From NCBI RefSeq assembly GCF_031326345.1, contig NZ_CP133671.1:4092001-4156000 (forward strand): a stretch of 64,000 nt of DNA, given 5' to 3'. The position numbers and the translations under genes are program-made. The DNA comes from Aureispira sp. CCB-E (GTDB lineage Bacteria > Bacteroidota > Bacteroidia > Chitinophagales > Saprospiraceae). Below, piece by piece: positions 1-64,000 of this stretch. Numbering within the stretch: the first letter of the stretch is position 1; each line of letters begins with the position of its first letter. The notes under the pieces are model-generated. The model did not search any database and had not been told where the DNA came from. It worked only from the letters and a program-made list of their open reading frames with translations.

Positions 1-74
1 ATATACTTTAGTAGAGCTAAACAAATAGATATGGGGATATTAAAACCTACCAAAACAAAAATATAATCTCGCTT

Positions 75-175
75 GAAAAAGGGATTCTATAAATGATTTT
101 GCAAAGTACAATTAGTTCTATTTGGTAGGAATATTTGTTTAGCAGCTTTGCAGAGCTTTATAGAATCCCTTTTTC
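75..175. repeat. 19-bp perfect inverted repeat with inner 7-bp arms
   Basis: The arm at 75-93 (GAAAAAGGGATTCTATAAA) is exactly complementary to 157-175. Nested inside, TGCAAAG at 100-106 pairs with CTTTGCA at 146-152, so the RNA could fold into a long two-part stem around a roughly 40-nt loop. On the plus strand the right arm ends in a run of T and is followed by another T run at 178-182. It may be the terminator of a gene left of the window, a leader structure for the small membrane protein that starts just after it, or the remnant of a small mobile element. The repeat is certain; its role is not known. Confidence 0.7.
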
Positions 176-186
176 TGTTTTTACTA

Positions 187-552
187 ATGAAAATCCAAAT
201 GACTTATACATATTCCTATACAAAACTTATACTTTTTACATTATTACTCATGTTGGGTAGTTCTGTTGGTTTTTCTTTTTCAATTGAGTATGCCAAACCT
301 TCTGTAATAGTTAAGGAAAAGGCTAGAAAAAAAATAAAACAGCACAAAAAAGCAAAGCATTTAAAAAAGATTAAAAAGAAGTTAGAGGATAGTAAAACTT
401 TATATTCTGTTTCTTCTATCATTCTTTCTATTGGAGCAGCCACGGTTTTTATTATTGCTGCTGTTTTTGCTTTGCCGTGGTATATATGGTTGATTGGTAT
501 TGCTTTGTTGCTTTTAGCGTTGACTTTTTTGTTGTTGGCGTTGAAAAAATAA
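187..552 (+). CDS. small membrane protein of unknown function
   Basis: The protein is about 121 residues. A hydrophobic N-terminal segment (about residues 12-32, signal-peptide or membrane-anchor like) is followed by a very basic, probably helical stretch rich in K and A (about 40-70) and then by two closely spaced hydrophobic segments to the C-terminus. I chose the ATG at 187; the frame also reaches a TTG at 148, but that lies inside the inverted-repeat arm. A second ATG at 199 is equally possible. I do not recognise the family. Small inner-membrane proteins with this layout are common in Bacteroidota. It sits 30 bp upstream of the AbiJ-like gene and could share a transcript with it. Confidence 0.6.
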   Translation: MKIQMTYTYSYTKLILFTLLLMLGSSVGFSFSIEYAKPSVIVKEKARKKIKQHKKAKHLKKIKKKLEDSKTLYSVSSIILSIGAATVFIIAAVFALPWYIWLIGIALLLLALTFLLLALKK

Positions 553-582
553 TAAGTGTTTTTTTTATAAATTCAAAGATAG

Positions 583-1437
583 ATGAAATTTTCAGAAAGA
601 GAAGGTTTTGAAAGTAAGAGGGTAAAAGACTCTTTCCAATTAGAATCCATGGATGATATTTTAAGAAATAAAATATGGAATGCAGCATATAGGTATTATT
701 TCATGCCTCTTTTAAATGGTCAAAGTAATGAAAGAGATAAGTCTTTTTATCTGTTTTGGGTAGAATTTCTAGGTTATTTAGAAGACGAAGTTCCATGGGT
801 ATATTATGATGATTTAAAGTGTGTTGATGTTGACACAATCTATAATGAAATAAAAGATTGGTACTTCAAAGCAGAGTGGTATAAAAGATATGATTTACTA
901 GAATATATAGTTGAGCTTACAGGTCGATACGAACCTGGGTGGATGTTCGATATGAACTGCAATATAGTATTGAGAGATGAGAAGGTTGGTTATAGGTTTG
1001 TTAATAAGAAGATAACACCAATTACTTCCGATGTAGAAATAGAAGAAGTGGAGACAGCTATTCAAAATTCACTCAATTGGACATCTGTTACAACACACCT
1101 AGAGACTAGTATTAAATACTTATCTATCAAAAATCCTGATTATAGAAATTCTTTAAAAGAATCTATATCAGCAGTTGAAGCAATGTGTGAAATAATTTTA
1201 GGTAAAAAAAGCGGGGGACTTGGTGCCGCTTTGGCAGAAATTGCAAAAACTTATGATTTAGACCCTGCCCTAAAAAAAGGCTTTTCTGCATTATACGGTC
1301 ATGCAAGCAATAAAGGAGGAGCAAGGCACAGCTTATCAGAAGATGATACTCCTATAACAATGGAATATGCTCGTTATATGCTAATTTCTTGTTCAGCGTT
1401 TGTTAATTATTTAAAAACAAAAAACGAAAAGATATAA
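583..1437 (+). CDS. AbiJ-type abortive-infection protein (AbiJ N-terminal domain + HEPN-like C-terminus)
   Basis: The first 35 residues carry the signature FSEREGF followed by ESMDD-LRN-IWN, which I recognise as the AbiJ N-terminal domain 4 family. The C-terminal half (about 185-278) is a helical HEPN/Abi-like domain with LKESISAVEAMCE, then a GGARH motif (R248-H249), SEDD and a closing helix ISCSAFVNYL. Known AbiJ proteins are phage-resistance factors in which a HEPN-like C-terminus is thought to attack RNA on infection, killing the cell. Here the canonical HEPN Rx4-6H is not obvious, so the active site is uncertain. At 284 residues it looks full length. It lies next to an IS3 element, which fits a mobile defence location. 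Confidence 0.8.
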   Translation: MKFSEREGFESKRVKDSFQLESMDDILRNKIWNAAYRYYFMPLLNGQSNERDKSFYLFWVEFLGYLEDEVPWVYYDDLKCVDVDTIYNEIKDWYFKAEWYKRYDLLEYIVELTGRYEPGWMFDMNCNIVLRDEKVGYRFVNKKITPITSDVEIEEVETAIQNSLNWTSVTTHLETSIKYLSIKNPDYRNSLKESISAVEAMCEIILGKKSGGLGAALAEIAKTYDLDPALKKGFSALYGHASNKGGARHSLSEDDTPITMEYARYMLISCSAFVNYLKTKNEKI

Positions 1438-1513
1438 CTCTTTCTAATTACAATTAATAAAGTATTTGATACATCAAAAATCATAATAACAGTTATTAGG
1501 TAAAAAATAAAAG

Positions 1514-1936
1514 ATGAATAAAAAAATAAAAAAAACATGGAGTCAATTAACCATTCATTCAACAGGAAATGGCAGGTTTAGAAAAGTTGAAGTCAGAAAA
1601 TCAGTTTGGCTTGTTGCAGATTTTGAGTTAAATAAAATTTACATAGCAAGTGGTGGATTTTCTAAGGACTTTAATTCTTATATGGAATTTCCTAATAGCA
1701 AAGATTTCACAGAAAATAGATTCAAATATATATATAACTGTATAACAGGAAATGATTTTGATGGATATGATAGATCCCCTAAGAGACCTGATGATTTGAA
1801 AGAACGATTACCTGATATCTGTTACGCCCTTTCTGGTCAAAAAATAAGTACAAATGATATTGAAGATGAGTTTAATTCTTTAAAAATGTATAACATATAC
1901 CAAGCTTTAGTTCAATCAAAGCAATGTAAAGAATAA
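1514..1936 (+). CDS. hypothetical protein, 140 aa
   Basis: This is a soluble, mixed-composition protein with no signal peptide or membrane segment. I see no recognisable motif; the middle has aromatic-rich beta-like segments (VWLVADFELNKIYIASGG) and a basic PKRPDDLKERL stretch. The ATG at 1514 is preceded by an A-rich leader as in neighbouring genes. It lies 76 bp after the AbiJ-like gene, is followed by 85 bp and then the left end of the IS3 element, and may belong to the same accessory cargo. Function unknown. Confidence 0.55.
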   Translation: MNKKIKKTWSQLTIHSTGNGRFRKVEVRKSVWLVADFELNKIYIASGGFSKDFNSYMEFPNSKDFTENRFKYIYNCITGNDFDGYDRSPKRPDDLKERLPDICYALSGQKISTNDIEDEFNSLKMYNIYQALVQSKQCKE

Positions 1937-2096
1937 GTAGAAGTATGACCCAAGAATATGATAGAAAATAAAATGAAAAAAAATATCAAAAATCATAATA
2001 TAAATTATAGGCAAAATTGAATGGTACTGAAATAGGTTGACTTCTAGTTTATAAAGTATTGAAAATAAGTTAAATGTGTAACACTAGTAAAAATAA

Positions 2097-2480
2097 CTAA
2101 AAAGAAAACTAAGTGTCTTAACTCGAAAAAAAGTCGTAGAATACTGGCTTTCAGGTATCCAAGATGAACGGCGTATTCGTCAAGAGTATGGAGTTGATAA
2201 AAAAATGTTGCAACAGTTGAACTGTTGGTATCGTAAAATCAAGGAGAAACAATACACTCCATCAAAAATTCATCTCAAAAAGCCTATAAAAATGAAAAGT
2301 GAGAAAAAAGCAATGCAAGATCGTATCAAAGCTTTAGAAAAAGAAAATGCAGCTTTGAAAAAACAATTAGATAGGACAGAACTAAAGAGTTATACCTATG
2401 AAACAATGATAAAAATTGCAGAAGAGGATTTTGACATACCTCTGCGAAAAAAGCTTGGAGCCAAACAGTTCAAGAAGTGA
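2097..2480 (+). pseudogene. IS3-family OrfA (helix-turn-helix + leucine zipper), no clear start codon
   Basis: The frame is open from 2097 and is coding-like well upstream of its first ATG at 2205. It reads KKVVEYWLSG then DERRIRQEYGVDKK, which matches the N-terminal helix-turn-helix of IS3 OrfA proteins. The second half (about 2285-2430) is a coiled coil with heptad-like KALEKENAALKKQLD, the usual OrfA zipper. No ATG, GTG or TTG lies in this frame between 2097 and 2205, so the natural start appears lost or non-standard. The stop at 2478-2480 overlaps the GTG start of OrfB. A protein starting at 2205 would lack most of the DNA-binding helix. Confidence 0.65.
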
Positions 2481-3337
2481 AAAAAAGCCGCCCAAGAGCT
2501 TCTGTGAAGCAAATGAGTGGATTGTTTGGCAAGACTAGACAGGCGTGGTATAAAGCCATAAAGCGATCAGAGCAGCGACAAATGCAAGGTTTGTTAGTCG
2601 TTCAAAAGGTAAAACAAATTCGAAAGGATCTCCCCCATTGTGGGGTTAGAAAACTGTATTATTTATTAGGCGATTTCTTGAGGCGACATCAAATTAAATT
2701 GGGTAGAGACAAGTTATTTGTCTTATTATCAGAGCATAACTTACTCATAAAGCGCAAAAAAACAAGGCGAACGACCTTTTCTTATCATCACTTTAGGAAG
2801 TATCCTAACATAATTAAAAAACTGGAAGTTGTACGACCTAATCAGCTCTGGGTCAGTGATATTACTTATATTTCTTTAGGGGCTAGCTTTGCTTATCTAA
2901 TCCTGATTACAGATGCTTATTCTAGAAAGATCATAGGTTGGTCGTTACAAGAAAATTTAAGCGCAACAGGTCCTTTAAATGCTCTATCACAGGCTTTAAA
3001 ACAACGAACGGAAGGCAAATCTCAACCCTTAATTCATCACTCTGATCGAAGGCTGCAATATTGCTGTAATGCCTACATTGAAAAATTAAAAGATAATAAG
3101 GTCAAGATTTCTATGACAGAAAATGGAGATCCTTATGAAAATGCTTTAGCAGAACGAGTACACAGAACATTGAAAGAGGAATTTTTATCCTATTATTTTT
3201 ACTTTAACTATGAAGAGGCTCAAGCAGCTATTGATAAGGTAATTCGATTATACAATAACCGACGCCCTCACTTAAGTTTAGCTTATCAAACCCCAGCTGC
3301 TGTGCATCAGGAAGAAGCCTTCTCATGTTCCATTTAG
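2477..3337 (+). CDS. IS3-family transposase OrfB (DDE integrase core)
   Basis: The 286-residue protein has an HTH_21-like N-terminal part (about 40-95) and an integrase catalytic core. The DDE triad is visible as D128 in LWVSDITYI, D190 in HHSD and E226 in ENALAERVHRTLKEE. The C-terminal YNNRRPHLSLAYQTPA is typical of IS3. After the second Asp the family has DRG(S/I)QY, but here it is DRRLQYCC, so a highly conserved glycine is arginine and activity is doubtful. Translation probably starts at GTG 2477, overlapping the OrfA stop by four bases. Confidence 0.9.
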   Translation: MKKSRPRASVKQMSGLFGKTRQAWYKAIKRSEQRQMQGLLVVQKVKQIRKDLPHCGVRKLYYLLGDFLRRHQIKLGRDKLFVLLSEHNLLIKRKKTRRTTFSYHHFRKYPNIIKKLEVVRPNQLWVSDITYISLGASFAYLILITDAYSRKIIGWSLQENLSATGPLNALSQALKQRTEGKSQPLIHHSDRRLQYCCNAYIEKLKDNKVKISMTENGDPYENALAERVHRTLKEEFLSYYFYFNYEEAQAAIDKVIRLYNNRRPHLSLAYQTPAAVHQEEAFSCSI

Positions 3338-3341
3338 ATGA

Positions 3342-3372
3342 AAACTCCTCTCCTTTTTTACAAAAGGAGTTT
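3342..3372 (+). terminator. hairpin at the 3' end of the IS transposase
   Basis: AAACTCCT at 3342-3349 pairs with AGGAGTTT at 3365-3372 around a T-rich loop, directly after the OrfB stop. There is no T-tract after the stem, so it may be a weak terminator or just an internal IS structure. Confidence 0.4.
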
Positions 3373-3654
3373 CCATCCAAATGAAATCCCTGCTTTTTAA
3401 CTTTTTTTTCAAAAAAACTTATTCATTTTTCTGAATAATGCGCAAACCAAGATATGTCAACTTTTTTTAGGACGATACATAAGCTCGAAAATGTTGAACA
3501 AGGCTAAATCGATGGCTGTTGTTCCGAATAGTAATGCCCTAATATTTGTACTTTGGATATCTAGGACGTATTTGCATTAAATGCAGTATCCAATGATACT
3601 AGGTTATATACTTGAAACAAAAAATCATGATAGTAACAGTAGGGAATTTAATTG

Positions 3655-3683
3655 GTCCTAACATTTTTATGTTAGGACTTTTT
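3655..3683 (+). terminator. strong 10-bp hairpin with T-tail
   Basis: GTCCTAACAT (3655-3664) pairs perfectly with ATGTTAGGAC (3669-3678) around a TTTT loop, followed by TTTTT on the plus strand. It sits 38 bp beyond the 3' end of the minus-strand kinase/RapZ gene. It would stop plus-strand readthrough from the IS and may also serve the minus-strand gene, although the T-tail is on the plus side. Confidence 0.65.
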
Positions 3684-3716
3684 CAAATTTTTAATATTTA
3701 TAACGTCACAGATGCA

Positions 3717-5165
3717 TTAATTTTGCCAATTTTTGCGTTCTTGCTCTCGGTGGTGGAGAACTACTTTTATAGGGTATTTCTCTTTCAGATGTTTGGCTAT
3801 ACTATCTGCAGAAAAAACGGAACGATGTTGCCCGCCTGTACACCCAAAATTAATGCAAAGATTAGCAAATCCTCGTTTTATATAATTTTCTACTGCTTCA
3901 TCTATAATCCCTTTGACTTGCTCAATAAAGTCATGAATAGTGCTCTCTTTTTCAAAAAAATCGATAACGGCTTGATCTCTGCCTGTTAATTTTTTGTATG
4001 GCTGATAGCGACCAGGGTTATGGATAAATCGACAATCAAAAACAAATCCGCCACCATTGCCCGAATCGTCTTTTGGGATACCTCTTTTGTATGAAAAACT
4101 TTTTACTTGAACAGTTAACTGTTCTGCTTTTTGTTTTGCAATTATTGGTCTTAACGAATGTTGGGTAACCAACTGTTTAGAGACCTCTTTGAGGTAAGAT
4201 AAATCAATAGGGAAACGAATGTTTTCTATTAGCCAATCCAAGTTGGCTAAAGCAAATGGGATGCTTGCTATGAAATGTTCTTTTTGTTGATATAACCCTT
4301 TAAAACCATAAGCCCCCAAGACTTGCAATGTTCTTAATAAGGCAAAAAGGTAAAAATTACCTTTGAATTTTTGAGTATCAATGCTTGTTAACTTTGATGC
4401 TTCTTGGATGTAATAATCCAATAGCTCTTGGCGTAGTTTATTTGGTAAATTAGCTTTTGCTTGGAACAAAAGAGAGACAACATCATATTGCAATGGCCCC
4501 TTTTTTCCTCCTTGGTAATCTATAAAATAGACCGTTTGATCGTGTAGCATTATATTCCTAGCTTGGAAATCTCTAAACATAAAAAAAGCTTGGGATTCTT
4601 GCGCTAGATGATTTGTCAAACGTTGAAAGTCTTGTTCTAGTGCATATTCATCAAATTCTATTTTTGTTGTTTTTAAAAAACAGTATTTAAAATAGTTCAA
4701 ATCCCACAACATAGCCTGTTCGTTAAAAGAAACAGGAGTATGATATACTTCAACAGGTAAATTTTGAATTCCCTTGATTTGCATTTTTGCTAAAGCTGAC
4801 AATGCTTTCTTATAATAGCTTATAGTGCTATCGGAAGGAATTCCATCTTTTCGCTCTATCTCTAGATGTTGCAACAATGTTTGATCTCCTAAGTCTTGTA
4901 ATAGATAGATATTATTTTCTAAATTTTGGGCATATAGTTGAGGTACCCGAATTCCCATTTCTAAGAAGTGTTTTGTATAATCAACAAAGGTTTTGTTCTC
5001 CCCAAAATTAGCATTAAAAGCGGCTAAAGCTGTTTTTTGAGCCCCTTTTAATCTAAAATATTGCCTGTCTGATCCTGATTGTGGAAGTATTTGCATACTT
5101 TGAATAGGTTCTTTTGCCCAAGATTCAAATAAGGCACTAATTTGCTGTTGTAACTTAGTATCCAA
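3717..5165 (-). CDS. fusion of an APH-fold sugar kinase with a RapZ C-terminal domain
   Basis: Residues about 20-320 form an aminoglycoside-phosphotransferase-fold kinase: a glycine loop region QSGSDRQYFRL, a catalytic loop with D199 and N204 (FRDFQARNIML) and a metal-binding D216 in FIDYQGG. This resembles the AmgK/MurNAc-GlcNAc 1-kinase group. Residues about 353-475 are a RapZ C-terminal domain with GRYQPYKKLTGRD and the hallmark GCTGGQHRSV (441-450). In enterobacteria RapZ senses glucosamine-6-phosphate through this domain; the RapZ N-terminal P-loop domain is absent here. The fusion suggests an amino-sugar kinase coupled to a sugar-phosphate sensor. The enzymatic substrate is inference. 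It is monocistronic with its own promoter. Confidence 0.8.
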   Translation of the reverse strand: MDTKLQQQISALFESWAKEPIQSMQILPQSGSDRQYFRLKGAQKTALAAFNANFGENKTFVDYTKHFLEMGIRVPQLYAQNLENNIYLLQDLGDQTLLQHLEIERKDGIPSDSTISYYKKALSALAKMQIKGIQNLPVEVYHTPVSFNEQAMLWDLNYFKYCFLKTTKIEFDEYALEQDFQRLTNHLAQESQAFFMFRDFQARNIMLHDQTVYFIDYQGGKKGPLQYDVVSLLFQAKANLPNKLRQELLDYYIQEASKLTSIDTQKFKGNFYLFALLRTLQVLGAYGFKGLYQQKEHFIASIPFALANLDWLIENIRFPIDLSYLKEVSKQLVTQHSLRPIIAKQKAEQLTVQVKSFSYKRGIPKDDSGNGGGFVFDCRFIHNPGRYQPYKKLTGRDQAVIDFFEKESTIHDFIEQVKGIIDEAVENYIKRGFANLCINFGCTGGQHRSVFSADSIAKHLKEKYPIKVVLHHREQERKNWQN

Positions 5166-5205
5166 TCTAATGTTTTTTTATGGTTAAAATAGTTAAGTCA
5201 GTTTA

Positions 5206-5235
5206 CAAACTTAGCAATTGTTCTTAAAAAACAAA
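5206..5235 (-). promoter_or_regulatory. Bacteroidota-type promoter of the kinase/RapZ gene
   Basis: Read on the minus strand there is TTTG at 5235-5232, an 18-nt spacer, and TAAGTTTG at 5213-5206, an exact match to the TAnnTTTG -7 consensus. Transcription would start near 5199, giving a short leader to the ATG at 5165. Confidence 0.6.
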
Positions 5236-5303
5236 GCATTACAACACACTTATAAGATGCTGTACAAATTATTAATCTTACAATCTAATAAAAATGCACC
5301 GAC

Positions 5304-5909
5304 ATGCACACCAAAGTACACATTAACCGCTATATAGCAGATCAAATAGGAATGCCCAAAACTTCTAGGGAGATAGATCAAATGCACCGATTTTTTGAAA
5401 CATATATGAAGTATATTGCATTAACCGTTTTGCGGTTGAACGGAGCAAAATACAAAGAAGCAAAAAGTTACATTACCAAGGCATGGATTCCATGTAATGA
5501 AGATCAACTTCGAAAGATGGTGCTTACTTTGTTGAATCAAAGGGCAAACAACAAACAATACTGGATACAATTATTAAAAAAAAATAAGGCATTGCGTGTC
5601 TCTATTGAATTATTATTCAACTATGCAGGGAGAATTAGAAACCTTACTTTTCATGGAAATTTTTATGCATTTGAAGAGGGGGAAACAGAGCTTATTTACG
5701 CTATTTATATCGAAGCAATAGAATCTTTGGAACGTTTGATTGCAAAGCAAAAACGAGGGAATAAAATTCTAAAAAATACTCCAACAGAATTTGGGGCAGG
5801 TCGCGGGCATCTAGTTACTAAAAATCAATTCAAACAGATCTTACCTTTTCAAACAGCAGGTCTACCATACTCTTACGCTAAGGCACAGCAACTCTACGAT
5901 ACATTATGA
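5304..5909 (+). CDS. helical orphan protein with a HEPN-like RNLTFH motif
   Basis: The protein is 201 residues, soluble and predicted mostly helical. A striking R112-N-L-T-F-H117 lies inside a helix-turn context (YAGRIRNLTFHGNFY). It matches the Rx4-6H (often RNxxxH) active-site pattern of HEPN RNases. No nucleotidyltransferase partner (MNT) is adjacent. The remaining sequence matches nothing I recognise, and the C-terminus (about 150-201) is basic and less ordered. The ATG at 5304 gives the whole open frame. A start-less open frame follows eight bases after its stop. HEPN membership is an inference from one motif plus helical character. Confidence 0.6.
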   Translation: MHTKVHINRYIADQIGMPKTSREIDQMHRFFETYMKYIALTVLRLNGAKYKEAKSYITKAWIPCNEDQLRKMVLTLLNQRANNKQYWIQLLKKNKALRVSIELLFNYAGRIRNLTFHGNFYAFEEGETELIYAIYIEAIESLERLIAKQKRGNKILKNTPTEFGAGRGHLVTKNQFKQILPFQTAGLPYSYAKAQQLYDTL

Positions 5910-5917
5910 AATACTAA

Positions 5918-6208
5918 TTTTATAAATATTTCTATCATGGAACAAAGTATACGGTTGTTTCTGGTTCAAGCAATGAGGAGGTACACGAGAAGTCTGCTGA
6001 TATAACATTTACAGATTATTATACTTTTGGCTTGCAAATCAAAAATACGAAAAATGGTATCAAAGTAGGTATTGCGAAAGACATCTCTTTTGCCAATAAA
6101 AATTATGGTAGAATGTACCTCAATATGATGAGAATGTGCAACTATGTGGACCTGTTGAAATCGGCTAAAAGCATAAAGAAATATCATAATAACAACTTTG
6201 TCTTTTGA
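5918..6208 (+). pseudogene. start-less open frame, probable gene remnant (C-terminal part of an unknown protein)
   Basis: From 5918 to the TGA at 6206-6208 the plus strand is open for 96 codons and reads like real protein: YTVVSGSSNEEVHEKSADIT, then DYYTFGLQIKN, GIKVGIAKDISF and a closing basic KSAKSIKKYHNNNF. No ATG, GTG or TTG start appears before the last third. A minus-strand frame overlaps it (5966-6235) but is rich in H, I and F and looks like a shadow. The likeliest reading is the surviving 3' end of a gene whose 5' part was replaced, just behind the HEPN-motif gene. Family unknown. Confidence 0.4.
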
Positions 6209-6267
6209 GTGAAATAGTAAAAAGCAATGAACCACTACTATTAATGCGAAAAATGAATATATTTACC

Positions 6268-8257
6268 CCATTATTCAATCATAGTGGGGTATCTCCCATT
6301 AAAATCATCCAATTATATGAAACAATACTTTTCCTTCCTTGCGGTGTTTATTTTATGTGTTCAAGCTTCTGTTTTAAAAGCACAGAACGTTCATATTCCT
6401 GATCAGACTTTTAAGAATTATCTGATTACTGGAGGGGTAGACACTAATCAAGATTTTGAAATACAAATATCAGAAGCTCAAAATTTTACAGGGTTAATTA
6501 ACATTAACGGTCTTGCAATTTCCGATTTAACAGGCTTAGAAGAATTTACAAAATTAACTAGGTTATACTGTGAAGTAACAAACATAACATCCTTAGATGT
6601 AAGCGCTAATGTCATGTTGACAGAGTTACATTGTGGCAATAACGACTTAACTTCTTTAGACCTCTCTAACAATGTGAATTTAACAAATTTAAAATGCTAC
6701 GTCTTAAAAATAACAGAACTAGACCTCTCTAATAATGTCAATTTAGTAGAATTGGATTGTAGACAAGATAGTTTATTAACGAGAATTAATATTAGAAATG
6801 GTAACAATACAGCAATCACTAGCTTCCTTGCCAATGACAATCCTGCTCTGACTTGTATTGAAGTGGATAGTGTTGCTTATTCAACAGCCAACTGGACGAA
6901 TATAGATGTTGGAGTTGTTTTTAGTACAAGCTGTTTTACGGGCATTAATACTGTAGGTCAACTACCTTCACTTCGAGCATACCCCAATCCAGCTGCTAAG
7001 ACATTGACTGTAGATATGGGGGAGACTGTTTTGTCTGCCAAGATTACGGTTTTTAATACTATTGGGCAAATTGTAAGCTCTGAGGATCACAAAAATATTG
7101 CTTCCTTAGACTTAAACATACAAGGGCTACCAGGATGGTATTTTATTCAAATTGAAACCGAAAAAGGCAACCAAACTATTAAGGTACTCAAACAAGAGTA
7201 ATCCTTTTAGTACAACTAAAAAGCACAAACTAACATCTATGTAATGTAAAAATTAAAAATGCTTAACAACTGTATGCCCCGCAGATATTGGAGATTAAAA
7301 AAAATAACATATCTTTATATCCATTATTCAATCATAGTGGGGCATCTCCCATTAAAATCATCCAATTATATGAAACAGTACTTTTCCTTCCTTGCGGCGT
7401 TTATTTTATGTGTTCAAGCTTCTGTTTTAAAAGCACAGAATGTTCATATTCCTGATCAGACTTTTAAGAATTATTTATTTAGTAAAGGAGTAGACACTAA
7501 TCAAGATTTTGAAATACAAGTATCAGAAGCTCAGAACTATACAGGAGTTATCAATATAGCAGGATTAGCAATTACAGATTTAACAGGCTTGGAAGAATTT
7601 ACTTCTATTCAAATTCTGTCTTGTGAAGATGTTCCTATTACTTCTTTAAATGTTAGTGCGAATGTGATGCTTACGCATTTGCGTTGTTCTAATAATCCTA
7701 TATCTTCTTTAGATTTATCCCATAATATCAATTTAGTAAGTTTAACTTGCCAAAGAACGAACATCACGCATCTAGATTTATCCAATAATGTCAATTTGAC
7801 AGAGTTGGATTGCAGATCAGATAGTTCTTTAGTTGCTTTAGATATAAGAAATGGGAACAATACTTCTATGACTAATTTCCTTGTAAATGGAAACCCTTTA
7901 TTACAATGTATAGAAGTAGATGATTCTACTTATTCTACCACTAATTGGACTAATATTGATCCCAACGCATATTTTAGCACCAACTGCTTTTATTTAGGCA
8001 CTACTGAAGCTTTAGGAAAAAACAAGATACAAGCTCATTTTTATCCTAATCCAATGAAAAATGCCTTGACGATAGATTTAGGAACAACTTTTTCTTCCAT
8101 TAAAGTTACTATTTCTAATCCGATTGGGCAGCTTTTACAAACTAATACTTATACTAACCAAAACCGCCTTGACTTAAACATACAAGGACTACCAGGCTGG
8201 TATTTTATTCAAATTGAAACCGAAAAAGGCAACCAAACTATTAAGGTGCTTAAACAA
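6268..8257 (+). repeat. tandem duplication of an LRR surface-protein gene with conserved ends
   Basis: The block 6268-6420 (48 bp upstream of the start plus the signal peptide and first mature residues) recurs at 7321-7473 with only four differences in 153 bp. The block 7109-7195 (end of the sorting domain) recurs at 8171-8257 with a similarly small number of differences. The leucine-rich middle parts are much more diverged. This indicates a tandem duplication followed by divergence of the centre or gene conversion at the ends. Confidence 0.85.
6317..7201 (+). CDS. secreted leucine-rich-repeat protein with T9SS sorting domain (copy 1)
   Basis: I take the ATG at 6317 rather than an upstream in-frame GTG, because it opens directly with a signal peptide (MKQYFSFLAVF to the A at VLKA-Q, about 23 residues). 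Residues about 40-170 hold LRRs of the LTSLDLSNNVNLTNLKC type, about 20-21 residues per repeat. The last 75 residues are a T9SS type A sorting domain beginning at AYPNPAAKTLTVD and ending TIKVLKQE. The protein should cross the outer membrane and be attached or released at the surface, probably as a binding or adhesion protein. It forms a tandem pair with the next gene. Confidence 0.85.
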   Translation: MKQYFSFLAVFILCVQASVLKAQNVHIPDQTFKNYLITGGVDTNQDFEIQISEAQNFTGLININGLAISDLTGLEEFTKLTRLYCEVTNITSLDVSANVMLTELHCGNNDLTSLDLSNNVNLTNLKCYVLKITELDLSNNVNLVELDCRQDSLLTRINIRNGNNTAITSFLANDNPALTCIEVDSVAYSTANWTNIDVGVVFSTSCFTGINTVGQLPSLRAYPNPAAKTLTVDMGETVLSAKITVFNTIGQIVSSEDHKNIASLDLNIQGLPGWYFIQIETEKGNQTIKVLKQE

Positions 8258-8260
8258 TAG
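7370..8260 (+). CDS. secreted leucine-rich-repeat protein with T9SS sorting domain (copy 2)
   Basis: The start is the ATG at 7370, by exact homology to the signal peptide of copy 1; a longer in-frame start at 7259 would translate duplicated upstream DNA. The signal peptide and first mature segment (NVHIPDQTFKNYL) and the C-terminal LDLNIQGLPGWYFIQIETEK are nearly identical to copy 1. The LRR region (about 60-170) has changed most positions outside the consensus leucines and asparagines. The sorting domain begins near HFYPNPMKNALTID. Same presumed role as copy 1 with altered binding face. Confidence 0.85.
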   Translation: MKQYFSFLAAFILCVQASVLKAQNVHIPDQTFKNYLFSKGVDTNQDFEIQVSEAQNYTGVINIAGLAITDLTGLEEFTSIQILSCEDVPITSLNVSANVMLTHLRCSNNPISSLDLSHNINLVSLTCQRTNITHLDLSNNVNLTELDCRSDSSLVALDIRNGNNTSMTNFLVNGNPLLQCIEVDDSTYSTTNWTNIDPNAYFSTNCFYLGTTEALGKNKIQAHFYPNPMKNALTIDLGTTFSSIKVTISNPIGQLLQTNTYTNQNRLDLNIQGLPGWYFIQIETEKGNQTIKVLKQ

Positions 8261-8586
8261 AAAAAAGTGGCTTAGTGCTATGAATTACCAAAGCTCTAAG
8301 TCCCTTCTATTTCTGAAATTAAACTCTCCCAATACACACTTCCTTTCTTTGGATTTTTTATATTAAGAACAAATATTGAGTCAATAAAAATGGGCTATTG
8401 AATTGACTTAATATTTTAGGATACGATTAGGTTTACTCGTGTGCAAATTTCCTTTCTCTAAGTGCTATAGAAATTTTAGAAATAATTACTTGGCTAAGCT
8501 ACGGCTTGCTTCTACAAATCATTAAAGCTTGTTAGCTAATTCAATGTAATTTAGGAACAACCATTATTCACCCAATAATCAGAATT
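8261..8586. other. intergenic stretch, no gene seen
   Basis: These 326 bp separate the second LRR gene from the giant adhesin. I see no open frame of note and no strong terminator hairpin. A TAGGTTTA near 8427, one base off the TAnnTTTG -7 consensus, is a weak promoter candidate for the adhesin but would give a leader of about 150 nt. Confidence 0.4.
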
Positions 8587-11500
8587 ATGTCTCTATTTTT
8601 AGGTCGCCAGAGAGTCTATTTTTTACTCTTTAGCATTGTAACTAGTGCTTCCTTGCTTCAAGCACAAGCACCTGGTGGTTTTTCTACCAATTTAGGTTTA
8701 TGGTTAAAAGGAGATGGTCTCCCCCTAGGTGCTAACCAAACAGCCAATTGGCAAGATGCCCACTCGACTAATGACGCCCAATTTCACCCTAATACCGTGC
8801 ATTACGAAGTAGTTGAAGATATCAACTTCAATAAATCTCTACATATCAATGACGAATGGTTTGATAGTCCTTTAGATATCAACGTTAATGACCTTAATGT
8901 TTTTATGGTTTATAGACTTAGAACCAACGGAAATACTCCTTTGTGGGGCAATGGGGTTATCCCTTCTCAAAGTAGTAACAACAAAGGTCGGCAAGCAACT
9001 AGCAGTAGCATGACTACTGGGGGAACTACTGACAGCCCCTATACGGGAGCGGATAATACAAATAGGGTTTATTTAAACCACATTAATAGTATACATAATT
9101 CCAATTCCTTGATCTTTGTTAATGGAGCTAGTGTCGCCACATTGCCAACAACTGGAGCAATTGTTAGTACCCCAACAAGCGGAACAGATTCTACACATCA
9201 AGGAATATTTATTGGTAAGACAGATAATACAGCAACAACTTCTGGTCCTGGTTCGGATGTATTGGATGTTGCAGAATTTATTGTTTATAGAGGAGCTGTT
9301 AATCCCACCCAAAGAAACCAAATCAATTCTTATCTAGCCATTAAATATGGAATAACTATAACTGCCCATAACTATTTGAGCAGTACTGGGACTGTTCTTT
9401 GGGATCAAGGAACGAATACAGGATTTGATAATGATATTGTTGGCATAGCTAGGGATAACGGTTCGGGATTAAATCAAACACAATCTAAAAGTGTAAATGT
9501 AGGTTCTCTAATCACCATATCTAATAGTGCATCCAACGGAGAAGCTTTATTGGTTGGTAATAATGGAGGAGCAACAGGAAGTGCTGTGACTTTCCAAGAG
9601 GGAAATAGTTTCTTGAGAAAAGGGATGAGAATAAACAAGATTTGGAAGTGTCAAAAAACGGGAGCTTTTAACAATTTCAGCATTAATATTGACAATGGGA
9701 TTAGCCTTCCAAGTGGATTTAATACAAATAATATTTTTCTCTTAGTATCGGATAATGCTTCTTTCAATTCAAATTTAAGAGCTTATCCTTTGCTAAACTT
9801 TGATGCTAGTAATGTTCTGCTGAATGATGGTGACTTTTTTACAATTGCTCGGTCGGATGCTGCTTTGTGGGTGAAGGGTGATCCAACCCACAACTCTATT
9901 TCAGGAAGCGCAATTAATAGTTATTATGATTATGTATTAGGAGTGAATACAATGAATAGCCATGCACTCTCTGGAAATCTTCCTCTATACACACCTAACA
10001 GTGCAAACTCTGCCATCAATTTCCATCCTTATGCCACCTTCAATCAAGGGAATCATCGCAATTTTTTAGAAAGAGATAATTTTACTGGTTTTGGAGAAAG
10101 TGGCACTTCTATTTTTATGGTATTGAGGCGAGACGATCAGAACACAAGTACAGAAGCGATGATGTCCTATGCTGTAGGAAATAGTACATCACAAGCCAAT
10201 GAATGGTTGATAGATAATCCTTCAGATGTTGAAGTTTTTGTGGAGGCAGGAGCTCTTAGTGGTGGGCATGAAGATAATTATGACATAGAGGATAATATTC
10301 CTCATATTATTTCGAATATAAGAGGAAATGGTAATCAGGATCATCTTCGGGTGGATGCCGATCAAGATAGTGAGAATTACCACAACAACACTGTAATTAA
10401 TAGTAGAGGTCGACTAATTTTTGGACAAGAACAAGACGATTTAAGTTATACAATAGGCAGTTTCGAGGCAAACCAAGAATACGAAGGAGATTTTGCAGAA
10501 GCCATTGTCTTTAATAAAAGAGTTAGCAATAACGATCGAGATGCGATTGAATCCTATTTGGCTATAAAATATGGGATAACTTTATCAGGAGATTATAAGA
10601 TTTATGATGGGAATACGCTCGCCACTACTTGGGATCAAAGCTCAAACAATACATATCACAGAAATATAGGAGGAATAGGTCGGGATGACGCTTTTAACTT
10701 AGATCAGAGGAAATCTAAAAGCCAAAATGGTTCAACTTCGGAAGTAGTGATTGAACACACGGGGATATTTCCTAACGATATGTGTCATTTGATCTGGGGG
10801 GCTAATAACGGAACTTATGATAATATTACTTCATCTGGTGCACCATCCGGGTATAAATTATCTCAAAAGCGATGGAAAGTTCAAAACTATAATAACAGAA
10901 TTGGTTTGGTAACGGTAACTTTACCTGTGCCACCATCTTTGATTGGTCAAAGTTTGTCTGATGTTCGATTAATTGTGAGTGATAATCAAAATTTTAACGC
11001 TGGAAATATAAGCCAATACACTGGTTCCGTTAATAATAATGAAATTACATTTTCCAATGTTTCATTATCTGATGACAGGTATTTTGCTTTAGGTTTTTCT
11101 GAAAATGTAGGATACATTAATTTGGACCCTGGTGCCCCTACTACTTTCGAAGCTTGCCCAGGTTCTGACGTTCAATTTAATTATGCTAACTTGAGTGACC
11201 ATCCAGACAGAATTGAATTTAGAGATACAACTGGTGCTGCTTTGATCTTAAATGTGAGCCCAACAAATACAAGTGGTTCTGGAAATACCCGAAACGGTAC
11301 TATTAACCTAACAATTCCTACGAATGCAGGAACTGGTAATGTGCGACTCTTATTTAACAATACGGTTGTTTATAATTTTAACGGAAACTTAGTGGTTCAT
11401 AATCCTAAACTGGATTTTTTACCACAAACTAGCCCCATCTGTGCTACCGACACAGTGCCTTTAATTGGTTTTCCCAGTGGAGGTATTTTTTCTGTTGATA

Positions 11501-14500
11501 CTTTATATAATGTTGCGTCTTATCCCAATTTAATAGTAAACAATACTATTATTGGAGATTCTGCAAAGTGGAGTAATGTGAACGATAATTTTAAAGATAT
11601 TCTAATTAATTATTCTTATACACCTACTTACATTAACGGTACACCTTGCCTCCAATCCGTAAATAAAAAGAAATGGATCAATATCAGAGATAATAGATTA
11701 GACGAAGTTGTCTTTAATTATATCATTGCGAATCCTCCTAGCCCCAACAAAGTATTAGAGCTAGATTCAAATACAATTAGTAATATCAGCCCCAATTTAT
11801 TAGACCCCAACTCTAACTTTAATTATCCGGTCTCCTTTTCAGGAACCTATGTAACTTTTGACAGTGCAGCAAATAGATATGAATTTCTTACAGACCAAGC
11901 CAACAGTAATAACCCTGTAACGATACGCTACAACAACAATGGTTGTATAGGAGAAGCAACAGGGACAATAGATGTTTATCCTCCTTTGCAAATAATAGGT
12001 TTACTCGATACAGTCTGCTCAGAAGCTGCTCCTTTTGAGTTTACAAGAGATACCTTATCAGATTATGCTTATAGGAGAGATACAGTTTTGTACAGTTTTT
12101 CTAATATTACAGTACTACAGTTTTATGAGTATAATAAAATTACTAGAGTTACCACAGATATAAGTGCTTATCAAAATGCCATTGATACTATTACGACAGC
12201 TCCTAATAATGAGCGATATCGTTTTACGCCTATCAATATCCCTTTGAGTGCAGATACTGTTGCCATGCAAATGGAGTACACAACAACAATAACAACTATC
12301 GTTACAAGATCAGGAAACCCACCTGGTAGCCCTACGACAAGAAGCTACAGTTTTATAGCTTTTGATACAATACACATGCAAGATAGACCCGTACCTCAAA
12401 TTCTAAACCTAGACAGTACTTATTGCCCTAATGCGAGTACCGTAGCCATACAAACTACGCCTGACTTTGAATATAATGCACGAACCTATTTTGAATTTAG
12501 AGGAGATGATGCCTTTGGATATAACTTACTAGACACCTTGCAACAAGATACCTTATTCGATCCTAGTTACCATTATGATAAACATGTTCCGTTAAAAGAT
12601 AGGCATCTAAATGTTCAATTAATTTATGTTGTAGATCGATATGGTTGTGTTGATAAAGACACTGCTTATACAAGAATAGTGGCGCCTGTTCAACCTATTT
12701 TTTATCCGCAACCTGCTTATTGTACAAGTGATTTCCCAACCCCATTATTGCCCACATTTGCTCCTGGTAGCTTTACGCCATTTTCAGTCGTAGCTACGTT
12801 CTTGTCTAGGCCAGGATTAGATACTGTAACACAACTTTTTGACCCAAGTGTTCCTGGCCCTGGAAATCATTTAGCAACATTGCAAATGATTGATAATTTT
12901 GGTTGCCGGAGCGAATTTACGGACACTCTATTTGTTAGGGTACCTCCGCAAATCAAGTTGCAAGCAGACAATCCCCATAGAACAGGTTTTTGTTCTAATG
13001 AAATAAATGTACCTCTGAGTACTATTTTGTTATCAGGAAATCCAGCAGACACCGTTGTTTATTTAGGTGCAGGGGTAACAGGCAATACTTTAGACCCTAG
13101 TGCTATTTTTCCAGGAAGTAATGGAGGAACCTCACCTATTTCTGTTATTTATACAGATAGTTTTGGTTGTCAAGGAAGAGATGATGTAACGCTTACCATT
13201 CGACCAATTCCAGTTCTTAGATTAGATAGTTCTATAATTGGTCAGAGATACTGTGGCAATGACCCTGCTTTTACTATTGAAGGTTTTGTACGAGATACTT
13301 CTGGTAACTTCCAAGCAGAAAATGGTTCGATTAGAGGTGATGGAGTTGTTTTGATCAATGGTGTTTACTATTATGATCCTAGTACTATTTTAGTCGATAG
13401 TCTTCATCTTGATACAGTTCAATATACATTTTCAGATGTGTATGGTTGCACCAATACTATTTCTGAAGTAGTAAGAATAGATTCCGTTCCCGAAGTTTCT
13501 CTAACGGGGCTAAATCTAAAATACTGTATTGATGATCCTATAGATCAATTTGTAGGGTTACCTGATAGTAACTTTCAAACCAGTGGTACTTTCTACGGTG
13601 GTCCAGGAGTTAACCCTAATACAGGCGTTTTCACACCTTCTCAAGCGGGTACTGGCAAAAAAGTAGTGTTTTATACCTTTGAAGATAGAAATTCTTGTCA
13701 AAGCACAGCATATGACACTACAATAGTGTATGGTTTGCCAACTCCCCTTTTTGGAGGTTACCAAACTCAATACTGTACGGCAGCCGCCGAGGATACTTTA
13801 GAAAGTTTTAACCTGCCACTTGTGGGAAGTTCTTATTATTATTTCGGAGGAAGTATTATTTCAGATACTGCTTTGGGGATTATTTCTCCTAACAGGGATA
13901 GTTCCGGTCTAAAAACAATCTATTATACATTCATAGATTCGGTAGGCTGTTCGAATACAGATAGTGTTAATATATATATCCACCCATCCCCTGAAATTGT
14001 AGTTGATGGCTTAGATTCTGCTTATTGCTTTAATGCGCCTGAAGACAACATATCCGTCTTCCCTTCAGGTGTTTTGGTAGGATCGAGTTCACCTGGATTT
14101 ACAAGTAGTGGAAATAGCATCTTCTTTGACCCTGACCAAGATACGGCGGGGATAAAAGTATTCACTTATATTTATACCGATCCTAACACCACTTGTGCCG
14201 ATACCCTTACATCTAGGACTTTAGTTTATAAACCTCAGACACCTAGTTACATTGGTTTAGATAACTTTTATTGTGAAACTAGGGACACGTTCCCCATTAC
14301 AGGTATTCCAATTGGAGGGGTTTTCAGTGGTCAAGGAATTATTGGAAACGGCTTTAGTCCAGCAAAAGCGGGTGGAGGTTTACATACAATTTCTTACTCT
14401 GTGAATGACACGCTACTATATAATGCAGACACCCTAGTTTGTCAAGTAGATACAATTACCAATGTGCGAGTTAGCCCGCTTCCTGTTCCTACGATTCTTA

Positions 14501-17148
14501 GTCCTGGAAACAACTACAGATTTTGCAGTGCAGATACCAGCACCATTTTAGTTAGTGGAACTCCCTTTACTTGGAACACATTTAAAAGCAACACGGGAGG
14601 TGTTCAATACACAATAACCACAGCCGAGGATACTTTGAGTCATAACCCGCTAACTATTCGTTACTATCCAGATACGACCTATTATTTTGACCCTTCTTTG
14701 GTTGTAGAAGGAACTCATTTTGTGACATATATTGCAATGGATAGCCTCACTGGTTGTCAAGATAGTATTCAGTACACTTATATTGTTGATGATTATACAA
14801 GTCCTTTCTTTGCCTTAGATTCTGTTTATTGTGAATCGGCAGACTCTGTTATTTTGTTCGGAGTACCAAGCGGAGGAATCTTTTTGAGAGATAATGATAC
14901 TTTGCGTGGTGCACCACCGTATTTTGTTCCCAATCCAGATTATGGAGTTAACAATTACGCTAATCCTGTTTTAGATACAATTGTTTACACTGTTCAGGAT
15001 GGAGCTTGTTATGGTACCGATACACAGTACGTTTTGATTAATCCTGTTCCACAAATTTACTTTACAGGAAACACACCTCACAATACTTATTGTTTAGGAA
15101 TGGATAGTGTTCCCTTAGCTCCCAATATCAATGGAGGGGTATTTACAGGAAATGGAGTATTGTTTGGAACCTCTTCTTTTATACCCGACATCGCAGGTCC
15201 AGGCTATCATCCTATTTATTATGACTACGAACATCCTATTACAGGGTGTAAAAACCAATATATTGATACATTTTCTGTTTTCGGAATGCCTAACATTAAT
15301 TTTAAGGCAATTGGAGGATGTCAATTAGATAGTATTACTTTCTGCCCCGATAACGTTATTTTGGGGTTGAATAATATTTTTAACAATAGAATAATTGACT
15401 CGATTACAAACATTACTTGGGAATTTGAACCTAATGTAGCTATACTTGGAGACCATCAAAATAATGCTATTGATACAATTAGCTACGTTTATAGTAACCC
15501 TGGTGTCTATAATACAAAGCTCTTAGTGACCAACCAAACCTACTGTACAGACACACAAGTTGTCCGCTTAGTTATCTCGCCTAGAGTTTCTCATTTTCCT
15601 TATGACGAGTCATTTGAAGCATCTAATGGAAATTGGTATGCAGAAAGTAGAGATTCTAGCCATCCATTGCTTTGGGAATGGGGAATTGATAGTACCAATC
15701 AAGGAATTGCGAGCAATCGAAATAATCGATTCTGGTCTACGCAACTAAATGGTACGTATTCAGAAAGTGAAGATGCATGGGTTTATAGTCCTTGTTTTGA
15801 CATTGATAGTCTTACCCGTCCGATGGTTAAATTAGACTATTGGTCTGATACAAGATCCGCAGATGGTGCGGTATTGGAATATCAGAAAGAAGACGGTAGT
15901 TGGGTTCCGTTAGGGGAAACGAATAGAGGTATTAATTGGTTTAACTCTTCAATTATTATAGGACAACCAGGAGACCAAAATTTAGCGCCTATAGGTTGGT
16001 CAGGGAGAAGCAATGGCTGGAAAGATGCTCGTTACAAATTAGACCATTTAGGAAATCGCGACAATTTGCGTTTGCGTGTTGCTTTTGGTTCGCCATCTGT
16101 AAACTTGGGAGGCAACTTCTACGATGGTTTTGGCTTTGATAATTTCTGGGTAGGCAGTAGAACTAGAAACGTGTTGTTAGAGACAACATCTAACGTCAAT
16201 GAACCAAACATGGATATTATTAATGATCACGTTTATCAATTAATTTATAACAGTCCTATTAATAAGGATTTAATCATGCTACAATATCATTGTGCAGAAC
16301 CTGTTGCCAATGATCGATTCTATTTGGATAACGAAATCGTAGCAGATGCTAGAACTTATTTTTATGGAATTCCTGAAGCAGGGCGAGCCTATATTGATGG
16401 AAAAACTACTGGCGTTCCAAGATCTAGGTATTTACAGGATATAGATTTTGAGAAAGAAATGTTAGCTAGTCCGAAGTTTGATATTGAAATTGATACTTTC
16501 CACCATAACAATGCAGGCATCTTTACGATAGAAGCTACTGTAAAAGCTCTGGTAGATTTACCGAATCCTGTTCGTTACAGAATTAATACAGTCATTACCG
16601 AAGATTCGCTAACGTATGGTGGCGCAAGTAATAGCATGGTACATGCTGTTGTTAGAAAAGATGATGAAGCAGCCAATATACGAACTCGTTCTTGGGCAGT
16701 TGGAGATACACAAAAAGTAACCTTAACTTGGAATCATGGCGCAACTTCAATTGTTTATCGTCCTGAGCATTTTCAAGCTGTTGTATTCATCCAAGCAGAA
16801 CTTAGCAGAGAAGTATTCCAAGCTGCAACCTCGAGAGATGTTAGTGGATATTGGGTTGGTGTTGATCAAATTGCTGCTGAACCAGAACTAAATGAAATCA
16901 ACTCTATGAATCTATATCCAAATCCTGCGAAAGATTACTTTAATGTTTCTTTTGATAAGGCTTTAAAACAAGATTACAACTGGAAACTAGTTGGAATTAA
17001 TGGTGTAGAACATCAGACAGGGATGGTTTATGCTGGGGATAAGGACATTCAAATTAGTAATTACGATTTTCCTTCTGGAGTTTATGTATTTATAGTTTAT
17101 AATGAACATGTCTTTTCGCAACGTAAAGTCATTATTAATCAAGAATAA
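8587..17148 (+). CDS. giant multidomain T9SS-secreted surface adhesin, 2853 aa
   Basis: A signal peptide (about residues 1-27, ending LLQAQ) is followed by two concanavalin/LamG-like modules (about 28-260 and 430-665), each starting LWLKGD/LWVKGD and ending in ...YLAIKYGIT. From about 1260 to 2220 there are roughly eleven Ig-like repeats of about 90 residues. Each begins with a (Y/F)C motif, has a GG-F-G-GV turn and ends in Y-F-D-GC, typical of Bacteroidota gliding or adhesion proteins. A PKD-like module (about 2235-2330) and a jelly-roll module beginning YDESFEASNGNWY precede the T9SS type A domain (SMNLYPNPAKDYF to the end). Repeats and sorting signal indicate a cell-surface stalk with N-terminal sugar-binding heads; the ligand is unknown. 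Confidence 0.85.
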   Translation: MSLFLGRQRVYFLLFSIVTSASLLQAQAPGGFSTNLGLWLKGDGLPLGANQTANWQDAHSTNDAQFHPNTVHYEVVEDINFNKSLHINDEWFDSPLDINVNDLNVFMVYRLRTNGNTPLWGNGVIPSQSSNNKGRQATSSSMTTGGTTDSPYTGADNTNRVYLNHINSIHNSNSLIFVNGASVATLPTTGAIVSTPTSGTDSTHQGIFIGKTDNTATTSGPGSDVLDVAEFIVYRGAVNPTQRNQINSYLAIKYGITITAHNYLSSTGTVLWDQGTNTGFDNDIVGIARDNGSGLNQTQSKSVNVGSLITISNSASNGEALLVGNNGGATGSAVTFQEGNSFLRKGMRINKIWKCQKTGAFNNFSINIDNGISLPSGFNTNNIFLLVSDNASFNSNLRAYPLLNFDASNVLLNDGDFFTIARSDAALWVKGDPTHNSISGSAINSYYDYVLGVNTMNSHALSGNLPLYTPNSANSAINFHPYATFNQGNHRNFLERDNFTGFGESGTSIFMVLRRDDQNTSTEAMMSYAVGNSTSQANEWLIDNPSDVEVFVEAGALSGGHEDNYDIEDNIPHIISNIRGNGNQDHLRVDADQDSENYHNNTVINSRGRLIFGQEQDDLSYTIGSFEANQEYEGDFAEAIVFNKRVSNNDRDAIESYLAIKYGITLSGDYKIYDGNTLATTWDQSSNNTYHRNIGGIGRDDAFNLDQRKSKSQNGSTSEVVIEHTGIFPNDMCHLIWGANNGTYDNITSSGAPSGYKLSQKRWKVQNYNNRIGLVTVTLPVPPSLIGQSLSDVRLIVSDNQNFNAGNISQYTGSVNNNEITFSNVSLSDDRYFALGFSENVGYINLDPGAPTTFEACPGSDVQFNYANLSDHPDRIEFRDTTGAALILNVSPTNTSGSGNTRNGTINLTIPTNAGTGNVRLLFNNTVVYNFNGNLVVHNPKLDFLPQTSPICATDTVPLIGFPSGGIFSVDTLYNVASYPNLIVNNTIIGDSAKWSNVNDNFKDILINYSYTPTYINGTPCLQSVNKKKWINIRDNRLDEVVFNYIIANPPSPNKVLELDSNTISNISPNLLDPNSNFNYPVSFSGTYVTFDSAANRYEFLTDQANSNNPVTIRYNNNGCIGEATGTIDVYPPLQIIGLLDTVCSEAAPFEFTRDTLSDYAYRRDTVLYSFSNITVLQFYEYNKITRVTTDISAYQNAIDTITTAPNNERYRFTPINIPLSADTVAMQMEYTTTITTIVTRSGNPPGSPTTRSYSFIAFDTIHMQDRPVPQILNLDSTYCPNASTVAIQTTPDFEYNARTYFEFRGDDAFGYNLLDTLQQDTLFDPSYHYDKHVPLKDRHLNVQLIYVVDRYGCVDKDTAYTRIVAPVQPIFYPQPAYCTSDFPTPLLPTFAPGSFTPFSVVATFLSRPGLDTVTQLFDPSVPGPGNHLATLQMIDNFGCRSEFTDTLFVRVPPQIKLQADNPHRTGFCSNEINVPLSTILLSGNPADTVVYLGAGVTGNTLDPSAIFPGSNGGTSPISVIYTDSFGCQGRDDVTLTIRPIPVLRLDSSIIGQRYCGNDPAFTIEGFVRDTSGNFQAENGSIRGDGVVLINGVYYYDPSTILVDSLHLDTVQYTFSDVYGCTNTISEVVRIDSVPEVSLTGLNLKYCIDDPIDQFVGLPDSNFQTSGTFYGGPGVNPNTGVFTPSQAGTGKKVVFYTFEDRNSCQSTAYDTTIVYGLPTPLFGGYQTQYCTAAAEDTLESFNLPLVGSSYYYFGGSIISDTALGIISPNRDSSGLKTIYYTFIDSVGCSNTDSVNIYIHPSPEIVVDGLDSAYCFNAPEDNISVFPSGVLVGSSSPGFTSSGNSIFFDPDQDTAGIKVFTYIYTDPNTTCADTLTSRTLVYKPQTPSYIGLDNFYCETRDTFPITGIPIGGVFSGQGIIGNGFSPAKAGGGLHTISYSVNDTLLYNADTLVCQVDTITNVRVSPLPVPTILSPGNNYRFCSADTSTILVSGTPFTWNTFKSNTGGVQYTITTAEDTLSHNPLTIRYYPDTTYYFDPSLVVEGTHFVTYIAMDSLTGCQDSIQYTYIVDDYTSPFFALDSVYCESADSVILFGVPSGGIFLRDNDTLRGAPPYFVPNPDYGVNNYANPVLDTIVYTVQDGACYGTDTQYVLINPVPQIYFTGNTPHNTYCLGMDSVPLAPNINGGVFTGNGVLFGTSSFIPDIAGPGYHPIYYDYEHPITGCKNQYIDTFSVFGMPNINFKAIGGCQLDSITFCPDNVILGLNNIFNNRIIDSITNITWEFEPNVAILGDHQNNAIDTISYVYSNPGVYNTKLLVTNQTYCTDTQVVRLVISPRVSHFPYDESFEASNGNWYAESRDSSHPLLWEWGIDSTNQGIASNRNNRFWSTQLNGTYSESEDAWVYSPCFDIDSLTRPMVKLDYWSDTRSADGAVLEYQKEDGSWVPLGETNRGINWFNSSIIIGQPGDQNLAPIGWSGRSNGWKDARYKLDHLGNRDNLRLRVAFGSPSVNLGGNFYDGFGFDNFWVGSRTRNVLLETTSNVNEPNMDIINDHVYQLIYNSPINKDLIMLQYHCAEPVANDRFYLDNEIVADARTYFYGIPEAGRAYIDGKTTGVPRSRYLQDIDFEKEMLASPKFDIEIDTFHHNNAGIFTIEATVKALVDLPNPVRYRINTVITEDSLTYGGASNSMVHAVVRKDDEAANIRTRSWAVGDTQKVTLTWNHGATSIVYRPEHFQAVVFIQAELSREVFQAATSRDVSGYWVGVDQIAAEPELNEINSMNLYPNPAKDYFNVSFDKALKQDYNWKLVGINGVEHQTGMVYAGDKDIQISNYDFPSGVYVFIVYNEHVFSQRKVIINQE

Positions 17149-17180
17149 GAAAAAAGCAATTGTAATTTAAATATTATTTA

Positions 17181-17221
17181 GGTGTCAGCAAGGTTTCATC
17201 AACTTGTTGGCACCTTTTTTT
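17181..17221 (+). terminator. rho-independent terminator of the giant adhesin
   Basis: A 12-bp stem (17181-17192 with 17203-17214, two G-U pairs) encloses a 10-nt loop and is followed by seven T. It lies 32 bp after the adhesin stop codon. Confidence 0.85.
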
Positions 17222-17414
17222 GTTTTATTAAAAGATAACTTTAGATCAAAGTATTTCGATCCATCAAAAATTATTATTTTGCAGTCCAAGTAATTAAGCA
17301 AGTGATCCCAAAAATCAAGCTGTGACACTAGTCTTTTTTAGTATGAAAAATTTTGGTATTGCTTAATTTTCACAAAAAATTGCTCTACAAATAACAAAAC
17401 ACAATTATACAAGA

Positions 17415-18497
17415 ATGTCAGAAACGCTGTTAAAATATCACGCAGAACAGGAATACGCAAAAGAATTAGAAGCATTAGCTAAACACGATAAGTTTCCTAA
17501 ACCAGCGAATTGGAAACTATCTCCATGGGCAGTTGTTACGTATATTATAGGTGGAGAATTAGAAGATGGGACTATCATCAATCCTAAATATTTTGGTAAA
17601 AGGCGTGTTATAGAAATTGCTGTCGCTACCTTGGTAACAGATCGTGCGTTATTGCTTATGGGAGTTCCTGGAACTGCTAAAACTTGGGTTGCAGAACATC
17701 TTTCAGCAGCTATTTCAGGAACTTCCACATTGTTAGTTCAAGGAACTGCGGGGATTAATGAAGACACCCTTCGCTATAGTTGGAATTATGCTAGCCTTTT
17801 GGCTAAAGGACCTTCTGAAGAAGCTTTAGTTCCTTCACCTATTATGTTAGCAATGCAACAAGGAAAGTTAGCAAGAGTTGAGGAGTTAACTAGAATTCCC
17901 TCTGATGTTCAAGATACTTTGATTACCATACTCTCTGAAAAAACACTTCCTATCCCTGAGTTAAACATAGAGGTTCAAGCTCAAAAAGGGTTTAATGTTA
18001 TTGCAACCGCAAATGATAGAGACAAAGGAGTCAATGAACTTTCTAGCGCTTTAAAACGTCGTTTCAATACAGTTGTTCTCCCCTTACCTTCTTCTTTGGA
18101 GGAAGAGGTTAACATTGTTAAAACACGTGTAGATCAATTGGGTAAAAACCTAGATATACCTGCTGAATTAGCTCCAATCAAAGAAATTGAACGCTTGGTT
18201 ACGATGTTTAAGGAATTAAGAGATGGGAAGACAATTGATGGCAAAACAAAATTAAAGATGCCTACCTCTACCCTTAGTACTGCTGAAGCTATTTCTGTTA
18301 TTAATAGTGGTCAAGCTCTAGCCGCACATTTTGGTGACGGAACGATAAAAGCTAGGGATTTAGCGGCAAGTATTATTGGAGCAGTAGTAAAAGATCCTGC
18401 ACAAGACAGCGAAATTTGGAAAGAATACCTTGAAACAGTTGTCAAAGAAAGAAAAGAATGGTCTGATTTATATAGAGCATTCAAGGAATTGGATTAA
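17415..18497 (+). CDS. MoxR-family AAA+ ATPase
   Basis: Walker A GVPGTAKT is at residues 83-90. Then come a Walker B-like GKLARVEELTRIPSDVQDTL, sensor 1 motif NVIATANDRD and an arginine-finger region ALKRRFN. The sequence follows the COG0714 MoxR group that uses EE-T-R in place of DE-N-R. MoxR proteins act as chaperone-like ATPases, usually with a von Willebrand A partner. In related genomes this subgroup sits in clusters with VWA, SWIM zinc-finger and DUF5682-type genes, but none of those is adjacent here, so its partner must be elsewhere. Length (360) is normal. It appears monocistronic. Confidence 0.85.
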   Translation: MSETLLKYHAEQEYAKELEALAKHDKFPKPANWKLSPWAVVTYIIGGELEDGTIINPKYFGKRRVIEIAVATLVTDRALLLMGVPGTAKTWVAEHLSAAISGTSTLLVQGTAGINEDTLRYSWNYASLLAKGPSEEALVPSPIMLAMQQGKLARVEELTRIPSDVQDTLITILSEKTLPIPELNIEVQAQKGFNVIATANDRDKGVNELSSALKRRFNTVVLPLPSSLEEEVNIVKTRVDQLGKNLDIPAELAPIKEIERLVTMFKELRDGKTIDGKTKLKMPTSTLSTAEAISVINSGQALAAHFGDGTIKARDLAASIIGAVVKDPAQDSEIWKEYLETVVKERKEWSDLYRAFKELD

Positions 18498-18600
18498 ATT
18501 ATAAGGCTCAAATTAACATTGCTTTTTGAGCGATTCACAGTTCGTTATCAATAGAGTATATTTTTATTGCTTAATTCCTTAAACTAAAAGTATCCTAATT

Positions 18601-19584
18601 ATGCGCTTATTTTTTTCTATCATCTTAGTATACTTCTTTTTAGCAAGATTGCAAGCTCAGTCAGGTTATGCTAAACCCGATTTTGCTGTTCAATACATTT
18701 CTTATTTTGGAATCGGTTCAGCATCTGTTCAAAAATCTGCTATTATAGGACACAACGCGGCTAATTATGCGCTCATGCAGCAGGCTTTGCCTAAGTGGAC
18801 AGATCAAGGACTTGGCATTCCTGTTTATTTTTATCAAAAGACCATAGAAGATTGTGGTGCGGATTTACTAATTCAAAAATTAGAAAAAGAATACAATGTA
18901 TTGGAAGAAAAGGAATTGGCAAAACGGCTTCAAAAAATAAGAGAAACGATACTAGTTGCCGACATTCCTAAAGGGCTGAGCAATCAACTAAAAAATGCTA
19001 TTCAAGAATTTTATAAAGGAAAAAAAATTAGGATTAGTAGTTCTCCAAACTATTATAGCTCTATCAAAACATTTTCTATTTCGACCTCTCTTGAAGATCT
19101 CTCACCTAGTATTACACAAGTCTATGCTTCTTTTTGGAAATTAGAAGCTGTAAAAGAGCGATTTAAAAATAAAGAGAACAAACAATTTGCTTTGGGGTTG
19201 CTAATCACTCAAGGTTTTGAATATGGTTATGCAATTGGACGAGTCCAAACAGATTATAGTGGGCAATTTCCATCTATCCACATTATGAGTAAACGAGAAT
19301 CTTCTACTGAGCGTATTGGTTTTCCTAGATTTGATAGTAAATGGTATCGCACCTATGAGAAAGCAAAAAAAGCAGCTGTCTTTGTTGATAATGCTTCTCT
19401 AACGCCTACTGTTCGTGATTTGCAACAGGCGACAATTGTTTTAGATCCAATTTTGAGAGCAGGAAAAGATAAGAAGTTATCTGATAAAAACTATAATACG
19501 GTATTTACATTTATAATAAAAAAACTAAATGGGAAGTTTCAATTGAAATTACAACAACCTGAATTACAACTAACTCATCAATAG
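18601..19584 (+). CDS. exported, degenerate PEP/pyruvate-dikinase N-domain-like protein
   Basis: A signal peptide (about 1-20, ending LQAQ) precedes 307 residues that follow the order of the PPDK/PEP-synthase ATP-binding domain. They contain GHNAANYALMQQALPKW then GIPVYFYQKTI (cf. GNKAANLxxM and IPxGFxxxT), KIRISSSPN (142-150, cf. V-R-S-S-x-x-x-E-D), VYASFWKLEAVKER (174-187, cf. VWASLWxxRAxxER) and LGLLITQGF (cf. MGVLVQ). The arginine of VRSS is serine and the ED that follows is missing, so phosphotransfer is unlikely. An exported member would act outside the cytoplasm, where ATP is scarce. Assignment is by pattern only; the role is unknown. Confidence 0.55.
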   Translation: MRLFFSIILVYFFLARLQAQSGYAKPDFAVQYISYFGIGSASVQKSAIIGHNAANYALMQQALPKWTDQGLGIPVYFYQKTIEDCGADLLIQKLEKEYNVLEEKELAKRLQKIRETILVADIPKGLSNQLKNAIQEFYKGKKIRISSSPNYYSSIKTFSISTSLEDLSPSITQVYASFWKLEAVKERFKNKENKQFALGLLITQGFEYGYAIGRVQTDYSGQFPSIHIMSKRESSTERIGFPRFDSKWYRTYEKAKKAAVFVDNASLTPTVRDLQQATIVLDPILRAGKDKKLSDKNYNTVFTFIIKKLNGKFQLKLQQPELQLTHQ

Positions 19585-19901
19585 TTTTCTCTCACCTTTT
19601 TAGCTCTTACTTTTTTGCTATTTCTAAAAAAAAATAGCTTCCAGTGAACTTTTTTCTATTTCTTCCTGTTTATATAAAAGACTGCCTTATCTAAAGTAGT
19701 CCTTAAAACACATCTAATAATTGTCTCAACATTCACGATTTGCTAGAAAAAAAGAAAGATAACACACACACACCACCTCTTTTTAAGAAAGATGAAAATC
19801 AAATATGTGCAGCATATTTGAATACGTGAGTTACTTCTACTTTTAGCAAAATACAGACCAAGGACGGTTCTCCCCCTACCAATTTTAATGCAGGACCACC
19901 T
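19585..19901. other. intergenic stretch with a 7-bp inverted repeat
   Basis: There is no credible gene. A small palindrome AAATATG-TGCAG-CATATTT lies at 19801-19819, about 80-100 bp before the UspA-like gene, and could be an operator for the UspA/Dps pair. The open frame of that gene extends up to 19830 without a conventional start. Confidence 0.35.
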
Positions 19902-20324
19902 TTGAATACCTCTAATCAAAAAGCATGTTCTGCTGCTCGTGTATCAGAAAAACCTTTTTTCCCAACTAAAACTTTACTTTATGTTTTAGTTCACATTGAT
20001 CATTTGCCTCAACACTTGAAATTAGTGGGTAAGATTGCCCGATTATTAGAATCAAGTATTTTAGTGGTTTATTTTTCTGATAAAAATGAAGTAGATCAAG
20101 AGGCATTTCAAGCAATTCAGCAGGAAATCAAATCAATGAGTAATTATTCAAAGATTAAGTTTTCATTTTTTGAAAATACAGCTCATCCCTGTACTGAAAT
20201 ACAAAAAATAAAAGAGGAAAAAGACATCTGTGCATTGGCTTTCCCTTCTGAAAAGGAATTTTTGACAAGTTCTATTTTTAGTAATCCAAAACTGCATACA
20301 AGCATTCCAGTTTTTGCACTTTAG
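19902..20324 (+). CDS. UspA-fold universal-stress-like protein
   Basis: The 140-residue protein has alternating beta-alpha segments: LLYVLVHIDHLPQ, ARLLESSILVVYFSD, and a final FSNPKLHTSIPVFAL that matches the closing segment of UspA domains (nonadhesive variant, no clear G2xG9GS/T nucleotide motif). The start is uncertain. TTG at 19902 is the first conventional codon, and the frame is open back to 19830 with protein-like sequence (TKDGSPPTNFNAGPP), so a rare start upstream is possible. It lies 55 bp before the Dps-like gene, suggesting a shared stress response. Confidence 0.55.
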   Translation: MNTSNQKACSAARVSEKPFFPTKTLLYVLVHIDHLPQHLKLVGKIARLLESSILVVYFSDKNEVDQEAFQAIQQEIKSMSNYSKIKFSFFENTAHPCTEIQKIKEEKDICALAFPSEKEFLTSSIFSNPKLHTSIPVFAL

Positions 20325-20379
20325 TCCCTAAACCTTACCCTCTTCTCATCACTTTTTTGATAACTAAAAAAATATTAAA

Positions 20380-20844
20380 ATGATCAGTAGTGCAACAATA
20401 TCAACAAGCCCTATGACAAAGAAACTAAACGTTCTATTAGCAACTTATAAAATATATGCGCACAAGCTTTTAAATTATCAATGGCTCATTCAATCCTCTA
20501 AACATCCTGAACTAAATGAAGAGTTAGATATTTATTGTGAAGAAGCCGAGCGGCAAATTGAATCTATTATCGACCAAATTATTAGTCTTGGAGGGATGCC
20601 TCTAGGATCTTGGGCTAAATGGCAACGAGCTTCTGATATTAAGTTTAAAATTCCTAATAGGGATTTCCGAACTATCTTGCAAGGGGTTATTGATGATAGT
20701 AAAACGATTCGATCTAGTGCAAGAAATTTAGAAAATCAAGCCGAAAAGAACAAACAATTGGCAACGGCTCAATTAGCACAACAAATACAGGCACAATTAG
20801 CTAGTAGAATTAGTGATGTGCAAAACAAACTTCACTTGATCTAA
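20380..20844 (+). CDS. Dps/ferritin-like protein with substituted ferroxidase site
   Basis: The Dps pattern is clear: LNVLLATYKIYAHKLLNYQWLI, HPELNEELDIYCEEAERQIESIIDQIISLGGMP, and a final helix. The positions equivalent to E. coli Dps H51, H63, D67, D78 and E82 have exactly conserved spacing (12, 4, 11, 4) but read Q34, N46, D50, E61 and D65. Both iron-binding histidines are replaced by amides and the two acidic ligands are swapped E/D. Normal Dps proteins oxidise and store iron at the dimer interface and protect DNA. This one probably has a different or structural role. Length (154) fits a dodecamer subunit. Confidence 0.8.
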   Translation: MISSATISTSPMTKKLNVLLATYKIYAHKLLNYQWLIQSSKHPELNEELDIYCEEAERQIESIIDQIISLGGMPLGSWAKWQRASDIKFKIPNRDFRTILQGVIDDSKTIRSSARNLENQAEKNKQLATAQLAQQIQAQLASRISDVQNKLHLI

Positions 20845-20943
20845 ATTTGGACCTTCTTGCACACCATTCAATATGGTAATTGGTAACTATCAATTACTTC
20901 CTTATAAACAGGTTATCTCCCAACCTAGACAAAAAGAAAAAAA

Positions 20944-21345
20944 ATGAAAAAGAAAAAAGTAGATTTTTATAAAAAAATAACCAACTGGGCAAATAATAAA
21001 GGTTTTAGAAATATTAAGGCTAATACAGAAGGATTTGAAACTCCTCGTAGCTTTACAAAAAAAGATTCTGAAGAAGAAGAAATAATTCCTGATATTACAG
21101 CAACTAGTTTTGGTTCAAAGTATTATTTTGAAATCGTAACGAAACCCACTCAAAATAAAATAAAACAAAACCTAATTTCAAAATGGAAATTATTAAGCCT
21201 TTTAGCAGAACGAAAAGGCGGTAAATTATATCTATTTGCCCCCCATGGTAATAAGAGCTTTACTCAAAATATTATGAGTAAATATAAAATTAAAGCAAAG
21301 TTCATTTCTTTGCCAAAACTAAAAATGCCTAAAGCTGCTGTATAA
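20944..21345 (+). CDS. small basic protein, possible nuclease-fold (PD...E-like core)
   Basis: The 133-residue protein has PDIT (P49-D50), a beta strand with YYFEIVTK (E63, K67), then a helix LISKWKLLSLLAERKGGKLYLFAP. This strand order resembles PD-(D/E)XK nucleases, but E and K are four residues apart instead of two, so the catalytic signature is not canonical. The protein is lysine-rich and has no signal peptide. It follows the Dps-like gene after 99 bp and ends just before a strong terminator, closing the transcription unit. Could be an inactive nuclease-fold protein or something unrelated. Confidence 0.5.
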   Translation: MKKKKVDFYKKITNWANNKGFRNIKANTEGFETPRSFTKKDSEEEEIIPDITATSFGSKYYFEIVTKPTQNKIKQNLISKWKLLSLLAERKGGKLYLFAPHGNKSFTQNIMSKYKIKAKFISLPKLKMPKAAV

Positions 21346-21380
21346 AAAAGCACAGTATATTGTTCTATACAGTTATCACA

Positions 21381-21415
21381 AGAGCCTTTTCGATTTTCGA
21401 AAAGGCTCTTTTTTT
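21381..21415 (+). terminator. strong rho-independent terminator
   Basis: A 13-bp perfect stem (21381-21393 with 21397-21409) with a TTT loop is followed by a T run at 21410-21415. It terminates the UspA-Dps-133 aa unit. Confidence 0.9.
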
Positions 21416-21549
21416 GTAAAGCCTCTACTCTATCGGCAAAGTTATTTTTACAGACACAACATATTAAAAAAAACACCACATATTTTTAAAAAAAACTTCC
21501 GGTATTTTAACGTATGAGTAAAATTAAACTCTAAAAAAGTATCTATTTC

Positions 21550-21593
21550 AAAAAAATGCGTGAAGTCATTAGATCAACTCAACGCATTTTTTT
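21550..21593. terminator. bidirectional hairpin downstream of purE
   Basis: AAAAAAATGCGT at 21550-21561 pairs with ACGCATTTTTTT at 21582-21593, giving A/T-flanked arms that work on either strand. It lies 42 bp beyond the purE stop (minus strand). A second small hairpin (GAGCTA/TAGCTC, 21594-21613) sits between. Confidence 0.7.
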
Positions 21594-21634
21594 GAGCTAT
21601 GATTTTTTAGCTCAATCACGAATTAATGAGAGCA

Positions 21635-22141
21635 CTATTTCCACCCATTTTCAGCAACATCATCTACAGATTTCAGTACTTTATTCGTCAATTGTTTTTT
21701 GTATTCTAACATAAATTGAGCTACTTTATCATCGAAAGTACTAACAATTGAAGCAGCTAAAATACCTGCATTTTTTCCTCCATCTAATGCAACTGTAGCG
21801 ACAGGGATTCCACCTGGCATTTGCAGAATAGATAAAATAGAATCCCATCCATCAATAGAGTTACTTGATTTTACAGGAACACCAATAACAGGAAGTGTGG
21901 TTAAAGAGGCAACCATTCCTGGCAAATGAGCGGCACCTCCTGCCCCTGCAACAATTACTTTAAGGCCACGTTCTCTTGCCGAAGTAGCGTAATCGATCAT
22001 CCGCTGTGGTGTGCGGTGCGCAGAAACAATGGTTAACTCAAAAGGTATTTGGGCTTCTTCTAAAAATTCAGCTGCTGCCCTCATAACAGGCAAATCAGAC
22101 TGACTTCCCATGATAATTCCAACTAAAGGTTTATTGCTCAT
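21635..22141 (-). CDS. purE: N5-carboxyaminoimidazole ribonucleotide mutase
   Basis: PurE converts N5-CAIR to CAIR in purine synthesis. Signature elements are GIIMGSQSDLPVM at the N-terminus, SAHRTP with the catalytic His, AGAGGAAHLPGM, and GWDSILSILQMPGGIPVATVALDGGKNAG. I chose the ATG at 22141 (MSNKPLVG), which overlaps the end of purK by 11 bp; an in-frame start three codons upstream adds only MYP. The overlap indicates translational coupling with purK and an equimolar PurK/PurE supply, since the PurK product is unstable. Confidence 0.97.
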   Translation of the reverse strand: MSNKPLVGIIMGSQSDLPVMRAAAEFLEEAQIPFELTIVSAHRTPQRMIDYATSARERGLKVIVAGAGGAAHLPGMVASLTTLPVIGVPVKSSNSIDGWDSILSILQMPGGIPVATVALDGGKNAGILAASIVSTFDDKVAQFMLEYKKQLTNKVLKSVDDVAENGWK

Positions 22142-23261
22142 CGGATACAAATTTTATAGTTTTTTTGACAAAATCAATTTTTTTAATTAATTGTTCCATG
22201 TCTTTATCTCTAACCGTGACATGCCCCATTTTTCGGAAAGGTCTCGTCATTTTTTTTCCGTATAAATGCAAGTGACAACCAGGAATATCCAAGACTTCTT
22301 TAAAACCTTTACAAACAGCAACTCCAGTGTGTCCCTCCTCTCCTAGTAGATTAATCATTGCAGATGATATAAACAATGAAGTATCACCTAATGGCCAATT
22401 GAGTATTGCTCTTAATTGTTGTTCAAACTGAGACGTCATGTTACTTTCTATAGATTGATGCCCACTGTTATGTGTTCTTGGTGCAATTTCATTAACCAAA
22501 ACCTCTCCATTTTTAGTCACAAACATTTCAACAGCCAACAAACCTACGATTTCCAACTTTTTAGCTAAGTTCGTAGCAATTTCAACAGCCTTATCAGTTA
22601 TATCTTCTCTGATTTGAGCTGGCGCCAAGAGATACTCTACCAAATTTGCTTCTGGATGAAAAACCAACTCTACAGGCGGAAATGCTTTTATAGCACCATC
22701 TTCATTTCTAGCAACAATAACCGAGATTTCTTTTTCAAAATCAATCAGCTTTTCTAATAATCCTGGCGCATCAAATCCTTTAGATATATCTTCTTTGGTA
22801 CGCATTACTTGCACTCCTCTTCCATCGTAACCACCTTTTCCTATTTTATTAACCGCAGGCAAAAAATCTGCGTTCGCCTCAATTTCTTCCAAGTTTTCTG
22901 TCAAAATGAACTCTGCTGTTGGAATACCATTGTCCTTGTAAAACTGCTTTTGAATGCGCTTGTCTTGAATCATTTCAATGATATGAGGCTGAGGAAATAC
23001 TTTTTTGCCTTCATCACTCAATTTTTGCAATGCTTTTGTATTCACCTGCTCAATCTCAATGGTAATCAAATCATGTTTGGCACCAAAATTATAAACTGTG
23101 TCAAAATCATTTAAGTCGCCAACTTCAAATTCCGCTGCATTTTCTTTGCAAGGAGCTTCTGGATTTGGATCCAATATTGCAACTTCTATATTAAAATCAA
23201 TGGCAGATCGAATAAGCATGCGCCCTAATTGCCCCCCTCCTAGAATAGCTATTTTTTTCAC
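22131..23261 (-). CDS. purK: N5-carboxyaminoimidazole ribonucleotide synthase
   Basis: PurK is an ATP-grasp enzyme that carboxylates AIR with bicarbonate. The N-terminal AILGGGQLGRML, the ATP-grasp segment AVNKIGKGGYDGRGVQV, and NEIAPRTHNSGHQSIE near the C-terminus are diagnostic. At 376 residues it is full length. It is first in a purK-purE operon. The region upstream (23262-23611, on the minus-strand leader side) contains a candidate -7 element and a hairpin, described separately. Confidence 0.97.
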   Translation of the reverse strand: MKKIAILGGGQLGRMLIRSAIDFNIEVAILDPNPEAPCKENAAEFEVGDLNDFDTVYNFGAKHDLITIEIEQVNTKALQKLSDEGKKVFPQPHIIEMIQDKRIQKQFYKDNGIPTAEFILTENLEEIEANADFLPAVNKIGKGGYDGRGVQVMRTKEDISKGFDAPGLLEKLIDFEKEISVIVARNEDGAIKAFPPVELVFHPEANLVEYLLAPAQIREDITDKAVEIATNLAKKLEIVGLLAVEMFVTKNGEVLVNEIAPRTHNSGHQSIESNMTSQFEQQLRAILNWPLGDTSLFISSAMINLLGEEGHTGVAVCKGFKEVLDIPGCHLHLYGKKMTRPFRKMGHVTVRDKDMEQLIKKIDFVKKTIKFVSDEQ

Positions 23262-23472
23262 TTTGATTTGCTTTAGTAGTTTGCTTGTTTAATTAATTTG
23301 TATACTGTATTTAATATTTTGTAACTTACTCAGAAATACATCTTGTATTTCTGGACTCCTTTTAAAGAACTTTAATTAACTCATAAACAATCCCTTAAAT
23401 TTTATCAAACAAGTAATTTGCTTTCTTTTAAGCTAGTTTTCTTGCACGGAATCGCAATTTCATGCAAATATA
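23262..23472 (-). promoter_or_regulatory. purKE leader with -7 element and perfect 10-bp hairpin
   Basis: On the minus strand TATATTTG (23472-23465) matches the -7 consensus, which would give a leader of nearly 200 nt before the purK ATG. Inside that leader CAGAAATACA (23331-23340) and TGTATTTCTG (23344-23353) form a perfect 10-bp hairpin with a three-base loop. No clear -33 box was found. The rest of the gap up to 23611 shows no gene. The long structured leader could regulate purine synthesis, but nothing in the sequence proves this. Confidence 0.4.
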
Positions 23473-23611
23473 GCCATATGTTTGGAAATTCATACGTTAA
23501 TTTAAACGAATCCGTCTTCAATGAAAAAAAACAGGAATTAAGCCTATAAAAAGCACTTTTTTGACAGAAAAACAAAGTGTGAGTATTTTATTAAATGAGT
23601 AAAATTTTTCT

Positions 23612-24040
23612 ATGAATAGATTGATATTTTTTTTGATTATTACATCCTTTATAAGTTGTGAAAAAACGACAGATTATAAAAGAATCATCCAAAACGATTC
23701 TGATTATGATATTTGGATTATCAACCCTTATTACAGAGCATTAGATAGTACTAATACTTTTACTGAATGTCGAGAAATTGTTTTGGACAGCATTGCTGTA
23801 GCAAGAAAAACTAGTTATGTCTTGGAGGTTGTCAATACCAATAGATCCGTTGACTTTCATGCAGACTGCCCTTTCATTTGTTTAGATACTTTAGAAACGA
23901 GAATTCATAACAGAGATTCTTTGAGATTAAATATAAACCTCTATCCTAGTGATTCTAACTGGGTTTATACTGTTTTTCAGGAAGGAGAAAAAGGAAGTTG
24001 TGAGTGTCGGTTAATTATTACTAATTCTAGCATAGAATAA
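23612..24040 (+). CDS. small lipoprotein, paralogue of the next gene
   Basis: The N-terminus is a lipoprotein signal (MNRLIFFLIITSFISC, lipid-modified Cys at 16). The mature part is about 125 residues, beta-rich, with YKRIIQNDSDYDIWI, DCPFICLDT, HNRDSLRLNI and GSCECRLIITN. Four conserved cysteines recur in the paralogue downstream (24316-24708), implying disulfides and a common fold. The domain resembles no family I can name. It has its own gap on both sides, so the two paralogues may be separately transcribed. Confidence 0.6.
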   Translation: MNRLIFFLIITSFISCEKTTDYKRIIQNDSDYDIWIINPYYRALDSTNTFTECREIVLDSIAVARKTSYVLEVVNTNRSVDFHADCPFICLDTLETRIHNRDSLRLNINLYPSDSNWVYTVFQEGEKGSCECRLIITNSSIE

Positions 24041-24315
24041 TAGGGATATTTTACTAACTGAGTAAAAATAAAAAACAAACAAGTAAGATACCATCTACAG
24101 CAAAAATATAAATTCAATGAGTGCCAATCATAAAAATCTAATTAACGTAAAAAAAACAATCAAAAAGTAGGGAAAGTTATTTTTCATTCGGTTTAATGTC
24201 TAAGTAAGTGTCAAGAAAATAATAAGTATTGACCAATTACTAAAAGTTCTATTATTAATAAAACACATTAGACTATTCTATTTAGAAAATTTTATAGTAT
24301 AAAAAACTGCTTTTT

Positions 24316-24708
24316 ATGAAAATTATATGCTTCTTTGTCCTTTTCTTCTTGTTGTTCAATTGTACCCCACCAAGTGTTACTTATGACCGAATCATTGAAA
24401 ACAATTCGAGTTATGACATATGGGTAAATCCCCCCAACAACTGCTTTCAAGACAGTATTCTAATTCCAAGCAATACACATCGTATACTAGAAGGTACTAT
24501 TGAGCGAAATGGTTCTGTTAATAATTTTAGAGATTGCCCCTCTATTTGTATAGATACAGCTGGTACGAGTATTAGTAATCACGACTCTTTGAGTTTAAAT
24601 TTTGTTTTGGAACCTACTCACCCCAATTGGCAATACAGAGTTGTTCAACCTGGCGAATCTGGAAGTTGCGAATGTAGAATCACAATTACCGACGCTGACA
24701 TTAACTGA
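24316..24708 (+). CDS. small lipoprotein, paralogue of the preceding gene
   Basis: The lipoprotein signal MKIICFFVLFFLLFNC has its lipobox Cys at residue 16. The mature protein shares with the upstream gene YDRIIENNSSYDIWV, DCPSICIDT, NHDSLSLN and PGESGSCECRITIT, including the cysteine pairs. It is probably a periplasmic or outer-membrane lipoprotein. Divergence between the copies is far greater than for the LRR pair at 6-8 kb, so this duplication is old. Function unknown. The 241 bp after it show no gene. Confidence 0.6.
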   Translation: MKIICFFVLFFLLFNCTPPSVTYDRIIENNSSYDIWVNPPNNCFQDSILIPSNTHRILEGTIERNGSVNNFRDCPSICIDTAGTSISNHDSLSLNFVLEPTHPNWQYRVVQPGESGSCECRITITDADIN

Positions 24709-24949
24709 TTGCCGCTCCAATTTGTGATTTCGCATTTGATATTTAGCCTAATGCTTTTGATGCTATTTATATGTTACTAATTACCCCAAAAGTAATGACC
24801 TTTTTCAGCAAAAGTGATTAAGGGGTTCTTTATCAGATAAAAAATAATTATATTAGCTTTAAGATTCTTACCTCAACGCTGAAGAAGAAATTGGGGGTAA
24901 GCAATCAATCTAATCTGTGCCTCAAGGAAAAAGTTATATCTTTCTTACG

Positions 24950-25765
24950 ATGTTTGAAGATGAGAAAGGCACTATAACTATCTACCAAACTGTCAATAAA
25001 AAAGAATTAGATCGCAAAGGGAAAGCTGTATCTAATGCTCTTTTCATCAGAGGGAATTTGCTAGAGTTGTCAGATGAAGACTTAACAGAAGAAAGAATCA
25101 AAGCAATAAGCATTGGGCAAGGAGATTTAAATATTCAATTCCAAGGAGCTGACTTTGAGAAAATAAAAGTATTCGGCAACTATACTGAAATAGGGTCTAG
25201 CGCAATTAAATCACTAAATTATACTGCTACAGAGGACTTTGGTTCGATGGGAAACAGCAAGATGGAAGTTAAAGGCAACGAAGTATACATCAATGGCGAT
25301 CTCGGCACACGTAGTTATTACCAACTTAAGAGTATACTGCAAGAACATCCTAACCTAAAAACAGTTGTATTAGGCAATATTTCTGGCTCAGTAAACGATG
25401 CCGTTAATATGCACACGGGAAGGATACTCCGAGAAGCAGGTTTAAACACTAAAGTGCTGAGCGATAGCAAAATTGCATCTGGAGCTGTCGATTTATTTTG
25501 CGCTGGCGTAGAACGTATTGTAGAAAAAGGTGCCCAGTTAGGCATTCATTCTTGGTGTTGTATAGGCGATTTGACGGCTATTGAAATTCCCAAAGAACAT
25601 CCTGCACATCAACATCAAATTGAGTACTTCACGATGTGCATGGGCTCTAGAAATGGTCCCGCTTTTTATTTCCATACCCTTGAAGCAGCTCCTTTTGATG
25701 GTGTTCACTGGATGACAGAACAAGAGATGAAAAAATGGAAAGTGGCTACTTATTTTTTAGAATGA
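24950..25765 (+). CDS. ClpP-fold serine-protease-like protein
   Basis: The C-terminal half follows the ClpP/crotonase-type pattern of COG3904-like proteins: GDLGTRSYYQLKSIL, KTVVLGNISGSVNDAVNM, GLNTKVLSDSKIASGAVDLFCAG and AQLGIHSW. From the ATG at 24950 the candidate nucleophile is S177 and the candidate base H200; the usual C-x-S-A-C nucleophile context is replaced by IASGA. The protein lacks the signal peptide that its relatives have, so it may be cytosolic. A GTG at 24917 would add 11 residues. The N-terminal half (about 1-110) is unrecognised. Protease activity is plausible but unproven. Confidence 0.6.
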   Translation: MFEDEKGTITIYQTVNKKELDRKGKAVSNALFIRGNLLELSDEDLTEERIKAISIGQGDLNIQFQGADFEKIKVFGNYTEIGSSAIKSLNYTATEDFGSMGNSKMEVKGNEVYINGDLGTRSYYQLKSILQEHPNLKTVVLGNISGSVNDAVNMHTGRILREAGLNTKVLSDSKIASGAVDLFCAGVERIVEKGAQLGIHSWCCIGDLTAIEIPKEHPAHQHQIEYFTMCMGSRNGPAFYFHTLEAAPFDGVHWMTEQEMKKWKVATYFLE

Positions 25766-25853
25766 GTGTGCTTTTTAGCTTCTTTTAACTCCCCAGTTAA
25801 GTTTCTCAAAAAGAAAAATAGAAAGCATTGTTTTAATCCTCAATATTTAATTT

Positions 25854-28775
25854 ATGAACTCCTTCAACTATTTTTTCACCGCTATAGTGGCATTATTTCT
25901 GCACGTCAATGCTAGTCATGCGCAAACCATTCAGCAACCTTTGCAACTGAGCTATATAGAATTGGATAGTCTTTTGCCTACTTATTACAACAAAGGCACT
26001 TACAAAAAAGCAATTCCTATTGTACAAATAGCCATCAAGAAAGCGGAAAAAGATTTTGGTCGGCAAGATTCTGTGTTTGCCAATTACATTCAATGGGGAG
26101 GGCTTCTTTATACAAAAATCGGTCAACTAGATACTGCTCTCATGCTTAGCATTCAAGCTAAAAATATTCATGAAAAAATTTTTGGAAAAGAACATTTTAA
26201 GTTCGCTTTATCGCTCAACAATTTAGCTGCTTTATATTCAGAAATGGGAAACGTTGATTTAGCACTACCTCTTTTAATTCAAGCTAAGAATATTTGGGCA
26301 AAAGCACGAGGAACAGATCATCCAGATTTTGCCTATGCACTCAATAATTTGGCCCTCTTTCATTCTGATATGGGGAATTTTGACTTAGCGCTACCGCTCT
26401 TAATTCAAGCCAAAGATATTTTCAAAAAAGCCCTAGGAGAAGAACACTCTCAGTACGCTATGTCCCTCAATGGTCTTGCTTTTTTATATCAAAATATAGG
26501 AGATGTCGATTCAGCTCTGCCTCTTTTGCTTCAAGCTAAAAGTATTTTCAAAAAAACTTTAGGAGAAGAACACCCTGAATTTGCTGTATTTTTAAACAAC
26601 TTGGCTAATCTATATTCAGAAATAGGTATTTTTGACTTGGCATTGCCTAGTTTAGTTCAAGCTACAAATATCTTTCAAAAAACGCTTGGAAAAGAACACT
26701 CAAAATTTGCACTTTCCCTTGATAATCTGGCTAATTTGCACTCTAGTATGGGAAATTTTGATTTGGCACTACCACTCCTTATTCAATCTAAAAATATTTT
26801 TCAAAAAACGCTTGGGAAAAAACATACTCGATTTAGTATGTCTCTTAATAATTTGGTGGATTTGTATCTCCAAATGGAAAATTTTGATTTGGCTTGGAAG
26901 GTGCTACAACAAGCTATGAATTCTAGTTTGGGCACTTCCCTAAAGCATACCTTCAGTCAAGAGTGGTCAGAAAATGTGATTGCAACATCTTTTCATTCCA
27001 ATGAACACATTGATAACATGATTACTTCTTTAGAGCATGCCTATTGGTTCTTGGAAAAAGATACTAGAATTGAGCATCGTACATCCAAACAAATTATAGT
27101 GGCAGATTTAGCTTTTACTCTATTATCAAAAGCCAGAAATCGAGTTTTCAACGAAAAAGACAAATTGCGAATGCTCGCAAAAAGTGACGATTGGTTACAA
27201 AGAAGCCTGCATTTGCTATCCCCTTCAAAAGATAATGAAAGGGCATTTCATCTTAGCGACCAAAACAAATCGGTGCTACTTTTGCAAGCCACTAGGTCAG
27301 AAAATGCTTATCACTTGGGTGAACTACCCAAATCTCTTATCAGAATATCCAAAGAAATACTCCGAAAACAAAGCGAACTTCAAGCTAAGTTAATGGAAAA
27401 ACGTTCTGCAAAAGAAAAAGATAGCCTTTTAAACGAATTAAATCAGATTAACCAAGAAATTAGTGATTTTGAAAAAATGCTTGAAGAAAAGTTTCCTAAA
27501 TATCACAAATTAAAGTATCAGCCAAACGATGCCAAAGTCTCCGACATCCAATCGCTTTTAGATAAACATACGGCTTTATTACAGTATGTGATTAGCGACT
27601 CTTTGGTACACATTTTTTTAGTAGATAAACAAGAAGTACGTTGGGAAAAATCATTGATTAGTCGCTCCAAATTAAAAGAACAGATCAGCATTTTGCACAA
27701 CTCCTTGAGTACGTATACCCCAATGACTCAAGAAGAACATGCTTACCAAAACTACACCCAAACCGCACATTGGTTTTATCAACACCTTATCGCTCCTGTA
27801 TTACAAAATAAGCCTAACATTTGCAACTTAATCGTTGTTAGTGATGGAGAATTAGGGCATCTACCATTCGAAGTTTTTCTAAAAACTTCCGCTTCAAAAA
27901 CGTTTATAGATTATCATAACCTTGATTATTTGGTGAATCATTATAACATTTCGTACAACCATTCTGCTGCTCTTTGGAGAGAGAACAAGGAAGCCCCTAC
28001 TCCTATGAATAATGGTCAAATTTTAGCTGTTGCTGCCAATTATAACATTCGGCTATCTTCTAAAACAGCAAACACAAGACTCCCTTCAAATCAATTACTT
28101 AGAAAAGGACTACCTCCACTTCCTTCCGCCCGTAAGGAAGTAGAAACACTACAAAAACAATATCGAGGCTTTTTTGCTTTTGATAGCATTGCTTCTGAAA
28201 AAATAGTCAAGGAAAAAGCAAGTGAGTATGCCATTCTACATTTTGCGGTTCATGGAATTTTAGATAACAAAAGACCTGTTCTTTCTTCATTAGCATTTAC
28301 AGAAGATAATGACAGCATAGAGTCTAATTTTTGGCAAGCACACGAAATATCAAAAATGCAGCTCAATGCCAATCTTGTAGTACTTTCTGCTTGTCAAACA
28401 GGTTATGGAAAGTTTGAAAAAGGAAATGGTGTAGCTTCTCTAGCCAGAGCGTTTATGTACGCAGGTGCTTCTGCTTTGATTGTTTCTCTTTGGCAAGTCA
28501 ACGATTACATTACATCTGAAATTATGAAGAACTTATATAAAAATTTGGCAAACGGTATACCCAAAGACCAAGCACTTCGACAAGCTAAATTGCAATACAT
28601 GGATTCGGTTGAAGGTTCTTTAGCCCATCCTTCCTTTTGGTCTCCTTTTATTATGATTGGAAATACCGCCCCTTTATCCATCAAAAAGAAAAACAACTTT
28701 ACTTTTTATTGGGGTACTGGACTTCTAGGTTTACTGTTGGCTGCTGGGCTCTTCTTGGTAAAAAAATCGAAGTAA
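25854..28775 (+). CDS. exported TPR-CHAT protein (caspase-like protease) with C-terminal membrane anchor
   Basis: A signal peptide (to about SHAQ, residue 24) is followed by seven or so tetratricopeptide repeats of the 42-residue kinesin-light-chain type (about 60-345; repeated LNNLA-LYSEMGNFDLALPLL-QAKNIFKK). After a coiled-coil linker (about 480-560) comes a C-terminal CHAT domain with the dyad H800 (ILHFAVHG) and C847 (VVLSACQTG), then GVASLARAFMYAGASALIVSLWQVND. The protein ends in a transmembrane helix (about 948-967) and KKSK. CHAT proteases are caspase relatives used in several bacterial immune systems. Here the topology puts the protease in the periplasm or on the surface, TPRs first. 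The target is unknown. Confidence 0.85.
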   Translation: MNSFNYFFTAIVALFLHVNASHAQTIQQPLQLSYIELDSLLPTYYNKGTYKKAIPIVQIAIKKAEKDFGRQDSVFANYIQWGGLLYTKIGQLDTALMLSIQAKNIHEKIFGKEHFKFALSLNNLAALYSEMGNVDLALPLLIQAKNIWAKARGTDHPDFAYALNNLALFHSDMGNFDLALPLLIQAKDIFKKALGEEHSQYAMSLNGLAFLYQNIGDVDSALPLLLQAKSIFKKTLGEEHPEFAVFLNNLANLYSEIGIFDLALPSLVQATNIFQKTLGKEHSKFALSLDNLANLHSSMGNFDLALPLLIQSKNIFQKTLGKKHTRFSMSLNNLVDLYLQMENFDLAWKVLQQAMNSSLGTSLKHTFSQEWSENVIATSFHSNEHIDNMITSLEHAYWFLEKDTRIEHRTSKQIIVADLAFTLLSKARNRVFNEKDKLRMLAKSDDWLQRSLHLLSPSKDNERAFHLSDQNKSVLLLQATRSENAYHLGELPKSLIRISKEILRKQSELQAKLMEKRSAKEKDSLLNELNQINQEISDFEKMLEEKFPKYHKLKYQPNDAKVSDIQSLLDKHTALLQYVISDSLVHIFLVDKQEVRWEKSLISRSKLKEQISILHNSLSTYTPMTQEEHAYQNYTQTAHWFYQHLIAPVLQNKPNICNLIVVSDGELGHLPFEVFLKTSASKTFIDYHNLDYLVNHYNISYNHSAALWRENKEAPTPMNNGQILAVAANYNIRLSSKTANTRLPSNQLLRKGLPPLPSARKEVETLQKQYRGFFAFDSIASEKIVKEKASEYAILHFAVHGILDNKRPVLSSLAFTEDNDSIESNFWQAHEISKMQLNANLVVLSACQTGYGKFEKGNGVASLARAFMYAGASALIVSLWQVNDYITSEIMKNLYKNLANGIPKDQALRQAKLQYMDSVEGSLAHPSFWSPFIMIGNTAPLSIKKKNNFTFYWGTGLLGLLLAAGLFLVKKSK

Positions 28776-28810
28776 CACAACAAGGTTCGTCCCTAATATT
28801 ATCACTACAA

Positions 28811-30307
28811 TTACCCCTCTTGTAATTCTTTTTTAGGGTATAATTTTGAAAAGAACCAGCCTACAATCATTGCTATTAAAAATGAAGGTGCCAAAACATC
28901 GAGTTTCTCAAAATAAGGCCCAATGCCAGCTATATTCGCAACTACAAACTTAAAAAATGGTACACAGAGGAAGCCCGTTATCATTGAAGCAATAGCCCCT
29001 GCCTCTGAGTACCCTTTCCAAAACAGAGACAAAATAATAACAGGACAAAAAGAAGCCGCTATCCCCGACCATCCAAATATAACCATCCAAAAAACAGTTC
29101 GATTAGGAGAATTAACAGCAATAACTAAAGCTATTATCAAAGCAAGAATAGCCATTAAGAAAGTTACTCTCCTTGATATTTTTGTCAATGCTTCATCAGG
29201 GATTTCAGGATTAAATATTTTTTGGTAGAAATCTCTAGTAATTGCACTAGAAGCAATAATTAGCAGAGAATCAATCGTGGACATTATCGCAGAAAGAACC
29301 ACAGCAACATAAATTGCAACCAATACATAAGGCAAAAAGTTTTCTGTCATAATAGACAATACATCTTCCCCTGCATTTCCTAATACAAGTTCAGGATCTT
29401 GACCACTCTCCGTGAATAGTATTCTTGCTAAAATTCCAATTGTTACAGCCGCAGCATCTGTTAATAAGGTGAAAATTATTGCTACCCATTTTCCCTTATC
29501 TATCTCCGCTTCGTCCTTAATTGACATAAAACGAACGTATACTTGAGGAGATCCCAAAAAACCTAAGCCAATCATAGCAAAGCCCAGCATAGTAGCAACG
29601 TTCATCCAAACATCATCGCTTGTCCCCCATATATTGGTCAAAGCAGGATCTATACTATTTAGGCTATTGATAATTCCTGCGCTCCCATCCATCGAAAAAT
29701 AAACGACTACCGGTAGTAATAACAATCCAAAAAACATCAAAAGCCCTTGAAATAAATCCGACCATACTGCTGCTACAAATCCTCCAATAAAGATATAAGT
29801 CAATACAATAAAGAAACCAAGAATTGCTCCTGTGTAATAGTTCATACCGAGCATCGACTCAAACGCTTTCCCTGTGACATCTATTTGAGAGCTCACGTAG
29901 ATGATAACAAAAATTGAAAGAATTGTTGAGGCTAAAACTCGAAGTGTTTTTGTTTTTGCTTTAAAATGTTCCTCCAAATAATCAGGAATTGTAATTGCGT
30001 GATAGGCATCTGTTTTCCTTTTAAATCGTTTGGCCATCAAACCCCAAGATATTGCTACACCCAAAACTTCTCCAACAACGACCCAATAAGTCGATAAACC
30101 AGAAATAGCTCCCATTCCTGTCAAACCTATCAATAGCCACCCTGACTCGCCTGTTGCTCTAGCTGAAAAAGCAACCGCCCAAAATCCCATATTTTTTCCA
30201 CCTACATAAAAATCACTCATACTTTTCACTCTGCGAGAGGCAAAGTATCCAATAAGAAATAAAATAATGACATAAAGCCCTAAGGCTATCAATTTAGAAA
30301 TTTCCAT
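28811..30307 (-). CDS. sodium:solute symporter (SSS family, PutP-like)
   Basis: The 498-residue protein has about 13 membrane helices in the SSS arrangement. The N-terminal FYVGGKNMGFWAVAFSARATGESGWLLIGLTG is close to sodium/proline symporters, and the sodium-site helix VVLSAIMSTIDSLLIIASSAITRDFY is typical. It lies 93 bp downstream of the decarboxylase on the same strand and is probably co-transcribed. Given that neighbourhood it could import cysteine, a sulfinate or export/import an osmolyte such as taurine; family membership alone supports proline or a related amino acid. No odd features. Confidence 0.85.
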   Translation of the reverse strand: MEISKLIALGLYVIILFLIGYFASRRVKSMSDFYVGGKNMGFWAVAFSARATGESGWLLIGLTGMGAISGLSTYWVVVGEVLGVAISWGLMAKRFKRKTDAYHAITIPDYLEEHFKAKTKTLRVLASTILSIFVIIYVSSQIDVTGKAFESMLGMNYYTGAILGFFIVLTYIFIGGFVAAVWSDLFQGLLMFFGLLLLPVVVYFSMDGSAGIINSLNSIDPALTNIWGTSDDVWMNVATMLGFAMIGLGFLGSPQVYVRFMSIKDEAEIDKGKWVAIIFTLLTDAAAVTIGILARILFTESGQDPELVLGNAGEDVLSIMTENFLPYVLVAIYVAVVLSAIMSTIDSLLIIASSAITRDFYQKIFNPEIPDEALTKISRRVTFLMAILALIIALVIAVNSPNRTVFWMVIFGWSGIAASFCPVIILSLFWKGYSEAGAIASMITGFLCVPFFKFVVANIAGIGPYFEKLDVLAPSFLIAMIVGWFFSKLYPKKELQEG

Positions 30308-30400
30308 AAGTTGAGTTATTTATTGGTGAAAGCAATTGTTGAAAATATTTTATTTTTTGTCTAAATACTCCAACAATTGCTTAATAGGATTTCACTAAAA

Positions 30401-31786
30401 TTAAGTTGTTGCCTCCAAACTGAATAAATTGTGATTGACGGCTACAAATTGCTCTAGTTTCTCAAAGAAATTTAAAATATCTTGATGGTCATTTTGAGCA
30501 TTAATTGTTACTAATCGTATAAACTCATCTCCTTGAAAAGTACCATAACCTACTAGTAACTCTGAGTGTTCGTACAATAACGTACAAATATCACGCGCAG
30601 GAATTCCCTTATAGTTAAAACAAATAGCAATCGAATTGTCATAACTATACATTTCGTAATCTTTATGATTACGAACATATTCACGAGCGGTATCTGCCAA
30701 GGCAAACTGATGATCTACAATTTTCTCTAAACCTGATGTTCCTACGCTTTTCCAAAGCGTCCAGAATTTTAGAGCATCGTTTCTTCGTCCGCATTGTAAA
30801 GACGTTTTTCCTAAATTAAATTCATCGTGATCTGTTTGATACAAATAACTAGCATCATTAGAGAAAGAATTGTATAGGTGCTTTTTATCTTTTGCAACTA
30901 TAATGGAGCAAGACAATGGAGTGCCTATCATTTTATGTGCATTAAAACTAAACGAATCAACCAATTCGATTCCATCGATCAAATGCCTATACTTTTTGCT
31001 AAACAAGGTAGAGCCGCAGTACGCTCCATCAACGTGAAGCCACATATTATATTTTTTGCAAATTTCGCTCACAGGGCGAATTGGGTCAAAAGCTCCCAAC
31101 ACAGTAGTACCAGCAGTTAGGTTTACCATAATTGGGATGCCTCCATTTTGCACATCTTGCTCTATTTGTTCTTTCAAGCTAGTAACATCTAGTTCTCCTT
31201 TTTCGTTGGTAGGAATATAGCGAACATTGTCTCGACCTATCCCACAGAAAGCTGCGTTTTTAGGAATGCTATAATGCGATTCTTTTGAGGTATAAACCAT
31301 CATTTTTTGTTGAACACCTTGATATTTCACAGTAGCAATGGCTGCATCTCTAGCCATCAACATAGACATAAAATTAGTCATAGACCCTCCTGGCACTAGA
31401 GTGCCGTCTGCATTTTTGTCCCAACCTATCATATCGCACACTTCTCTTAAGATAACCTTTTCTACCCCAATCTGTGGACCAGCCGCTTTATAAGTATACA
31501 TGCTGTTATTCAAAATCACAGATAGCAATTCTCCTAAAATAGCTTTGTCATTTCTACCACCAAACAATTGATTAAAAAAGCCATTCGTTGCCGTTCTTGG
31601 CGAAGCAAAAACCAACTCCTTTACTATTTTTTCAAATTCATCTTCATCCAAAGGAGTATCCTTAAGCGATAAATCAAGTGTCTTAAATAGTTCAGAAGAT
31701 GGGATATATTGAGTGACAGGATTTTCCTTTTCGTCCTTCAAGAGGTCATTTGTTATTCTTTGAAATAAATCAAGTGTATTTTTCAT
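30401..31786 (-). CDS. PLP-dependent decarboxylase, probably cysteine sulfinate decarboxylase
   Basis: This is a group II decarboxylase with the full signature: FFNQLFGGRN, PGGSMTNF, H171 in TSKESHYSI (stacks on PLP), HVDGAY (D253 binds the pyridine) and K285 in FSFNAHKMIGTPLSCS (Schiff base). ATNGFFNQLF, ASYLYQTD and QCGRRNDALKFWTLWK match animal CSAD/GAD enzymes closely. Specificity between cysteine sulfinate, aspartate and glutamate cannot be read from motifs. A cysteine dioxygenase encoded divergently 161 bp away makes cysteine sulfinate the best candidate, giving hypotaurine. It is first in a putative operon with the symporter. Confidence 0.8.
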   Translation of the reverse strand: MKNTLDLFQRITNDLLKDEKENPVTQYIPSSELFKTLDLSLKDTPLDEDEFEKIVKELVFASPRTATNGFFNQLFGGRNDKAILGELLSVILNNSMYTYKAAGPQIGVEKVILREVCDMIGWDKNADGTLVPGGSMTNFMSMLMARDAAIATVKYQGVQQKMMVYTSKESHYSIPKNAAFCGIGRDNVRYIPTNEKGELDVTSLKEQIEQDVQNGGIPIMVNLTAGTTVLGAFDPIRPVSEICKKYNMWLHVDGAYCGSTLFSKKYRHLIDGIELVDSFSFNAHKMIGTPLSCSIIVAKDKKHLYNSFSNDASYLYQTDHDEFNLGKTSLQCGRRNDALKFWTLWKSVGTSGLEKIVDHQFALADTAREYVRNHKDYEMYSYDNSIAICFNYKGIPARDICTLLYEHSELLVGYGTFQGDEFIRLVTINAQNDHQDILNFFEKLEQFVAVNHNLFSLEATT

Positions 31787-31802
31787 CAGAAAAAAGTTTA
31801 AA

Positions 31803-31898
31803 TCACTAAAAAATTAAGTTTTTTTAGTGAAAATCAATTTAACTATTATTTTAGATTGGCAAATTTAGAAAAAATATCTGTTTTTTTTGCTATTTTTG
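31803..31898. promoter_or_regulatory. divergent promoter region with A/T palindrome (decarboxylase / cysteine dioxygenase)
   Basis: TCACTAAAAAA (31803-31813) pairs with TTTTTTAGTGA (31820-31830), a perfect 11-bp inverted repeat around six bases. A minus-strand -7 element TAAATTTG lies at 31867-31860 for the decarboxylase and a plus-strand TATTTTTG at 31891-31898 for the dioxygenase, so the two promoters are back to back. No good -33 box was found for either. An AT-rich palindrome at this position is a reasonable operator for the Lrp/AsnC-type regulator encoded just downstream. Confidence 0.5.
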
Positions 31899-31947
31899 GC
31901 GAAATGCAACTTTTAGTCAGCTACAAAAAAATTACAACTAATTTAAT

Positions 31948-32484
31948 ATGAATCATATCACTACTATTGCACAACTAACCCAAATTTTAGATCAAGCTTC
32001 TCCTGCTGAATGTTCAAAAATCATGAAAAGAATCAGGATAGATACCTCTGAATTGGAACATTGTGCAACATGGTCTGATCAATCTTACACCCGAAATTGT
32101 TTGGCTAGAAATAAAAAATATGAGTTAATTCTATTGTGTTGGGATATTGGAGCCAAAACACCAATACACGACCACGGTGGGAAAGATTGTTGGGTCTATC
32201 AAATACAAGGAACAATACAAGAAACTCGATACCAAGCATTCAATTTACGATTAAAAGAAACCCATCAGATGACATTATCTGCTCAAAAACTAACCTATAT
32301 GAATGACAGCATGGGATATCATGCTCTAGAAAACATTGCCAACCAACGAGCAATGACACTTCACATCTATGTATCCCCGATTGATGTTTGCGAAGTATTT
32401 AATACACAAAAAGGTTGCTTTGAAACAAAAAAAATGTCTTACCATACCCATCAAGAAAAGAACACGAGTATGTTAGTTTCTTAA
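31948..32484 (+). CDS. cysteine dioxygenase type I, with Cys-Tyr cofactor pair
   Basis: This is a cupin enzyme that oxidises L-cysteine to cysteine sulfinate with Fe(II) and O2. Iron ligands are H74 and H76 (PIHDHGG) and H125 (GYHALEN). Substrate residues Y47 and R49 (SYTRN) correspond to rat Y58 and R60. C81 and Y141 (LHIYVSP) match rat C93 and Y157, which form a thioether cofactor in mammals. Most bacterial CDOs have glycine at the first position, so this one looks eukaryote-like. The 178-residue length is normal. It is divergent from the decarboxylase and upstream of the Lrp-type gene. Confidence 0.9.
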   Translation: MNHITTIAQLTQILDQASPAECSKIMKRIRIDTSELEHCATWSDQSYTRNCLARNKKYELILLCWDIGAKTPIHDHGGKDCWVYQIQGTIQETRYQAFNLRLKETHQMTLSAQKLTYMNDSMGYHALENIANQRAMTLHIYVSPIDVCEVFNTQKGCFETKKMSYHTHQEKNTSMLVS

Positions 32485-32648
32485 ACAAATATTTTGTCTT
32501 TAGATTGCAAAACATTCTCTACTCACTTGCCTAATTTTTTTTCTTTTTGATTACCTTTAATAGTCGTTTGCAGTTTAAATAGTGATTTTCTACTGAAACT
32601 CAGACAAGTTTTACGGATTGTTCATCTAAAGAAAATATTTTACTATTA

Positions 32649-33125
32649 ATGAATCAGATTGATTTAAAAATTCTTGATATGCTTCAAAGCAATTCTGGTA
32701 GAACAGCCAAAGAAATGGCAACAGAATTGTCTTTAACCACTACTCCCGTTTACGAACGCATCAAGAAATTAGAAAAAGCAGGATATATTAAACAATATGT
32801 TGCTTTGCTGAATACAGATTTGCTTCATAAAAACATTATTGTTTTTATGAACATCACTATCAAAGACCATTATAAAGAAGTACGAGATAAGTTCGTAAAA
32901 AGTATGGAATCTCTAGATGAAGTATCTGAGTTTTATCACACATCGGGAAGTTTTGACTTTTTGGCTAAAGTGAGGTTTGCAAATATTAAAGAGTATAGAG
33001 ATTTTTTAGTCAATGAAGTTGCAGCTATTCGAAACATCAGCGACATTGATAGCCAAATTGTTTTAGAAGAAATCAAGTACTCGACAAAAGTCAAACTTAG
33101 CGGTTTGAACAAAGAAAAAGAATAG
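32649..33125 (+). CDS. Lrp/AsnC-family transcription regulator
   Basis: An N-terminal winged helix-turn-helix (IDLKILDMLQSNSGRTAKEMATELSLTTTPVYERIKKLEKAGYI, described by residues 4-48) is followed by a RAM ligand domain ending near 145 with the VSEFYHTSGSFDFLAKV beta-hairpin. The family binds amino acids and controls their metabolism. Its place directly after cysteine dioxygenase suggests it responds to cysteine or a derivative and acts on the palindrome between the two divergent enzymes. A strong terminator follows. Confidence 0.92.
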   Translation: MNQIDLKILDMLQSNSGRTAKEMATELSLTTTPVYERIKKLEKAGYIKQYVALLNTDLLHKNIIVFMNITIKDHYKEVRDKFVKSMESLDEVSEFYHTSGSFDFLAKVRFANIKEYRDFLVNEVAAIRNISDIDSQIVLEEIKYSTKVKLSGLNKEKE

Positions 33126-33150
33126 AAATTGGCAATTATCAATTGATTGA

Positions 33151-33187
33151 AAGTGGTTCAAGGTTGTTCTTGAGCCACTTTTTTTTT
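33151..33187 (+). terminator. rho-independent terminator after the Lrp-type gene
   Basis: AAGTGGTTCAAG (33151-33162) pairs with CTTGAGCCACTT (33169-33180), one G-U pair, followed by a run of T to 33187. It closes the dioxygenase-regulator unit. Confidence 0.88.
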
Positions 33188-33385
33188 AACAGTTGTTTCA
33201 GCAATGTTCCCTAGACTCTAGAAATACTTGCTTCATATTCAATCTAGAAAAAGAAAATAAAACCCGAAAATAAAACAACAAGGTGCTAGGAGCCTAACTC
33301 CCAACACCGTTTTAATTCTAACCATAATACAGTCCTTTTTTACTACAAAGCTATTTGCGACTAAGTACTGTAATTATCGGTCTGT

Positions 33386-33697
33386 TCATTCTATCGGTGC
33401 ATGATTGATCTTACTCAAATCTTCCAAAATATCAAAGGTATATTCTGTAATATCAGTTATACCAATGGCATTTAATCTTTTGATATGCATCTCTTTGTAC
33501 TTAGTTAAATAATCTAAATTTTTGAACAAATAAGTTGACCCATAATGACTTGTCCCTTCTTCATGCGTCCATATTTTCCAAATAATACCTTCTTCTTTTG
33601 CTATACTCTCTGCCAACTGCTTGTTGCCTTCTATGAATTCTTCCGTTATTGGACCATTATATTTCAAATGTAAATCCCAAATTTTCTGTTTACTCAT
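33386..33697 (-). CDS. YdhR-like monooxygenase family protein
   Basis: The 103-residue protein matches the YdhR pattern: IWDLHLKYNGPITEEF, LAESIAKEEGIIWKIWTH, STYLFKNLDYLTKY, HIKRLNAIGITDI and a closing FDILEDLSKINHA. These dimeric ferredoxin-like proteins are annotated as putative monooxygenases; the substrate is unknown. The ATG at 33697 is preferred to an in-frame upstream start because the added residues are not family-like and would overlap the upstream gene. It is the second gene of a two-gene minus-strand unit under an HxlR-type divergent regulator, so it may answer to a reactive or aromatic compound. Confidence 0.85.
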   Translation of the reverse strand: MSKQKIWDLHLKYNGPITEEFIEGNKQLAESIAKEEGIIWKIWTHEEGTSHYGSTYLFKNLDYLTKYKEMHIKRLNAIGITDITEYTFDILEDLSKINHAPIE

Positions 33698-33708
33698 TGT
33701 ATTAATTT

Positions 33709-34098
33709 TTAATTGTTTGGTTGTTGATTTCGTCTCAGATTGATAAAACACAGAATAGAGAAAAAACTAAAAAATGCAGGGTCCGACCATCCAAGTCCAT
33801 AAAAAACGCCTATGTACACAGCATAAAGCGTTATTACGACTCCTAAAATATTTGTCCATAACAATCCTGTTAAGATCTTCTTTGCATAAACGCTTTTTTC
33901 TTCTACATCCCTAAATAAAAAAGAGATTGCTGCAATTCCCATTAAGAAAATGGTTGTATGCTGAGATAGGAAAACGCTATACTCATCATTCAGTTGAAGG
34001 CCATAGTAAGGCCATAATAAATTAGGAATACAAAATAAACCCAATCCAAAAATTGCGTAAACCATTCCATGAATGGTCAAAAATGTTTTGTTGCTCAT
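33709..34098 (-). CDS. four-helix integral membrane protein, DUF4345-like
   Basis: The 129-residue protein (start ATG 34098) has four hydrophobic helices: a first GMVYAIFGLGLFCIPN, then HTTIFLMGIAAISFL, LLWTNILGVVITLYAVYIG, and PAFFSFFSILCF. Charged loops sit between. It resembles the DUF4345-type small membrane proteins often encoded near HxlR or MarR genes; I am not sure of the family. It ends 11 bp before the YdhR-like gene starts, so the two are co-transcribed. Confidence 0.65.
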   Translation of the reverse strand: MSNKTFLTIHGMVYAIFGLGLFCIPNLLWPYYGLQLNDEYSVFLSQHTTIFLMGIAAISFLFRDVEEKSVYAKKILTGLLWTNILGVVITLYAVYIGVFYGLGWSDPAFFSFFSILCFINLRRNQQPNN

Positions 34099-34122
34099 GA
34101 TTCTTTTTTTTAATTTATAGTT

Positions 34123-34130
34123 CAAATGTA
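34123..34130 (-). promoter_or_regulatory. -7 promoter element of the membrane protein/YdhR unit
   Basis: Minus-strand TACATTTG is an exact TAnnTTTG match 25 bp upstream of the ATG at 34098. No convincing -33 box was seen. Confidence 0.5.
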
Positions 34131-34172
34131 GATCAAATAGTTTACTTTTGATACTAACTTAAAAAAAACTAC

Positions 34173-34192
34173 TAGTTTCCTTTAGGAAACTA
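34173..34192. promoter_or_regulatory. candidate HxlR operator palindrome
   Basis: TAGTTTCC-TTTA-GGAAACTA is a perfect 8-bp inverted repeat with a four-base spacer. It lies in the divergent gap, 15 bp before the HxlR-type start and 43 bp behind the -7 element of the opposing unit. Symmetry and position fit autoregulation plus control of the divergent genes. Confidence 0.65.
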
Positions 34193-34207
34193 ATAATCAA
34201 TATTATA

Positions 34208-34567
34208 ATGAGAATTAAGCAACACGATGATCTATCACAGGAGTGTGTCCGAGATTTAAAAGCTATTAAGGATACCATGGAATTACTTTCAGGCAAATGG
34301 AAAATACAAATCATAGGAGCATTGATACGCAGTGGTACACTGAGATTTATGCAGTTGAAAAGAATTTTGGATGGGATTGCTCCTAAAAAATTATCCAATG
34401 ACCTACAGGAGCTTGAAATGAACAAACTAATTTCTCGCACTGTAAAAGATACCAAACCTATTACGGTTGAATATGCCATTACAGAACATGGAAAGACCTT
34501 AAATAATTTAATAGTAGAAATTATTGACTGGGGAATACATCATCGAAAAGAGATTTTCAAGAAATAA
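34208..34567 (+). CDS. HxlR-family winged-helix regulator
   Basis: The 119-residue protein has the HxlR core: MELLSGKWKIQIIGALIRSGTLRFMQLKR, GIAPKKLSNDLQELEMNKLISRTV, and YAITEHGKTL. A single cysteine at position 13 (SQEC) is where redox-sensing members of the family carry theirs, so thiol or quinone sensing is possible. It is divergent from the membrane protein/YdhR unit with a palindrome between. Confidence 0.92.
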   Translation: MRIKQHDDLSQECVRDLKAIKDTMELLSGKWKIQIIGALIRSGTLRFMQLKRILDGIAPKKLSNDLQELEMNKLISRTVKDTKPITVEYAITEHGKTLNNLIVEIIDWGIHHRKEIFKK

Positions 34568-34628
34568 AATGCCTCCTATTCTTCTATTTAATCCAAAATC
34601 AACCATTAGTTTCATAACCTAATTACAT

Positions 34629-35360
34629 ATGAAATACTATTCTAGTATAGTTTTACTTCTTTTTATAAATGCACAAGTATTAGCCCAAGTAGCCTTTGAA
34701 AATATAGACAATGTAAAGGACACAACATTCTATCCTTATGATTCGACCAACAACTATCCTACTTTAAAAAATATTCGGTCATTTAAAGGACAAACACTTC
34801 TCGTGGCCAAAGTTCAACCCACATATTTTAGTATTCATTTAAGAACACGATTGCCTTCTAACAACATCAATCCGCCAACTAAAAAAACAGCAAAAAAGAA
34901 CAAAACACAAACTACAGAAACCTACTTTCCTCATCCTTATGAGTTTAGCAATTCCTCTAATAAAGATAGCTTGTTAGGGCATTATTTCTATGTTCAAGAT
35001 GTTGTGAAAAGGCAGTCTTCTTATTTCTTTAAATTGTTGGACAAAAAACGAGGTGCAACTGTTTATTTTAAATTTAACCCAACAGCACCAAATCCTTTTC
35101 CTTTTTTAACCTTAGGTTTTTATGAGAAAGAAAAATCTAAAATTGGTCAATCATTTTTTGCTCATAAAATAGACTTGACAAATATTATAACCAAAGAAAC
35201 AGTTACTCTATTTAGTGAATACCTAGTCATTGATAGGATTGTGGTTGACAAAACTTCTTATACTTATTATTACATCATAAAAGATAAAAAAGGAATTTAT
35301 TATAAAATAATAGGTTCTGACTTTGACGAAGTCAATAAATACGCTTTCAAAGTAGATTAA
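34629..35360 (+). CDS. secreted protein of unknown function, 243 aa
   Basis: The signal peptide (about 1-19, ending VLAQ) is followed by a beta-rich protein with many Y, F and K residues. There is a lysine-rich disordered stretch near 80-95 (PPTKKTAKKNKTQTTET) and later strands such as SYFFKLLDKKRGATVYFKFN and YYYIIKDKKGIYYKI. No family is recognised. It sits 61 bp after the HxlR gene and 40 bp before the ADP-ribosylglycohydrolase gene, but relationships with these are unclear. Confidence 0.6.
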   Translation: MKYYSSIVLLLFINAQVLAQVAFENIDNVKDTTFYPYDSTNNYPTLKNIRSFKGQTLLVAKVQPTYFSIHLRTRLPSNNINPPTKKTAKKNKTQTTETYFPHPYEFSNSSNKDSLLGHYFYVQDVVKRQSSYFFKLLDKKRGATVYFKFNPTAPNPFPFLTLGFYEKEKSKIGQSFFAHKIDLTNIITKETVTLFSEYLVIDRIVVDKTSYTYYYIIKDKKGIYYKIIGSDFDEVNKYAFKVD

Positions 35361-35400
35361 ATCATTCCTCCATCTATTTATTAAAAAAAACCAACATCCC

Positions 35401-36411
35401 ATGCAAAAATCTAGTTCAATCAGAGGTAGCTTATTCGGTATGGCTATCGGAGATGGCTATGGCTACCCTACAGAATTTCTTACCATAGAAGAAATTACAG
35501 CAAGATGGCCGCCCAATGGACCAAAAGAACCAGAAGGTAATCCTATTTTAGTCACAGACGACACTCAAATGGCTATTGCAGTGGCTAAAGCACTTATCGA
35601 AGCCGAAAAAGAAGCTTATTCTCCCGAATCTCTAGAAAAGAGCCTCACGAAGTTCTATGTTGAATGGCTGAATGACCCACTAAATAACCGAGCACCAGGA
35701 ATGACGTGCATCAGATCTTGCGAAAGGCTCGAGAAGGGAATTCATTGGCAAAAAGCAACCGACCTAAATTCCAAAGGTTGCGGCGCCAATATGAGAGTTA
35801 TTCCTGTTGGCTTGCTAGCTGTAAAGGGGCTATCTGAAAAAGAGGTTGGAGCAATTGCTCAATTTCAATCCGCTCTTACCCACGCCCATCCTACCGCATT
35901 AGCTGCTTCTGAAATCACTGCTATTACAGTTTATAAATTATTCTATGGAGTTTCTCACAGTCAGTTGTTAGAAGAATTATTAGTCTATGCCGAGCGCCAA
36001 AAAACAGTTTATCATAAAAGTTACTTGAAGGAAATTTGGAATAGACCTCCTTTCAGAAATCCCAAAGAATTTATGACACTTGGTTGGGAACAAATTATTG
36101 CCGTTCTGTTAAACGTAAAATTAGGCGTTGAGAAAAATGACGTTACTGTCGATCCTTGTTTAATTAGTGGCGAAGGATGGGTTGCTGAAGAAGCTTTTGC
36201 TACAGCTTTGCTCTGTTTTTTATTGTATCCTACCGATCCTGCTAAGGCACTAAAAAGAGCTGTCGTTACTTCTGGTGATTCTGACTCCATAGCTTGTTTA
36301 ACTGGGGCATTTAGTGGTGCTTACTGTGGAATTAAAGCTATTTCCCAAGAATGGGTTCAAAGAATTGAATACAAGGAAGAACTAGAGCAGATTGCTGATT
36401 TATATATATAA
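35401..36411 (+). CDS. ADP-ribosylglycohydrolase family protein
   Basis: The fold signatures are GSLFGMAIGDGYGYPTEF at the N-terminus, TDDTQMAIAVAKAL (first metal-binding acidic cluster), GCGANMRVIPVGL and the C-terminal SGDSDSIACLTGAFSGA (second acidic cluster). These are the di-magnesium ligands of ARH-type hydrolases that remove ADP-ribose from proteins or small molecules. There is no signal peptide. At 336 residues it is full length. No DraT-like or other ADP-ribosyltransferase is adjacent, so the substrate is open. NUDIX or NAD genes are also absent nearby. Confidence 0.88.
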   Translation: MQKSSSIRGSLFGMAIGDGYGYPTEFLTIEEITARWPPNGPKEPEGNPILVTDDTQMAIAVAKALIEAEKEAYSPESLEKSLTKFYVEWLNDPLNNRAPGMTCIRSCERLEKGIHWQKATDLNSKGCGANMRVIPVGLLAVKGLSEKEVGAIAQFQSALTHAHPTALAASEITAITVYKLFYGVSHSQLLEELLVYAERQKTVYHKSYLKEIWNRPPFRNPKEFMTLGWEQIIAVLLNVKLGVEKNDVTVDPCLISGEGWVAEEAFATALLCFLLYPTDPAKALKRAVVTSGDSDSIACLTGAFSGAYCGIKAISQEWVQRIEYKEELEQIADLYI

Positions 36412-36495
36412 GCAAGTATGGCTGTATTTTACTTTTATAGTTGTTTAAAATTAACTAACATATGTTAGTGCAACCTTATATAATATCTAATACTT

Positions 36496-36855
36496 TTGAA
36501 AAATGATTTTACTATCAATGAATACGACCATTCGTCAAACTTCGCCAATCCAAAATCTCTAAAAACAATGTTTCAAAGATTTATTCCATCCCTTATTATC
36601 CTACATTTAACATCCTTTGGACTTGCGTTATACTCTCAAGCATCTGCTAATAGCCATTATTATGATGGGAGGTTTATAGGAATCATTTATTATGTTATAG
36701 CTATCTTTTGGTTGTTGTTATTTATTTTCAACAATCGGGGGCTTAAGGTTGACTATATGGCTATGATTAAGATGGGAACAATATTAGTTTCTTTGGTAGG
36801 CTGGGGTTATTATTTACGATCGTTGATGTGTATGAATTGTTTAAATAGCGGTTAA
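36496..36855 (+). CDS. small membrane protein, three helices
   Basis: The protein has three hydrophobic segments (FIPSLIILHLTSFGLALY, IIYYVIAIFWLLLFIF, and MGTILVSLVGWGYYL) and a C-terminal CMNC pair. The start is a TTG at 36496 or an ATG at 36568, the latter directly before the first helix. I do not recognise it. The stop TAA (36853-36855) is followed in the same frame by a long start-less open stretch, described next. Confidence 0.5.
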   Translation: MKNDFTINEYDHSSNFANPKSLKTMFQRFIPSLIILHLTSFGLALYSQASANSHYYDGRFIGIIYYVIAIFWLLLFIFNNRGLKVDYMAMIKMGTILVSLVGWGYYLRSLMCMNCLNSG

Positions 36856-37269
36856 GGCATAATACATACCCGCATCTCCATCCATCGTCATATTCTGGAC
36901 TATAACAATGAAGGACAACTTGTCAAGCATCAACATTATAAAAAGCCCCTTTCCAAAAATAGATTTACAGCTACATTCTACCGATACAATGAAGAAGGAT
37001 TATTATCCTATTTCCTAGGAGACGACGCACACTACTATTTTAAATATAACCAAGACCAAGACTTGATCAAATTCACCAAAAAAGGCATGGAGAATAAAAC
37101 TATCCTCTACTCGTATGACCAACACCATAATTTAATCCAAACGCAAACGATTAATGTATATTCCCCTATTGAAGATGAAGATTTCGTAATCGATAGAAAT
37201 CCTAATGTTTTTTATGTAGGTATAAAAAAATCGCTGCTCCAATATAAAATTGAGTACTATGAAAATTAA
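36856..37269 (+). pseudogene. start-less YD-repeat-like fragment in frame with the preceding gene
   Basis: From 36856 to the TAA at 37267-37269 the frame is open for 137 codons with YD/RHS-like composition: HILDYNNEGQLVKHQHYKK, FYRYNEEGLLSYFLGDD, YYFKYNQDQDLIKFTKKG, LYSYDQHHNLIQTQ. No conventional start exists before a TTG at 37063, which lies in the middle of the repeats. It begins immediately after the TAA of the upstream membrane gene and in the same frame. Its own stop overlaps the ATG of the next gene (37259) by 11 bp. It is probably the 3' remnant of a secreted YD-repeat protein such as the gene at 53862. Confidence 0.5.
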
Positions 37270-38242
37270 ATTAGTTCTATTATTTTTTATATGCTTTAAT
37301 CATCTTAGTTTTTCTCAAAACTCGTATGATTCAGAATTCATTGCAAAACTAAAAAGCGATGTAATGAAAGGGCAAAAAGACAAGTACGAACAGTGGAAAG
37401 CTTTTGAAGGAAAGTTAGGAAAAGACAAACGAGTATTCTTTTTGCTAAATACCTATATTTATAACCCTAAGGAAACTAAGATATGGGGAGAATACCTGTA
37501 CACTAAATACAATACCCCTATACAATTAGAAGGCATTCTAAAAGGCTCAAAAGTTTATCTCAAGGAGTTTGTAAAAGGCAAGCATACAGGAACTCTAATT
37601 TTTGACATGGAAAACAGCACTGGAGAATGGACTAATAATCAAGGGAGCTCCTACACCATTGAAATAGAGCTTTGTGAGTTGCGCGCTTACGTCCAACAAT
37701 ACTACTCCAATCGACTGGAGGACATTCAAAATAAGAATTTCAAAACTTTTGTAAAAGGATATAAAACTTCTATCATCCCTAATTTTGCTGCAATTTCCGA
37801 TTCAGATGAGGAGCGTACACAAAAAATAGATCGAAAAATTGCAGCCCAATACTTAAAAAAAAGTGGCTATGAAAATTTCGATGATGATCAAGCGGGTTAT
37901 TTATATGGAGATGCTTTTTTTACAGAGCATCATATTTACTTATTCACCATAGAATACTACTCCCCTGGTGCCTTTGGTATTGACGATCAATTGTTATTAG
38001 TGCATATTTTCGATTATAAAGGAAATTTAAAAAGTTCTAAAAATCTTGGCTGCAACTGCAATGATTCGGACATGGGCATTGAAGCAGAACACAGTCGTAG
38101 TGCTTCGATACTAGTTGACTGGGATAAAATAACTATTTTTAAAAAAGGGAACAGTATCTATTTTGAACAGGACAAAGAGATCAACCAATCGTGGATCGAT
38201 TATTACAAAATAAGTCCTACAGGTGAATTAATAGAACAATAA
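37259..38242 (+). CDS. secreted protein of unknown function
   Basis: The ATG at 37259 opens directly with a signal peptide (MKIKLVLLFFICFNHLSFSQ). The mature protein is about 307 residues: an N-terminal helical part (to about 60), beta-rich sections with LEGILKGSKVYLKEF, an EYYSPGAFGIDDQLLLVHIFD segment, and GCNCNDSDMG. No family is recognised. The start overlaps the end of the YD-like fragment by 11 bp, which suggests the two were once a coupled pair. Confidence 0.65.
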   Translation: MKIKLVLLFFICFNHLSFSQNSYDSEFIAKLKSDVMKGQKDKYEQWKAFEGKLGKDKRVFFLLNTYIYNPKETKIWGEYLYTKYNTPIQLEGILKGSKVYLKEFVKGKHTGTLIFDMENSTGEWTNNQGSSYTIEIELCELRAYVQQYYSNRLEDIQNKNFKTFVKGYKTSIIPNFAAISDSDEERTQKIDRKIAAQYLKKSGYENFDDDQAGYLYGDAFFTEHHIYLFTIEYYSPGAFGIDDQLLLVHIFDYKGNLKSSKNLGCNCNDSDMGIEAEHSRSASILVDWDKITIFKKGNSIYFEQDKEINQSWIDYYKISPTGELIEQ

Positions 38243-38266
38243 ATCTGCATACTGGTAGATTTTAAA

Positions 38267-38274
38267 TAGCTTTG
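38267..38274 (+). promoter_or_regulatory. -7 promoter element before the FAH-family gene
   Basis: TAGCTTTG matches TAnnTTTG exactly and would give a leader of about 115 nt to the ATG at 38395. No -33 TTG was found at the right distance. Confidence 0.4.
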
Positions 38275-38394
38275 CGCAATTCTGAATAATATATACGCTA
38301 GCGTTTGCAATAATCATTACTTCGTCAAAACCACGCAGTAGCAGCACAACTAAATACTAAATAACTATAATATTAACAAAAATAGAAATCACCA

Positions 38395-39381
38395 ATGAAA
38401 TTAGCATCTATCGACAACCAAACAAGAGATGGTCAATTGGTTGTTGTCAACAAAGAACTAACTAAAGCTGTAAAAGTTCCCCAAATTGCTGCAACTATGC
38501 AAGCTGCAATAGACAACTGGTCAGCAACAGAAAGTCAATTGCAAGAAGTTTATGCTCAGTTAAATGTCAATAAACTAGAATCTGCTTTTGATTTTTCAAC
38601 TGTAAAAGTAATGGCTCCAATACCGAGAGCATATCATTGGGCAGATGGAAGTGCTTATGTGACACATGTGGAACTTGTTCGAAAAGCTAGAAATGCTCAA
38701 CTACCTGAATCCTTCTGGACAGATCCTCTAATGTACATGGGAGCTTCTGATGCATTTATTGGGGCAAACGATGCTATCGAAATTGAAACCGAAGATTGGG
38801 GCATTGATTTTGAATCAGAAGTAGCTGTTATTACAGATGATGTTCCAGCTGGTGTTAGCCCCCAAGAAGCTTTGACACACATTAAATTGGTGACTATTAT
38901 AAACGATGTTTCGTTAAGAAATCTTATTCCGAATGAGTTATCTAAACAATTTGGATTTTACCAATCCAAACCTTGGACAACATTTGCTCCAGTAGTAGTT
39001 ACTCTAGATGAATTGAAAGAAGAATGGGACAACGGAAAACTCCACTTACCATTATATTCTACATTAAATGGCCAACTTATCGGTTCTCCCAATGCTGGGG
39101 TTGATATGACATTTGATTTTGGACAATTGGTTGCCCATGCTGCGAAAACTCGTTCGCTAATGGCAGGAACAGTCATTGGATCAGGAACCGTTGCCAATCA
39201 AGGAAGCCCTAACGGTTCTAGTTGTTTGGCAGAAGTTCGATGTTTGGAAGTAATTAAAGACGGAAAAGCCTCTACCCCTTTTATGAGTTTTGGAGATAGA
39301 ATCGAAATAGAAATGAAAGATAAAAATGGCCATTCTATTTTCGGAAAAATCAATCAAGTCGTAACAAAATATCAAAAGTAG
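38395..39381 (+). CDS. fumarylacetoacetate hydrolase family protein
   Basis: The 328-residue protein belongs to the FAH superfamily. An N-terminal domain (to about 80) precedes MAPIPRAYHWADGSAYVTHVELVRKAR, an acidic metal site IDFESEVAVITDD and SLMAGTVIGSGTVANQG. FAH-family enzymes cleave or decarboxylate acyl-pyruvates in aromatic catabolism; the N-terminal extension and HVELVRKAR are typical of the tyrosine-catabolism-type group in Bacteroidota. No homogentisate genes are adjacent, so the substrate stays open. The gene is monocistronic between a promoter candidate and a hairpin terminator. Confidence 0.8.
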   Translation: MKLASIDNQTRDGQLVVVNKELTKAVKVPQIAATMQAAIDNWSATESQLQEVYAQLNVNKLESAFDFSTVKVMAPIPRAYHWADGSAYVTHVELVRKARNAQLPESFWTDPLMYMGASDAFIGANDAIEIETEDWGIDFESEVAVITDDVPAGVSPQEALTHIKLVTIINDVSLRNLIPNELSKQFGFYQSKPWTTFAPVVVTLDELKEEWDNGKLHLPLYSTLNGQLIGSPNAGVDMTFDFGQLVAHAAKTRSLMAGTVIGSGTVANQGSPNGSSCLAEVRCLEVIKDGKASTPFMSFGDRIEIEMKDKNGHSIFGKINQVVTKYQK

Positions 39382-39410
39382 TTTGCGCTTTCATAAAATT
39401 TATATTTTTG

Positions 39411-39472
39411 ATTTTCGAATAGTCCGCTAGAGAATGGGGTGTGCTCTATTTATTGGCAGACTATTCGAAAAT
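39411..39472. terminator. bidirectional hairpin between convergent genes
   Basis: ATTTTCGAATAGTC (39411-39424) is perfectly complementary to 39459-39472, with an inner TAGAG/CTCTA pair in the 34-nt loop. It separates the convergent FAH-family and desaturase genes. Confidence 0.7.
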
Positions 39473-39479
39473 ATCTATT

Positions 39480-40808
39480 TTAGACAGTGGCAACTTTTTT
39501 GCTCATACTCTTGATATAACTAAAATGGGCTCTGTAAACAGAAAATAATGTTGGATAGTAATGATAGGGCAAATCAAACTCTTTGCAAGTCTCTTTTACT
39601 ATTGGAGCGATTTCGTGCAATCTACTATAAGAAATTGTTGGAAATAGGTGGTGTTCGATCTGGTAGCCCAAACCTCCTGTCATCATTGTCAGAAACCAGT
39701 TACCATGTTCAAAGTTTACAGTAGATTCAACTTGTAGGCTCCCCCAATCTCGTGGGTATTTTCTCGGTTTTTTCTCTCCATTCATAGCTAATTCACACTG
39801 ATGACTAGCACCAAAAGTAGCTTGAACAATAATCCCTGCCCCTCCTAACATACACCCAATAACAAGTAGAGCTGTAAAAACATCCAAAAAAATAAACGGC
39901 AGTACGTACCACAATCCTGTTGAAATAACTTTAAACAGGATCAATAAAAAAAATTCTGAAGGGTAAATTTTTGACATTTTTCCATAGGGTCCCATCCAGT
40001 TTCCACGAACGACAGAAGATACATCAGTATAGGACAGGATAGGGAGAGTGATCATGTATAAAAAGATAACATAAAAATGTTGAAATTTATGGTAAAAAAA
40101 ATACTCGTGCTCTTGTCTTAGTCTTAACATTGGAAAATGCACTTCAATATCAGGATCTTTATCTGGAACATTTGTAACAATATGATGTAAAGGGACGTGC
40201 ACCGCCGTAAATACATAAGACGAAATAGTTATAATATCCAGTGTAAATAATGCTAATACTCGATTTGCCTTTGAAGAAGCAAAGACGCCTCCGTGCATCG
40301 CTTCATGCCCGTATCCCCCAATCGCAAATGCTAAGGGTCCCCAGATCAAGGCACAAAAAATATTGCCATATCCTATTGCCCCAATCGAAACGATTATAAA
40401 AATTACATACAAAGCGACCAGTCGAAATAGAAAATTAGAGGTTCCATGATGTGCTAGCCGCTTCTCCTTCCCTTTTATGCCTCTTTTTTCGGCGGAATCA
40501 AGCAAATACGCCTGTACTCTCTTTTTTAAGGTGGGATAAAAACCATCTCCATCCCAATCAAAATCAGGTTGATAATCCTCCTTCTTCCCTACTTCATACA
40601 TCTTTAAATACCCTCTCGGAATTGACTCAAAAAGGTGTGTTGTTTCCAAAAGGGTTGTTGCATCCATCCCTCTACACTGTAACAAAAAACGCTTTCCACC
40701 TGGATGTTCTTTGATAAAAGGAATAAAATCATAATACTTGCCGTGGATTTCCCATAACTTTCCAGCAGCCACCAATTTGGCTAGCTCTTTTTTTGATAAT
40801 TCATTCAC
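39480..40808 (-). CDS. cytochrome b5 fusion front-end fatty-acid desaturase
   Basis: An N-terminal cytochrome b5 domain (about 5-75) has the heme motif HPGG with H35 and a second ligand candidate H58. A membrane desaturase follows with three histidine boxes: HEAMH (168-172), HVPLHH (204-209) and QIEHH (383-387). The b5 fusion with a QxxHH third box defines front-end (delta-5/delta-6/delta-4) desaturases, which add double bases near the carboxyl end in polyunsaturated fatty acid synthesis. Such enzymes are common in eukaryotes and rare in bacteria. Regioselectivity cannot be read from the sequence. It is a single gene with no elongase adjacent. Confidence 0.92.
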   Translation of the reverse strand: MNELSKKELAKLVAAGKLWEIHGKYYDFIPFIKEHPGGKRFLLQCRGMDATTLLETTHLFESIPRGYLKMYEVGKKEDYQPDFDWDGDGFYPTLKKRVQAYLLDSAEKRGIKGKEKRLAHHGTSNFLFRLVALYVIFIIVSIGAIGYGNIFCALIWGPLAFAIGGYGHEAMHGGVFASSKANRVLALFTLDIITISSYVFTAVHVPLHHIVTNVPDKDPDIEVHFPMLRLRQEHEYFFYHKFQHFYVIFLYMITLPILSYTDVSSVVRGNWMGPYGKMSKIYPSEFFLLILFKVISTGLWYVLPFIFLDVFTALLVIGCMLGGAGIIVQATFGASHQCELAMNGEKKPRKYPRDWGSLQVESTVNFEHGNWFLTMMTGGLGYQIEHHLFPTISYSRLHEIAPIVKETCKEFDLPYHYYPTLFSVYRAHFSYIKSMSKKVATV

Positions 40809-41070
40809 ATTAAAAATATTGTATTGGGTTAATAATTGTAATTGAGTAGAATAAATATAATATTCAAAAATTAAACTTTATGCTAATATTGATTTTGAAA
40901 AGAGTTAAATTATCGAAAAGTTACTATTAAGAGATCCAAAATGCTTTATCAAATCTTAACTAATACGATTCGATAGTTCGCTATTCTGCTACTTTGTAGC
41001 TATACGCTCGGTCAGATGGCTAGTGCTATTAGAAGAGAAGAAAAAAATATTAAAAATTTATTTTTTTGTT

Positions 41071-41107
41071 AATTTATTTGATATATCAAATAAATTTCAC
41101 ACCTTTG
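41071..41107 (+). promoter_or_regulatory. 26-bp perfect palindrome at the MarR promoter
   Basis: The half-site AATTTATTTGATA (41071-41083) is followed by its exact complement to 41096. Within it TTTG (41077-41080) lies 19 bp before a -7-like CACCTTTG (41100-41107, one mismatch to TAnnTTTG), which would start transcription near 41114, just before the ATG at 41127. A bound MarR dimer would cover the -33 element, which fits autorepression. The rest of the 318-bp gap from 40809 shows no gene; 40970-41020 contains short inverted phrases such as GTAGC/GCTAC. Confidence 0.75.
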
Positions 41108-41126
41108 ATTAACACAATAAATAACT

Positions 41127-41567
41127 ATGAATTTTGACTCTCCTACTGGCACCGTCCTCTATTCTATAGAGAAAGCCATAAAAGCATATCGCCGCTTAAG
41201 TCAGCATAATATATCACAAGTTGTTCCTGATATTACGGTAGATCAAGCTTTGATTTTATTAATGTTAGATGGTAATGATAAGACGCAAACTGAAATTGCA
41301 GATTTGATTTTTAAAGACTATGCCTCTATGACACGAATCGTAAAACTAATGACTCAAAAAGACTATTTGGTCAAAACGATAGATGCTCAAGACAAACGAA
41401 AATCGAAATTAGAAATTACCGCTAAAGGGAGAAATACAATAAAAAAGCTGCAACCAATGATACAAAACAACAGAGATACCGCACTAAATAATGTTTCAGA
41501 TGAGGAGCTAAAACAACTGTATGGAATACTCCATAAAATAACCCAAAATTGCCAGTCCAAAAAATGA
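41127..41567 (+). CDS. MarR-family transcription regulator
   Basis: A 146-residue MarR protein: VDQALILLMLDGNDKTQTEIADLIFKDYASMTRIVKLMTQKDYLVKTIDAQDKRKSKLEITAKG spans the winged helix (given here as residues about 38-101, with the DKRKSKLEIT wing). It should act on the palindrome directly upstream. Its TGA overlaps the ATG of the downstream hydrolase as ATGA, so the two are translationally coupled. Confidence 0.92.
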   Translation: MNFDSPTGTVLYSIEKAIKAYRRLSQHNISQVVPDITVDQALILLMLDGNDKTQTEIADLIFKDYASMTRIVKLMTQKDYLVKTIDAQDKRKSKLEITAKGRNTIKKLQPMIQNNRDTALNNVSDEELKQLYGILHKITQNCQSKK

Positions 41568-42988
41568 AGCATCTGATTTTTTTATTGGTCATAATATGCT
41601 GCGCGTGTAATCGCAAAAAAACACCAAAACCTACCGACTCTAAAGTCGAACAAATTGCTAATTATTTAGACTCTTTAGAAGGCTTTAGTGGGGTTGTTCT
41701 AATTGCTAAAGATGATCATATTTTGTTCAAAAGAGCTTATGGATTTGCCCATTTGGGACACAAAATCAAAAATAATGTTGCGACTAAGTTTTCTTATGCT
41801 TCTATTGGTAAATCCTTCACTGCTGTCGCTATATTTCATTTAATTCAGCAAGGTAAATTGTCTTTGCAAGATAATATTGGCAAGTACCTTCCTGACTATC
41901 AAAACCAAAAGGCGCGAGATTCTGTTACCATAGAGTTGCTGTTAAGGCATAAAAGCGGTCTCCCTAATTATTTTCATTATGAAAAATATACTCAAGCCTC
42001 CAAAGAACAATTCAGAACACTAGATGATCTTACCAACTTATACGAAAATAGACCCTTAGAATTTTCCCCTGGTCAAGAATTTGCGTATCGCAACACCAAC
42101 TATATTGTACTTGGCAGAATCATAGAAGCCATTACCCAAATGCCTTATGATAACTATATACAAAAACATATTTTCTCCATAGCTGATATGCAAAATACAG
42201 GCAATTTTGACATTGATCACATCACTGACAATGTTGCTGAAAACTATACCTTATCAGATGTTCACTTGAATCAATTCCAAAAAACAATTTTCATGAGCGG
42301 GATCAAAGGTACACCTGCTGGTGGTGGGTATTCTACTGCCGAGGACTTGTATAAATTTGCCACTGCGTTTAAACATAATAAGCTCCTAAATGAAAGTTAT
42401 ACAAATCTTATGAAAACAGAGCCCGATCACTGGTATGGCTACGGAATGCAATTTGCAGGAGCCAAAGGCTCTGGAATTTATGGGCATAGCGGCGGACATT
42501 TTGGCACAGGTGCAGAATGGCGCATTTTTGAACAACAAGGTTATATTGTTGCGCTCTTAACCAATAAAGACTTAGATCAAGGTTTTTATAATGCTCGTTT
42601 TTTTATTGAGAAAACTATTTCGGGTGATACTCCTAGATTAAACAATTACTTTTTTACCCAAAAAGTGATCAATATCTGTCTAAATAACGGCATTGAGCAA
42701 GCAAAAGCGACAATACAAACATCAAAAAAATTGGAACTCTCCGAAAGAAGCTTAAATACAAAAGGTTATGAGATGATAAAAAGAGGTTTTTATAAAAAAG
42801 CGATTGATTTATTTAGGCTCGAAGTTTTATTTTTTTCAAACTCTTATGATGCTTACGATTCTCTAGGGGAAGCCTATATGAAAGACGGGCAAGTAAGTAA
42901 GGCAATAAAAAACTATACCAAAAGCCTAGAGATAAATCCTGAGAATATGAATGCCAAAGAGCAGTTGAGCAAATTGCTAGAAAAATAA
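41564..42988 (+). CDS. lipoprotein beta-lactamase-family serine hydrolase with C-terminal TPR
   Basis: The ATG at 41564 overlaps the MarR stop and opens a lipoprotein signal (MKHLIFLLVIICCAC, Cys 15). The class C beta-lactamase/esterase-like domain shows S80-I-G-K83 (SxxK), YRN in FAYRNTNYIV, and HSGGHFGTG near 310 as the third motif. After about residue 390 a TPR unit follows (DSLGEAYMKDGQVSKAIKNY). The enzyme would sit in the periplasm and cleave a peptide, ester or beta-lactam. Coupling to a MarR regulator hints at induction by a small molecule. No signs of truncation. Confidence 0.85.
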   Translation: MKHLIFLLVIICCACNRKKTPKPTDSKVEQIANYLDSLEGFSGVVLIAKDDHILFKRAYGFAHLGHKIKNNVATKFSYASIGKSFTAVAIFHLIQQGKLSLQDNIGKYLPDYQNQKARDSVTIELLLRHKSGLPNYFHYEKYTQASKEQFRTLDDLTNLYENRPLEFSPGQEFAYRNTNYIVLGRIIEAITQMPYDNYIQKHIFSIADMQNTGNFDIDHITDNVAENYTLSDVHLNQFQKTIFMSGIKGTPAGGGYSTAEDLYKFATAFKHNKLLNESYTNLMKTEPDHWYGYGMQFAGAKGSGIYGHSGGHFGTGAEWRIFEQQGYIVALLTNKDLDQGFYNARFFIEKTISGDTPRLNNYFFTQKVINICLNNGIEQAKATIQTSKKLELSERSLNTKGYEMIKRGFYKKAIDLFRLEVLFFSNSYDAYDSLGEAYMKDGQVSKAIKNYTKSLEINPENMNAKEQLSKLLEK

Positions 42989-43049
42989 AACCGTAGCATT
43001 TGAACCTAGATTCTTTAAAATATATATTCAAAAACTTGATAAATCGCTA

Positions 43050-43898
43050 ATGCAAAAAATCCCAATAAGAGGTATCAAAGAACGTCCTTTAGAAAATAGA
43101 TTTAATATTACAAAACTCGAAAGCTTGCTTTCTGAAAATGATATGATTCAAGAGCTTCACAGGCATGCTTTTTTCTTTGTCTTATTCCTAAAAGATGGCA
43201 ATGGAGAACACATCATTGACTTCACACCATACCCTGTCAAAAAGAACTCTATTTTCTTTATGCGACCAGGACAAGTGCATCAGCTTCAACTCAAAAAAGG
43301 GAGTGCTGGATATCTTATGCAGTTTGATCAAAATTTTTACTCCCCACAACTAGCAAGTTCAAAATCTATATTCAAGAAAGTAAGTCACAAAAATTATTAC
43401 TCACTCCACGCTGAAAAATTTCAAAAGCTACTCTTAATTTTATCCAATATAAATGAGGAGCATTCTCAAAAGCAAGCTCATTACGAAGAAGTTATCAAAG
43501 CAAATCTTAAAATTCTCTTTATTGAAATAGTCAGGCAAAGTCATCATACGTCAACTGTTTCAAAAAAGACTCTGTATTCCCAAGAAAGATTAGAAGAATT
43601 TTTGGAATTAGTGGAAACCCATCTTTCTTCTCACAAATCAATAGCAGAATATGCTGAGATGATGCATCTTTCTACCTTTCAGCTCAATAAAATAACCAAG
43701 GAAACTCTTGGCAAAACAAGCTCTCAAATCCTCAATGAACAGATTTTGCTTGAAGCAAAGAGGAATTTGTTAGGAACACTTAATCAAATAAATCAAATTG
43801 CCTATGAATTAGGCTACGAAGACAGTTCTTATTTTATTCGTTTTTTCAAAAAGCATACTGGAATCTCACCTGAAGTATTTAGGAAAAACTTTAAGTAA
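43050..43898 (+). CDS. AraC-family transcription regulator
   Basis: A cupin-like sensor domain (about 20-150; HRHAFFFVLFL, MRPGQVHQL) precedes a C-terminal AraC helix-turn-helix pair (about 190-282), with LSTFQLNKITKETLG and the second helix LGYEDSSYFIRFFKKHTGISPEVFRK. The ligand is unknown. Target genes could be the hydrolase upstream or the methyltransferase downstream, but the genes are separated and no operator was recognised. Confidence 0.9.
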   Translation: MQKIPIRGIKERPLENRFNITKLESLLSENDMIQELHRHAFFFVLFLKDGNGEHIIDFTPYPVKKNSIFFMRPGQVHQLQLKKGSAGYLMQFDQNFYSPQLASSKSIFKKVSHKNYYSLHAEKFQKLLLILSNINEEHSQKQAHYEEVIKANLKILFIEIVRQSHHTSTVSKKTLYSQERLEEFLELVETHLSSHKSIAEYAEMMHLSTFQLNKITKETLGKTSSQILNEQILLEAKRNLLGTLNQINQIAYELGYEDSSYFIRFFKKHTGISPEVFRKNFK

Positions 43899-44001
43899 GT
43901 ACTTCTCAACTGCATTTTTGTCCTATCTGTTTCTATCCCTTATGTTTTATTTTTGATTGATTTTAAAAACAATTCATACAGAATCTTAATAAAACGAAAA
44001 A

Positions 44002-44625
44002 ATGACAGATACTTGGTTGAACAAATGGAACAAACGGTTTAAAAATGATGCCTTTGCTTATGGCATTGAACCCAATAGCTATTTTAAAGAACAGATTTTA
44101 AAATTAAAGCCTGGGAAAATCCTTTTTGGAGCAGAAGGCGAAGGCAGAAATGCTGTTTATGCCGCAACACTTGGTTGGGAGGTTTTTGCATTTGACATAA
44201 GCATAGAAGGAAAAAATAAAGCCATCGAACTTGCAAATAAAAAGAATGTCTCAATTGATTATCAAATTGGGCAACTCCCCAATTTAAATTTTCAAAAAAA
44301 TGACTTTGACGTTGTCGCACTAATTTATGCTCATTTTCCTCCATCTATTAAATCAGAGTATCACAAACTACTCAGTCAAAAATTGAAGTCTGGTGGAATC
44401 TTGATATTGGAAGCCTTTGGTAAAAATCACCTCAGCTACCAACACAAAAATCCCAAGGTTGGAGGACCATCTAATATAGACTCATTATTTTCAACCGACG
44501 AATTAAGGGCGGATTTTAATAATTATGAAATTCTGGAATTGGTAGAAAAAGAAGTTGAATTGTGCGAAGGGATTTATCATAATGGGAAAGGCTCTGTGAC
44601 AAGATTTGTTGGGAGAAAAGGCTAG
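44002..44625 (+). CDS. class I SAM-dependent methyltransferase (TehB/thiopurine type)
   Basis: The N-terminal [23 protein letters not shown] is characteristic of TehB-like and thiopurine-type methyltransferases. It is followed by [30 protein letters not shown] (motif I, residues about 38-66, with E/D SAM-binding at the strand end), [13 protein letters not shown] and a [10 protein letters not shown] strand. At 207 residues it is full length. Probably detoxifies a small electrophile or metalloid; the substrate is not evident. There is no operon partner. Confidence 0.85.
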
Positions 44626-44768
44626 CTCTTAATCTATCTATAATGTATAGAAATAGAAGGGTTCTCTTGAGAAAAATCGTCTCAAAACTTCGCTTTGCTT
44701 GCAGGAAAATTTATCTTTAGTGCTTATTGCAGCAATTATTCAAACCTGCATACGGAATATTAGACACC

Positions 44769-46028
44769 ATGAGCAATATAGAGTTTAAATTAGATAAACA
44801 ACCAACCAAAAACAAAAAGCGCATTGAGTTATTGGATGTTTACCGAGGTTTTGCGATTCTTGGTATTTTTGTTGTTAATATTGTCATAATGAATTCGACT
44901 TTTCTTAATCAAGACGAATTTGCGAAGCAATGGACTTCTAATATTGATCAAATATCGGAAAGGATTTTACAACTTTTTTTCTACACAAAATTCTTTCCTA
45001 TTTTTTCATTGCTCTTTGGTTTGGGAATTTCAATGCAAGCCTTGAAGCTATCTCAAAAAAATAACCGCTCATTTTCTTTTTTTGCTAGAAGAATGTTCAT
45101 TTTATTCCTTTTTGGGGTTGCACACATCCTACTACTATGGTCTGGAGACGTTCTAAACCTCTATGCTGTCCTTGGACTGTTGACAACATTAGTAATAAGA
45201 AAATCCAACAGGTCTATACTGACGTTATCTGCCTTTTTTCTCTTCTTTCCTTTTTACGATTACCTTTTTCAATGGATCTTTACACTTTTAAACTTTCATC
45301 CTGAAATATATTTGAGTAATTATACAGGAGCAAGTGTTCATCAAATAATTACAAATGGAACGTATCTACAAGGGGTAGAATTAAGACTATTGGAATATCT
45401 TTCTAACATTCCAATGTTGTTTGGCTTTTTGGCACCAATCGCATTATCCATGTTCTTACTTGGGGTTTATCTGGGTAAAAACAAGATCTATGAATCGTTG
45501 GATGCTTTCATAGAACAAATAAAGAAACCCATACTCTTAATAACAGTTCTTACCAATATCTATAGAATCTTATTTTTATTTATCTTAACAAAACTTGAAG
45601 TCTATCAGATTGAACTATTAAGAACGTTTTTTGTCAAGTTAATGGTTATATCAGATGTAGTAATGGGGCTATTTTATTTGTGGCTACTTGGCTGGGTTTG
45701 GCATCATACAACATGGAGAAAAGTTTTATCTCCCTTACAGTATGTAGGCAGAATGGCATTGACCAATTACCTACTCCAAAGTTTTATTGGGCTTGTGTTA
45801 TTTTCATCCATTGGATGGCAACTTTACGAGACTTTGAGCCCATTTCAAACGTTGATGACAGCTATTCTGGTTTTTGTAATTCAAGTAATATGGAGCAGGC
45901 TTTGGTTTATTTATTTTCAATTTGGTCCATTAGAATGGATATGGAGGTGTTTAACGTATAAAAAACTGCTTCCTATTAAACAAAATAAGATTGCTGCCCC
46001 AATTATTAGCAATCGTTCAAAGGAATAA
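44769..46028 (+). CDS. DUF418-family multi-spanning membrane protein
   Basis: The start is ATG 44769 (MSNIEFKLD), giving 419 residues; a TTG at 44727 is an unlikely alternative. The protein opens with RIELLDVYRGFAILGIFVVNI, the hallmark of the DUF1624/DUF418 (YeiB-like) family, and has about ten membrane helices. The C-terminal DUF418 part contains SPLQYVGRMALTNYLLQS and WIWRCLTYKK. Members are related to acyltransferase-like membrane proteins, with unknown substrate. It ends two bases before the DUF4419 gene, so the two form an operon. Confidence 0.88.
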   Translation: MSNIEFKLDKQPTKNKKRIELLDVYRGFAILGIFVVNIVIMNSTFLNQDEFAKQWTSNIDQISERILQLFFYTKFFPIFSLLFGLGISMQALKLSQKNNRSFSFFARRMFILFLFGVAHILLLWSGDVLNLYAVLGLLTTLVIRKSNRSILTLSAFFLFFPFYDYLFQWIFTLLNFHPEIYLSNYTGASVHQIITNGTYLQGVELRLLEYLSNIPMLFGFLAPIALSMFLLGVYLGKNKIYESLDAFIEQIKKPILLITVLTNIYRILFLFILTKLEVYQIELLRTFFVKLMVISDVVMGLFYLWLLGWVWHHTTWRKVLSPLQYVGRMALTNYLLQSFIGLVLFSSIGWQLYETLSPFQTLMTAILVFVIQVIWSRLWFIYFQFGPLEWIWRCLTYKKLLPIKQNKIAAPIISNRSKE

Positions 46029-46030
46029 TT

Positions 46031-47059
46031 ATGAAGAATACTATCATTAACATTATTGATCTACCAGAGAGCCAACGCCCTTTTCATCAATACTCTGGGC
46101 AAGCCCTTTTGGCATCAATAGATAAAACTGGTATAGAGGGATCGTCAATACAAAACGAAACTTCCTACCTAAAGATGTACGACCAACAAGTCACTCATAA
46201 TCATTTTCTAATTATGCTTGAAAGAGCATTTATCGACCACAAAACTATCTCATTAACACCTGATGCGCTATGGCTTCTTATTTGTCAAGGATTCTCTAAG
46301 CATATCAAAAGAAATGCGGAATATTTTAGAGAGCAATTCGTAAACTTTAATACTCAAAAAAAGATCACTGTTCAAAGAAATGATTTTGTTAAAGGAGGAA
46401 AGAACCCTTGGGAAGAAATTTTCCCTGAATTTTCTAAAGGTATTCAAACTTATTTAAAACACGATTTATACTCTAATCTAGTTTTAGACTTTAGTACGAC
46501 TTCTTTAAAAGAAAGAACAGCTTTTGAAATAGCTTTTATGGATTCAATGTCAACTTATTTTGAGTTTGAATTATTGACTCTTTGTGGGATTCCTAAGATA
46601 GAACTAAAAGGAACCATCAAAGATTATCAACTTATACAAGAAAAATCAAAGTATCTTAGTCGGTTTGGTTTAGAATGGTGGCTAGAAGAAGTGAATCAAG
46701 TTTTATCAAAAATTATTGATGCATTGAATGGAGATATTGACTTAACATTTTGGAGGTCTATTTATAGTTTTGAATCCAAATCTGGTGCTCCATCTAATGT
46801 CTCTGGTTGGATATGCAAATTTTTTCCTTTTATAAAAAATGCTGACCAAGCTTGGGTCAAAAATCCAAACATCACCAATACAGAAAATAACCCCATTCCA
46901 CTAAATGCTTTTCCTTCTGGGAAATCCATTGTTCCATTTACTTGGAAATATCTAAATCAATGCTTTGAAATGGAATTTATTTCAGGCTTTATTGGCATTA
47001 AAGAGAACCTTAACACCAAATTTCTGGAAACTGAAATTAATTGGGTTATAAAACACTGA
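46031..47059 (+). CDS. DUF4419 protein
   Basis: The pattern ISLTPDALWLLICQGFSKHI with NAEYFREQFV is the DUF4419 signature, found in bacteria and fungi without a known activity. Later elements are ELKGTIKDYQLI and WISG-like SNVSGWICKFFPF. At 342 residues it is complete and cytosolic. It follows the DUF418 gene by two bases; the shared transcript suggests a functional link, nature unknown. Confidence 0.8.
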   Translation: MKNTIINIIDLPESQRPFHQYSGQALLASIDKTGIEGSSIQNETSYLKMYDQQVTHNHFLIMLERAFIDHKTISLTPDALWLLICQGFSKHIKRNAEYFREQFVNFNTQKKITVQRNDFVKGGKNPWEEIFPEFSKGIQTYLKHDLYSNLVLDFSTTSLKERTAFEIAFMDSMSTYFEFELLTLCGIPKIELKGTIKDYQLIQEKSKYLSRFGLEWWLEEVNQVLSKIIDALNGDIDLTFWRSIYSFESKSGAPSNVSGWICKFFPFIKNADQAWVKNPNITNTENNPIPLNAFPSGKSIVPFTWKYLNQCFEMEFISGFIGIKENLNTKFLETEINWVIKH

Positions 47060-47209
47060 TCCCAAAAGCAGACCTTAGCTAGTAATTCACTATAAAAGTA
47101 CCACACATTAGACAGTTTTAACTAGTCAACTCGTAAAATAATCCATAAAACGCTATCTTGAAAAAGGAAATAAATAACCGTTCAACTATTCCTGCTAACA
47201 ATTAGCATT

Positions 47210-47695
47210 ATGAAAATAAAAATAAAACTGTTTGCTGCAATTATTGGTATTGGTTCAACGCTTTTTTTTGCCTGCACCTCAACCAAAGACAATCCTATAC
47301 AAAAAGCAAAATGGTTGCTCGGGACTTGGAAAAACGAAATGCCTCAAGGGAATATTTATGAAACTTGGAGTGCTATCAATGAGCATGAATTCGCTGGCAA
47401 AAGCTATCTTATTCAAGAAAAGGATACTTCATTTTTTGAACACATACAGTTGCTTCAAAAATCGAATGCATTTTATTACATTCCTACTGTCAAAAATCAA
47501 AATGAGGGCTTACCGATTCGTTTTAAAGCTAAAAAAGTTTCTAAAAATCAACTGGTTTTCGAAAATTTGAAACATGACTTTCCTCAACTTATTTCCTATA
47601 CAAAAATCCATTCAGATTCTCTAGTTGCAGAAATTTCAGGAATCCGAAAAGGGAAAAAGCATCGACAGTTGTTTTTTATGAAGCGTGTGTATTAA
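47210..47695 (+). CDS. small lipoprotein, DUF6265-like
   Basis: A lipoprotein signal (lipobox ending FFAC, Cys about residue 22) precedes a beta-barrel-like domain beginning AKWLLGTWKNEMPQGNIYETW with later LPIRFKAKKVS and FENLKHDFPQLISY. This matches the DUF6265 family (lipocalin-like). The ligand is unknown. It is probably anchored in the periplasm or outer membrane. Gaps of about 90-150 bp on each side suggest it is transcribed alone. Confidence 0.75.
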   Translation: MKIKIKLFAAIIGIGSTLFFACTSTKDNPIQKAKWLLGTWKNEMPQGNIYETWSAINEHEFAGKSYLIQEKDTSFFEHIQLLQKSNAFYYIPTVKNQNEGLPIRFKAKKVSKNQLVFENLKHDFPQLISYTKIHSDSLVAEISGIRKGKKHRQLFFMKRVY

Positions 47696-47785
47696 ATTCA
47701 AATGGCGAAAAACTGCGCAAATTATCCCCCAATCAAATAGAGTTAAAAAAAGCCAGATAAATCAATGGCAATTTAAAATGATGAG

Positions 47786-48889
47786 ATGAAAATTAGAGAT
47801 GAAATTTTAGAAGACCTTTTGTTGCTTGATAGCGATGACAGCATTTTGTCAAATAAAGCTTGCTCCCCTTTATCCTTTTTAATATTTTTAGATATTATTG
47901 CTTGTTATTGTAATTCCGATTTAGAAGAAAAAATTAATGCTATTCTCAAAGATTTTGACTATTCAAGAGAAGTATTTCTAGAAGTTATACAAAATTTAAA
48001 AAGTACTGAAACTAAGCTAAATTACGCTGCCTCTTTTTGGCATAATGAGATTTTTAATCCTCAAAATATAAAATTCCCCTACTTTGAGATATTTGAAGTT
48101 GATTTTACATCAAAAAAAAGTCTTCAACTTGTTAATTCTTGGATAAAACAAAAAACAAACAAACTAATAAAAAATATTCCTCCCCCCGATTCTATTACTC
48201 AGATAAACTCTATTTTTCTCTCTACTCTTTATTTTAAAAGCCTTTGGATTAATAAATTTGATTCCCCTAGCTATCCAGAGGTATTCTACTTAGCCAATGG
48301 TCAAAAAATTAACGTAGGTTATCTCTCCAAACAGAGCAAAGAACCTATTTCTTTTTTTCAAGAAAAAAGCTTTCAAGCTATCGCTTTACCATATAAAGAA
48401 AACAATATTCAATTGGAAGTGTATTTACCTAATAAAGAAGTTAGCTTTGAGCACTTTATCTCAAAGTTAGGCAACCTAAATTTAATACGAGTAAATTCTA
48501 AATTTAAAAAAATATCGAACTACTTACTATCAATCCCTAAATTTGAAGTATCCTCAACAATAGATTTGAATCCAATTTTAGAAAAAAATGGTCTCAGTGA
48601 TTTATTTGAGTTTAAGAGGGAATCGTATTTCGATAGAAAAAGCATAATAAAGCAAGAAATTGTTGCAAAAGTTAATGAGAAAGGAACAGAAGCTGCCGCG
48701 ATTACTCACCTTATGGACATAGGAAATCTACCAATATTTGAAGTAGAGTTTATTGCAAATAGACCTTTCCTTTTTTTAATAAGGGAAAACAATAGCAATG
48801 CTATATTATTTTTAGGAGCTATTACCAACCCCAAGGAGTTTAAAGCAACGGATAATTTGTGGAAGAAAATAAAGCGTTTTTTTAGATAG
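47786..48889 (+). CDS. serpin-family protein, cytosolic form
   Basis: The 367-residue protein has the serpin core: LVNSWIKQKTNKLIKNI, INSIFLSTLYFKSLWINKF, YKENNIQLEVYLP and the C-terminal FIANRPFLFLIRENNSNAILFLGAITNP. The hinge EKGTEAAAI (298-306) matches inhibitory serpins; counting from G300 as P15 places P1 at N314 (IGN-L). There is no signal peptide or lipobox, so it would act inside the cell, perhaps against a misdirected protease. Bacterial serpins are sparse. P1 is an alignment-based guess; the target cannot be named. Confidence 0.92.
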   Translation: MKIRDEILEDLLLLDSDDSILSNKACSPLSFLIFLDIIACYCNSDLEEKINAILKDFDYSREVFLEVIQNLKSTETKLNYAASFWHNEIFNPQNIKFPYFEIFEVDFTSKKSLQLVNSWIKQKTNKLIKNIPPPDSITQINSIFLSTLYFKSLWINKFDSPSYPEVFYLANGQKINVGYLSKQSKEPISFFQEKSFQAIALPYKENNIQLEVYLPNKEVSFEHFISKLGNLNLIRVNSKFKKISNYLLSIPKFEVSSTIDLNPILEKNGLSDLFEFKRESYFDRKSIIKQEIVAKVNEKGTEAAAITHLMDIGNLPIFEVEFIANRPFLFLIRENNSNAILFLGAITNPKEFKATDNLWKKIKRFFR

Positions 48890-48890
48890 T

Positions 48891-48916
48891 TTTTTGTATT
48901 ATTATAAATACAAAAA
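48891..48916 (+). terminator. AT-rich perfect hairpin after the serpin gene
   Basis: TTTTTGTATT (48891-48900) pairs with AATACAAAAA (48907-48916) around a six-base loop, starting directly after the serpin stop. It lacks a T-tail, so terminator function is tentative. Confidence 0.45.
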
Positions 48917-49001
48917 GTTAATATATGAAGTTCCTCAAGCTTCATAAAAACGCAACTACACACAGACTTCTCTAAGTCAAACTATTAATAATCATCGAAT
49001 A

Positions 49002-49844
49002 ATGAAATTATCAAAATTAATTGTACTCATCTTCTTAATCGGTTGTTCGCACCCTATCGATAAGCAACCAAAAGTCAATTTGGATTATCAGGATCAATCA
49101 AATTTACCTCAAATCAGTATTTTGGGAACCTTTCATTTTTCGAATACAACGGATTATTCTGCAATTATAATTGATAGCCTTGATTCTAGAAAAAGGCAAC
49201 AAGAAATAGAAGATATCGTGTCGCGTTTGATTAAATTTAAACCTACAAAAGTTTTGGTAGAAAGAGAGCCTACTTATGCGGATACGCTTAATCAAAGATT
49301 GGCAGCCTTTAAGGCTGAAAAATATACCTTACCCAGCAATGAATTGTATCAAATAGGTTTTAGAATTGCTCGACAACTTGATCACTCTCATATTTATGGA
49401 ATCGATTACAAATTAGATCTAGGAGACGAAGAACTTGTTGACTATTTGTCAAGAGAACAGCTTATCGATCAATTTCAGTCTATAATAAACAGTGCTCAAA
49501 GTTGGGCAAATACTCATTCAGAATATCTAAAAAAACATACAATTGGTGAAACTCTTATACTCTTAAACAACAAAGATTCAGAGATATTCAATAAAGCTCT
49601 TTATTTAGACAACATCCTTAATATAACAGAATTAGGGAATTCTCCAGCTTCTGATTATGTAGCGAATTGGTGGAAACGAAATATTTATATTAAGAAGAAT
49701 ATTGATGATTTAATCTCTGAGACAGATAGAGTTTTAGTTATAATTGGAGCAGGACATAGTTCTTTACTAAAAGAGTTTTATAAAAATAGTCTCAAAGTAC
49801 AATACATTGACATCAATAAATATTTAGATACTCCTAGCGATTAA
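49002..49844 (+). CDS. TraB/Tiki-like lipoprotein (DUF5694)
   Basis: A lipoprotein signal (MKLSKLIVLIFLIGC, Cys 15) is followed by ISILGTFHFSN, KVLVEREPTYADT and IIGAGHSSLLKEF. GTFHF, V-VE--P and GxGH are the three motifs of the TraB/Tiki/erythromycin-esterase-like fold, whose Tiki members are metalloproteases. The protein matches the DUF5694 group. Activity is not proven and the metal ligands are partly conserved only. It ends 22 bp before the DUF5063-like gene, which may be in the same transcript. Confidence 0.78.
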   Translation: MKLSKLIVLIFLIGCSHPIDKQPKVNLDYQDQSNLPQISILGTFHFSNTTDYSAIIIDSLDSRKRQQEIEDIVSRLIKFKPTKVLVEREPTYADTLNQRLAAFKAEKYTLPSNELYQIGFRIARQLDHSHIYGIDYKLDLGDEELVDYLSREQLIDQFQSIINSAQSWANTHSEYLKKHTIGETLILLNNKDSEIFNKALYLDNILNITELGNSPASDYVANWWKRNIYIKKNIDDLISETDRVLVIIGAGHSSLLKEFYKNSLKVQYIDINKYLDTPSD

Positions 49845-49865
49845 TAAACCATCAATACCCAAGCC

Positions 49866-50327
49866 TTGAAAGAACTAATAGAAATAATTGACTCAATTAC
49901 TGTATGGGGCTGCTCTCCCATCAAAAATGTAAACAACAAGGAAAAGAAGCTTGAAAATGCGCTTATCTTTTTATGGAATAAATTTGCAAAAACAGATGAT
50001 GTCTTTGACAAAAAAGAATACCCTACTTTGCAAAGGGCTAATTACCATAAAATTCGAGAACATGTATCCATGAATTTCCCTCAATTTGGGTATTATCATA
50101 TTCATCTAAATCCCCTTGGGGTATCTGAAAAACCAAGCAGTGCTCTTGGTGATGCTATTGATGACTTGTCCGACATCATCATAGATTTGCTAGAAATAAA
50201 AAGCAGGTTTCACAACAATAGTGAAACAAATGCTTTGTGGTTCTTTAAGTTTATTTTTAAAGCTCATACTAAGGGTCACATTTTAAACCTTTTACGCTAT
50301 ATATCTGATGCAGAGGCTAACAAGTAG
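49866..50327 (+). CDS. DUF5063-like protein
   Basis: The sequence FPQFGYYHIHLNPLGVS, LGDAIDDLSDIIIDL and ALWFFKFIFKAHTKGHILNLLRYI follows the DUF5063 pattern (all-helical). The start is TTG 49866, since the next ATG is well inside the conserved region. No activity is known for the family. It is cytosolic, 153 residues. It may be co-transcribed with the upstream lipoprotein. Confidence 0.7.
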   Translation: MKELIEIIDSITVWGCSPIKNVNNKEKKLENALIFLWNKFAKTDDVFDKKEYPTLQRANYHKIREHVSMNFPQFGYYHIHLNPLGVSEKPSSALGDAIDDLSDIIIDLLEIKSRFHNNSETNALWFFKFIFKAHTKGHILNLLRYISDAEANK

Positions 50328-50378
50328 GCTAACGACAGATAGCTATGCTTCTAAAAATTGCTCCAAACAAGAATAAAA

Positions 50379-50756
50379 ATGAACAAAAGCACCATTCATA
50401 TTATTGCATCTTCCTTAAAAAATTTTCTCGTGTTATTTCCCCCTGATGCAGAATTGACAGGAATACTACTTGGCGATACAAGGCATCCTTCCCATGGGTT
50501 TGTCGATGAAAAGATTCTAGATACAAAAAATAAAATTTTGGATTTACTAGAATTCGGCTATGACTTCAAGGGCTTAGTGGCATTCGAAGCTAATTTACAA
50601 TCCTTAAAAATTCAACTCTTGGGTTATACTCAAGAGCATCAGGAATACTTAGTACAAGGCACAGCAAAAAAAATTCAAGCTCTACAAAACAAAATTATTG
50701 AAGAAAATGCTTGGCAGCCCAATAAGTATACATTTGATGCTCATATTGTATGGTGA
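50379..50756 (+). CDS. hypothetical protein, 125 aa
   Basis: The start is ATG 50379; an upstream in-frame start would add seven residues. The soluble protein has an LFPPDAELTGILLGDTRHPSHGFVDEKILD segment and a helical C-terminus. No family is recognised and no catalytic motif is evident. It is 52 bp after the DUF5063-like gene. Confidence 0.55.
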   Translation: MNKSTIHIIASSLKNFLVLFPPDAELTGILLGDTRHPSHGFVDEKILDTKNKILDLLEFGYDFKGLVAFEANLQSLKIQLLGYTQEHQEYLVQGTAKKIQALQNKIIEENAWQPNKYTFDAHIVW

Positions 50757-50878
50757 GCATAAGGGGCAGGTTCCCCTATTAAACACTTAAGTAATCATAA
50801 AAAAAATAACAAGTATTACGCCGTAGCAAAAAACATAAATCGTAACGACAATTGTTAGTAAATAAGTGCAACTTAAAG

Positions 50879-51334
50879 ATGAAATTTAGACAAGCAACAA
50901 AAAATGATCTCTCCCAAATTGTAGCAATGATTGCTGATGACAAACTTGGAAAAACTAGAGAGAATTTTCAAATACCTTTGCCAACAGAGTATCTTAATGC
51001 CTTTGAAAACATCACCGCTGATCACAATCAAGAACTAATTGTAGTCGAGGCTGAAAATTCTGAAATTATCGGTACATTACAATTGTCATTCATCCAATAT
51101 CTTACTTATCGAGGAGGGATAAGAGCACAAATAGAAGCCGTAAGAATTAGAAAAGATAAAAGAGGACTTGGAATAGGCAAAATAATGTTTGAATGGGCAA
51201 TTAATCGGGCTAAAAAACGAAAGACTCATTTACTACAACTGACAACAGATAAAAAAAGACCTCAAGCTCTTAAGTTTTATAAAGAATTAGGCTTTGAGCC
51301 ATCACATGAAGGAATGAAAATGCATTTTAAATGA
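50879..51334 (+). CDS. GNAT-family N-acetyltransferase
   Basis: The ATG at 50879 opens MKFRQATKNDLSQIVAMI, the usual GNAT beginning. Motif A is RIRKDKRGLGIGKIMFEWAI (pyrophosphate-binding RxxGxG/A), and motif B is LLQLTTDKKRPQALKFYKELGFEPSHEGMK. The 151-residue enzyme acetylates an unknown amine with acetyl-CoA. A longer in-frame start at 50852 is unlikely. It is monocistronic. Confidence 0.9.
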   Translation: MKFRQATKNDLSQIVAMIADDKLGKTRENFQIPLPTEYLNAFENITADHNQELIVVEAENSEIIGTLQLSFIQYLTYRGGIRAQIEAVRIRKDKRGLGIGKIMFEWAINRAKKRKTHLLQLTTDKKRPQALKFYKELGFEPSHEGMKMHFK

Positions 51335-51467
51335 TACCAAACACTCAATGCCCATATGCCTATTTTTAGAAAAGCAAGCTATTTCTGTTACTTCTTTGCG
51401 GCTTTTTAGCTATTTTTAATAAGAAAAACTAGATTTAAAAATACATTCTACAAAACGAGTCATTCCG

Positions 51468-52319
51468 TTGAGTCAACTAAAAAACATATCTCAAAATAAT
51501 CCTCATGGAAATTTCATTATTTCTAGCTTAAAAAAATTTGAGCGTGAAATGCATTCAGAAACTCCGTCAATCAAAATGGTATTGTCTGGAGAAGAGCAAT
51601 ATAGTGTCAATGGAAGAAATTATTCTTTAGCTGCCAATCAATATCTTTTGGTTGATGATAATGAGTGGATTAAGACTTCCATAGACTCTAAGAAAAATGT
51701 CAAAGGAATATGCATTTTTCCTGAAAAAGAATTACTGAATGAGGTAGCCAATTACAAAATGGCCTCTCTGCAGTTTATGATAGATAATCCTTTTGAGAAG
51801 AAAGCCATAAGGCTTGTTCATAACTTGTTTCATTTTGGAGAAAATCGAACTGGAAAATTCCTGACCCAACATGTTTCTTCTATTCTTCAATTGCATGAAA
51901 ATAAAGAAGCCATTAACTTTGATGATTTTTACCTAACGCTTTCGGAATGTATTATTGAAGACCAATTGATCTTAAAAGGTCAATTGCAACAACTTGCTTC
52001 TGTCAAAAAAGCCACCAAAGAAGAGTTATATCGAAGAGCTGCTATGGCTAAAAATTACTTAACAGACAACTACACAGAAAAAATCAGTTTGGATGATTTA
52101 GCCGCACAGGTATTTTTATCTAAATATCATTTAATAAGAACCTTTAAAGATCTTTTTCAGCTATCTCCTTATCAATACTTATTGCAGCTTAGACTTCAAA
52201 AAGCAAAAGAGTTAATTGCACAAAACTATTCTTATAGAGCCATCAGCAACATGATTGGCTTTTCAGATGAACGAAATTTACGAAAAGCACTCCTAAAATA
52301 TTCTCCCAACAAGAATTAG
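51468..52319 (+). CDS. AraC-family transcription regulator
   Basis: The start is the TTG at 51468. A cupin-like N-terminal domain (about 30-100) is followed by an AraC DNA-binding region (about 190-283): LDDLAAQVFLSKYHLIRTFKDLFQLSPYQYL and a second helix AISNMIGFSDERNLRKALLKYSPNKN. The C-terminus is slightly short compared with family members. A likely target is the PDZ-hydrolase gene 72 bp downstream, but no operator was recognised. Confidence 0.87.
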   Translation: MSQLKNISQNNPHGNFIISSLKKFEREMHSETPSIKMVLSGEEQYSVNGRNYSLAANQYLLVDDNEWIKTSIDSKKNVKGICIFPEKELLNEVANYKMASLQFMIDNPFEKKAIRLVHNLFHFGENRTGKFLTQHVSSILQLHENKEAINFDDFYLTLSECIIEDQLILKGQLQQLASVKKATKEELYRRAAMAKNYLTDNYTEKISLDDLAAQVFLSKYHLIRTFKDLFQLSPYQYLLQLRLQKAKELIAQNYSYRAISNMIGFSDERNLRKALLKYSPNKN

Positions 52320-52391
52320 CAATTTTTACCCCACTTTTCATCCTTTAAATAGATTGATTTGTATTCTATTAATTCATAACCATAGAATATC

Positions 52392-53801
52392 ATGCAATCA
52401 AACGTATTAAAAAAAATAATCTTATTTAGTTTTACCTGCCTTATCTACATGGTGGGAAGTTGCCAAACTCAAACGAACAAAACGCTAAAGAGAAATGTTT
52501 TCTTAGGCGCTAGGCTAGTCGATTTATCTGCAATTGAGGAAGACCTTGGTACCAATTCGGGCATTTATCTTTCAGAAATTCTTCCTAATGCCAGTTTGGG
52601 ACAGATGGGAGTCCCAAAAGGAACGATACTTCAAAAAATAAACCATAATACCATCTCTTCTCTAGTAGATTTAAGACCAGCACTTCTAGGCATTAAAGAA
52701 GGAGATGATTTAAAGATTACTGTCTTTGAGAATGGTCAGCAAAAAATTTATCAAGGGACAGCTATTGGCAAAGTAAAAGAGGAACATCCTCATGCAACTG
52801 TACAGTATGGGGTCGTCCACTATACAGACAACCTTTTGAGGTCAATCCTGTATCTCCCCAATGACAAAAAGCAGCCTCCTGTTGTCTTCTTTATCCAAGG
52901 TTATACTTGCCAAAGCATTGAAATGCAAAATAGCAATCCAGCCAAACAACTCATAGATTACTGGATAAAAGAAGGATATGCCGTATTTCTTGTAGAAAAG
53001 CCAGGTATGGGAGACAGTAAGAGCAAAATTCCTTGCATGGATATTGATTTTGATCAAGAACTAATGGCGTTTACCAAAGCGTATGAAGCTTTGCAAAAAA
53101 ATCAAGCTATTGACGCCAATAATATCTTTTTATTTGGTCACTCTATGGGAGGAATTATTGCTCCTTTGTTAGCTAAAAAACATACTCCTTCTGGAATTAT
53201 GGTTTATGGCATTGTCGGAAAAAATTGGTACGATTATATGATCGACATATACACCGAACAACCTCTAATAATGGGCGGAACCAATCAAGAAATAGAGGAG
53301 AACAAAAAGTATTATTTGCCTTTCATAAAAGATATGTTGGTGCACCAACAGACCAATACTGAGCTCTTAAAAAATCCTATCTATTCGGATCGATTAAAAG
53401 CAGATGGTGTCTCAGAGACTTTGAGAGAAGGTTACTATATTCAGCGTCATTATACCTACTGGCAATCTCTAGCTAATATACAAGTCCCACAAGCATGGGC
53501 TAGCGTAAAATCTCCCGTATTGGTTTTGCATGGTGAATATGACATACAAGCTATCCATCCTAAGTATGGTGAAATGATTTCTACTAATGTCAATAAACAC
53601 AATGGAAACGCTACATTTCAGTTAATTCCTAAAACCGAACATGCATTTTTGAAATTTGATTCGAGAGAACAACTACAAACAGTAATGCAGAACGGCACCT
53701 ATATCAATACATTTGTTACCCACTTCAACACAGAAATTGCAACCAAAAGTATAGCGTGGATGAAAAAGCATTCTAATGTTATAAAAAACAAAGTAAAATA
53801 A
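52392..53801 (+). CDS. lipoprotein PDZ-alpha/beta hydrolase
   Basis: A lipoprotein signal (lipobox ending MVGSC, Cys 24) precedes a PDZ domain (about 35-125; GIYLSEILPNASLGQMGVPKGTILQKIN, broken across residues 57-84) and an alpha/beta hydrolase. The nucleophile elbow is GHSMGG (S251), the acid is D in VLHGEYDI and the base H in PKTEHAFLKF. Proteins of this layout are found in Bacteroidota and may be esterases or peptidases with peptide-binding PDZ. The enzyme is anchored in an envelope membrane. It could be controlled by the AraC regulator upstream; the substrate is unknown. Confidence 0.85.
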   Translation: MQSNVLKKIILFSFTCLIYMVGSCQTQTNKTLKRNVFLGARLVDLSAIEEDLGTNSGIYLSEILPNASLGQMGVPKGTILQKINHNTISSLVDLRPALLGIKEGDDLKITVFENGQQKIYQGTAIGKVKEEHPHATVQYGVVHYTDNLLRSILYLPNDKKQPPVVFFIQGYTCQSIEMQNSNPAKQLIDYWIKEGYAVFLVEKPGMGDSKSKIPCMDIDFDQELMAFTKAYEALQKNQAIDANNIFLFGHSMGGIIAPLLAKKHTPSGIMVYGIVGKNWYDYMIDIYTEQPLIMGGTNQEIEENKKYYLPFIKDMLVHQQTNTELLKNPIYSDRLKADGVSETLREGYYIQRHYTYWQSLANIQVPQAWASVKSPVLVLHGEYDIQAIHPKYGEMISTNVNKHNGNATFQLIPKTEHAFLKFDSREQLQTVMQNGTYINTFVTHFNTEIATKSIAWMKKHSNVIKNKVK

Positions 53802-53861
53802 TGTGTATGCATCATTAAGTCATCTCTCTTTACCCATTCAACATTTATTTAATCTAAAAAA

Positions 53862-55001
53862 ATGTATATGAATAAGACAAATTTCATTTTAATAAAGATA
53901 GTTCTTGCATTTGTTACAACATCCTATGCACAAGGAAATAACATCAAAAAAGAATACTACCGCCACTTGATATTTCGAGAAACCCCTTATTCTGACACTA
54001 GAGGAAACCATCCTATTGATAATGCCACCGCCCAAAAAGAAGCCCACTATTTATTTGTGTATGATGAGCAAGATAGGCTGATTGAAGTATCGCATCGACT
54101 GGGAGATGCCCTTATTGCCGACAATGGAAACTGGGATAGTTTTATTTGGTTTTCACCAAAAATGACCATAGAATATCAAGCCAATCAAGAAATTCGACAC
54201 TATTACGATCATCTGAATAAACCTATTGAGGCACACGGTGCAATGTATAAAGCTGTCTTTCTTATCAATAAGAAAGGCAAACGAACTGAAGTTAAGTTCT
54301 ATAATAAAGACAATCAACCTTCCGAAAATGCTTGGGGAATTCATACTTATCAATGGGAACATTTGAAGGATGGAACAGTCATTGAGAAACGGTTTGACCT
54401 AAAAGGAGCTCCCAAAACGATACGACCTAATTTTACTTTTTATACCGTAAGATTAGAATTTGGTACGGATGATTTACTAGACTTTATGTACCACTTAAAT
54501 GATGAAGGAAAGATTATTAATAATACGATGAAAGCAGGAATGGATCGAATTGTTTATGATCAAGAAGAGAATTTTTCGAGATGGATGGTTTTTGATAAAA
54601 ACTTACAGCCAGTAGAAGGTAATGCGCCTGAATTTGCAATAGGCGAACACTTATACGATTGTAGAGGAAATAAAGTAGAACTTCGAGGATTTGATGTTGC
54701 TGGCAAAAATAAAGCGATGCCCAATGGCGTTGCTCGTACAATCAATGCCTACGACCAATTTAACAACCAAATAGAGGTAAAGAATTATGATTTGGAAGGC
54801 AACTTGCTCTTGCATGCTAAACGAGAATTTAGTGCCGATGGAAGGCGTGTAGAATGGCTAAAGTTTTATGATTCGAATGGTAACATTACGCTCCATCCGA
54901 ATGGTCAGTTTGCTGCTTTAAAATTTGAATATCATGATGATGGAAGTTTAGCCGCGCAAATTCCATTTGATAAAGATTTGCAAAAAATCAACAACCAATA
55001 G
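53862..55001 (+). CDS. secreted YD-repeat-like protein, unknown function
   Basis: A signal peptide (about 1-24, ending SYAQ) precedes about 355 residues of YD/MORN-like repeats: YLFVYDEQDRLIEVSHR, VFLINKKGKRTEVKFYNKDNQP, YDCRGNKVELRGFD, YDQFNNQIEVKNYDLEGN and FYDSNGNI. The repeats form extended beta hairpins of about 20 residues. The ATG at 53862 is used; one at 53868 is equally possible. It follows the PDZ-hydrolase gene and may be its partner. The fragment at 36856 has a similar repeat character. Confidence 0.65.
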   Translation: MYMNKTNFILIKIVLAFVTTSYAQGNNIKKEYYRHLIFRETPYSDTRGNHPIDNATAQKEAHYLFVYDEQDRLIEVSHRLGDALIADNGNWDSFIWFSPKMTIEYQANQEIRHYYDHLNKPIEAHGAMYKAVFLINKKGKRTEVKFYNKDNQPSENAWGIHTYQWEHLKDGTVIEKRFDLKGAPKTIRPNFTFYTVRLEFGTDDLLDFMYHLNDEGKIINNTMKAGMDRIVYDQEENFSRWMVFDKNLQPVEGNAPEFAIGEHLYDCRGNKVELRGFDVAGKNKAMPNGVARTINAYDQFNNQIEVKNYDLEGNLLLHAKREFSADGRRVEWLKFYDSNGNITLHPNGQFAALKFEYHDDGSLAAQIPFDKDLQKINNQ

Positions 55002-55421
55002 TTCTTAGAGTACAATGCTTCGAAACAGTATAATACGCCCATCTTATTTCTAGATAATTACAACAAGCCCCATTCGTGCACATAGCAGCTATAGGATTCT
55101 CGTCCCGAGTTCTATAGTTTGCTATTAATTTAAATTAGTAGTTCGTTGATTTTTTACTTTTTTAGCTCGCTACGCTCGTGAGATCGCAAGCTTAGTTGCC
55201 AAAAAGATAAAAAAGAACATTTATATTAGCCTGATAATTAAAGTTTTTCAACGAACTATTGTTAAATGAAAGAGAATTTGATCTAAAATATAGATTCGAC
55301 TCAAAGAGCCTCTCTCCTAGAGTTATTTTCTAGATTAAAAATGAAACTCCAAAGTAATCCTATTCTCTGTAAAACTCCTCTCAAAAGATAATTATAGATA
55401 CTCTATTCTTTTTTTACTAAC
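55002..55421. other. intergenic stretch with long-spaced inverted repeat
   Basis: There is no credible gene. TAGTTCGTTGA at 55139-55149 is complementary to TCAACGAACTA at 55248-55258 (about 98 bp apart), and the segment between has A/T-rich arms plus GCTCGCTACGCTCG, a phrase resembling short repeats in other gaps of this window (near 8500 and 40990). It could be a small non-autonomous repeat element; the evidence is weak. Confidence 0.35.
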
Positions 55422-55474
55422 GCAACACTGTTGCATTATTAAAAAGTTTGTTCTATATTTGCAACACTGTTGCA
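55422..55474 (+). promoter_or_regulatory. promoter covered by two identical Zur-like palindromes
   Basis: GCAACACTGTTGCATTA occurs twice, at 55422-55438 and 55461-55477, centres 39 bp apart; the core GCAACA-C-TGTTGC is a 13-bp palindrome. Between them lie TTG (-33, inside box 1 at 55431-55433) and a perfect TATATTTG (-7, 55454-55461, touching box 2) with a 20-bp spacer. Two repressor dimers would block both promoter elements. The downstream genes (DUF1826, COG0523 GTPase) are classic zinc-starvation genes, so Zur is the likely repressor. Repressor identity is inference. Confidence 0.75.
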
Positions 55475-55538
55475 TTAAGCAGTTTTTGGTTATACCTATA
55501 TTAAACCTACCGTTTTCAAAAAAACAGATATAAGCTAT

Positions 55539-56177
55539 ATGAACACAAACTCAGAAATCAGCTCTTTTAAGAATGCGTCATTAGGAGAAGATATGACGGT
55601 ACTTAATAACATTCATTTTCAAGAAGTCAATATTGCAATCTACCAAAGAAAAATACAGCACCTTGAAGCAGAAATACAGCACTTTTTAAATCAAGGTATT
55701 CATTTAAAAGCACAAGGAAACTCAAAAAAGATACTTGAAGAATGTAGAGATTATTTTGCTAGTAACGGTTTGCCTCAGCATCATTTACTTAATGATTTTT
55801 CAAATTTGCTTAATTCTTTTGAAACAACGAGTAAAACAAAACATTTTAGCGTGCTCTTTTCTACGATAACAACGGACTTGTGCAGTAGATTTCATGCAGA
55901 TGCGAATAAATTAAGATTACTCTGCACTTATCATGGTCCCGCCACGCTTTGGTTGCCTATAGAAGCCGAAAATAGACATGAATATTATTCTGGAAAAGAC
56001 AACGAACAAATCGTTTCAAATCCTGAACTTATTCAACAAGCCAACACAGGGGATGTGCTCGTACTAAAGGGAACTTTGTATCCTAATGCACAAGCTATCT
56101 TACACAAAAGCCCAAGTATTGAGAAAAAGAAACAAAAAAGGCTTTTACTAAGAATTGATATGACATCACTCCGTTGA
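55539..56177 (+). CDS. DUF1826 protein, zinc-starvation associated
   Basis: The DUF1826 signature is CSRFHADANKLRLLCTYHGPATLWLP with a C-terminal LHKSP and RLLLRID. A conserved Cys-His-Asp cluster suggests metal binding. Members are found next to COG0523 GTPases and Zur sites in several bacterial groups, as here. The activity is unknown. It is the first gene of a three-gene unit with the twin palindromes 65 bp upstream. Cytosolic, 212 residues. Confidence 0.82.
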   Translation: MNTNSEISSFKNASLGEDMTVLNNIHFQEVNIAIYQRKIQHLEAEIQHFLNQGIHLKAQGNSKKILEECRDYFASNGLPQHHLLNDFSNLLNSFETTSKTKHFSVLFSTITTDLCSRFHADANKLRLLCTYHGPATLWLPIEAENRHEYYSGKDNEQIVSNPELIQQANTGDVLVLKGTLYPNAQAILHKSPSIEKKKQKRLLLRIDMTSLR

Positions 56178-56223
56178 AGAAGCAACGAAGTATTCCTATA
56201 AACAACGCTTCAAAATTTCTAAC

Positions 56224-56415
56224 ATGATCGCTCAATCTTTTGAACAGTGGAAATACTGTATTGAAAACGACTGCAAAATTCATTTAACCAAAGAATTTGC
56301 AGCAAAACGACTATCCGTCTACTTAGATAGAAAAAATACTGAAACTCAAAAGTTCATTGCTCTTTATGGGGAACAACATTTGGAAAATATTATAAAATGG
56401 CTCAAACGAATATGA
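56224..56415 (+). CDS. 63-aa protein between DUF1826 and COG0523
   Basis: A small helical protein, [19 protein letters not shown] then [13 protein letters not shown] and [14 protein letters not shown]. Its TGA overlaps the ATG of the GTPase gene as ATGA (56412-56415), so it is translationally coupled. Two cysteines (12 and 17) and two histidines are spaced irregularly. I do not recognise a family; conserved position in a zinc-limitation operon suggests a helper for zinc transfer. Its size and coupling make it a real gene. Confidence 0.75.
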
Positions 56416-57635
56416 AAATAGAAAAAAGATTGCCCGTAACTGTATTAAGTGGCTTTTTAGGTGCTGGTAAAACGACATTACTCAACCATATTTTGCATAA
56501 CAAAGATAATCTAAAAGTTGCTGTTATTGTCAATGATATGAGTGAGATAAATGTGGATGCTAACCTAGTAAAAAATGAAAATGTCTTGTCTCGTACAGAA
56601 GAGAAGTTAGTAGAAATGAGTAATGGATGCATTTGCTGTACGCTCCGAGAAGATTTGATGGCTGAAGTCGAACGATTGGCCAAAGAAAAACGATTTGATT
56701 ACTTGCTTATTGAAAGTACTGGAATTAGCGAACCTGTTCCTGTCGCTCAAACATTTAGCTTTATAGATGAAGAAAATAACATTGATTTATCTAAATGGAG
56801 TTATATTGATACCATGGTAACAGTTGTTGATGCCTTTAATTTCTTTAAAGACTTTGGCAGTGCTGAAACACTTATGGACAGAGAGTTGACTGATATGGAA
56901 CAAGACACTAGATCCATTGTCAATTTATTAACCGATCAAGTTGAATTTGCTAACGTAATTATTCTTAATAAAACAGACTTAGTTTCTCCTAAAAAGCTAG
57001 GTTTTCTAAAAGCAACGATTCAAGAACTAAATTCAAATGCCAAAATAATAGAATCCACTTTTAGTCAAGTCAATCCCAACGAAATTATTAATACAAAACT
57101 ATTTTCTTTTGAAGAAGCAGAGCAAAGTACAAGTTGGATAGAAGAATTGAATAGAGAAGAACACACTCCCGAAACAGAAGAATATGGCATTAGTTCTTTT
57201 GTTTACGAAAGTAATCTTCCATTTGACCCCGTTCGGTTTTGGGAATATATCCAATACAAATTTCCTAGTAACATTATAAGAAGTAAAGGGCTTTTTTGGA
57301 TGGCTTCTCGCCCCAACCAAGCCTTGATTTGGAATCAAGCGGGTGGTTCACTAAGAGCCGATAGTGCAGGACTCTGGTGGGCTAGTATGCCCAAAGAGAA
57401 TAGGCTAGCAAACCCATCTTATCTTCACAATCAGCATCTAATTGAATCGAAGTGGGATAATAGATTTGGAGACCGTGCCAATGAAATTGTAATTATAGGG
57501 CACAACTTAGATCAGAATCAAATCCAAACGGAATTAGACGCTTGCTTGGCAACAGAAAAAGAACTTCGTTCGAACGCTTGGCAAGAAGGTTACAAGGATG
57601 AATGGGCGGTTAATAGAGTTTATCCTATGAATTAA
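56412..57635 (+). CDS. COG0523 zinc-metallochaperone GTPase (ZigA/ZagA type)
   Basis: The start is the ATG at 56412. Walker A is GFLGAGKTT (14-22), then [11 protein letters not shown], the metal-binding CXCC motif C73-I-C-C76 and [18 protein letters not shown] is the G4 motif. NDMSEIN and the CobW C-terminal domain with RFWEYI and WASMP-like strands place it with zinc-responsive ZigA/ZagA proteins that deliver zinc to client enzymes when the metal is scarce. At 407 residues it is full length. It is third in the unit under the Zur-like sites. A terminator follows. Confidence 0.9.
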
Positions 57636-57652
57636 AATTCAAGCAATAATCC

Positions 57653-57718
57653 AAGGAGTTCTCTCCTGCATTAGCACAACTGTAGGTCATATTAGCGTGT
57701 GAATGAGAACTCCTTTTT
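57653..57718 (+). terminator. long-loop terminator after the zinc operon
   Basis: AAGGAGTTCTC (57653-57663) pairs with GAGAACTCCTT (57705-57715), an 11-bp perfect stem with a 41-nt loop, then T residues to 57718. Confidence 0.7.
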
Positions 57719-57833
57719 AATTCCTCCATATAAAATTTCTTTGGGTCTTGGGGCAAAACTCAAAAAAATATATCTTTATCGCACAATCACGCTTTTTAGG
57801 AAAATAGATTCTCAAACGAAAAAAAACAACATT

Positions 57834-58289
57834 ATGAAAAAAGTAGTAGGATTGATTTTAACAATAACCTTAACTTTTTCTTGTGCTTCTAATGATAACA
57901 ATTCTACCCCAAAACAGGAAGTTCCAACTAAAACCACCTATAAAGATGAAAAATTCAAAGAAATAAGTAGTGATAATTTAAATCAATTATTAACCCATAA
58001 ACAAGAGGTTTTATCTGCCAAAGAAGTCATGATACTGTTTTACCCCAAAGAAGTAAACTCTAGTGAGGGAAATGAAAAAATAGAAATCTCAGAAAAAACT
58101 ATTGGCAATGGGAATGTGATAGTGACTTTAATTCATGATAATTTGCTAGATGATTCCATAAAAGCAGAGAAATATATCATGGAGCTAACTAAAAGAAATG
58201 ATAAATGGATTGTTCTTTCTATAAAGAAAAATTGGAAATGTTGGGACTCTAGAGGGCATTCTAGTTGGGGAACAGAATTATGTAGTTAA
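57834..58289 (+). CDS. small lipoprotein, unknown function
   Basis: The start is the ATG at 57834, which opens directly with a lipoprotein signal (MKKVVGLILTITLTFSC, Cys 17); an upstream in-frame start would add 45 residues of non-signal sequence. The mature protein (about 135 residues) has a disordered STPKQEVPTKT part, a beta-rich middle with GNGNVIVTLIH, and KYIMELTKRNDKWIVLSIKKNWKCWDSRG. It resembles NTF2-like lipoproteins (DUF4878-type) but I am not sure. Confidence 0.6.
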   Translation: MKKVVGLILTITLTFSCASNDNNSTPKQEVPTKTTYKDEKFKEISSDNLNQLLTHKQEVLSAKEVMILFYPKEVNSSEGNEKIEISEKTIGNGNVIVTLIHDNLLDDSIKAEKYIMELTKRNDKWIVLSIKKNWKCWDSRGHSSWGTELCS

Positions 58290-58381
58290 TTTTGATTAAT
58301 TCCCCTAAAAGATTTTTGCTGTAAAATGGTACTTTTTTTGTATTGGGTAGAGAAAATCAATCTATAAAATCATTCCCAATT

Positions 58382-58960
58382 ATGCAGCACATCAAACTTA
58401 TATTCATATTTTACATTTTTATATTATCTAGTGCTAAATCTCAGATCATAGATTCCAACACACTATATATCAACAATCTCAATGATACTATTTTTTTAGC
58501 CCCAATTGTTCCTCATTCATTTTGTGTTTATGAAAAAATTGAAATTATTGATTCAATACAAATCAATGGAATAGGAGCAAAAGAAGTCGTTATATACCGC
58601 AAATGCTCAGCAGATGTACAGAAAGAGGGAGGTACATTCAGTATCCGTGAAAAAGTTAAAATTGGGAAAATTGAAGTTTGGGATGTAGACGCAAAAGAAC
58701 TCTTATTTGAAGGTACTACTTCATTAGACAAACAATATTGTTATTCCGATGCCTACCAGAATTCTCCTAATTCAGAAGGCTTTTGTGCTTACCAATATAG
58801 TTTTAAAATCAATTCAAAGGGTATTATAAATATAAAAAAAGAGCTAGTAGAATCCAATCCTGAATATGACGATACAACAAAAAATTATTGCCCTTCTAAT
58901 TTGAAAGAGGGAATATACCACTATACGAAGAATGGATATGAAAAAAAACAGAGTAATTAA
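58382..58960 (+). CDS. secreted protein, unknown function
   Basis: The start is ATG 58382, opening a signal peptide (MQHIKLIFIFYIFILSSAKSQ). The mature part (about 172 residues) has beta-strand segments: KEVVIYRKCSADVQKEGG, EVWDVDAKELLFEGTTS and a Cys-rich C-terminal half (QYCYSDAYQ, GFCAYQYSF, KNYCPSN). The cysteines suggest disulfides in the periplasm. No family is recognised. Confidence 0.6.
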   Translation: MQHIKLIFIFYIFILSSAKSQIIDSNTLYINNLNDTIFLAPIVPHSFCVYEKIEIIDSIQINGIGAKEVVIYRKCSADVQKEGGTFSIREKVKIGKIEVWDVDAKELLFEGTTSLDKQYCYSDAYQNSPNSEGFCAYQYSFKINSKGIINIKKELVESNPEYDDTTKNYCPSNLKEGIYHYTKNGYEKKQSN

Positions 58961-59027
58961 GTCTCTGACTATGCCTTCAAGTCCTTAAATAAAGCATAAC
59001 TTCATTGCAAAGTGAACAATCATCCAA

Positions 59028-60068
59028 ATGAAATTTTTATTGCCTACAACACTGTTGCTTTTATTTGCTTTTTGTAGCGGACAAAAAAACAAACCTACTC
59101 AAATAACAGATCCCAAAATTTACACAGATGCTGATATTATTACAAGTAGTTTGTTAGACAAGAATGGGAATTTATGGTTTGGAACATCAACTGAAGGGCT
59201 TTATAAGTATTGTAATGGGAAATTTTCAAATTTTAATATCAAAGATGGTCTCTGTACAAACCAAATATGGAGCATAATTGAAGATAACAAAGGGCACATT
59301 TGGTTGGCAACCAATAAAGGCTTGTGCCAATACAATGGCAAAACATTTACTCCCATCTCCCTTCCTCCTATCAACACGGACAGCGATTGGTATAAAAACA
59401 TCTACCCAACTGTAAATCCCAATCAAGCTAGTTCGATGGTTCAAGATAAGAATGGAATATTCTGGATTGGCACCTCGGGTATTGGAGCCTACAAGTACGA
59501 TGGAAAAACATTTGAAAATATTTTGGCTAACAAAGGCAGAAAATATGAAGATAACCTTCATCACAACGTTGTGCAAAGCATTATAAAAGATAACAATAAT
59601 CATATTTGGTTTGCTTCAATGAGCAATGGAGGTATTGTTCGTTTTAATGGGGAGACATCGAAAGATTTCAAAAAAGCGGATGGATTAAGTGATAATATGG
59701 TTCGTTGCCTCTACCAAGATCGAGAAGGAAATATTTGGATAGGAACAAATGGAAATCGAAATGGCGGATTGGATAAATTTGATGGTACTAGTTTTACTAA
59801 TTTTAATCAAAATGATGGCTTGTGCAGTAATAATATTGCTGTCATCTTTCAAAGCAGCGATGGCAAAATATGGTTGGGTAGCGATAGAGAAACACTTTGT
59901 TATTATGAGAATGGGAGTTTCAAAACATTTGACAGGTTAACAGGAGTTTCTATAAGAACAATCTTAGAAGATAAAAATGGTCATCTATGGTTTGGTGGTA
60001 GAAAAGGAAATTTGTGGAAATATGATGGAATGCAATTGACTGACTTAACCCAATTAAAAAATAAATAA
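59028..60068 (+). CDS. lipoprotein seven-bladed two-component-regulator-type propeller
   Basis: A lipoprotein signal (lipobox LLLFAFC, Cys about 17) is followed by seven Reg_prop-type repeats of about 40 residues, each ending -D-NG-IW-GT-G-YKY-G-F (e.g. DKNGNLWFGT, DNKGHIWLAT, DREGNIWIGT, DKNGHLWFGG). In hybrid two-component systems these propellers form the periplasmic sensor. Here there is no membrane or kinase part, so it is a free lipid-anchored propeller that may bind a ligand or partner. It ends 13 bp before the next gene and is probably co-transcribed with it. Confidence 0.85.
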   Translation: MKFLLPTTLLLLFAFCSGQKNKPTQITDPKIYTDADIITSSLLDKNGNLWFGTSTEGLYKYCNGKFSNFNIKDGLCTNQIWSIIEDNKGHIWLATNKGLCQYNGKTFTPISLPPINTDSDWYKNIYPTVNPNQASSMVQDKNGIFWIGTSGIGAYKYDGKTFENILANKGRKYEDNLHHNVVQSIIKDNNNHIWFASMSNGGIVRFNGETSKDFKKADGLSDNMVRCLYQDREGNIWIGTNGNRNGGLDKFDGTSFTNFNQNDGLCSNNIAVIFQSSDGKIWLGSDRETLCYYENGSFKTFDRLTGVSIRTILEDKNGHLWFGGRKGNLWKYDGMQLTDLTQLKNK

Positions 60069-60081
60069 AAAGTAGCACTAA

Positions 60082-61191
60082 ATGATGCGAATAGTTTTAA
60101 TCATATTAATTGGAATTCATGGGCTTATCCATTTATTTGGATTTCTAAAAGCATTTAACCTATCTGAATTTAATGCGATTACACACCCCATTTCAAAGAC
60201 TTTTGGAGTGCTTTGGCTATTGGCATTTCTTCTATTTTCCATTACACTCATTTTATATTTTTTCCGCTCCAATTACTGGTGGTTAAGCGGATTTTTTTCT
60301 GTGACTATTTCGCAACTTTTAATTTTCAACTATTGGTCTGATGCAAAATTTGGGACAATAGCCAATCTAATTATTTTATTTGCAGCTATTGTAGCTAATT
60401 CGTATCTCCGTTTTGAGAATCAACTTAAAGAAGAAAGAAATGTTCTTTATCAAAGCGCACATCCCAAAAATCTAGAGATTATTGATAAGCAATCATTCAA
60501 TAACTTACCACTAATAATTCAAAAATGGTTAAGTAATAGTGGCGTAATTGGCAAGCAGGATGTTTCTAATGTGTATCTAACTCAAGAATTATTGTTAAAA
60601 CTAAAACCTGAACAAAAAAATTGGAGCACAGGAAAAGCAGAGCAATATTTCACAGTCTATCCACCTGCTTTTAGTTGGAATATTAGCACAGAAATGAATT
60701 CAATATTAAATGTAGTAGGGCGAGATAAATTTAAGGATGGCAAAGGTGAGATGTTAATTAAACTCCTTTCAATGATCCCTGTTGCCAATGCAAAACATGA
60801 CAAAAAGGTCGACCAAGCAACATTGCAGCGTTATTTGGCTGAAATTGTTTGGTTTCCTTCTGCATCTTTGAGCCAATATATAAAATGGGAAGCGATAAAC
60901 GACTACTCAGCAAGGGCTACAATGGAATATGATGGAACGAAAGGTACAGGTGAATTTCACTTTGATGCAAATGGAAATTTTGAAAAATTTGTAACCATGC
61001 GTTACCGAGATCCAAAAGATAAAGTACCGACTCAATGGACAGTAATTGCCACTAAAACTAAAGAAATAAATGGAATAAAAATACCCGTTGAATGTGAGGC
61101 TAGTTGGGAACTAGAAGGCAGCGAATGGACTTGGTTGAAATTAAAAATAACGGATATTTGGTACAATGTAAACGCAATGCCTATCCATTAA
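60082..61191 (+). CDS. membrane protein with DUF6544/DUF6920-like domain
   Basis: Four N-terminal membrane helices (about 1-110; LIGIHGLIHLFGFLKAF, LWLLAFLLFSITLILYF and others) precede a soluble domain starting near 130 with NLPLIIQKWLSNSGVIGK, then VQLT-like YLTQELLLKLKPEQKNW, PPAFSWN, LAEIVWFPSASL and ARATMEYDGTKGTGEFHFDANGNF. This matches the DUF6544 (formerly DUF6920) family. Function unknown. Thirteen bases separate it from the propeller gene. Confidence 0.75.
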   Translation: MMRIVLIILIGIHGLIHLFGFLKAFNLSEFNAITHPISKTFGVLWLLAFLLFSITLILYFFRSNYWWLSGFFSVTISQLLIFNYWSDAKFGTIANLIILFAAIVANSYLRFENQLKEERNVLYQSAHPKNLEIIDKQSFNNLPLIIQKWLSNSGVIGKQDVSNVYLTQELLLKLKPEQKNWSTGKAEQYFTVYPPAFSWNISTEMNSILNVVGRDKFKDGKGEMLIKLLSMIPVANAKHDKKVDQATLQRYLAEIVWFPSASLSQYIKWEAINDYSARATMEYDGTKGTGEFHFDANGNFEKFVTMRYRDPKDKVPTQWTVIATKTKEINGIKIPVECEASWELEGSEWTWLKLKITDIWYNVNAMPIH

Positions 61192-61316
61192 TAAGCAATA
61201 AAAAATATAAATACTAGAATCTACGGTTTTACTCTAAGAAAGGCTTATATTCAGCGACCATAATCTTTATCCAAAAGATACGCGACCAATTAGTTTCTAC
61301 AAAAAACAAACACAAA

Positions 61317-62246
61317 ATGCCATTATTCAAAATAATTGAAAACGGTAACCTTGAAAATATTAAGGAACATCCTTTTAAACTGGAAAAAGATATTCAGACC
61401 TTAACCGAAAACAATTTACAATCAATTTTTGGACTTGAATTCGTAAAATCAGAATTTAGTTTAAACAATTTTAGAATTGATACATTGGCTTTTGACAAGG
61501 AAGCTGGAACTTTTGTAATTATTGAGTACAAGCGAGATAAAAATTTTAGTGTCATTGACCAAGGCTACGCCTATCTATCGTTGATGCTAAACAACAAGGC
61601 TGATTTTATTTTAGAATTTAATGAAAGCGGTAAAGGGACTTTACGAAGAAAAGACGTTGACTGGTCGCAATCAAGAGTAATTTTTATTTCACCATCCTTT
61701 ACAACTTACCAAAAAGAGGCGATTAATTTTAAAGACTTACCCATTGAATTATGGGAGATAAAAAGATACAACAATAAGACAATAACTTACAACCAAATAA
61801 AGACTTCAGGAGCTCAAGAAAGTATTAAGACCATCTCAAGCAAAGATGCTGTTGTTGACCAAGTCAATAAAGAAGTAAAGGTTTATACCGAACAAGATCA
61901 CTTGGAAGGGGCTAATTCTGAAATTAAAGAGATGTATCATGCCTTAAAAGAGCGAATAATTAATTTAGATGATAACGTTTCTCCTCATCCAAAGAAAAAA
62001 ACGATTGGCTTCAAGATCGAGAATCAAATATTTTGTGATTTTGTAATCCAAAGTAAAGCACTTAAAATATACCTCAATCTAAAAAGTGGAGATTTGATGG
62101 ATGCAAAGAATATCTCAAGAGATGTTTCTAATGTAGGACATTGGGGAAATGGGTCTTATGAAATAAAAGTTCAAGATTTGGATGATATAGAATATTTGCT
62201 AAGCCTTATAAAGCAATCTATTAGAAAAAACAAAAACGATAGTTAG
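61317..62246 (+). CDS. PD-(D/E)XK nuclease-like domain fused to DUF5655
   Basis: The N-terminal domain has the nuclease core: D55 in [11 protein letters not shown]70-Y-K72 in FVIIEYKRD (ExK) and a Q82 after it (DQGYAYL). The C-terminal 100 residues ([25 protein letters not shown] to [15 protein letters not shown]) are a DUF5655 domain. Proteins of this layout are annotated as endonuclease-like and occur near defence or repair genes. There is no toxin/antitoxin partner. Active-site residues are intact, so activity is plausible. Confidence 0.8.
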
Positions 62247-62323
62247 CAAAATACGGTGGCTGCACCAAAACCTGTTTCTATAAAATACTATTGCTAAACC
62301 TTATCAATGATTAAAATAAACAC

Positions 62324-62749
62324 ATGGAATTAAAATTTAAAGATAAAACAGTAAAAATAACCTGTCTATATCAGTGGCCAACTTATCAAGATCTTATCGT
62401 AGGAATTCCGTATGAAAAAATAAACCAAGAGATTTTAGCAAAAATTCATAAAAAAGCTATACCGTTCACCCACGTCGAAAACTATTATTTAGTTACTCCA
62501 AAACAGATTCCCATTAACATCGGAAGAAAGTATCCATTTGGTAAGCCTATGCGGTTACCTGGAACTGTGTGCGTGATGGGGTTAAAATACCATGGAACAT
62601 CCAATTCAGAGGTTGGTGGTACTTCTTCATTGACTCTAATTTGTTTTCAAAACTCATTTGGTCCTCCATTTGAGCATGAAATTTTAAATGAAATTAAAAA
62701 TATAGAATGGTTCTCTTATGCGAAAGACAATAGTTGGGAGGAGTATTAG
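62324..62749 (+). CDS. hypothetical protein, 141 aa
   Basis: The soluble protein starts MELKFKDKTVKITCLYQWPTYQD and contains NIGRKYPFGKPMRLPGTV and GTSSLTLICFQNSFGPPF. It has several beta-like strands and no signal peptide. I do not recognise a family. The gene is 77 bp after the nuclease-like gene and ends just before a convergent hairpin. Confidence 0.55.
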   Translation: MELKFKDKTVKITCLYQWPTYQDLIVGIPYEKINQEILAKIHKKAIPFTHVENYYLVTPKQIPINIGRKYPFGKPMRLPGTVCVMGLKYHGTSNSEVGGTSSLTLICFQNSFGPPFEHEILNEIKNIEWFSYAKDNSWEEY

Positions 62750-62757
62750 ATGAATAA

Positions 62758-62783
62758 CAGAGGCACTAAATACCGTGCCTCTG
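62758..62783. terminator. hairpin between convergent genes
   Basis: CAGAGGCAC (62758-62766) pairs with GTGCCTCTG (62775-62783). It lies between the 141-residue gene and the lyase gene on the opposite strand. No strong T-tail, so it probably acts weakly in both directions. Confidence 0.55.
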
Positions 62784-62816
62784 CCTAGGAAATAAGAATT
62801 CTACAAATAGTAATAA

Positions 62817-64000
62817 TTAGATTTTCTCTAACTTGAATGTTTTTAAATAGCCATTTTCGTCCAACAATCGTAGCCAATAAACTCCTGCGGGAAGTGTTGA
62901 TAACTCAATTTTAGCTTTTGTTATTCCAGTCTGGAGTTTCTTTTCCCAAAGCATCTTTCCTACAGCATCATATAATTGCAAGAGAGCCTGTTGGTTCAAT
63001 TTTTCAAAAACAATTACAGAATTCCCCGTAGTTGGGTTAGGCAACACCTCCACATTCCCCCACACATCATCAAATTCTATTGCCCGAATATCTGAATATT
63101 CAAAAGCGCCGTTCTTATCAATCATTTTTAAGCGATAATAATTAACACCAGCTGTTGGGTTTTCGTGCACATATAAATATTGGTTATTTGTAGAAAATAG
63201 TTGATTGTTTTCCGTAGTCACCGTTCCTATTTTTGAAAAGCTTAATGCTTTCTCATTGCTCCATTCTACCTCAAAATGGCTTCTATCCCAATTAGCATTT
63301 GTTTCCCATGTTATTTCTGAGGTCATCTCTTTTTCTCCTTTTTGAACATTGAACAACAATAGTTCTAAAGGTAAAACGGCAACATTCATCTTCGGTACAG
63401 TTAAGGTAATTGGAGCACCAGCATAAACAAGTTCTTGATATCCATAAATCAATTCATCGCCAGTATTGGGCAGATTGATCACAATCCTACTTCCTCCATT
63501 CGCTAATGCTGTAACAATAGCCACTTCTCCTGCAATGGTATCAAATCCATGAATCTCCGTATGATAGGTACCTGGCATTAGATTTAGCGAAACTTCTAGT
63601 TCTATTGAAGAATTATTAATATCATGCATAGGATCACTTACTGTCAATTGAATGTCATTTACCCCCTCTTTTTCGAGAATTAATGCCGCTTTATTGGCAC
63701 GAATCCAAGTACTCTGCGTATTGTCTAAAAATGCAGTATCGGCTGCGTAGAAGGCTACCTCTGCCACCTTATTGGCATGATTGTATACAGCATGGCATCT
63801 CCCCTCTTTTATTTCAATATAATTGTCTGCCAAATATTGATTCATAATGAATGGCATGCTATCTTTTACAACATCTCCCACTAATACATAATGGTAGCCA
63901 TTGAGCGTTGTCTGATTAGGTGTCGTTCCGTGCCCTATGGCTATAATAAAATTATCACTAGTCCCACCTAGTGTTGGATTAATATGCGTCCCCGTTTTTA
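62817..64000 (-). CDS. C-terminal part of a T9SS-secreted PL8-like polysaccharide lyase, truncated by the window edge
   Basis: The frame is open on the minus strand from the stop at 62817 to base 64000 with no start, so the gene begins outside the window. AIGHGTTPNQTTLNGYHYVLV and LTVSDPMHDINNSSIELEV match the C-terminal beta-sandwich of polysaccharide lyase family 8 (chondroitin AC, hyaluronate or xanthan lyases), where DHG-x-P--Y-Y and L-VSDP are conserved. A T9SS type A sorting domain closes the protein (VLPNPTTGNSVIVFEKLN to FKLEKI). Between them is a fibronectin-like stretch WETNANWDRSHFEVEWSNE. PL8 assignment is inference; the catalytic domain lies outside the window. Confidence 0.7.
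   Translation of the reverse strand, partial: KTGTHINPTLGGTSDNFIIAIGHGTTPNQTTLNGYHYVLVGDVVKDSMPFIMNQYLADNYIEIKEGRCHAVYNHANKVAEVAFYAADTAFLDNTQSTWIRANKAALILEKEGVNDIQLTVSDPMHDINNSSIELEVSLNLMPGTYHTEIHGFDTIAGEVAIVTALANGGSRIVINLPNTGDELIYGYQELVYAGAPITLTVPKMNVAVLPLELLLFNVQKGEKEMTSEITWETNANWDRSHFEVEWSNEKALSFSKIGTVTTENNQLFSTNNQYLYVHENPTAGVNYYRLKMIDKNGAFEYSDIRAIEFDDVWGNVEVLPNPTTGNSVIVFEKLNQQALLQLYDAVGKMLWEKKLQTGITKAKIELSTLPAGVYWLRLLDENGYLKTFKLEKI

Follow-up and report, generated by a model that had tools for sequence, protein, structure and literature searches.

A bacterial pathway from cysteine to taurine, using cysteine dioxygenase (CDO) and cysteine sulfinate decarboxylase (CSAD), was reportedly described by Agnello et al. 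in 2013 (ACS Chem Biol), with the CSAD of Synechococcus sp. PCC 7335, CDO and CSAD genes arranged in operons, and a decarboxylase selectivity motif defined as X1-aa19-X2-aa-X3. Passages of two further sources present the route as already published for bacteria (PMC8153620, PMC12585060), and those of the second name marine cyanobacteria and marine flavobacteria for it (PMC12585060). Other passages describe taurine as a major carbon and energy source of marine prokaryotes and as a known osmolyte in marine animals and algae (PMC6647121, PMC7891661). The cysteine-to-hypotaurine module is thus of a kind already known in bacteria.

We analyzed a 64,000-nucleotide stretch (the window) of the genome of Aureispira sp. 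CCB-E, a member of the Saprospiraceae. A sequence-only reading had placed a CDO, a group II decarboxylase, an Lrp/AsnC regulator, and a sodium symporter within the same 4.3 kb, and a Pfam profile search matched all four genes in their places (Table 1). The CDO and decarboxylase genes are divergent across a 161-bp space that holds the expected palindrome, an inverted repeat whose 11-bp arms match perfectly and lie 6 bases apart. Judging by gene content and residues, the locus is very probably a hypotaurine-making module. CDO, using Fe(II) and O2, would oxidize cysteine to its sulfinate, from which the PLP-dependent decarboxylase would remove CO2 to give hypotaurine, taurine's precursor; both genes would be read from the shared intergenic space. 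Members of the locus may also be co-transcribed and co-regulated.

Table 1. Features at positions 28811 to 33125 of the window
Feature	Position	Strand	Evidence or remark
SSF sodium:solute symporter (SSF/SSS family), 498 aa	28811..30307	-	Pfam SSF 262.9 bits, E 6e-78
Group II PLP decarboxylase, predicted CSAD type, 461 aa	30401..31786	-	Pfam Pyridoxal_deC (PF00282) E 8e-82
Perfect inverted repeat in divergent intergenic space	31803..31830	.	Arms 31803-31813/31820-31830; possible operator, Aureispira only
Type I cysteine dioxygenase (CDO), Arg type, 178 aa	31948..32484	+	Pfam CDO_I 89.6 bits, E 2e-25
Lrp/AsnC family regulator, 158 aa	32649..33125	+	Pfam AsnC_trans_reg; neighbor, not a conserved module part

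The CDO gene is the sole CDO_I match in the genome at E 0.001. Its score exceeds the family cut-off of 23 bits, and its product matches human CDO1 at 84.7 bits. Alignment to the human enzyme recovers the Fe ligands H74, H76, and H125, together with R49 and Y141. Since equivalents of human R60, H86, H88, C93, H140, and Y157 are all present, we assign this CDO to the Arg type rather than the Gln type, the latter comprising mercaptopropionate dioxygenases in the passages available from PMC8050391. C81, the equivalent of human Cys93, and Y141 form a candidate Cys-Tyr pair of the eukaryotic type. Cys occupies this position in 50 of 50 readable CDO rows (51 in total, with L048 left out of the residue alignment). 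It is not unique to this group of CDOs, as it also occurs in the Bacteroidota homologs L050 and L051; four others (L052, L055, L151, and L153) have Gly there, in a comparison made without L048, L049, L054, and the long proteins L053 and L152.

The decarboxylase had been described as very close to animal CSAD, a description that its overall similarity does not bear out: identity is 36.0% to human CSAD, 36.8% to mouse GADL1, and 37.1% to human GAD1. The same three enzymes are its best PDB matches, and fold matches (Z 35-36 for GAD, CSAD, and GADL1 alike) do not separate them, so we rejected overall similarity as an identifier. CSAD is singled out by the selectivity residues only. The triad F75-aa19-S95-aa-Y97 equals that of human CSAD (2jis) and differs from both S/N/F in GAD1 and Y/S/Y in GADL1. 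Neither the triad nor the NCBIfam GAD model TIGR01788, for which the protein scores 22.8 bits against a cut-off of 380.4, marks it as a glutamate decarboxylase. K285, which we take to be the PLP lysine from its N-x-H-K motif, and H171 and D253, presumably the conserved catalytic His and Asp of group II PLP decarboxylases, are present in all 101 non-outgroup rows of the alignment. In the available passages of PMC7367687, Phe (CSAD) versus Tyr (GADL1) in the pocket is the cause of the difference in substrate specificity. In the decarboxylase tree, built with three animal rows and without a cyanobacterial one after removal of five rows (two duplicates, two fragments, and one outgroup), and subject to long-branch warnings, the animal enzymes cluster with one another and fall outside the bacterial clade. 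We therefore see no recent transfer from animals and rejected that origin.

The proposed step from cysteine through cysteine sulfinate to hypotaurine gains support from the association of the two genes beyond this genome, alongside the CSAD triad and the CDO active-site residues. CDO lies directly divergent upstream of the decarboxylase in 39 of the 80 nearest loci, and all 39 CDO-linked decarboxylases carry F/S/Y. Across 395 Bacteroidota genomes, a close decarboxylase was found in eight, a CDO in nine, and both in six, where the genes are adjacent by coordinates in every case (6/6). CDO thus occurs in 6/8 genomes with the decarboxylase versus 3/387 without it (Fisher 4.6e-10, a value that counts kin because the sampled carriers besides the window genome belong to one family). 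Tree-based tests on independent pairs, relating motif or symporter to CDO, had too few pairs for significance. Among the 41 genomes without CDO next to the decarboxylase, many of them MAGs, 34 have no CDO_I match anywhere, and 24 of these 34 have the F/S/Y triad; the decarboxylase can therefore serve without CDO. The sequence-only reading had also called the route not common in bacteria. This is fair within Bacteroidota, given the 8/395 genomes. For bacteria, however, publications on the route exist, and at least 507 stretches encoding a relative of the decarboxylase came up when genome contigs were scanned (two stretches may share one gene). A hypotaurine module recurrent in many Bacteroidota, of whatever habitat, would add bacterial sources, as would the decarboxylase of Kordiimonas and other Alphaproteobacteria with marine names.

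A third gene recurs with this pair. The symporter gene follows the decarboxylase gene on its strand after a gap of 93 bp. In 22 of 80 relatives, the gene immediately downstream of the decarboxylase encodes a homolog 70-88% identical to this symporter; 20 of these 22 loci are CDO-linked, and the remaining two are cut off upstream. The protein exceeds the cut-off of the SSF superfamily model TIGR00813 (237 vs. 184). Its best NCBIfam match is TIGR02121 (PutP), where it falls below the equivalog cut-off (346.6 vs. 515.5 bits), so this model does not identify it as a PutP sodium/proline symporter. Most likely, its cargo would be a solute belonging to this pathway, carried together with sodium: our best guess is re-uptake of taurine or hypotaurine, and our second, uptake of the precursor. 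The recurrent link between symporter and enzyme pair is possibly new. A literature search over titles and abstract openings, covering few subscription papers, listed no match describing a symporter and CDO in a taurine-biosynthesis locus in flavobacteria; nor was there such a symporter locus among the matches listed for bacterial or Bacteroidetes CDO, CSAD, or taurine, where symporter was not a search word.

The product of the module may be accumulated as a compatible solute, with hypotaurine as the end product or oxidized elsewhere. The strongest alternative, which we consider possible though unlikely, is that hypotaurine is made for another use, as an antioxidant, a sulfide/sulfite buffer, or a building block of another molecule. 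It is consistent with the requirement of CDO for O2, with the lack of any recognized dedicated taurine-forming gene in the locus, and with this analysis having found no tie of the locus to salinity. However, a sodium symporter that recurs immediately after the decarboxylase better fits an accumulated and recaptured solute, which would be its putative cargo. A family-level match to sulfoacetaldehyde acetyltransferase (Xsc) above the cut-off occurs in 0/35 decarboxylase genomes, 25 of which have only sub-cut-off paralogs; as control genomes also lack a true Xsc, this is a weak argument against a dissimilatory role by the Xsc route. For the step from hypotaurine to taurine, a possible candidate is one FMO-like monooxygenase (G000:C1:1291195), encoded in the genome apart from the locus.

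Both CSAD and GADL1 enzymes can also accept aspartate, and GADL1 and insect ADC are aspartate 1-decarboxylases that make beta-alanine. It is improbable, in our estimate, that the window enzyme acts mainly or additionally in this way, with the adjoining CDO serving cysteine disposal. Such a role would suit the 31 F/S/Y rows without an adjacent CDO and the 19 of 66 tested decarboxylase genomes that lack PanD; PanC is kept in 15 of these 19, which therefore need another source of beta-alanine. It would also suit four Brumimicrobium genomes that have neither CDO nor PanD and whose decarboxylase carries the GADL1 triad Y/S/Y. The window genome, however, has PanD (E 1.5e-52), so the decarboxylase is not needed there for beta-alanine, and its triad is F/S/Y rather than Y/S/Y. 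PanD absence moreover does not track CDO status (9/26 CDO-linked vs. 10/40 other genomes, with L097, which has a short fragment only, scored as PanD present), which led us to reject the idea that PanD loss follows CDO loss. PanD is missing from 11/60 relatives whatever their decarboxylase, and present in 7/7 tested decarboxylase genomes of the Bacteroidota sample.

The Brumimicrobium case is possibly new: genomes lacking CDO and PanD have the Tyr of GADL1 in the triad, which would fit an enzyme that has come to make beta-alanine. Among the matches listed in a search covering few subscription papers, none by title concerned a CSAD-type enzyme replacing PanD. This lineage offers a ready test of the possible re-purposing of a decarboxylase for vitamin synthesis through one pocket residue. 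A bolder combined proposal seems doubtful to us. In it, the symporter would be driven by sodium and dedicated to taurine/hypotaurine, so that three genes in Bacteroidota would together make and recapture a sulfur compatible solute; and in Brumimicrobium, a single Phe-to-Tyr change in the pocket, along with the loss of CDO and PanD, would have turned a sulfinate decarboxylase into a beta-alanine (coenzyme A) supply.

Neighboring genes bear on the remaining reading. The ten annotated recurrent neighbor clusters comprise an HTH protein, a 138-aa protein without a match, a T9SS plug protein, a glycosyltransferase, HisRS, NqrA, an ABC1/UbiB-like kinase, a PHB-depolymerase-like esterase, DUF3667, and an M14 peptidase; none encodes an alternative sulfur route beside CDO-less decarboxylase genes, an explanation we rejected. 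That CDO serves cysteine catabolism, its cysteine sulfinate mostly transaminated to pyruvate and sulfite with hypotaurine as a side product, agrees with general cysteine sulfinate chemistry (passages of PMC4019311) and is highly improbable, as the recurrent CDO partner is an F/S/Y decarboxylase, divergent or on the same strand, and no aminotransferase appears among the ten clusters.

The hypotaurine module, as we read it, does not extend to the palindrome or the Lrp gene. Both are real, and the idea that they belong to the system found no support from conservation. With up to 3 mismatches allowed, the window contains a single copy of the palindrome, against 0.00 expected by chance. Among the spacers of the 39 linked loci, two of which are 8 bp or cut, only that of L056, the other Aureispira, has it; no perfect inverted repeat with arms >9 bp was found in the remaining spacers, and k-mers common to 38 spacers are A-tracts at or slightly above shuffle level. 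We rejected it as a conserved operator. Across 80 loci and nine relative regions, an Lrp homolog appears only in L056 (Aureispira CCB-QB1), bar a 26% identical match in L119, and Lrp was rejected as part of the system.

Compared with known systems, the locus resembles the bacterial CDO/CSAD pathway of Synechococcus sp. PCC 7335 in linking CDO with an F-aa19-S-aa-Y group II decarboxylase in marine bacteria. It differs in its host, one of the Saprospiraceae rather than the cyanobacteria, in the sodium symporter behind the decarboxylase, and in a CDO that has retained the Cys from which eukaryotic enzymes build the Cys-Tyr pair. With animal CSAD, GADL1, and GAD (PDB 2jis, 6enz, and 2okj), the decarboxylase shares the group II PLP fold and catalytic residues, and with CSAD the triad, whereas identity is 36-37% to all three and the animal enzymes stand in their own clade. 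The symporter is likest to PutP-type sodium/proline symporters of the SSS family by its best NCBIfam model, yet it differs from them in scoring under that model's cut-off and in its linkage with predicted hypotaurine genes.

All four genes reported by the sequence-only reading, as well as the palindrome between the two divergent enzymes, were present where it had placed them (see table). The inverted repeat occurs once in the window, against 0.00 expected. The genome of this Aureispira, which is placed in Saprospiraceae, measures 7.39 Mb in 2 contigs. Its closest named genome among the matches listed is Aureispira sp. CCB-QB1, with a 100% identical decarboxylase and 99.2-99.6% DNA identity over three aligned pieces. 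Among the best 80 decarboxylase loci of a wider scan (see below), an Lrp gene beside the enzyme pair was seen only in Aureispira, save for a 26% identical match in one locus (L119). A 973-aa protein adjoining the symporter (window 25854-28775), also found in CCB-QB1, has tetratricopeptide-like repeats and a CHAT-like C-terminal end as judged by eye.

Features of the cysteine dioxygenase/decarboxylase locus in the window
Feature	Position	Strand	Context
SSF symporter	within 28811-33125	-	93 bp from group II PLP decarboxylase
Group II PLP decarboxylase	within 28811-33125	-	divergent from cysteine dioxygenase
Cysteine dioxygenase, CDO_I family	within 28811-33125	+	divergent from decarboxylase
Lrp/AsnC regulator	within 28811-33125	+	same stretch as cysteine dioxygenase
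Perfect 11-bp inverted repeat	31803-31830		in 161-bp intergenic space between cysteine dioxygenase and decarboxylase

Overall identity, tried as a guide to the decarboxylase type, gave no decision (36.0% to CSAD, 36.8% to GADL1, and 37.1% to GAD1). A phmmer search of the PDB returned GADL1 at 282 bits, CSAD at 272, GAD1 at 264, and GAD2 at 249, with the next chain at 189, and no NCBIfam model scored above its cut-off. The predicted structure (mean pLDDT 78.8, low near residues 65-78 and 93-102, where the selectivity residues sit) matched the GAD, CSAD, and GADL1 folds at Z 35-36, and other group II decarboxylases did almost or just as well. One source states that selectivity between GAD and CSAD depends on three positions in the active site and that the Synechococcus PCC 7335 CSAD has been produced and purified (PMC8153620); another states that Phe in CSAD versus Tyr in GADL1 suffices for the specificity difference (PMC7367687). 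We assigned the enzyme to the CSAD type because these positions decide where identity does not: its F75/S95/Y97 (triad F/S/Y) equals the Phe-19 residues-Ser-x-Tyr of human CSAD, GAD1 having Ser/Asn/Phe and GADL1 Tyr/Ser/Tyr. By overall identity, the earlier description of the enzyme as very close to animal CSAD is an overstatement; it is the triad alone that points to CSAD. A sister group at 41-42% identity (L038, L039, and L040, from genomes G006, G001, and G004) has the triad F/T/H and no adjacent cysteine dioxygenase (CDO).

In the alignment, the window CDO, 31% identical to the human enzyme, keeps Arg60, His86, His88, Cys93, His140, and Tyr157 of human CDO1 as R49, H74, H76, C81, H125, and Y141. 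Across the module and its relatives, Arg60 and His86 are present in 51/51 CDO rows, which contain some duplicates and one cut sequence (L068), and the other four residues in all 50 readable rows; a Cys at the Cys93 position also occurs in 2 of 6 other readable Bacteroidota homologues. The human CDO1 chain scored 84.7 bits, compared with 34.5 and 34.4 for the bacterial chains 3eqe and 4qm8, and 14.6 bits (E 0.21) for 3-mercaptopropionate dioxygenase. Bacterial forms use an unmodified Tyr, according to PMC8050391; with its retained Cys and these bit scores, the window CDO is nearer the eukaryotic type.

Among 60 relatives, a close decarboxylase (at least 53% identity) was found in 7, of which 6 also encode a close CDO, scoring 139 bits or more. 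The two genes adjoin divergently in the window's own genome (G000), G012, and G035 and on the same strand in G007 and G024, while the CDO lies elsewhere in G031; in the remaining 53, only G006 has a CDO of at least 139 bits, and that of G046 scored 110. Across 395 Bacteroidota genomes, the close decarboxylase occurs in 8 (the ninth match is at 37% identity), CDO_I in 9 (8 above the family cut-off), and the two together in 6, with coordinates that place them side by side in 6/6 (Fisher 4.6e-10); save for the window's genome, the carriers of the close decarboxylase are all one family.

A genome-collection scan confirmed at least 507 stretches encoding a decarboxylase relative, and from these we retained the 80 best loci. 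CDO lies directly upstream on the opposite strand in 39 of these best 80 and not in 41, 5 of which are preceded by fewer than 1500 bp on their contig. The F/S/Y triad is present in 39/39 linked decarboxylases, versus 31 of the others, which also comprise 5 F/S/A, 4 Y/S/Y, and 1 fragment (Fisher 0.0024, fragment left out). Tree-corrected tests of motif or symporter against CDO, for which the starred branches offered 5 and 7 usable pairs, both gave a median p of 0.5. Against the simplest reading of the pair, a CDO_I search of the 41 genomes without adjacent CDO, which recovered all 4 linked genomes used as positive controls, found a match in 7 and none anywhere in 34. The triad is F/S/Y in 24 of these 34, including isolates of Patiriisocius, Ulvibacter, Aureisphaera, and Kordiimonas, where the decarboxylase may act on imported cysteine sulfinate or on another substrate.

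A decarboxylase phylogeny, proposed with the sequence-only reading, was obtained as a quick maximum-likelihood tree of 100 rows, with long-branch warnings and a sample free of cyanobacteria; in it, the three animal enzymes group together as a clade of their own that lies outside that of the Bacteroidota. Rows from eleven Alphaproteobacteria (Kordiimonas, Hellea, Algimonas, and others; L083, L094-L097, L106, L107, L111, L113, L117, and L120) make up a single starred set (97) inside the Bacteroidota sequences, and this nesting points to horizontal transfer from Bacteroidota. CDO_I had a match in 0/11 of their genomes.

The symporter, an SSF member whose nearest model is PutP (score below its cut-off), has 70-88% identical counterparts starting 1-158 bp past the decarboxylase in 22 of the best 80 loci: 20/39 CDO-linked versus 2/41 others, both cut off upstream (Fisher 2.6e-6). 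No such symporter was found in 19 of the 39 linked loci or in nine relative regions, some cut by contig ends. Given this linkage, our best guess for the cargo is a pathway solute, and we infer osmolyte re-uptake as a possible role. Among the papers listed on bacterial CDO/CSAD/taurine loci, no mention of the link was seen, and it may be new. The CCB-QB1 gene is shortened (L056:7635-7670 against window 29154-30132), with about 980 bp missing and a short repeat shared at the junction, reflecting either strain-level loss or a draft-assembly fault.

PanD, the route to beta-alanine for coenzyme A, is present with PanC in G000. Among genomes from the best 80 loci, PanD is missing in 19 of 66 tested, 15 of which keep PanC, and in 9/26 that are CDO-linked; it is also missing in 11/60 relatives. 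In four Brumimicrobium genomes (L088, L092, L099, and L116), neither PanD nor CDO is present, PanC is retained, and the triad is the GADL1-like Y/S/Y; being a single lineage, they count as one event. PanD is likewise missing from the sister rows L075 and L076, but these have CDO and the F/S/Y triad, and a further Y/S/Y row, in G175, has PanD and no CDO. The Brumimicrobium enzyme is a candidate PanD replacement, a lead and not a result. No mention of this proposed switch was seen, either, among the papers listed on CSAD-type enzymes replacing PanD, and it may be new.

Regarding the fate of the product, sulfoacetaldehyde acetyltransferase (Xsc) scored above its family cut-off in 0/35 decarboxylase-carrying genomes, G000 included, in a search where no control was a true Xsc. 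Matches below the cut-off, in 25/35 of these and 14/14 control genomes, are presumably ThDP-enzyme paralogues. At E 0.001 the model had no match in G000 and 9 others of the 35; these may lack acetolactate-synthase-type enzymes and would therefore depend on external branched-chain amino acids. Hypotaurine is oxidised by mammalian FMO1, and G000 encodes a single unlinked FMO-like protein (164 bits with PDB flavin monooxygenases, 155 with ancestral FMO1) that reaches no NCBIfam cut-off.

The selectivity motif, a bacterial CSAD, and its linkage with bacterial CDO were reportedly described by Agnello et al. in 2013. Judged from its genes, the locus is a real and recurrent module, with a predicted cysteine-to-hypotaurine route, of a kind already published.
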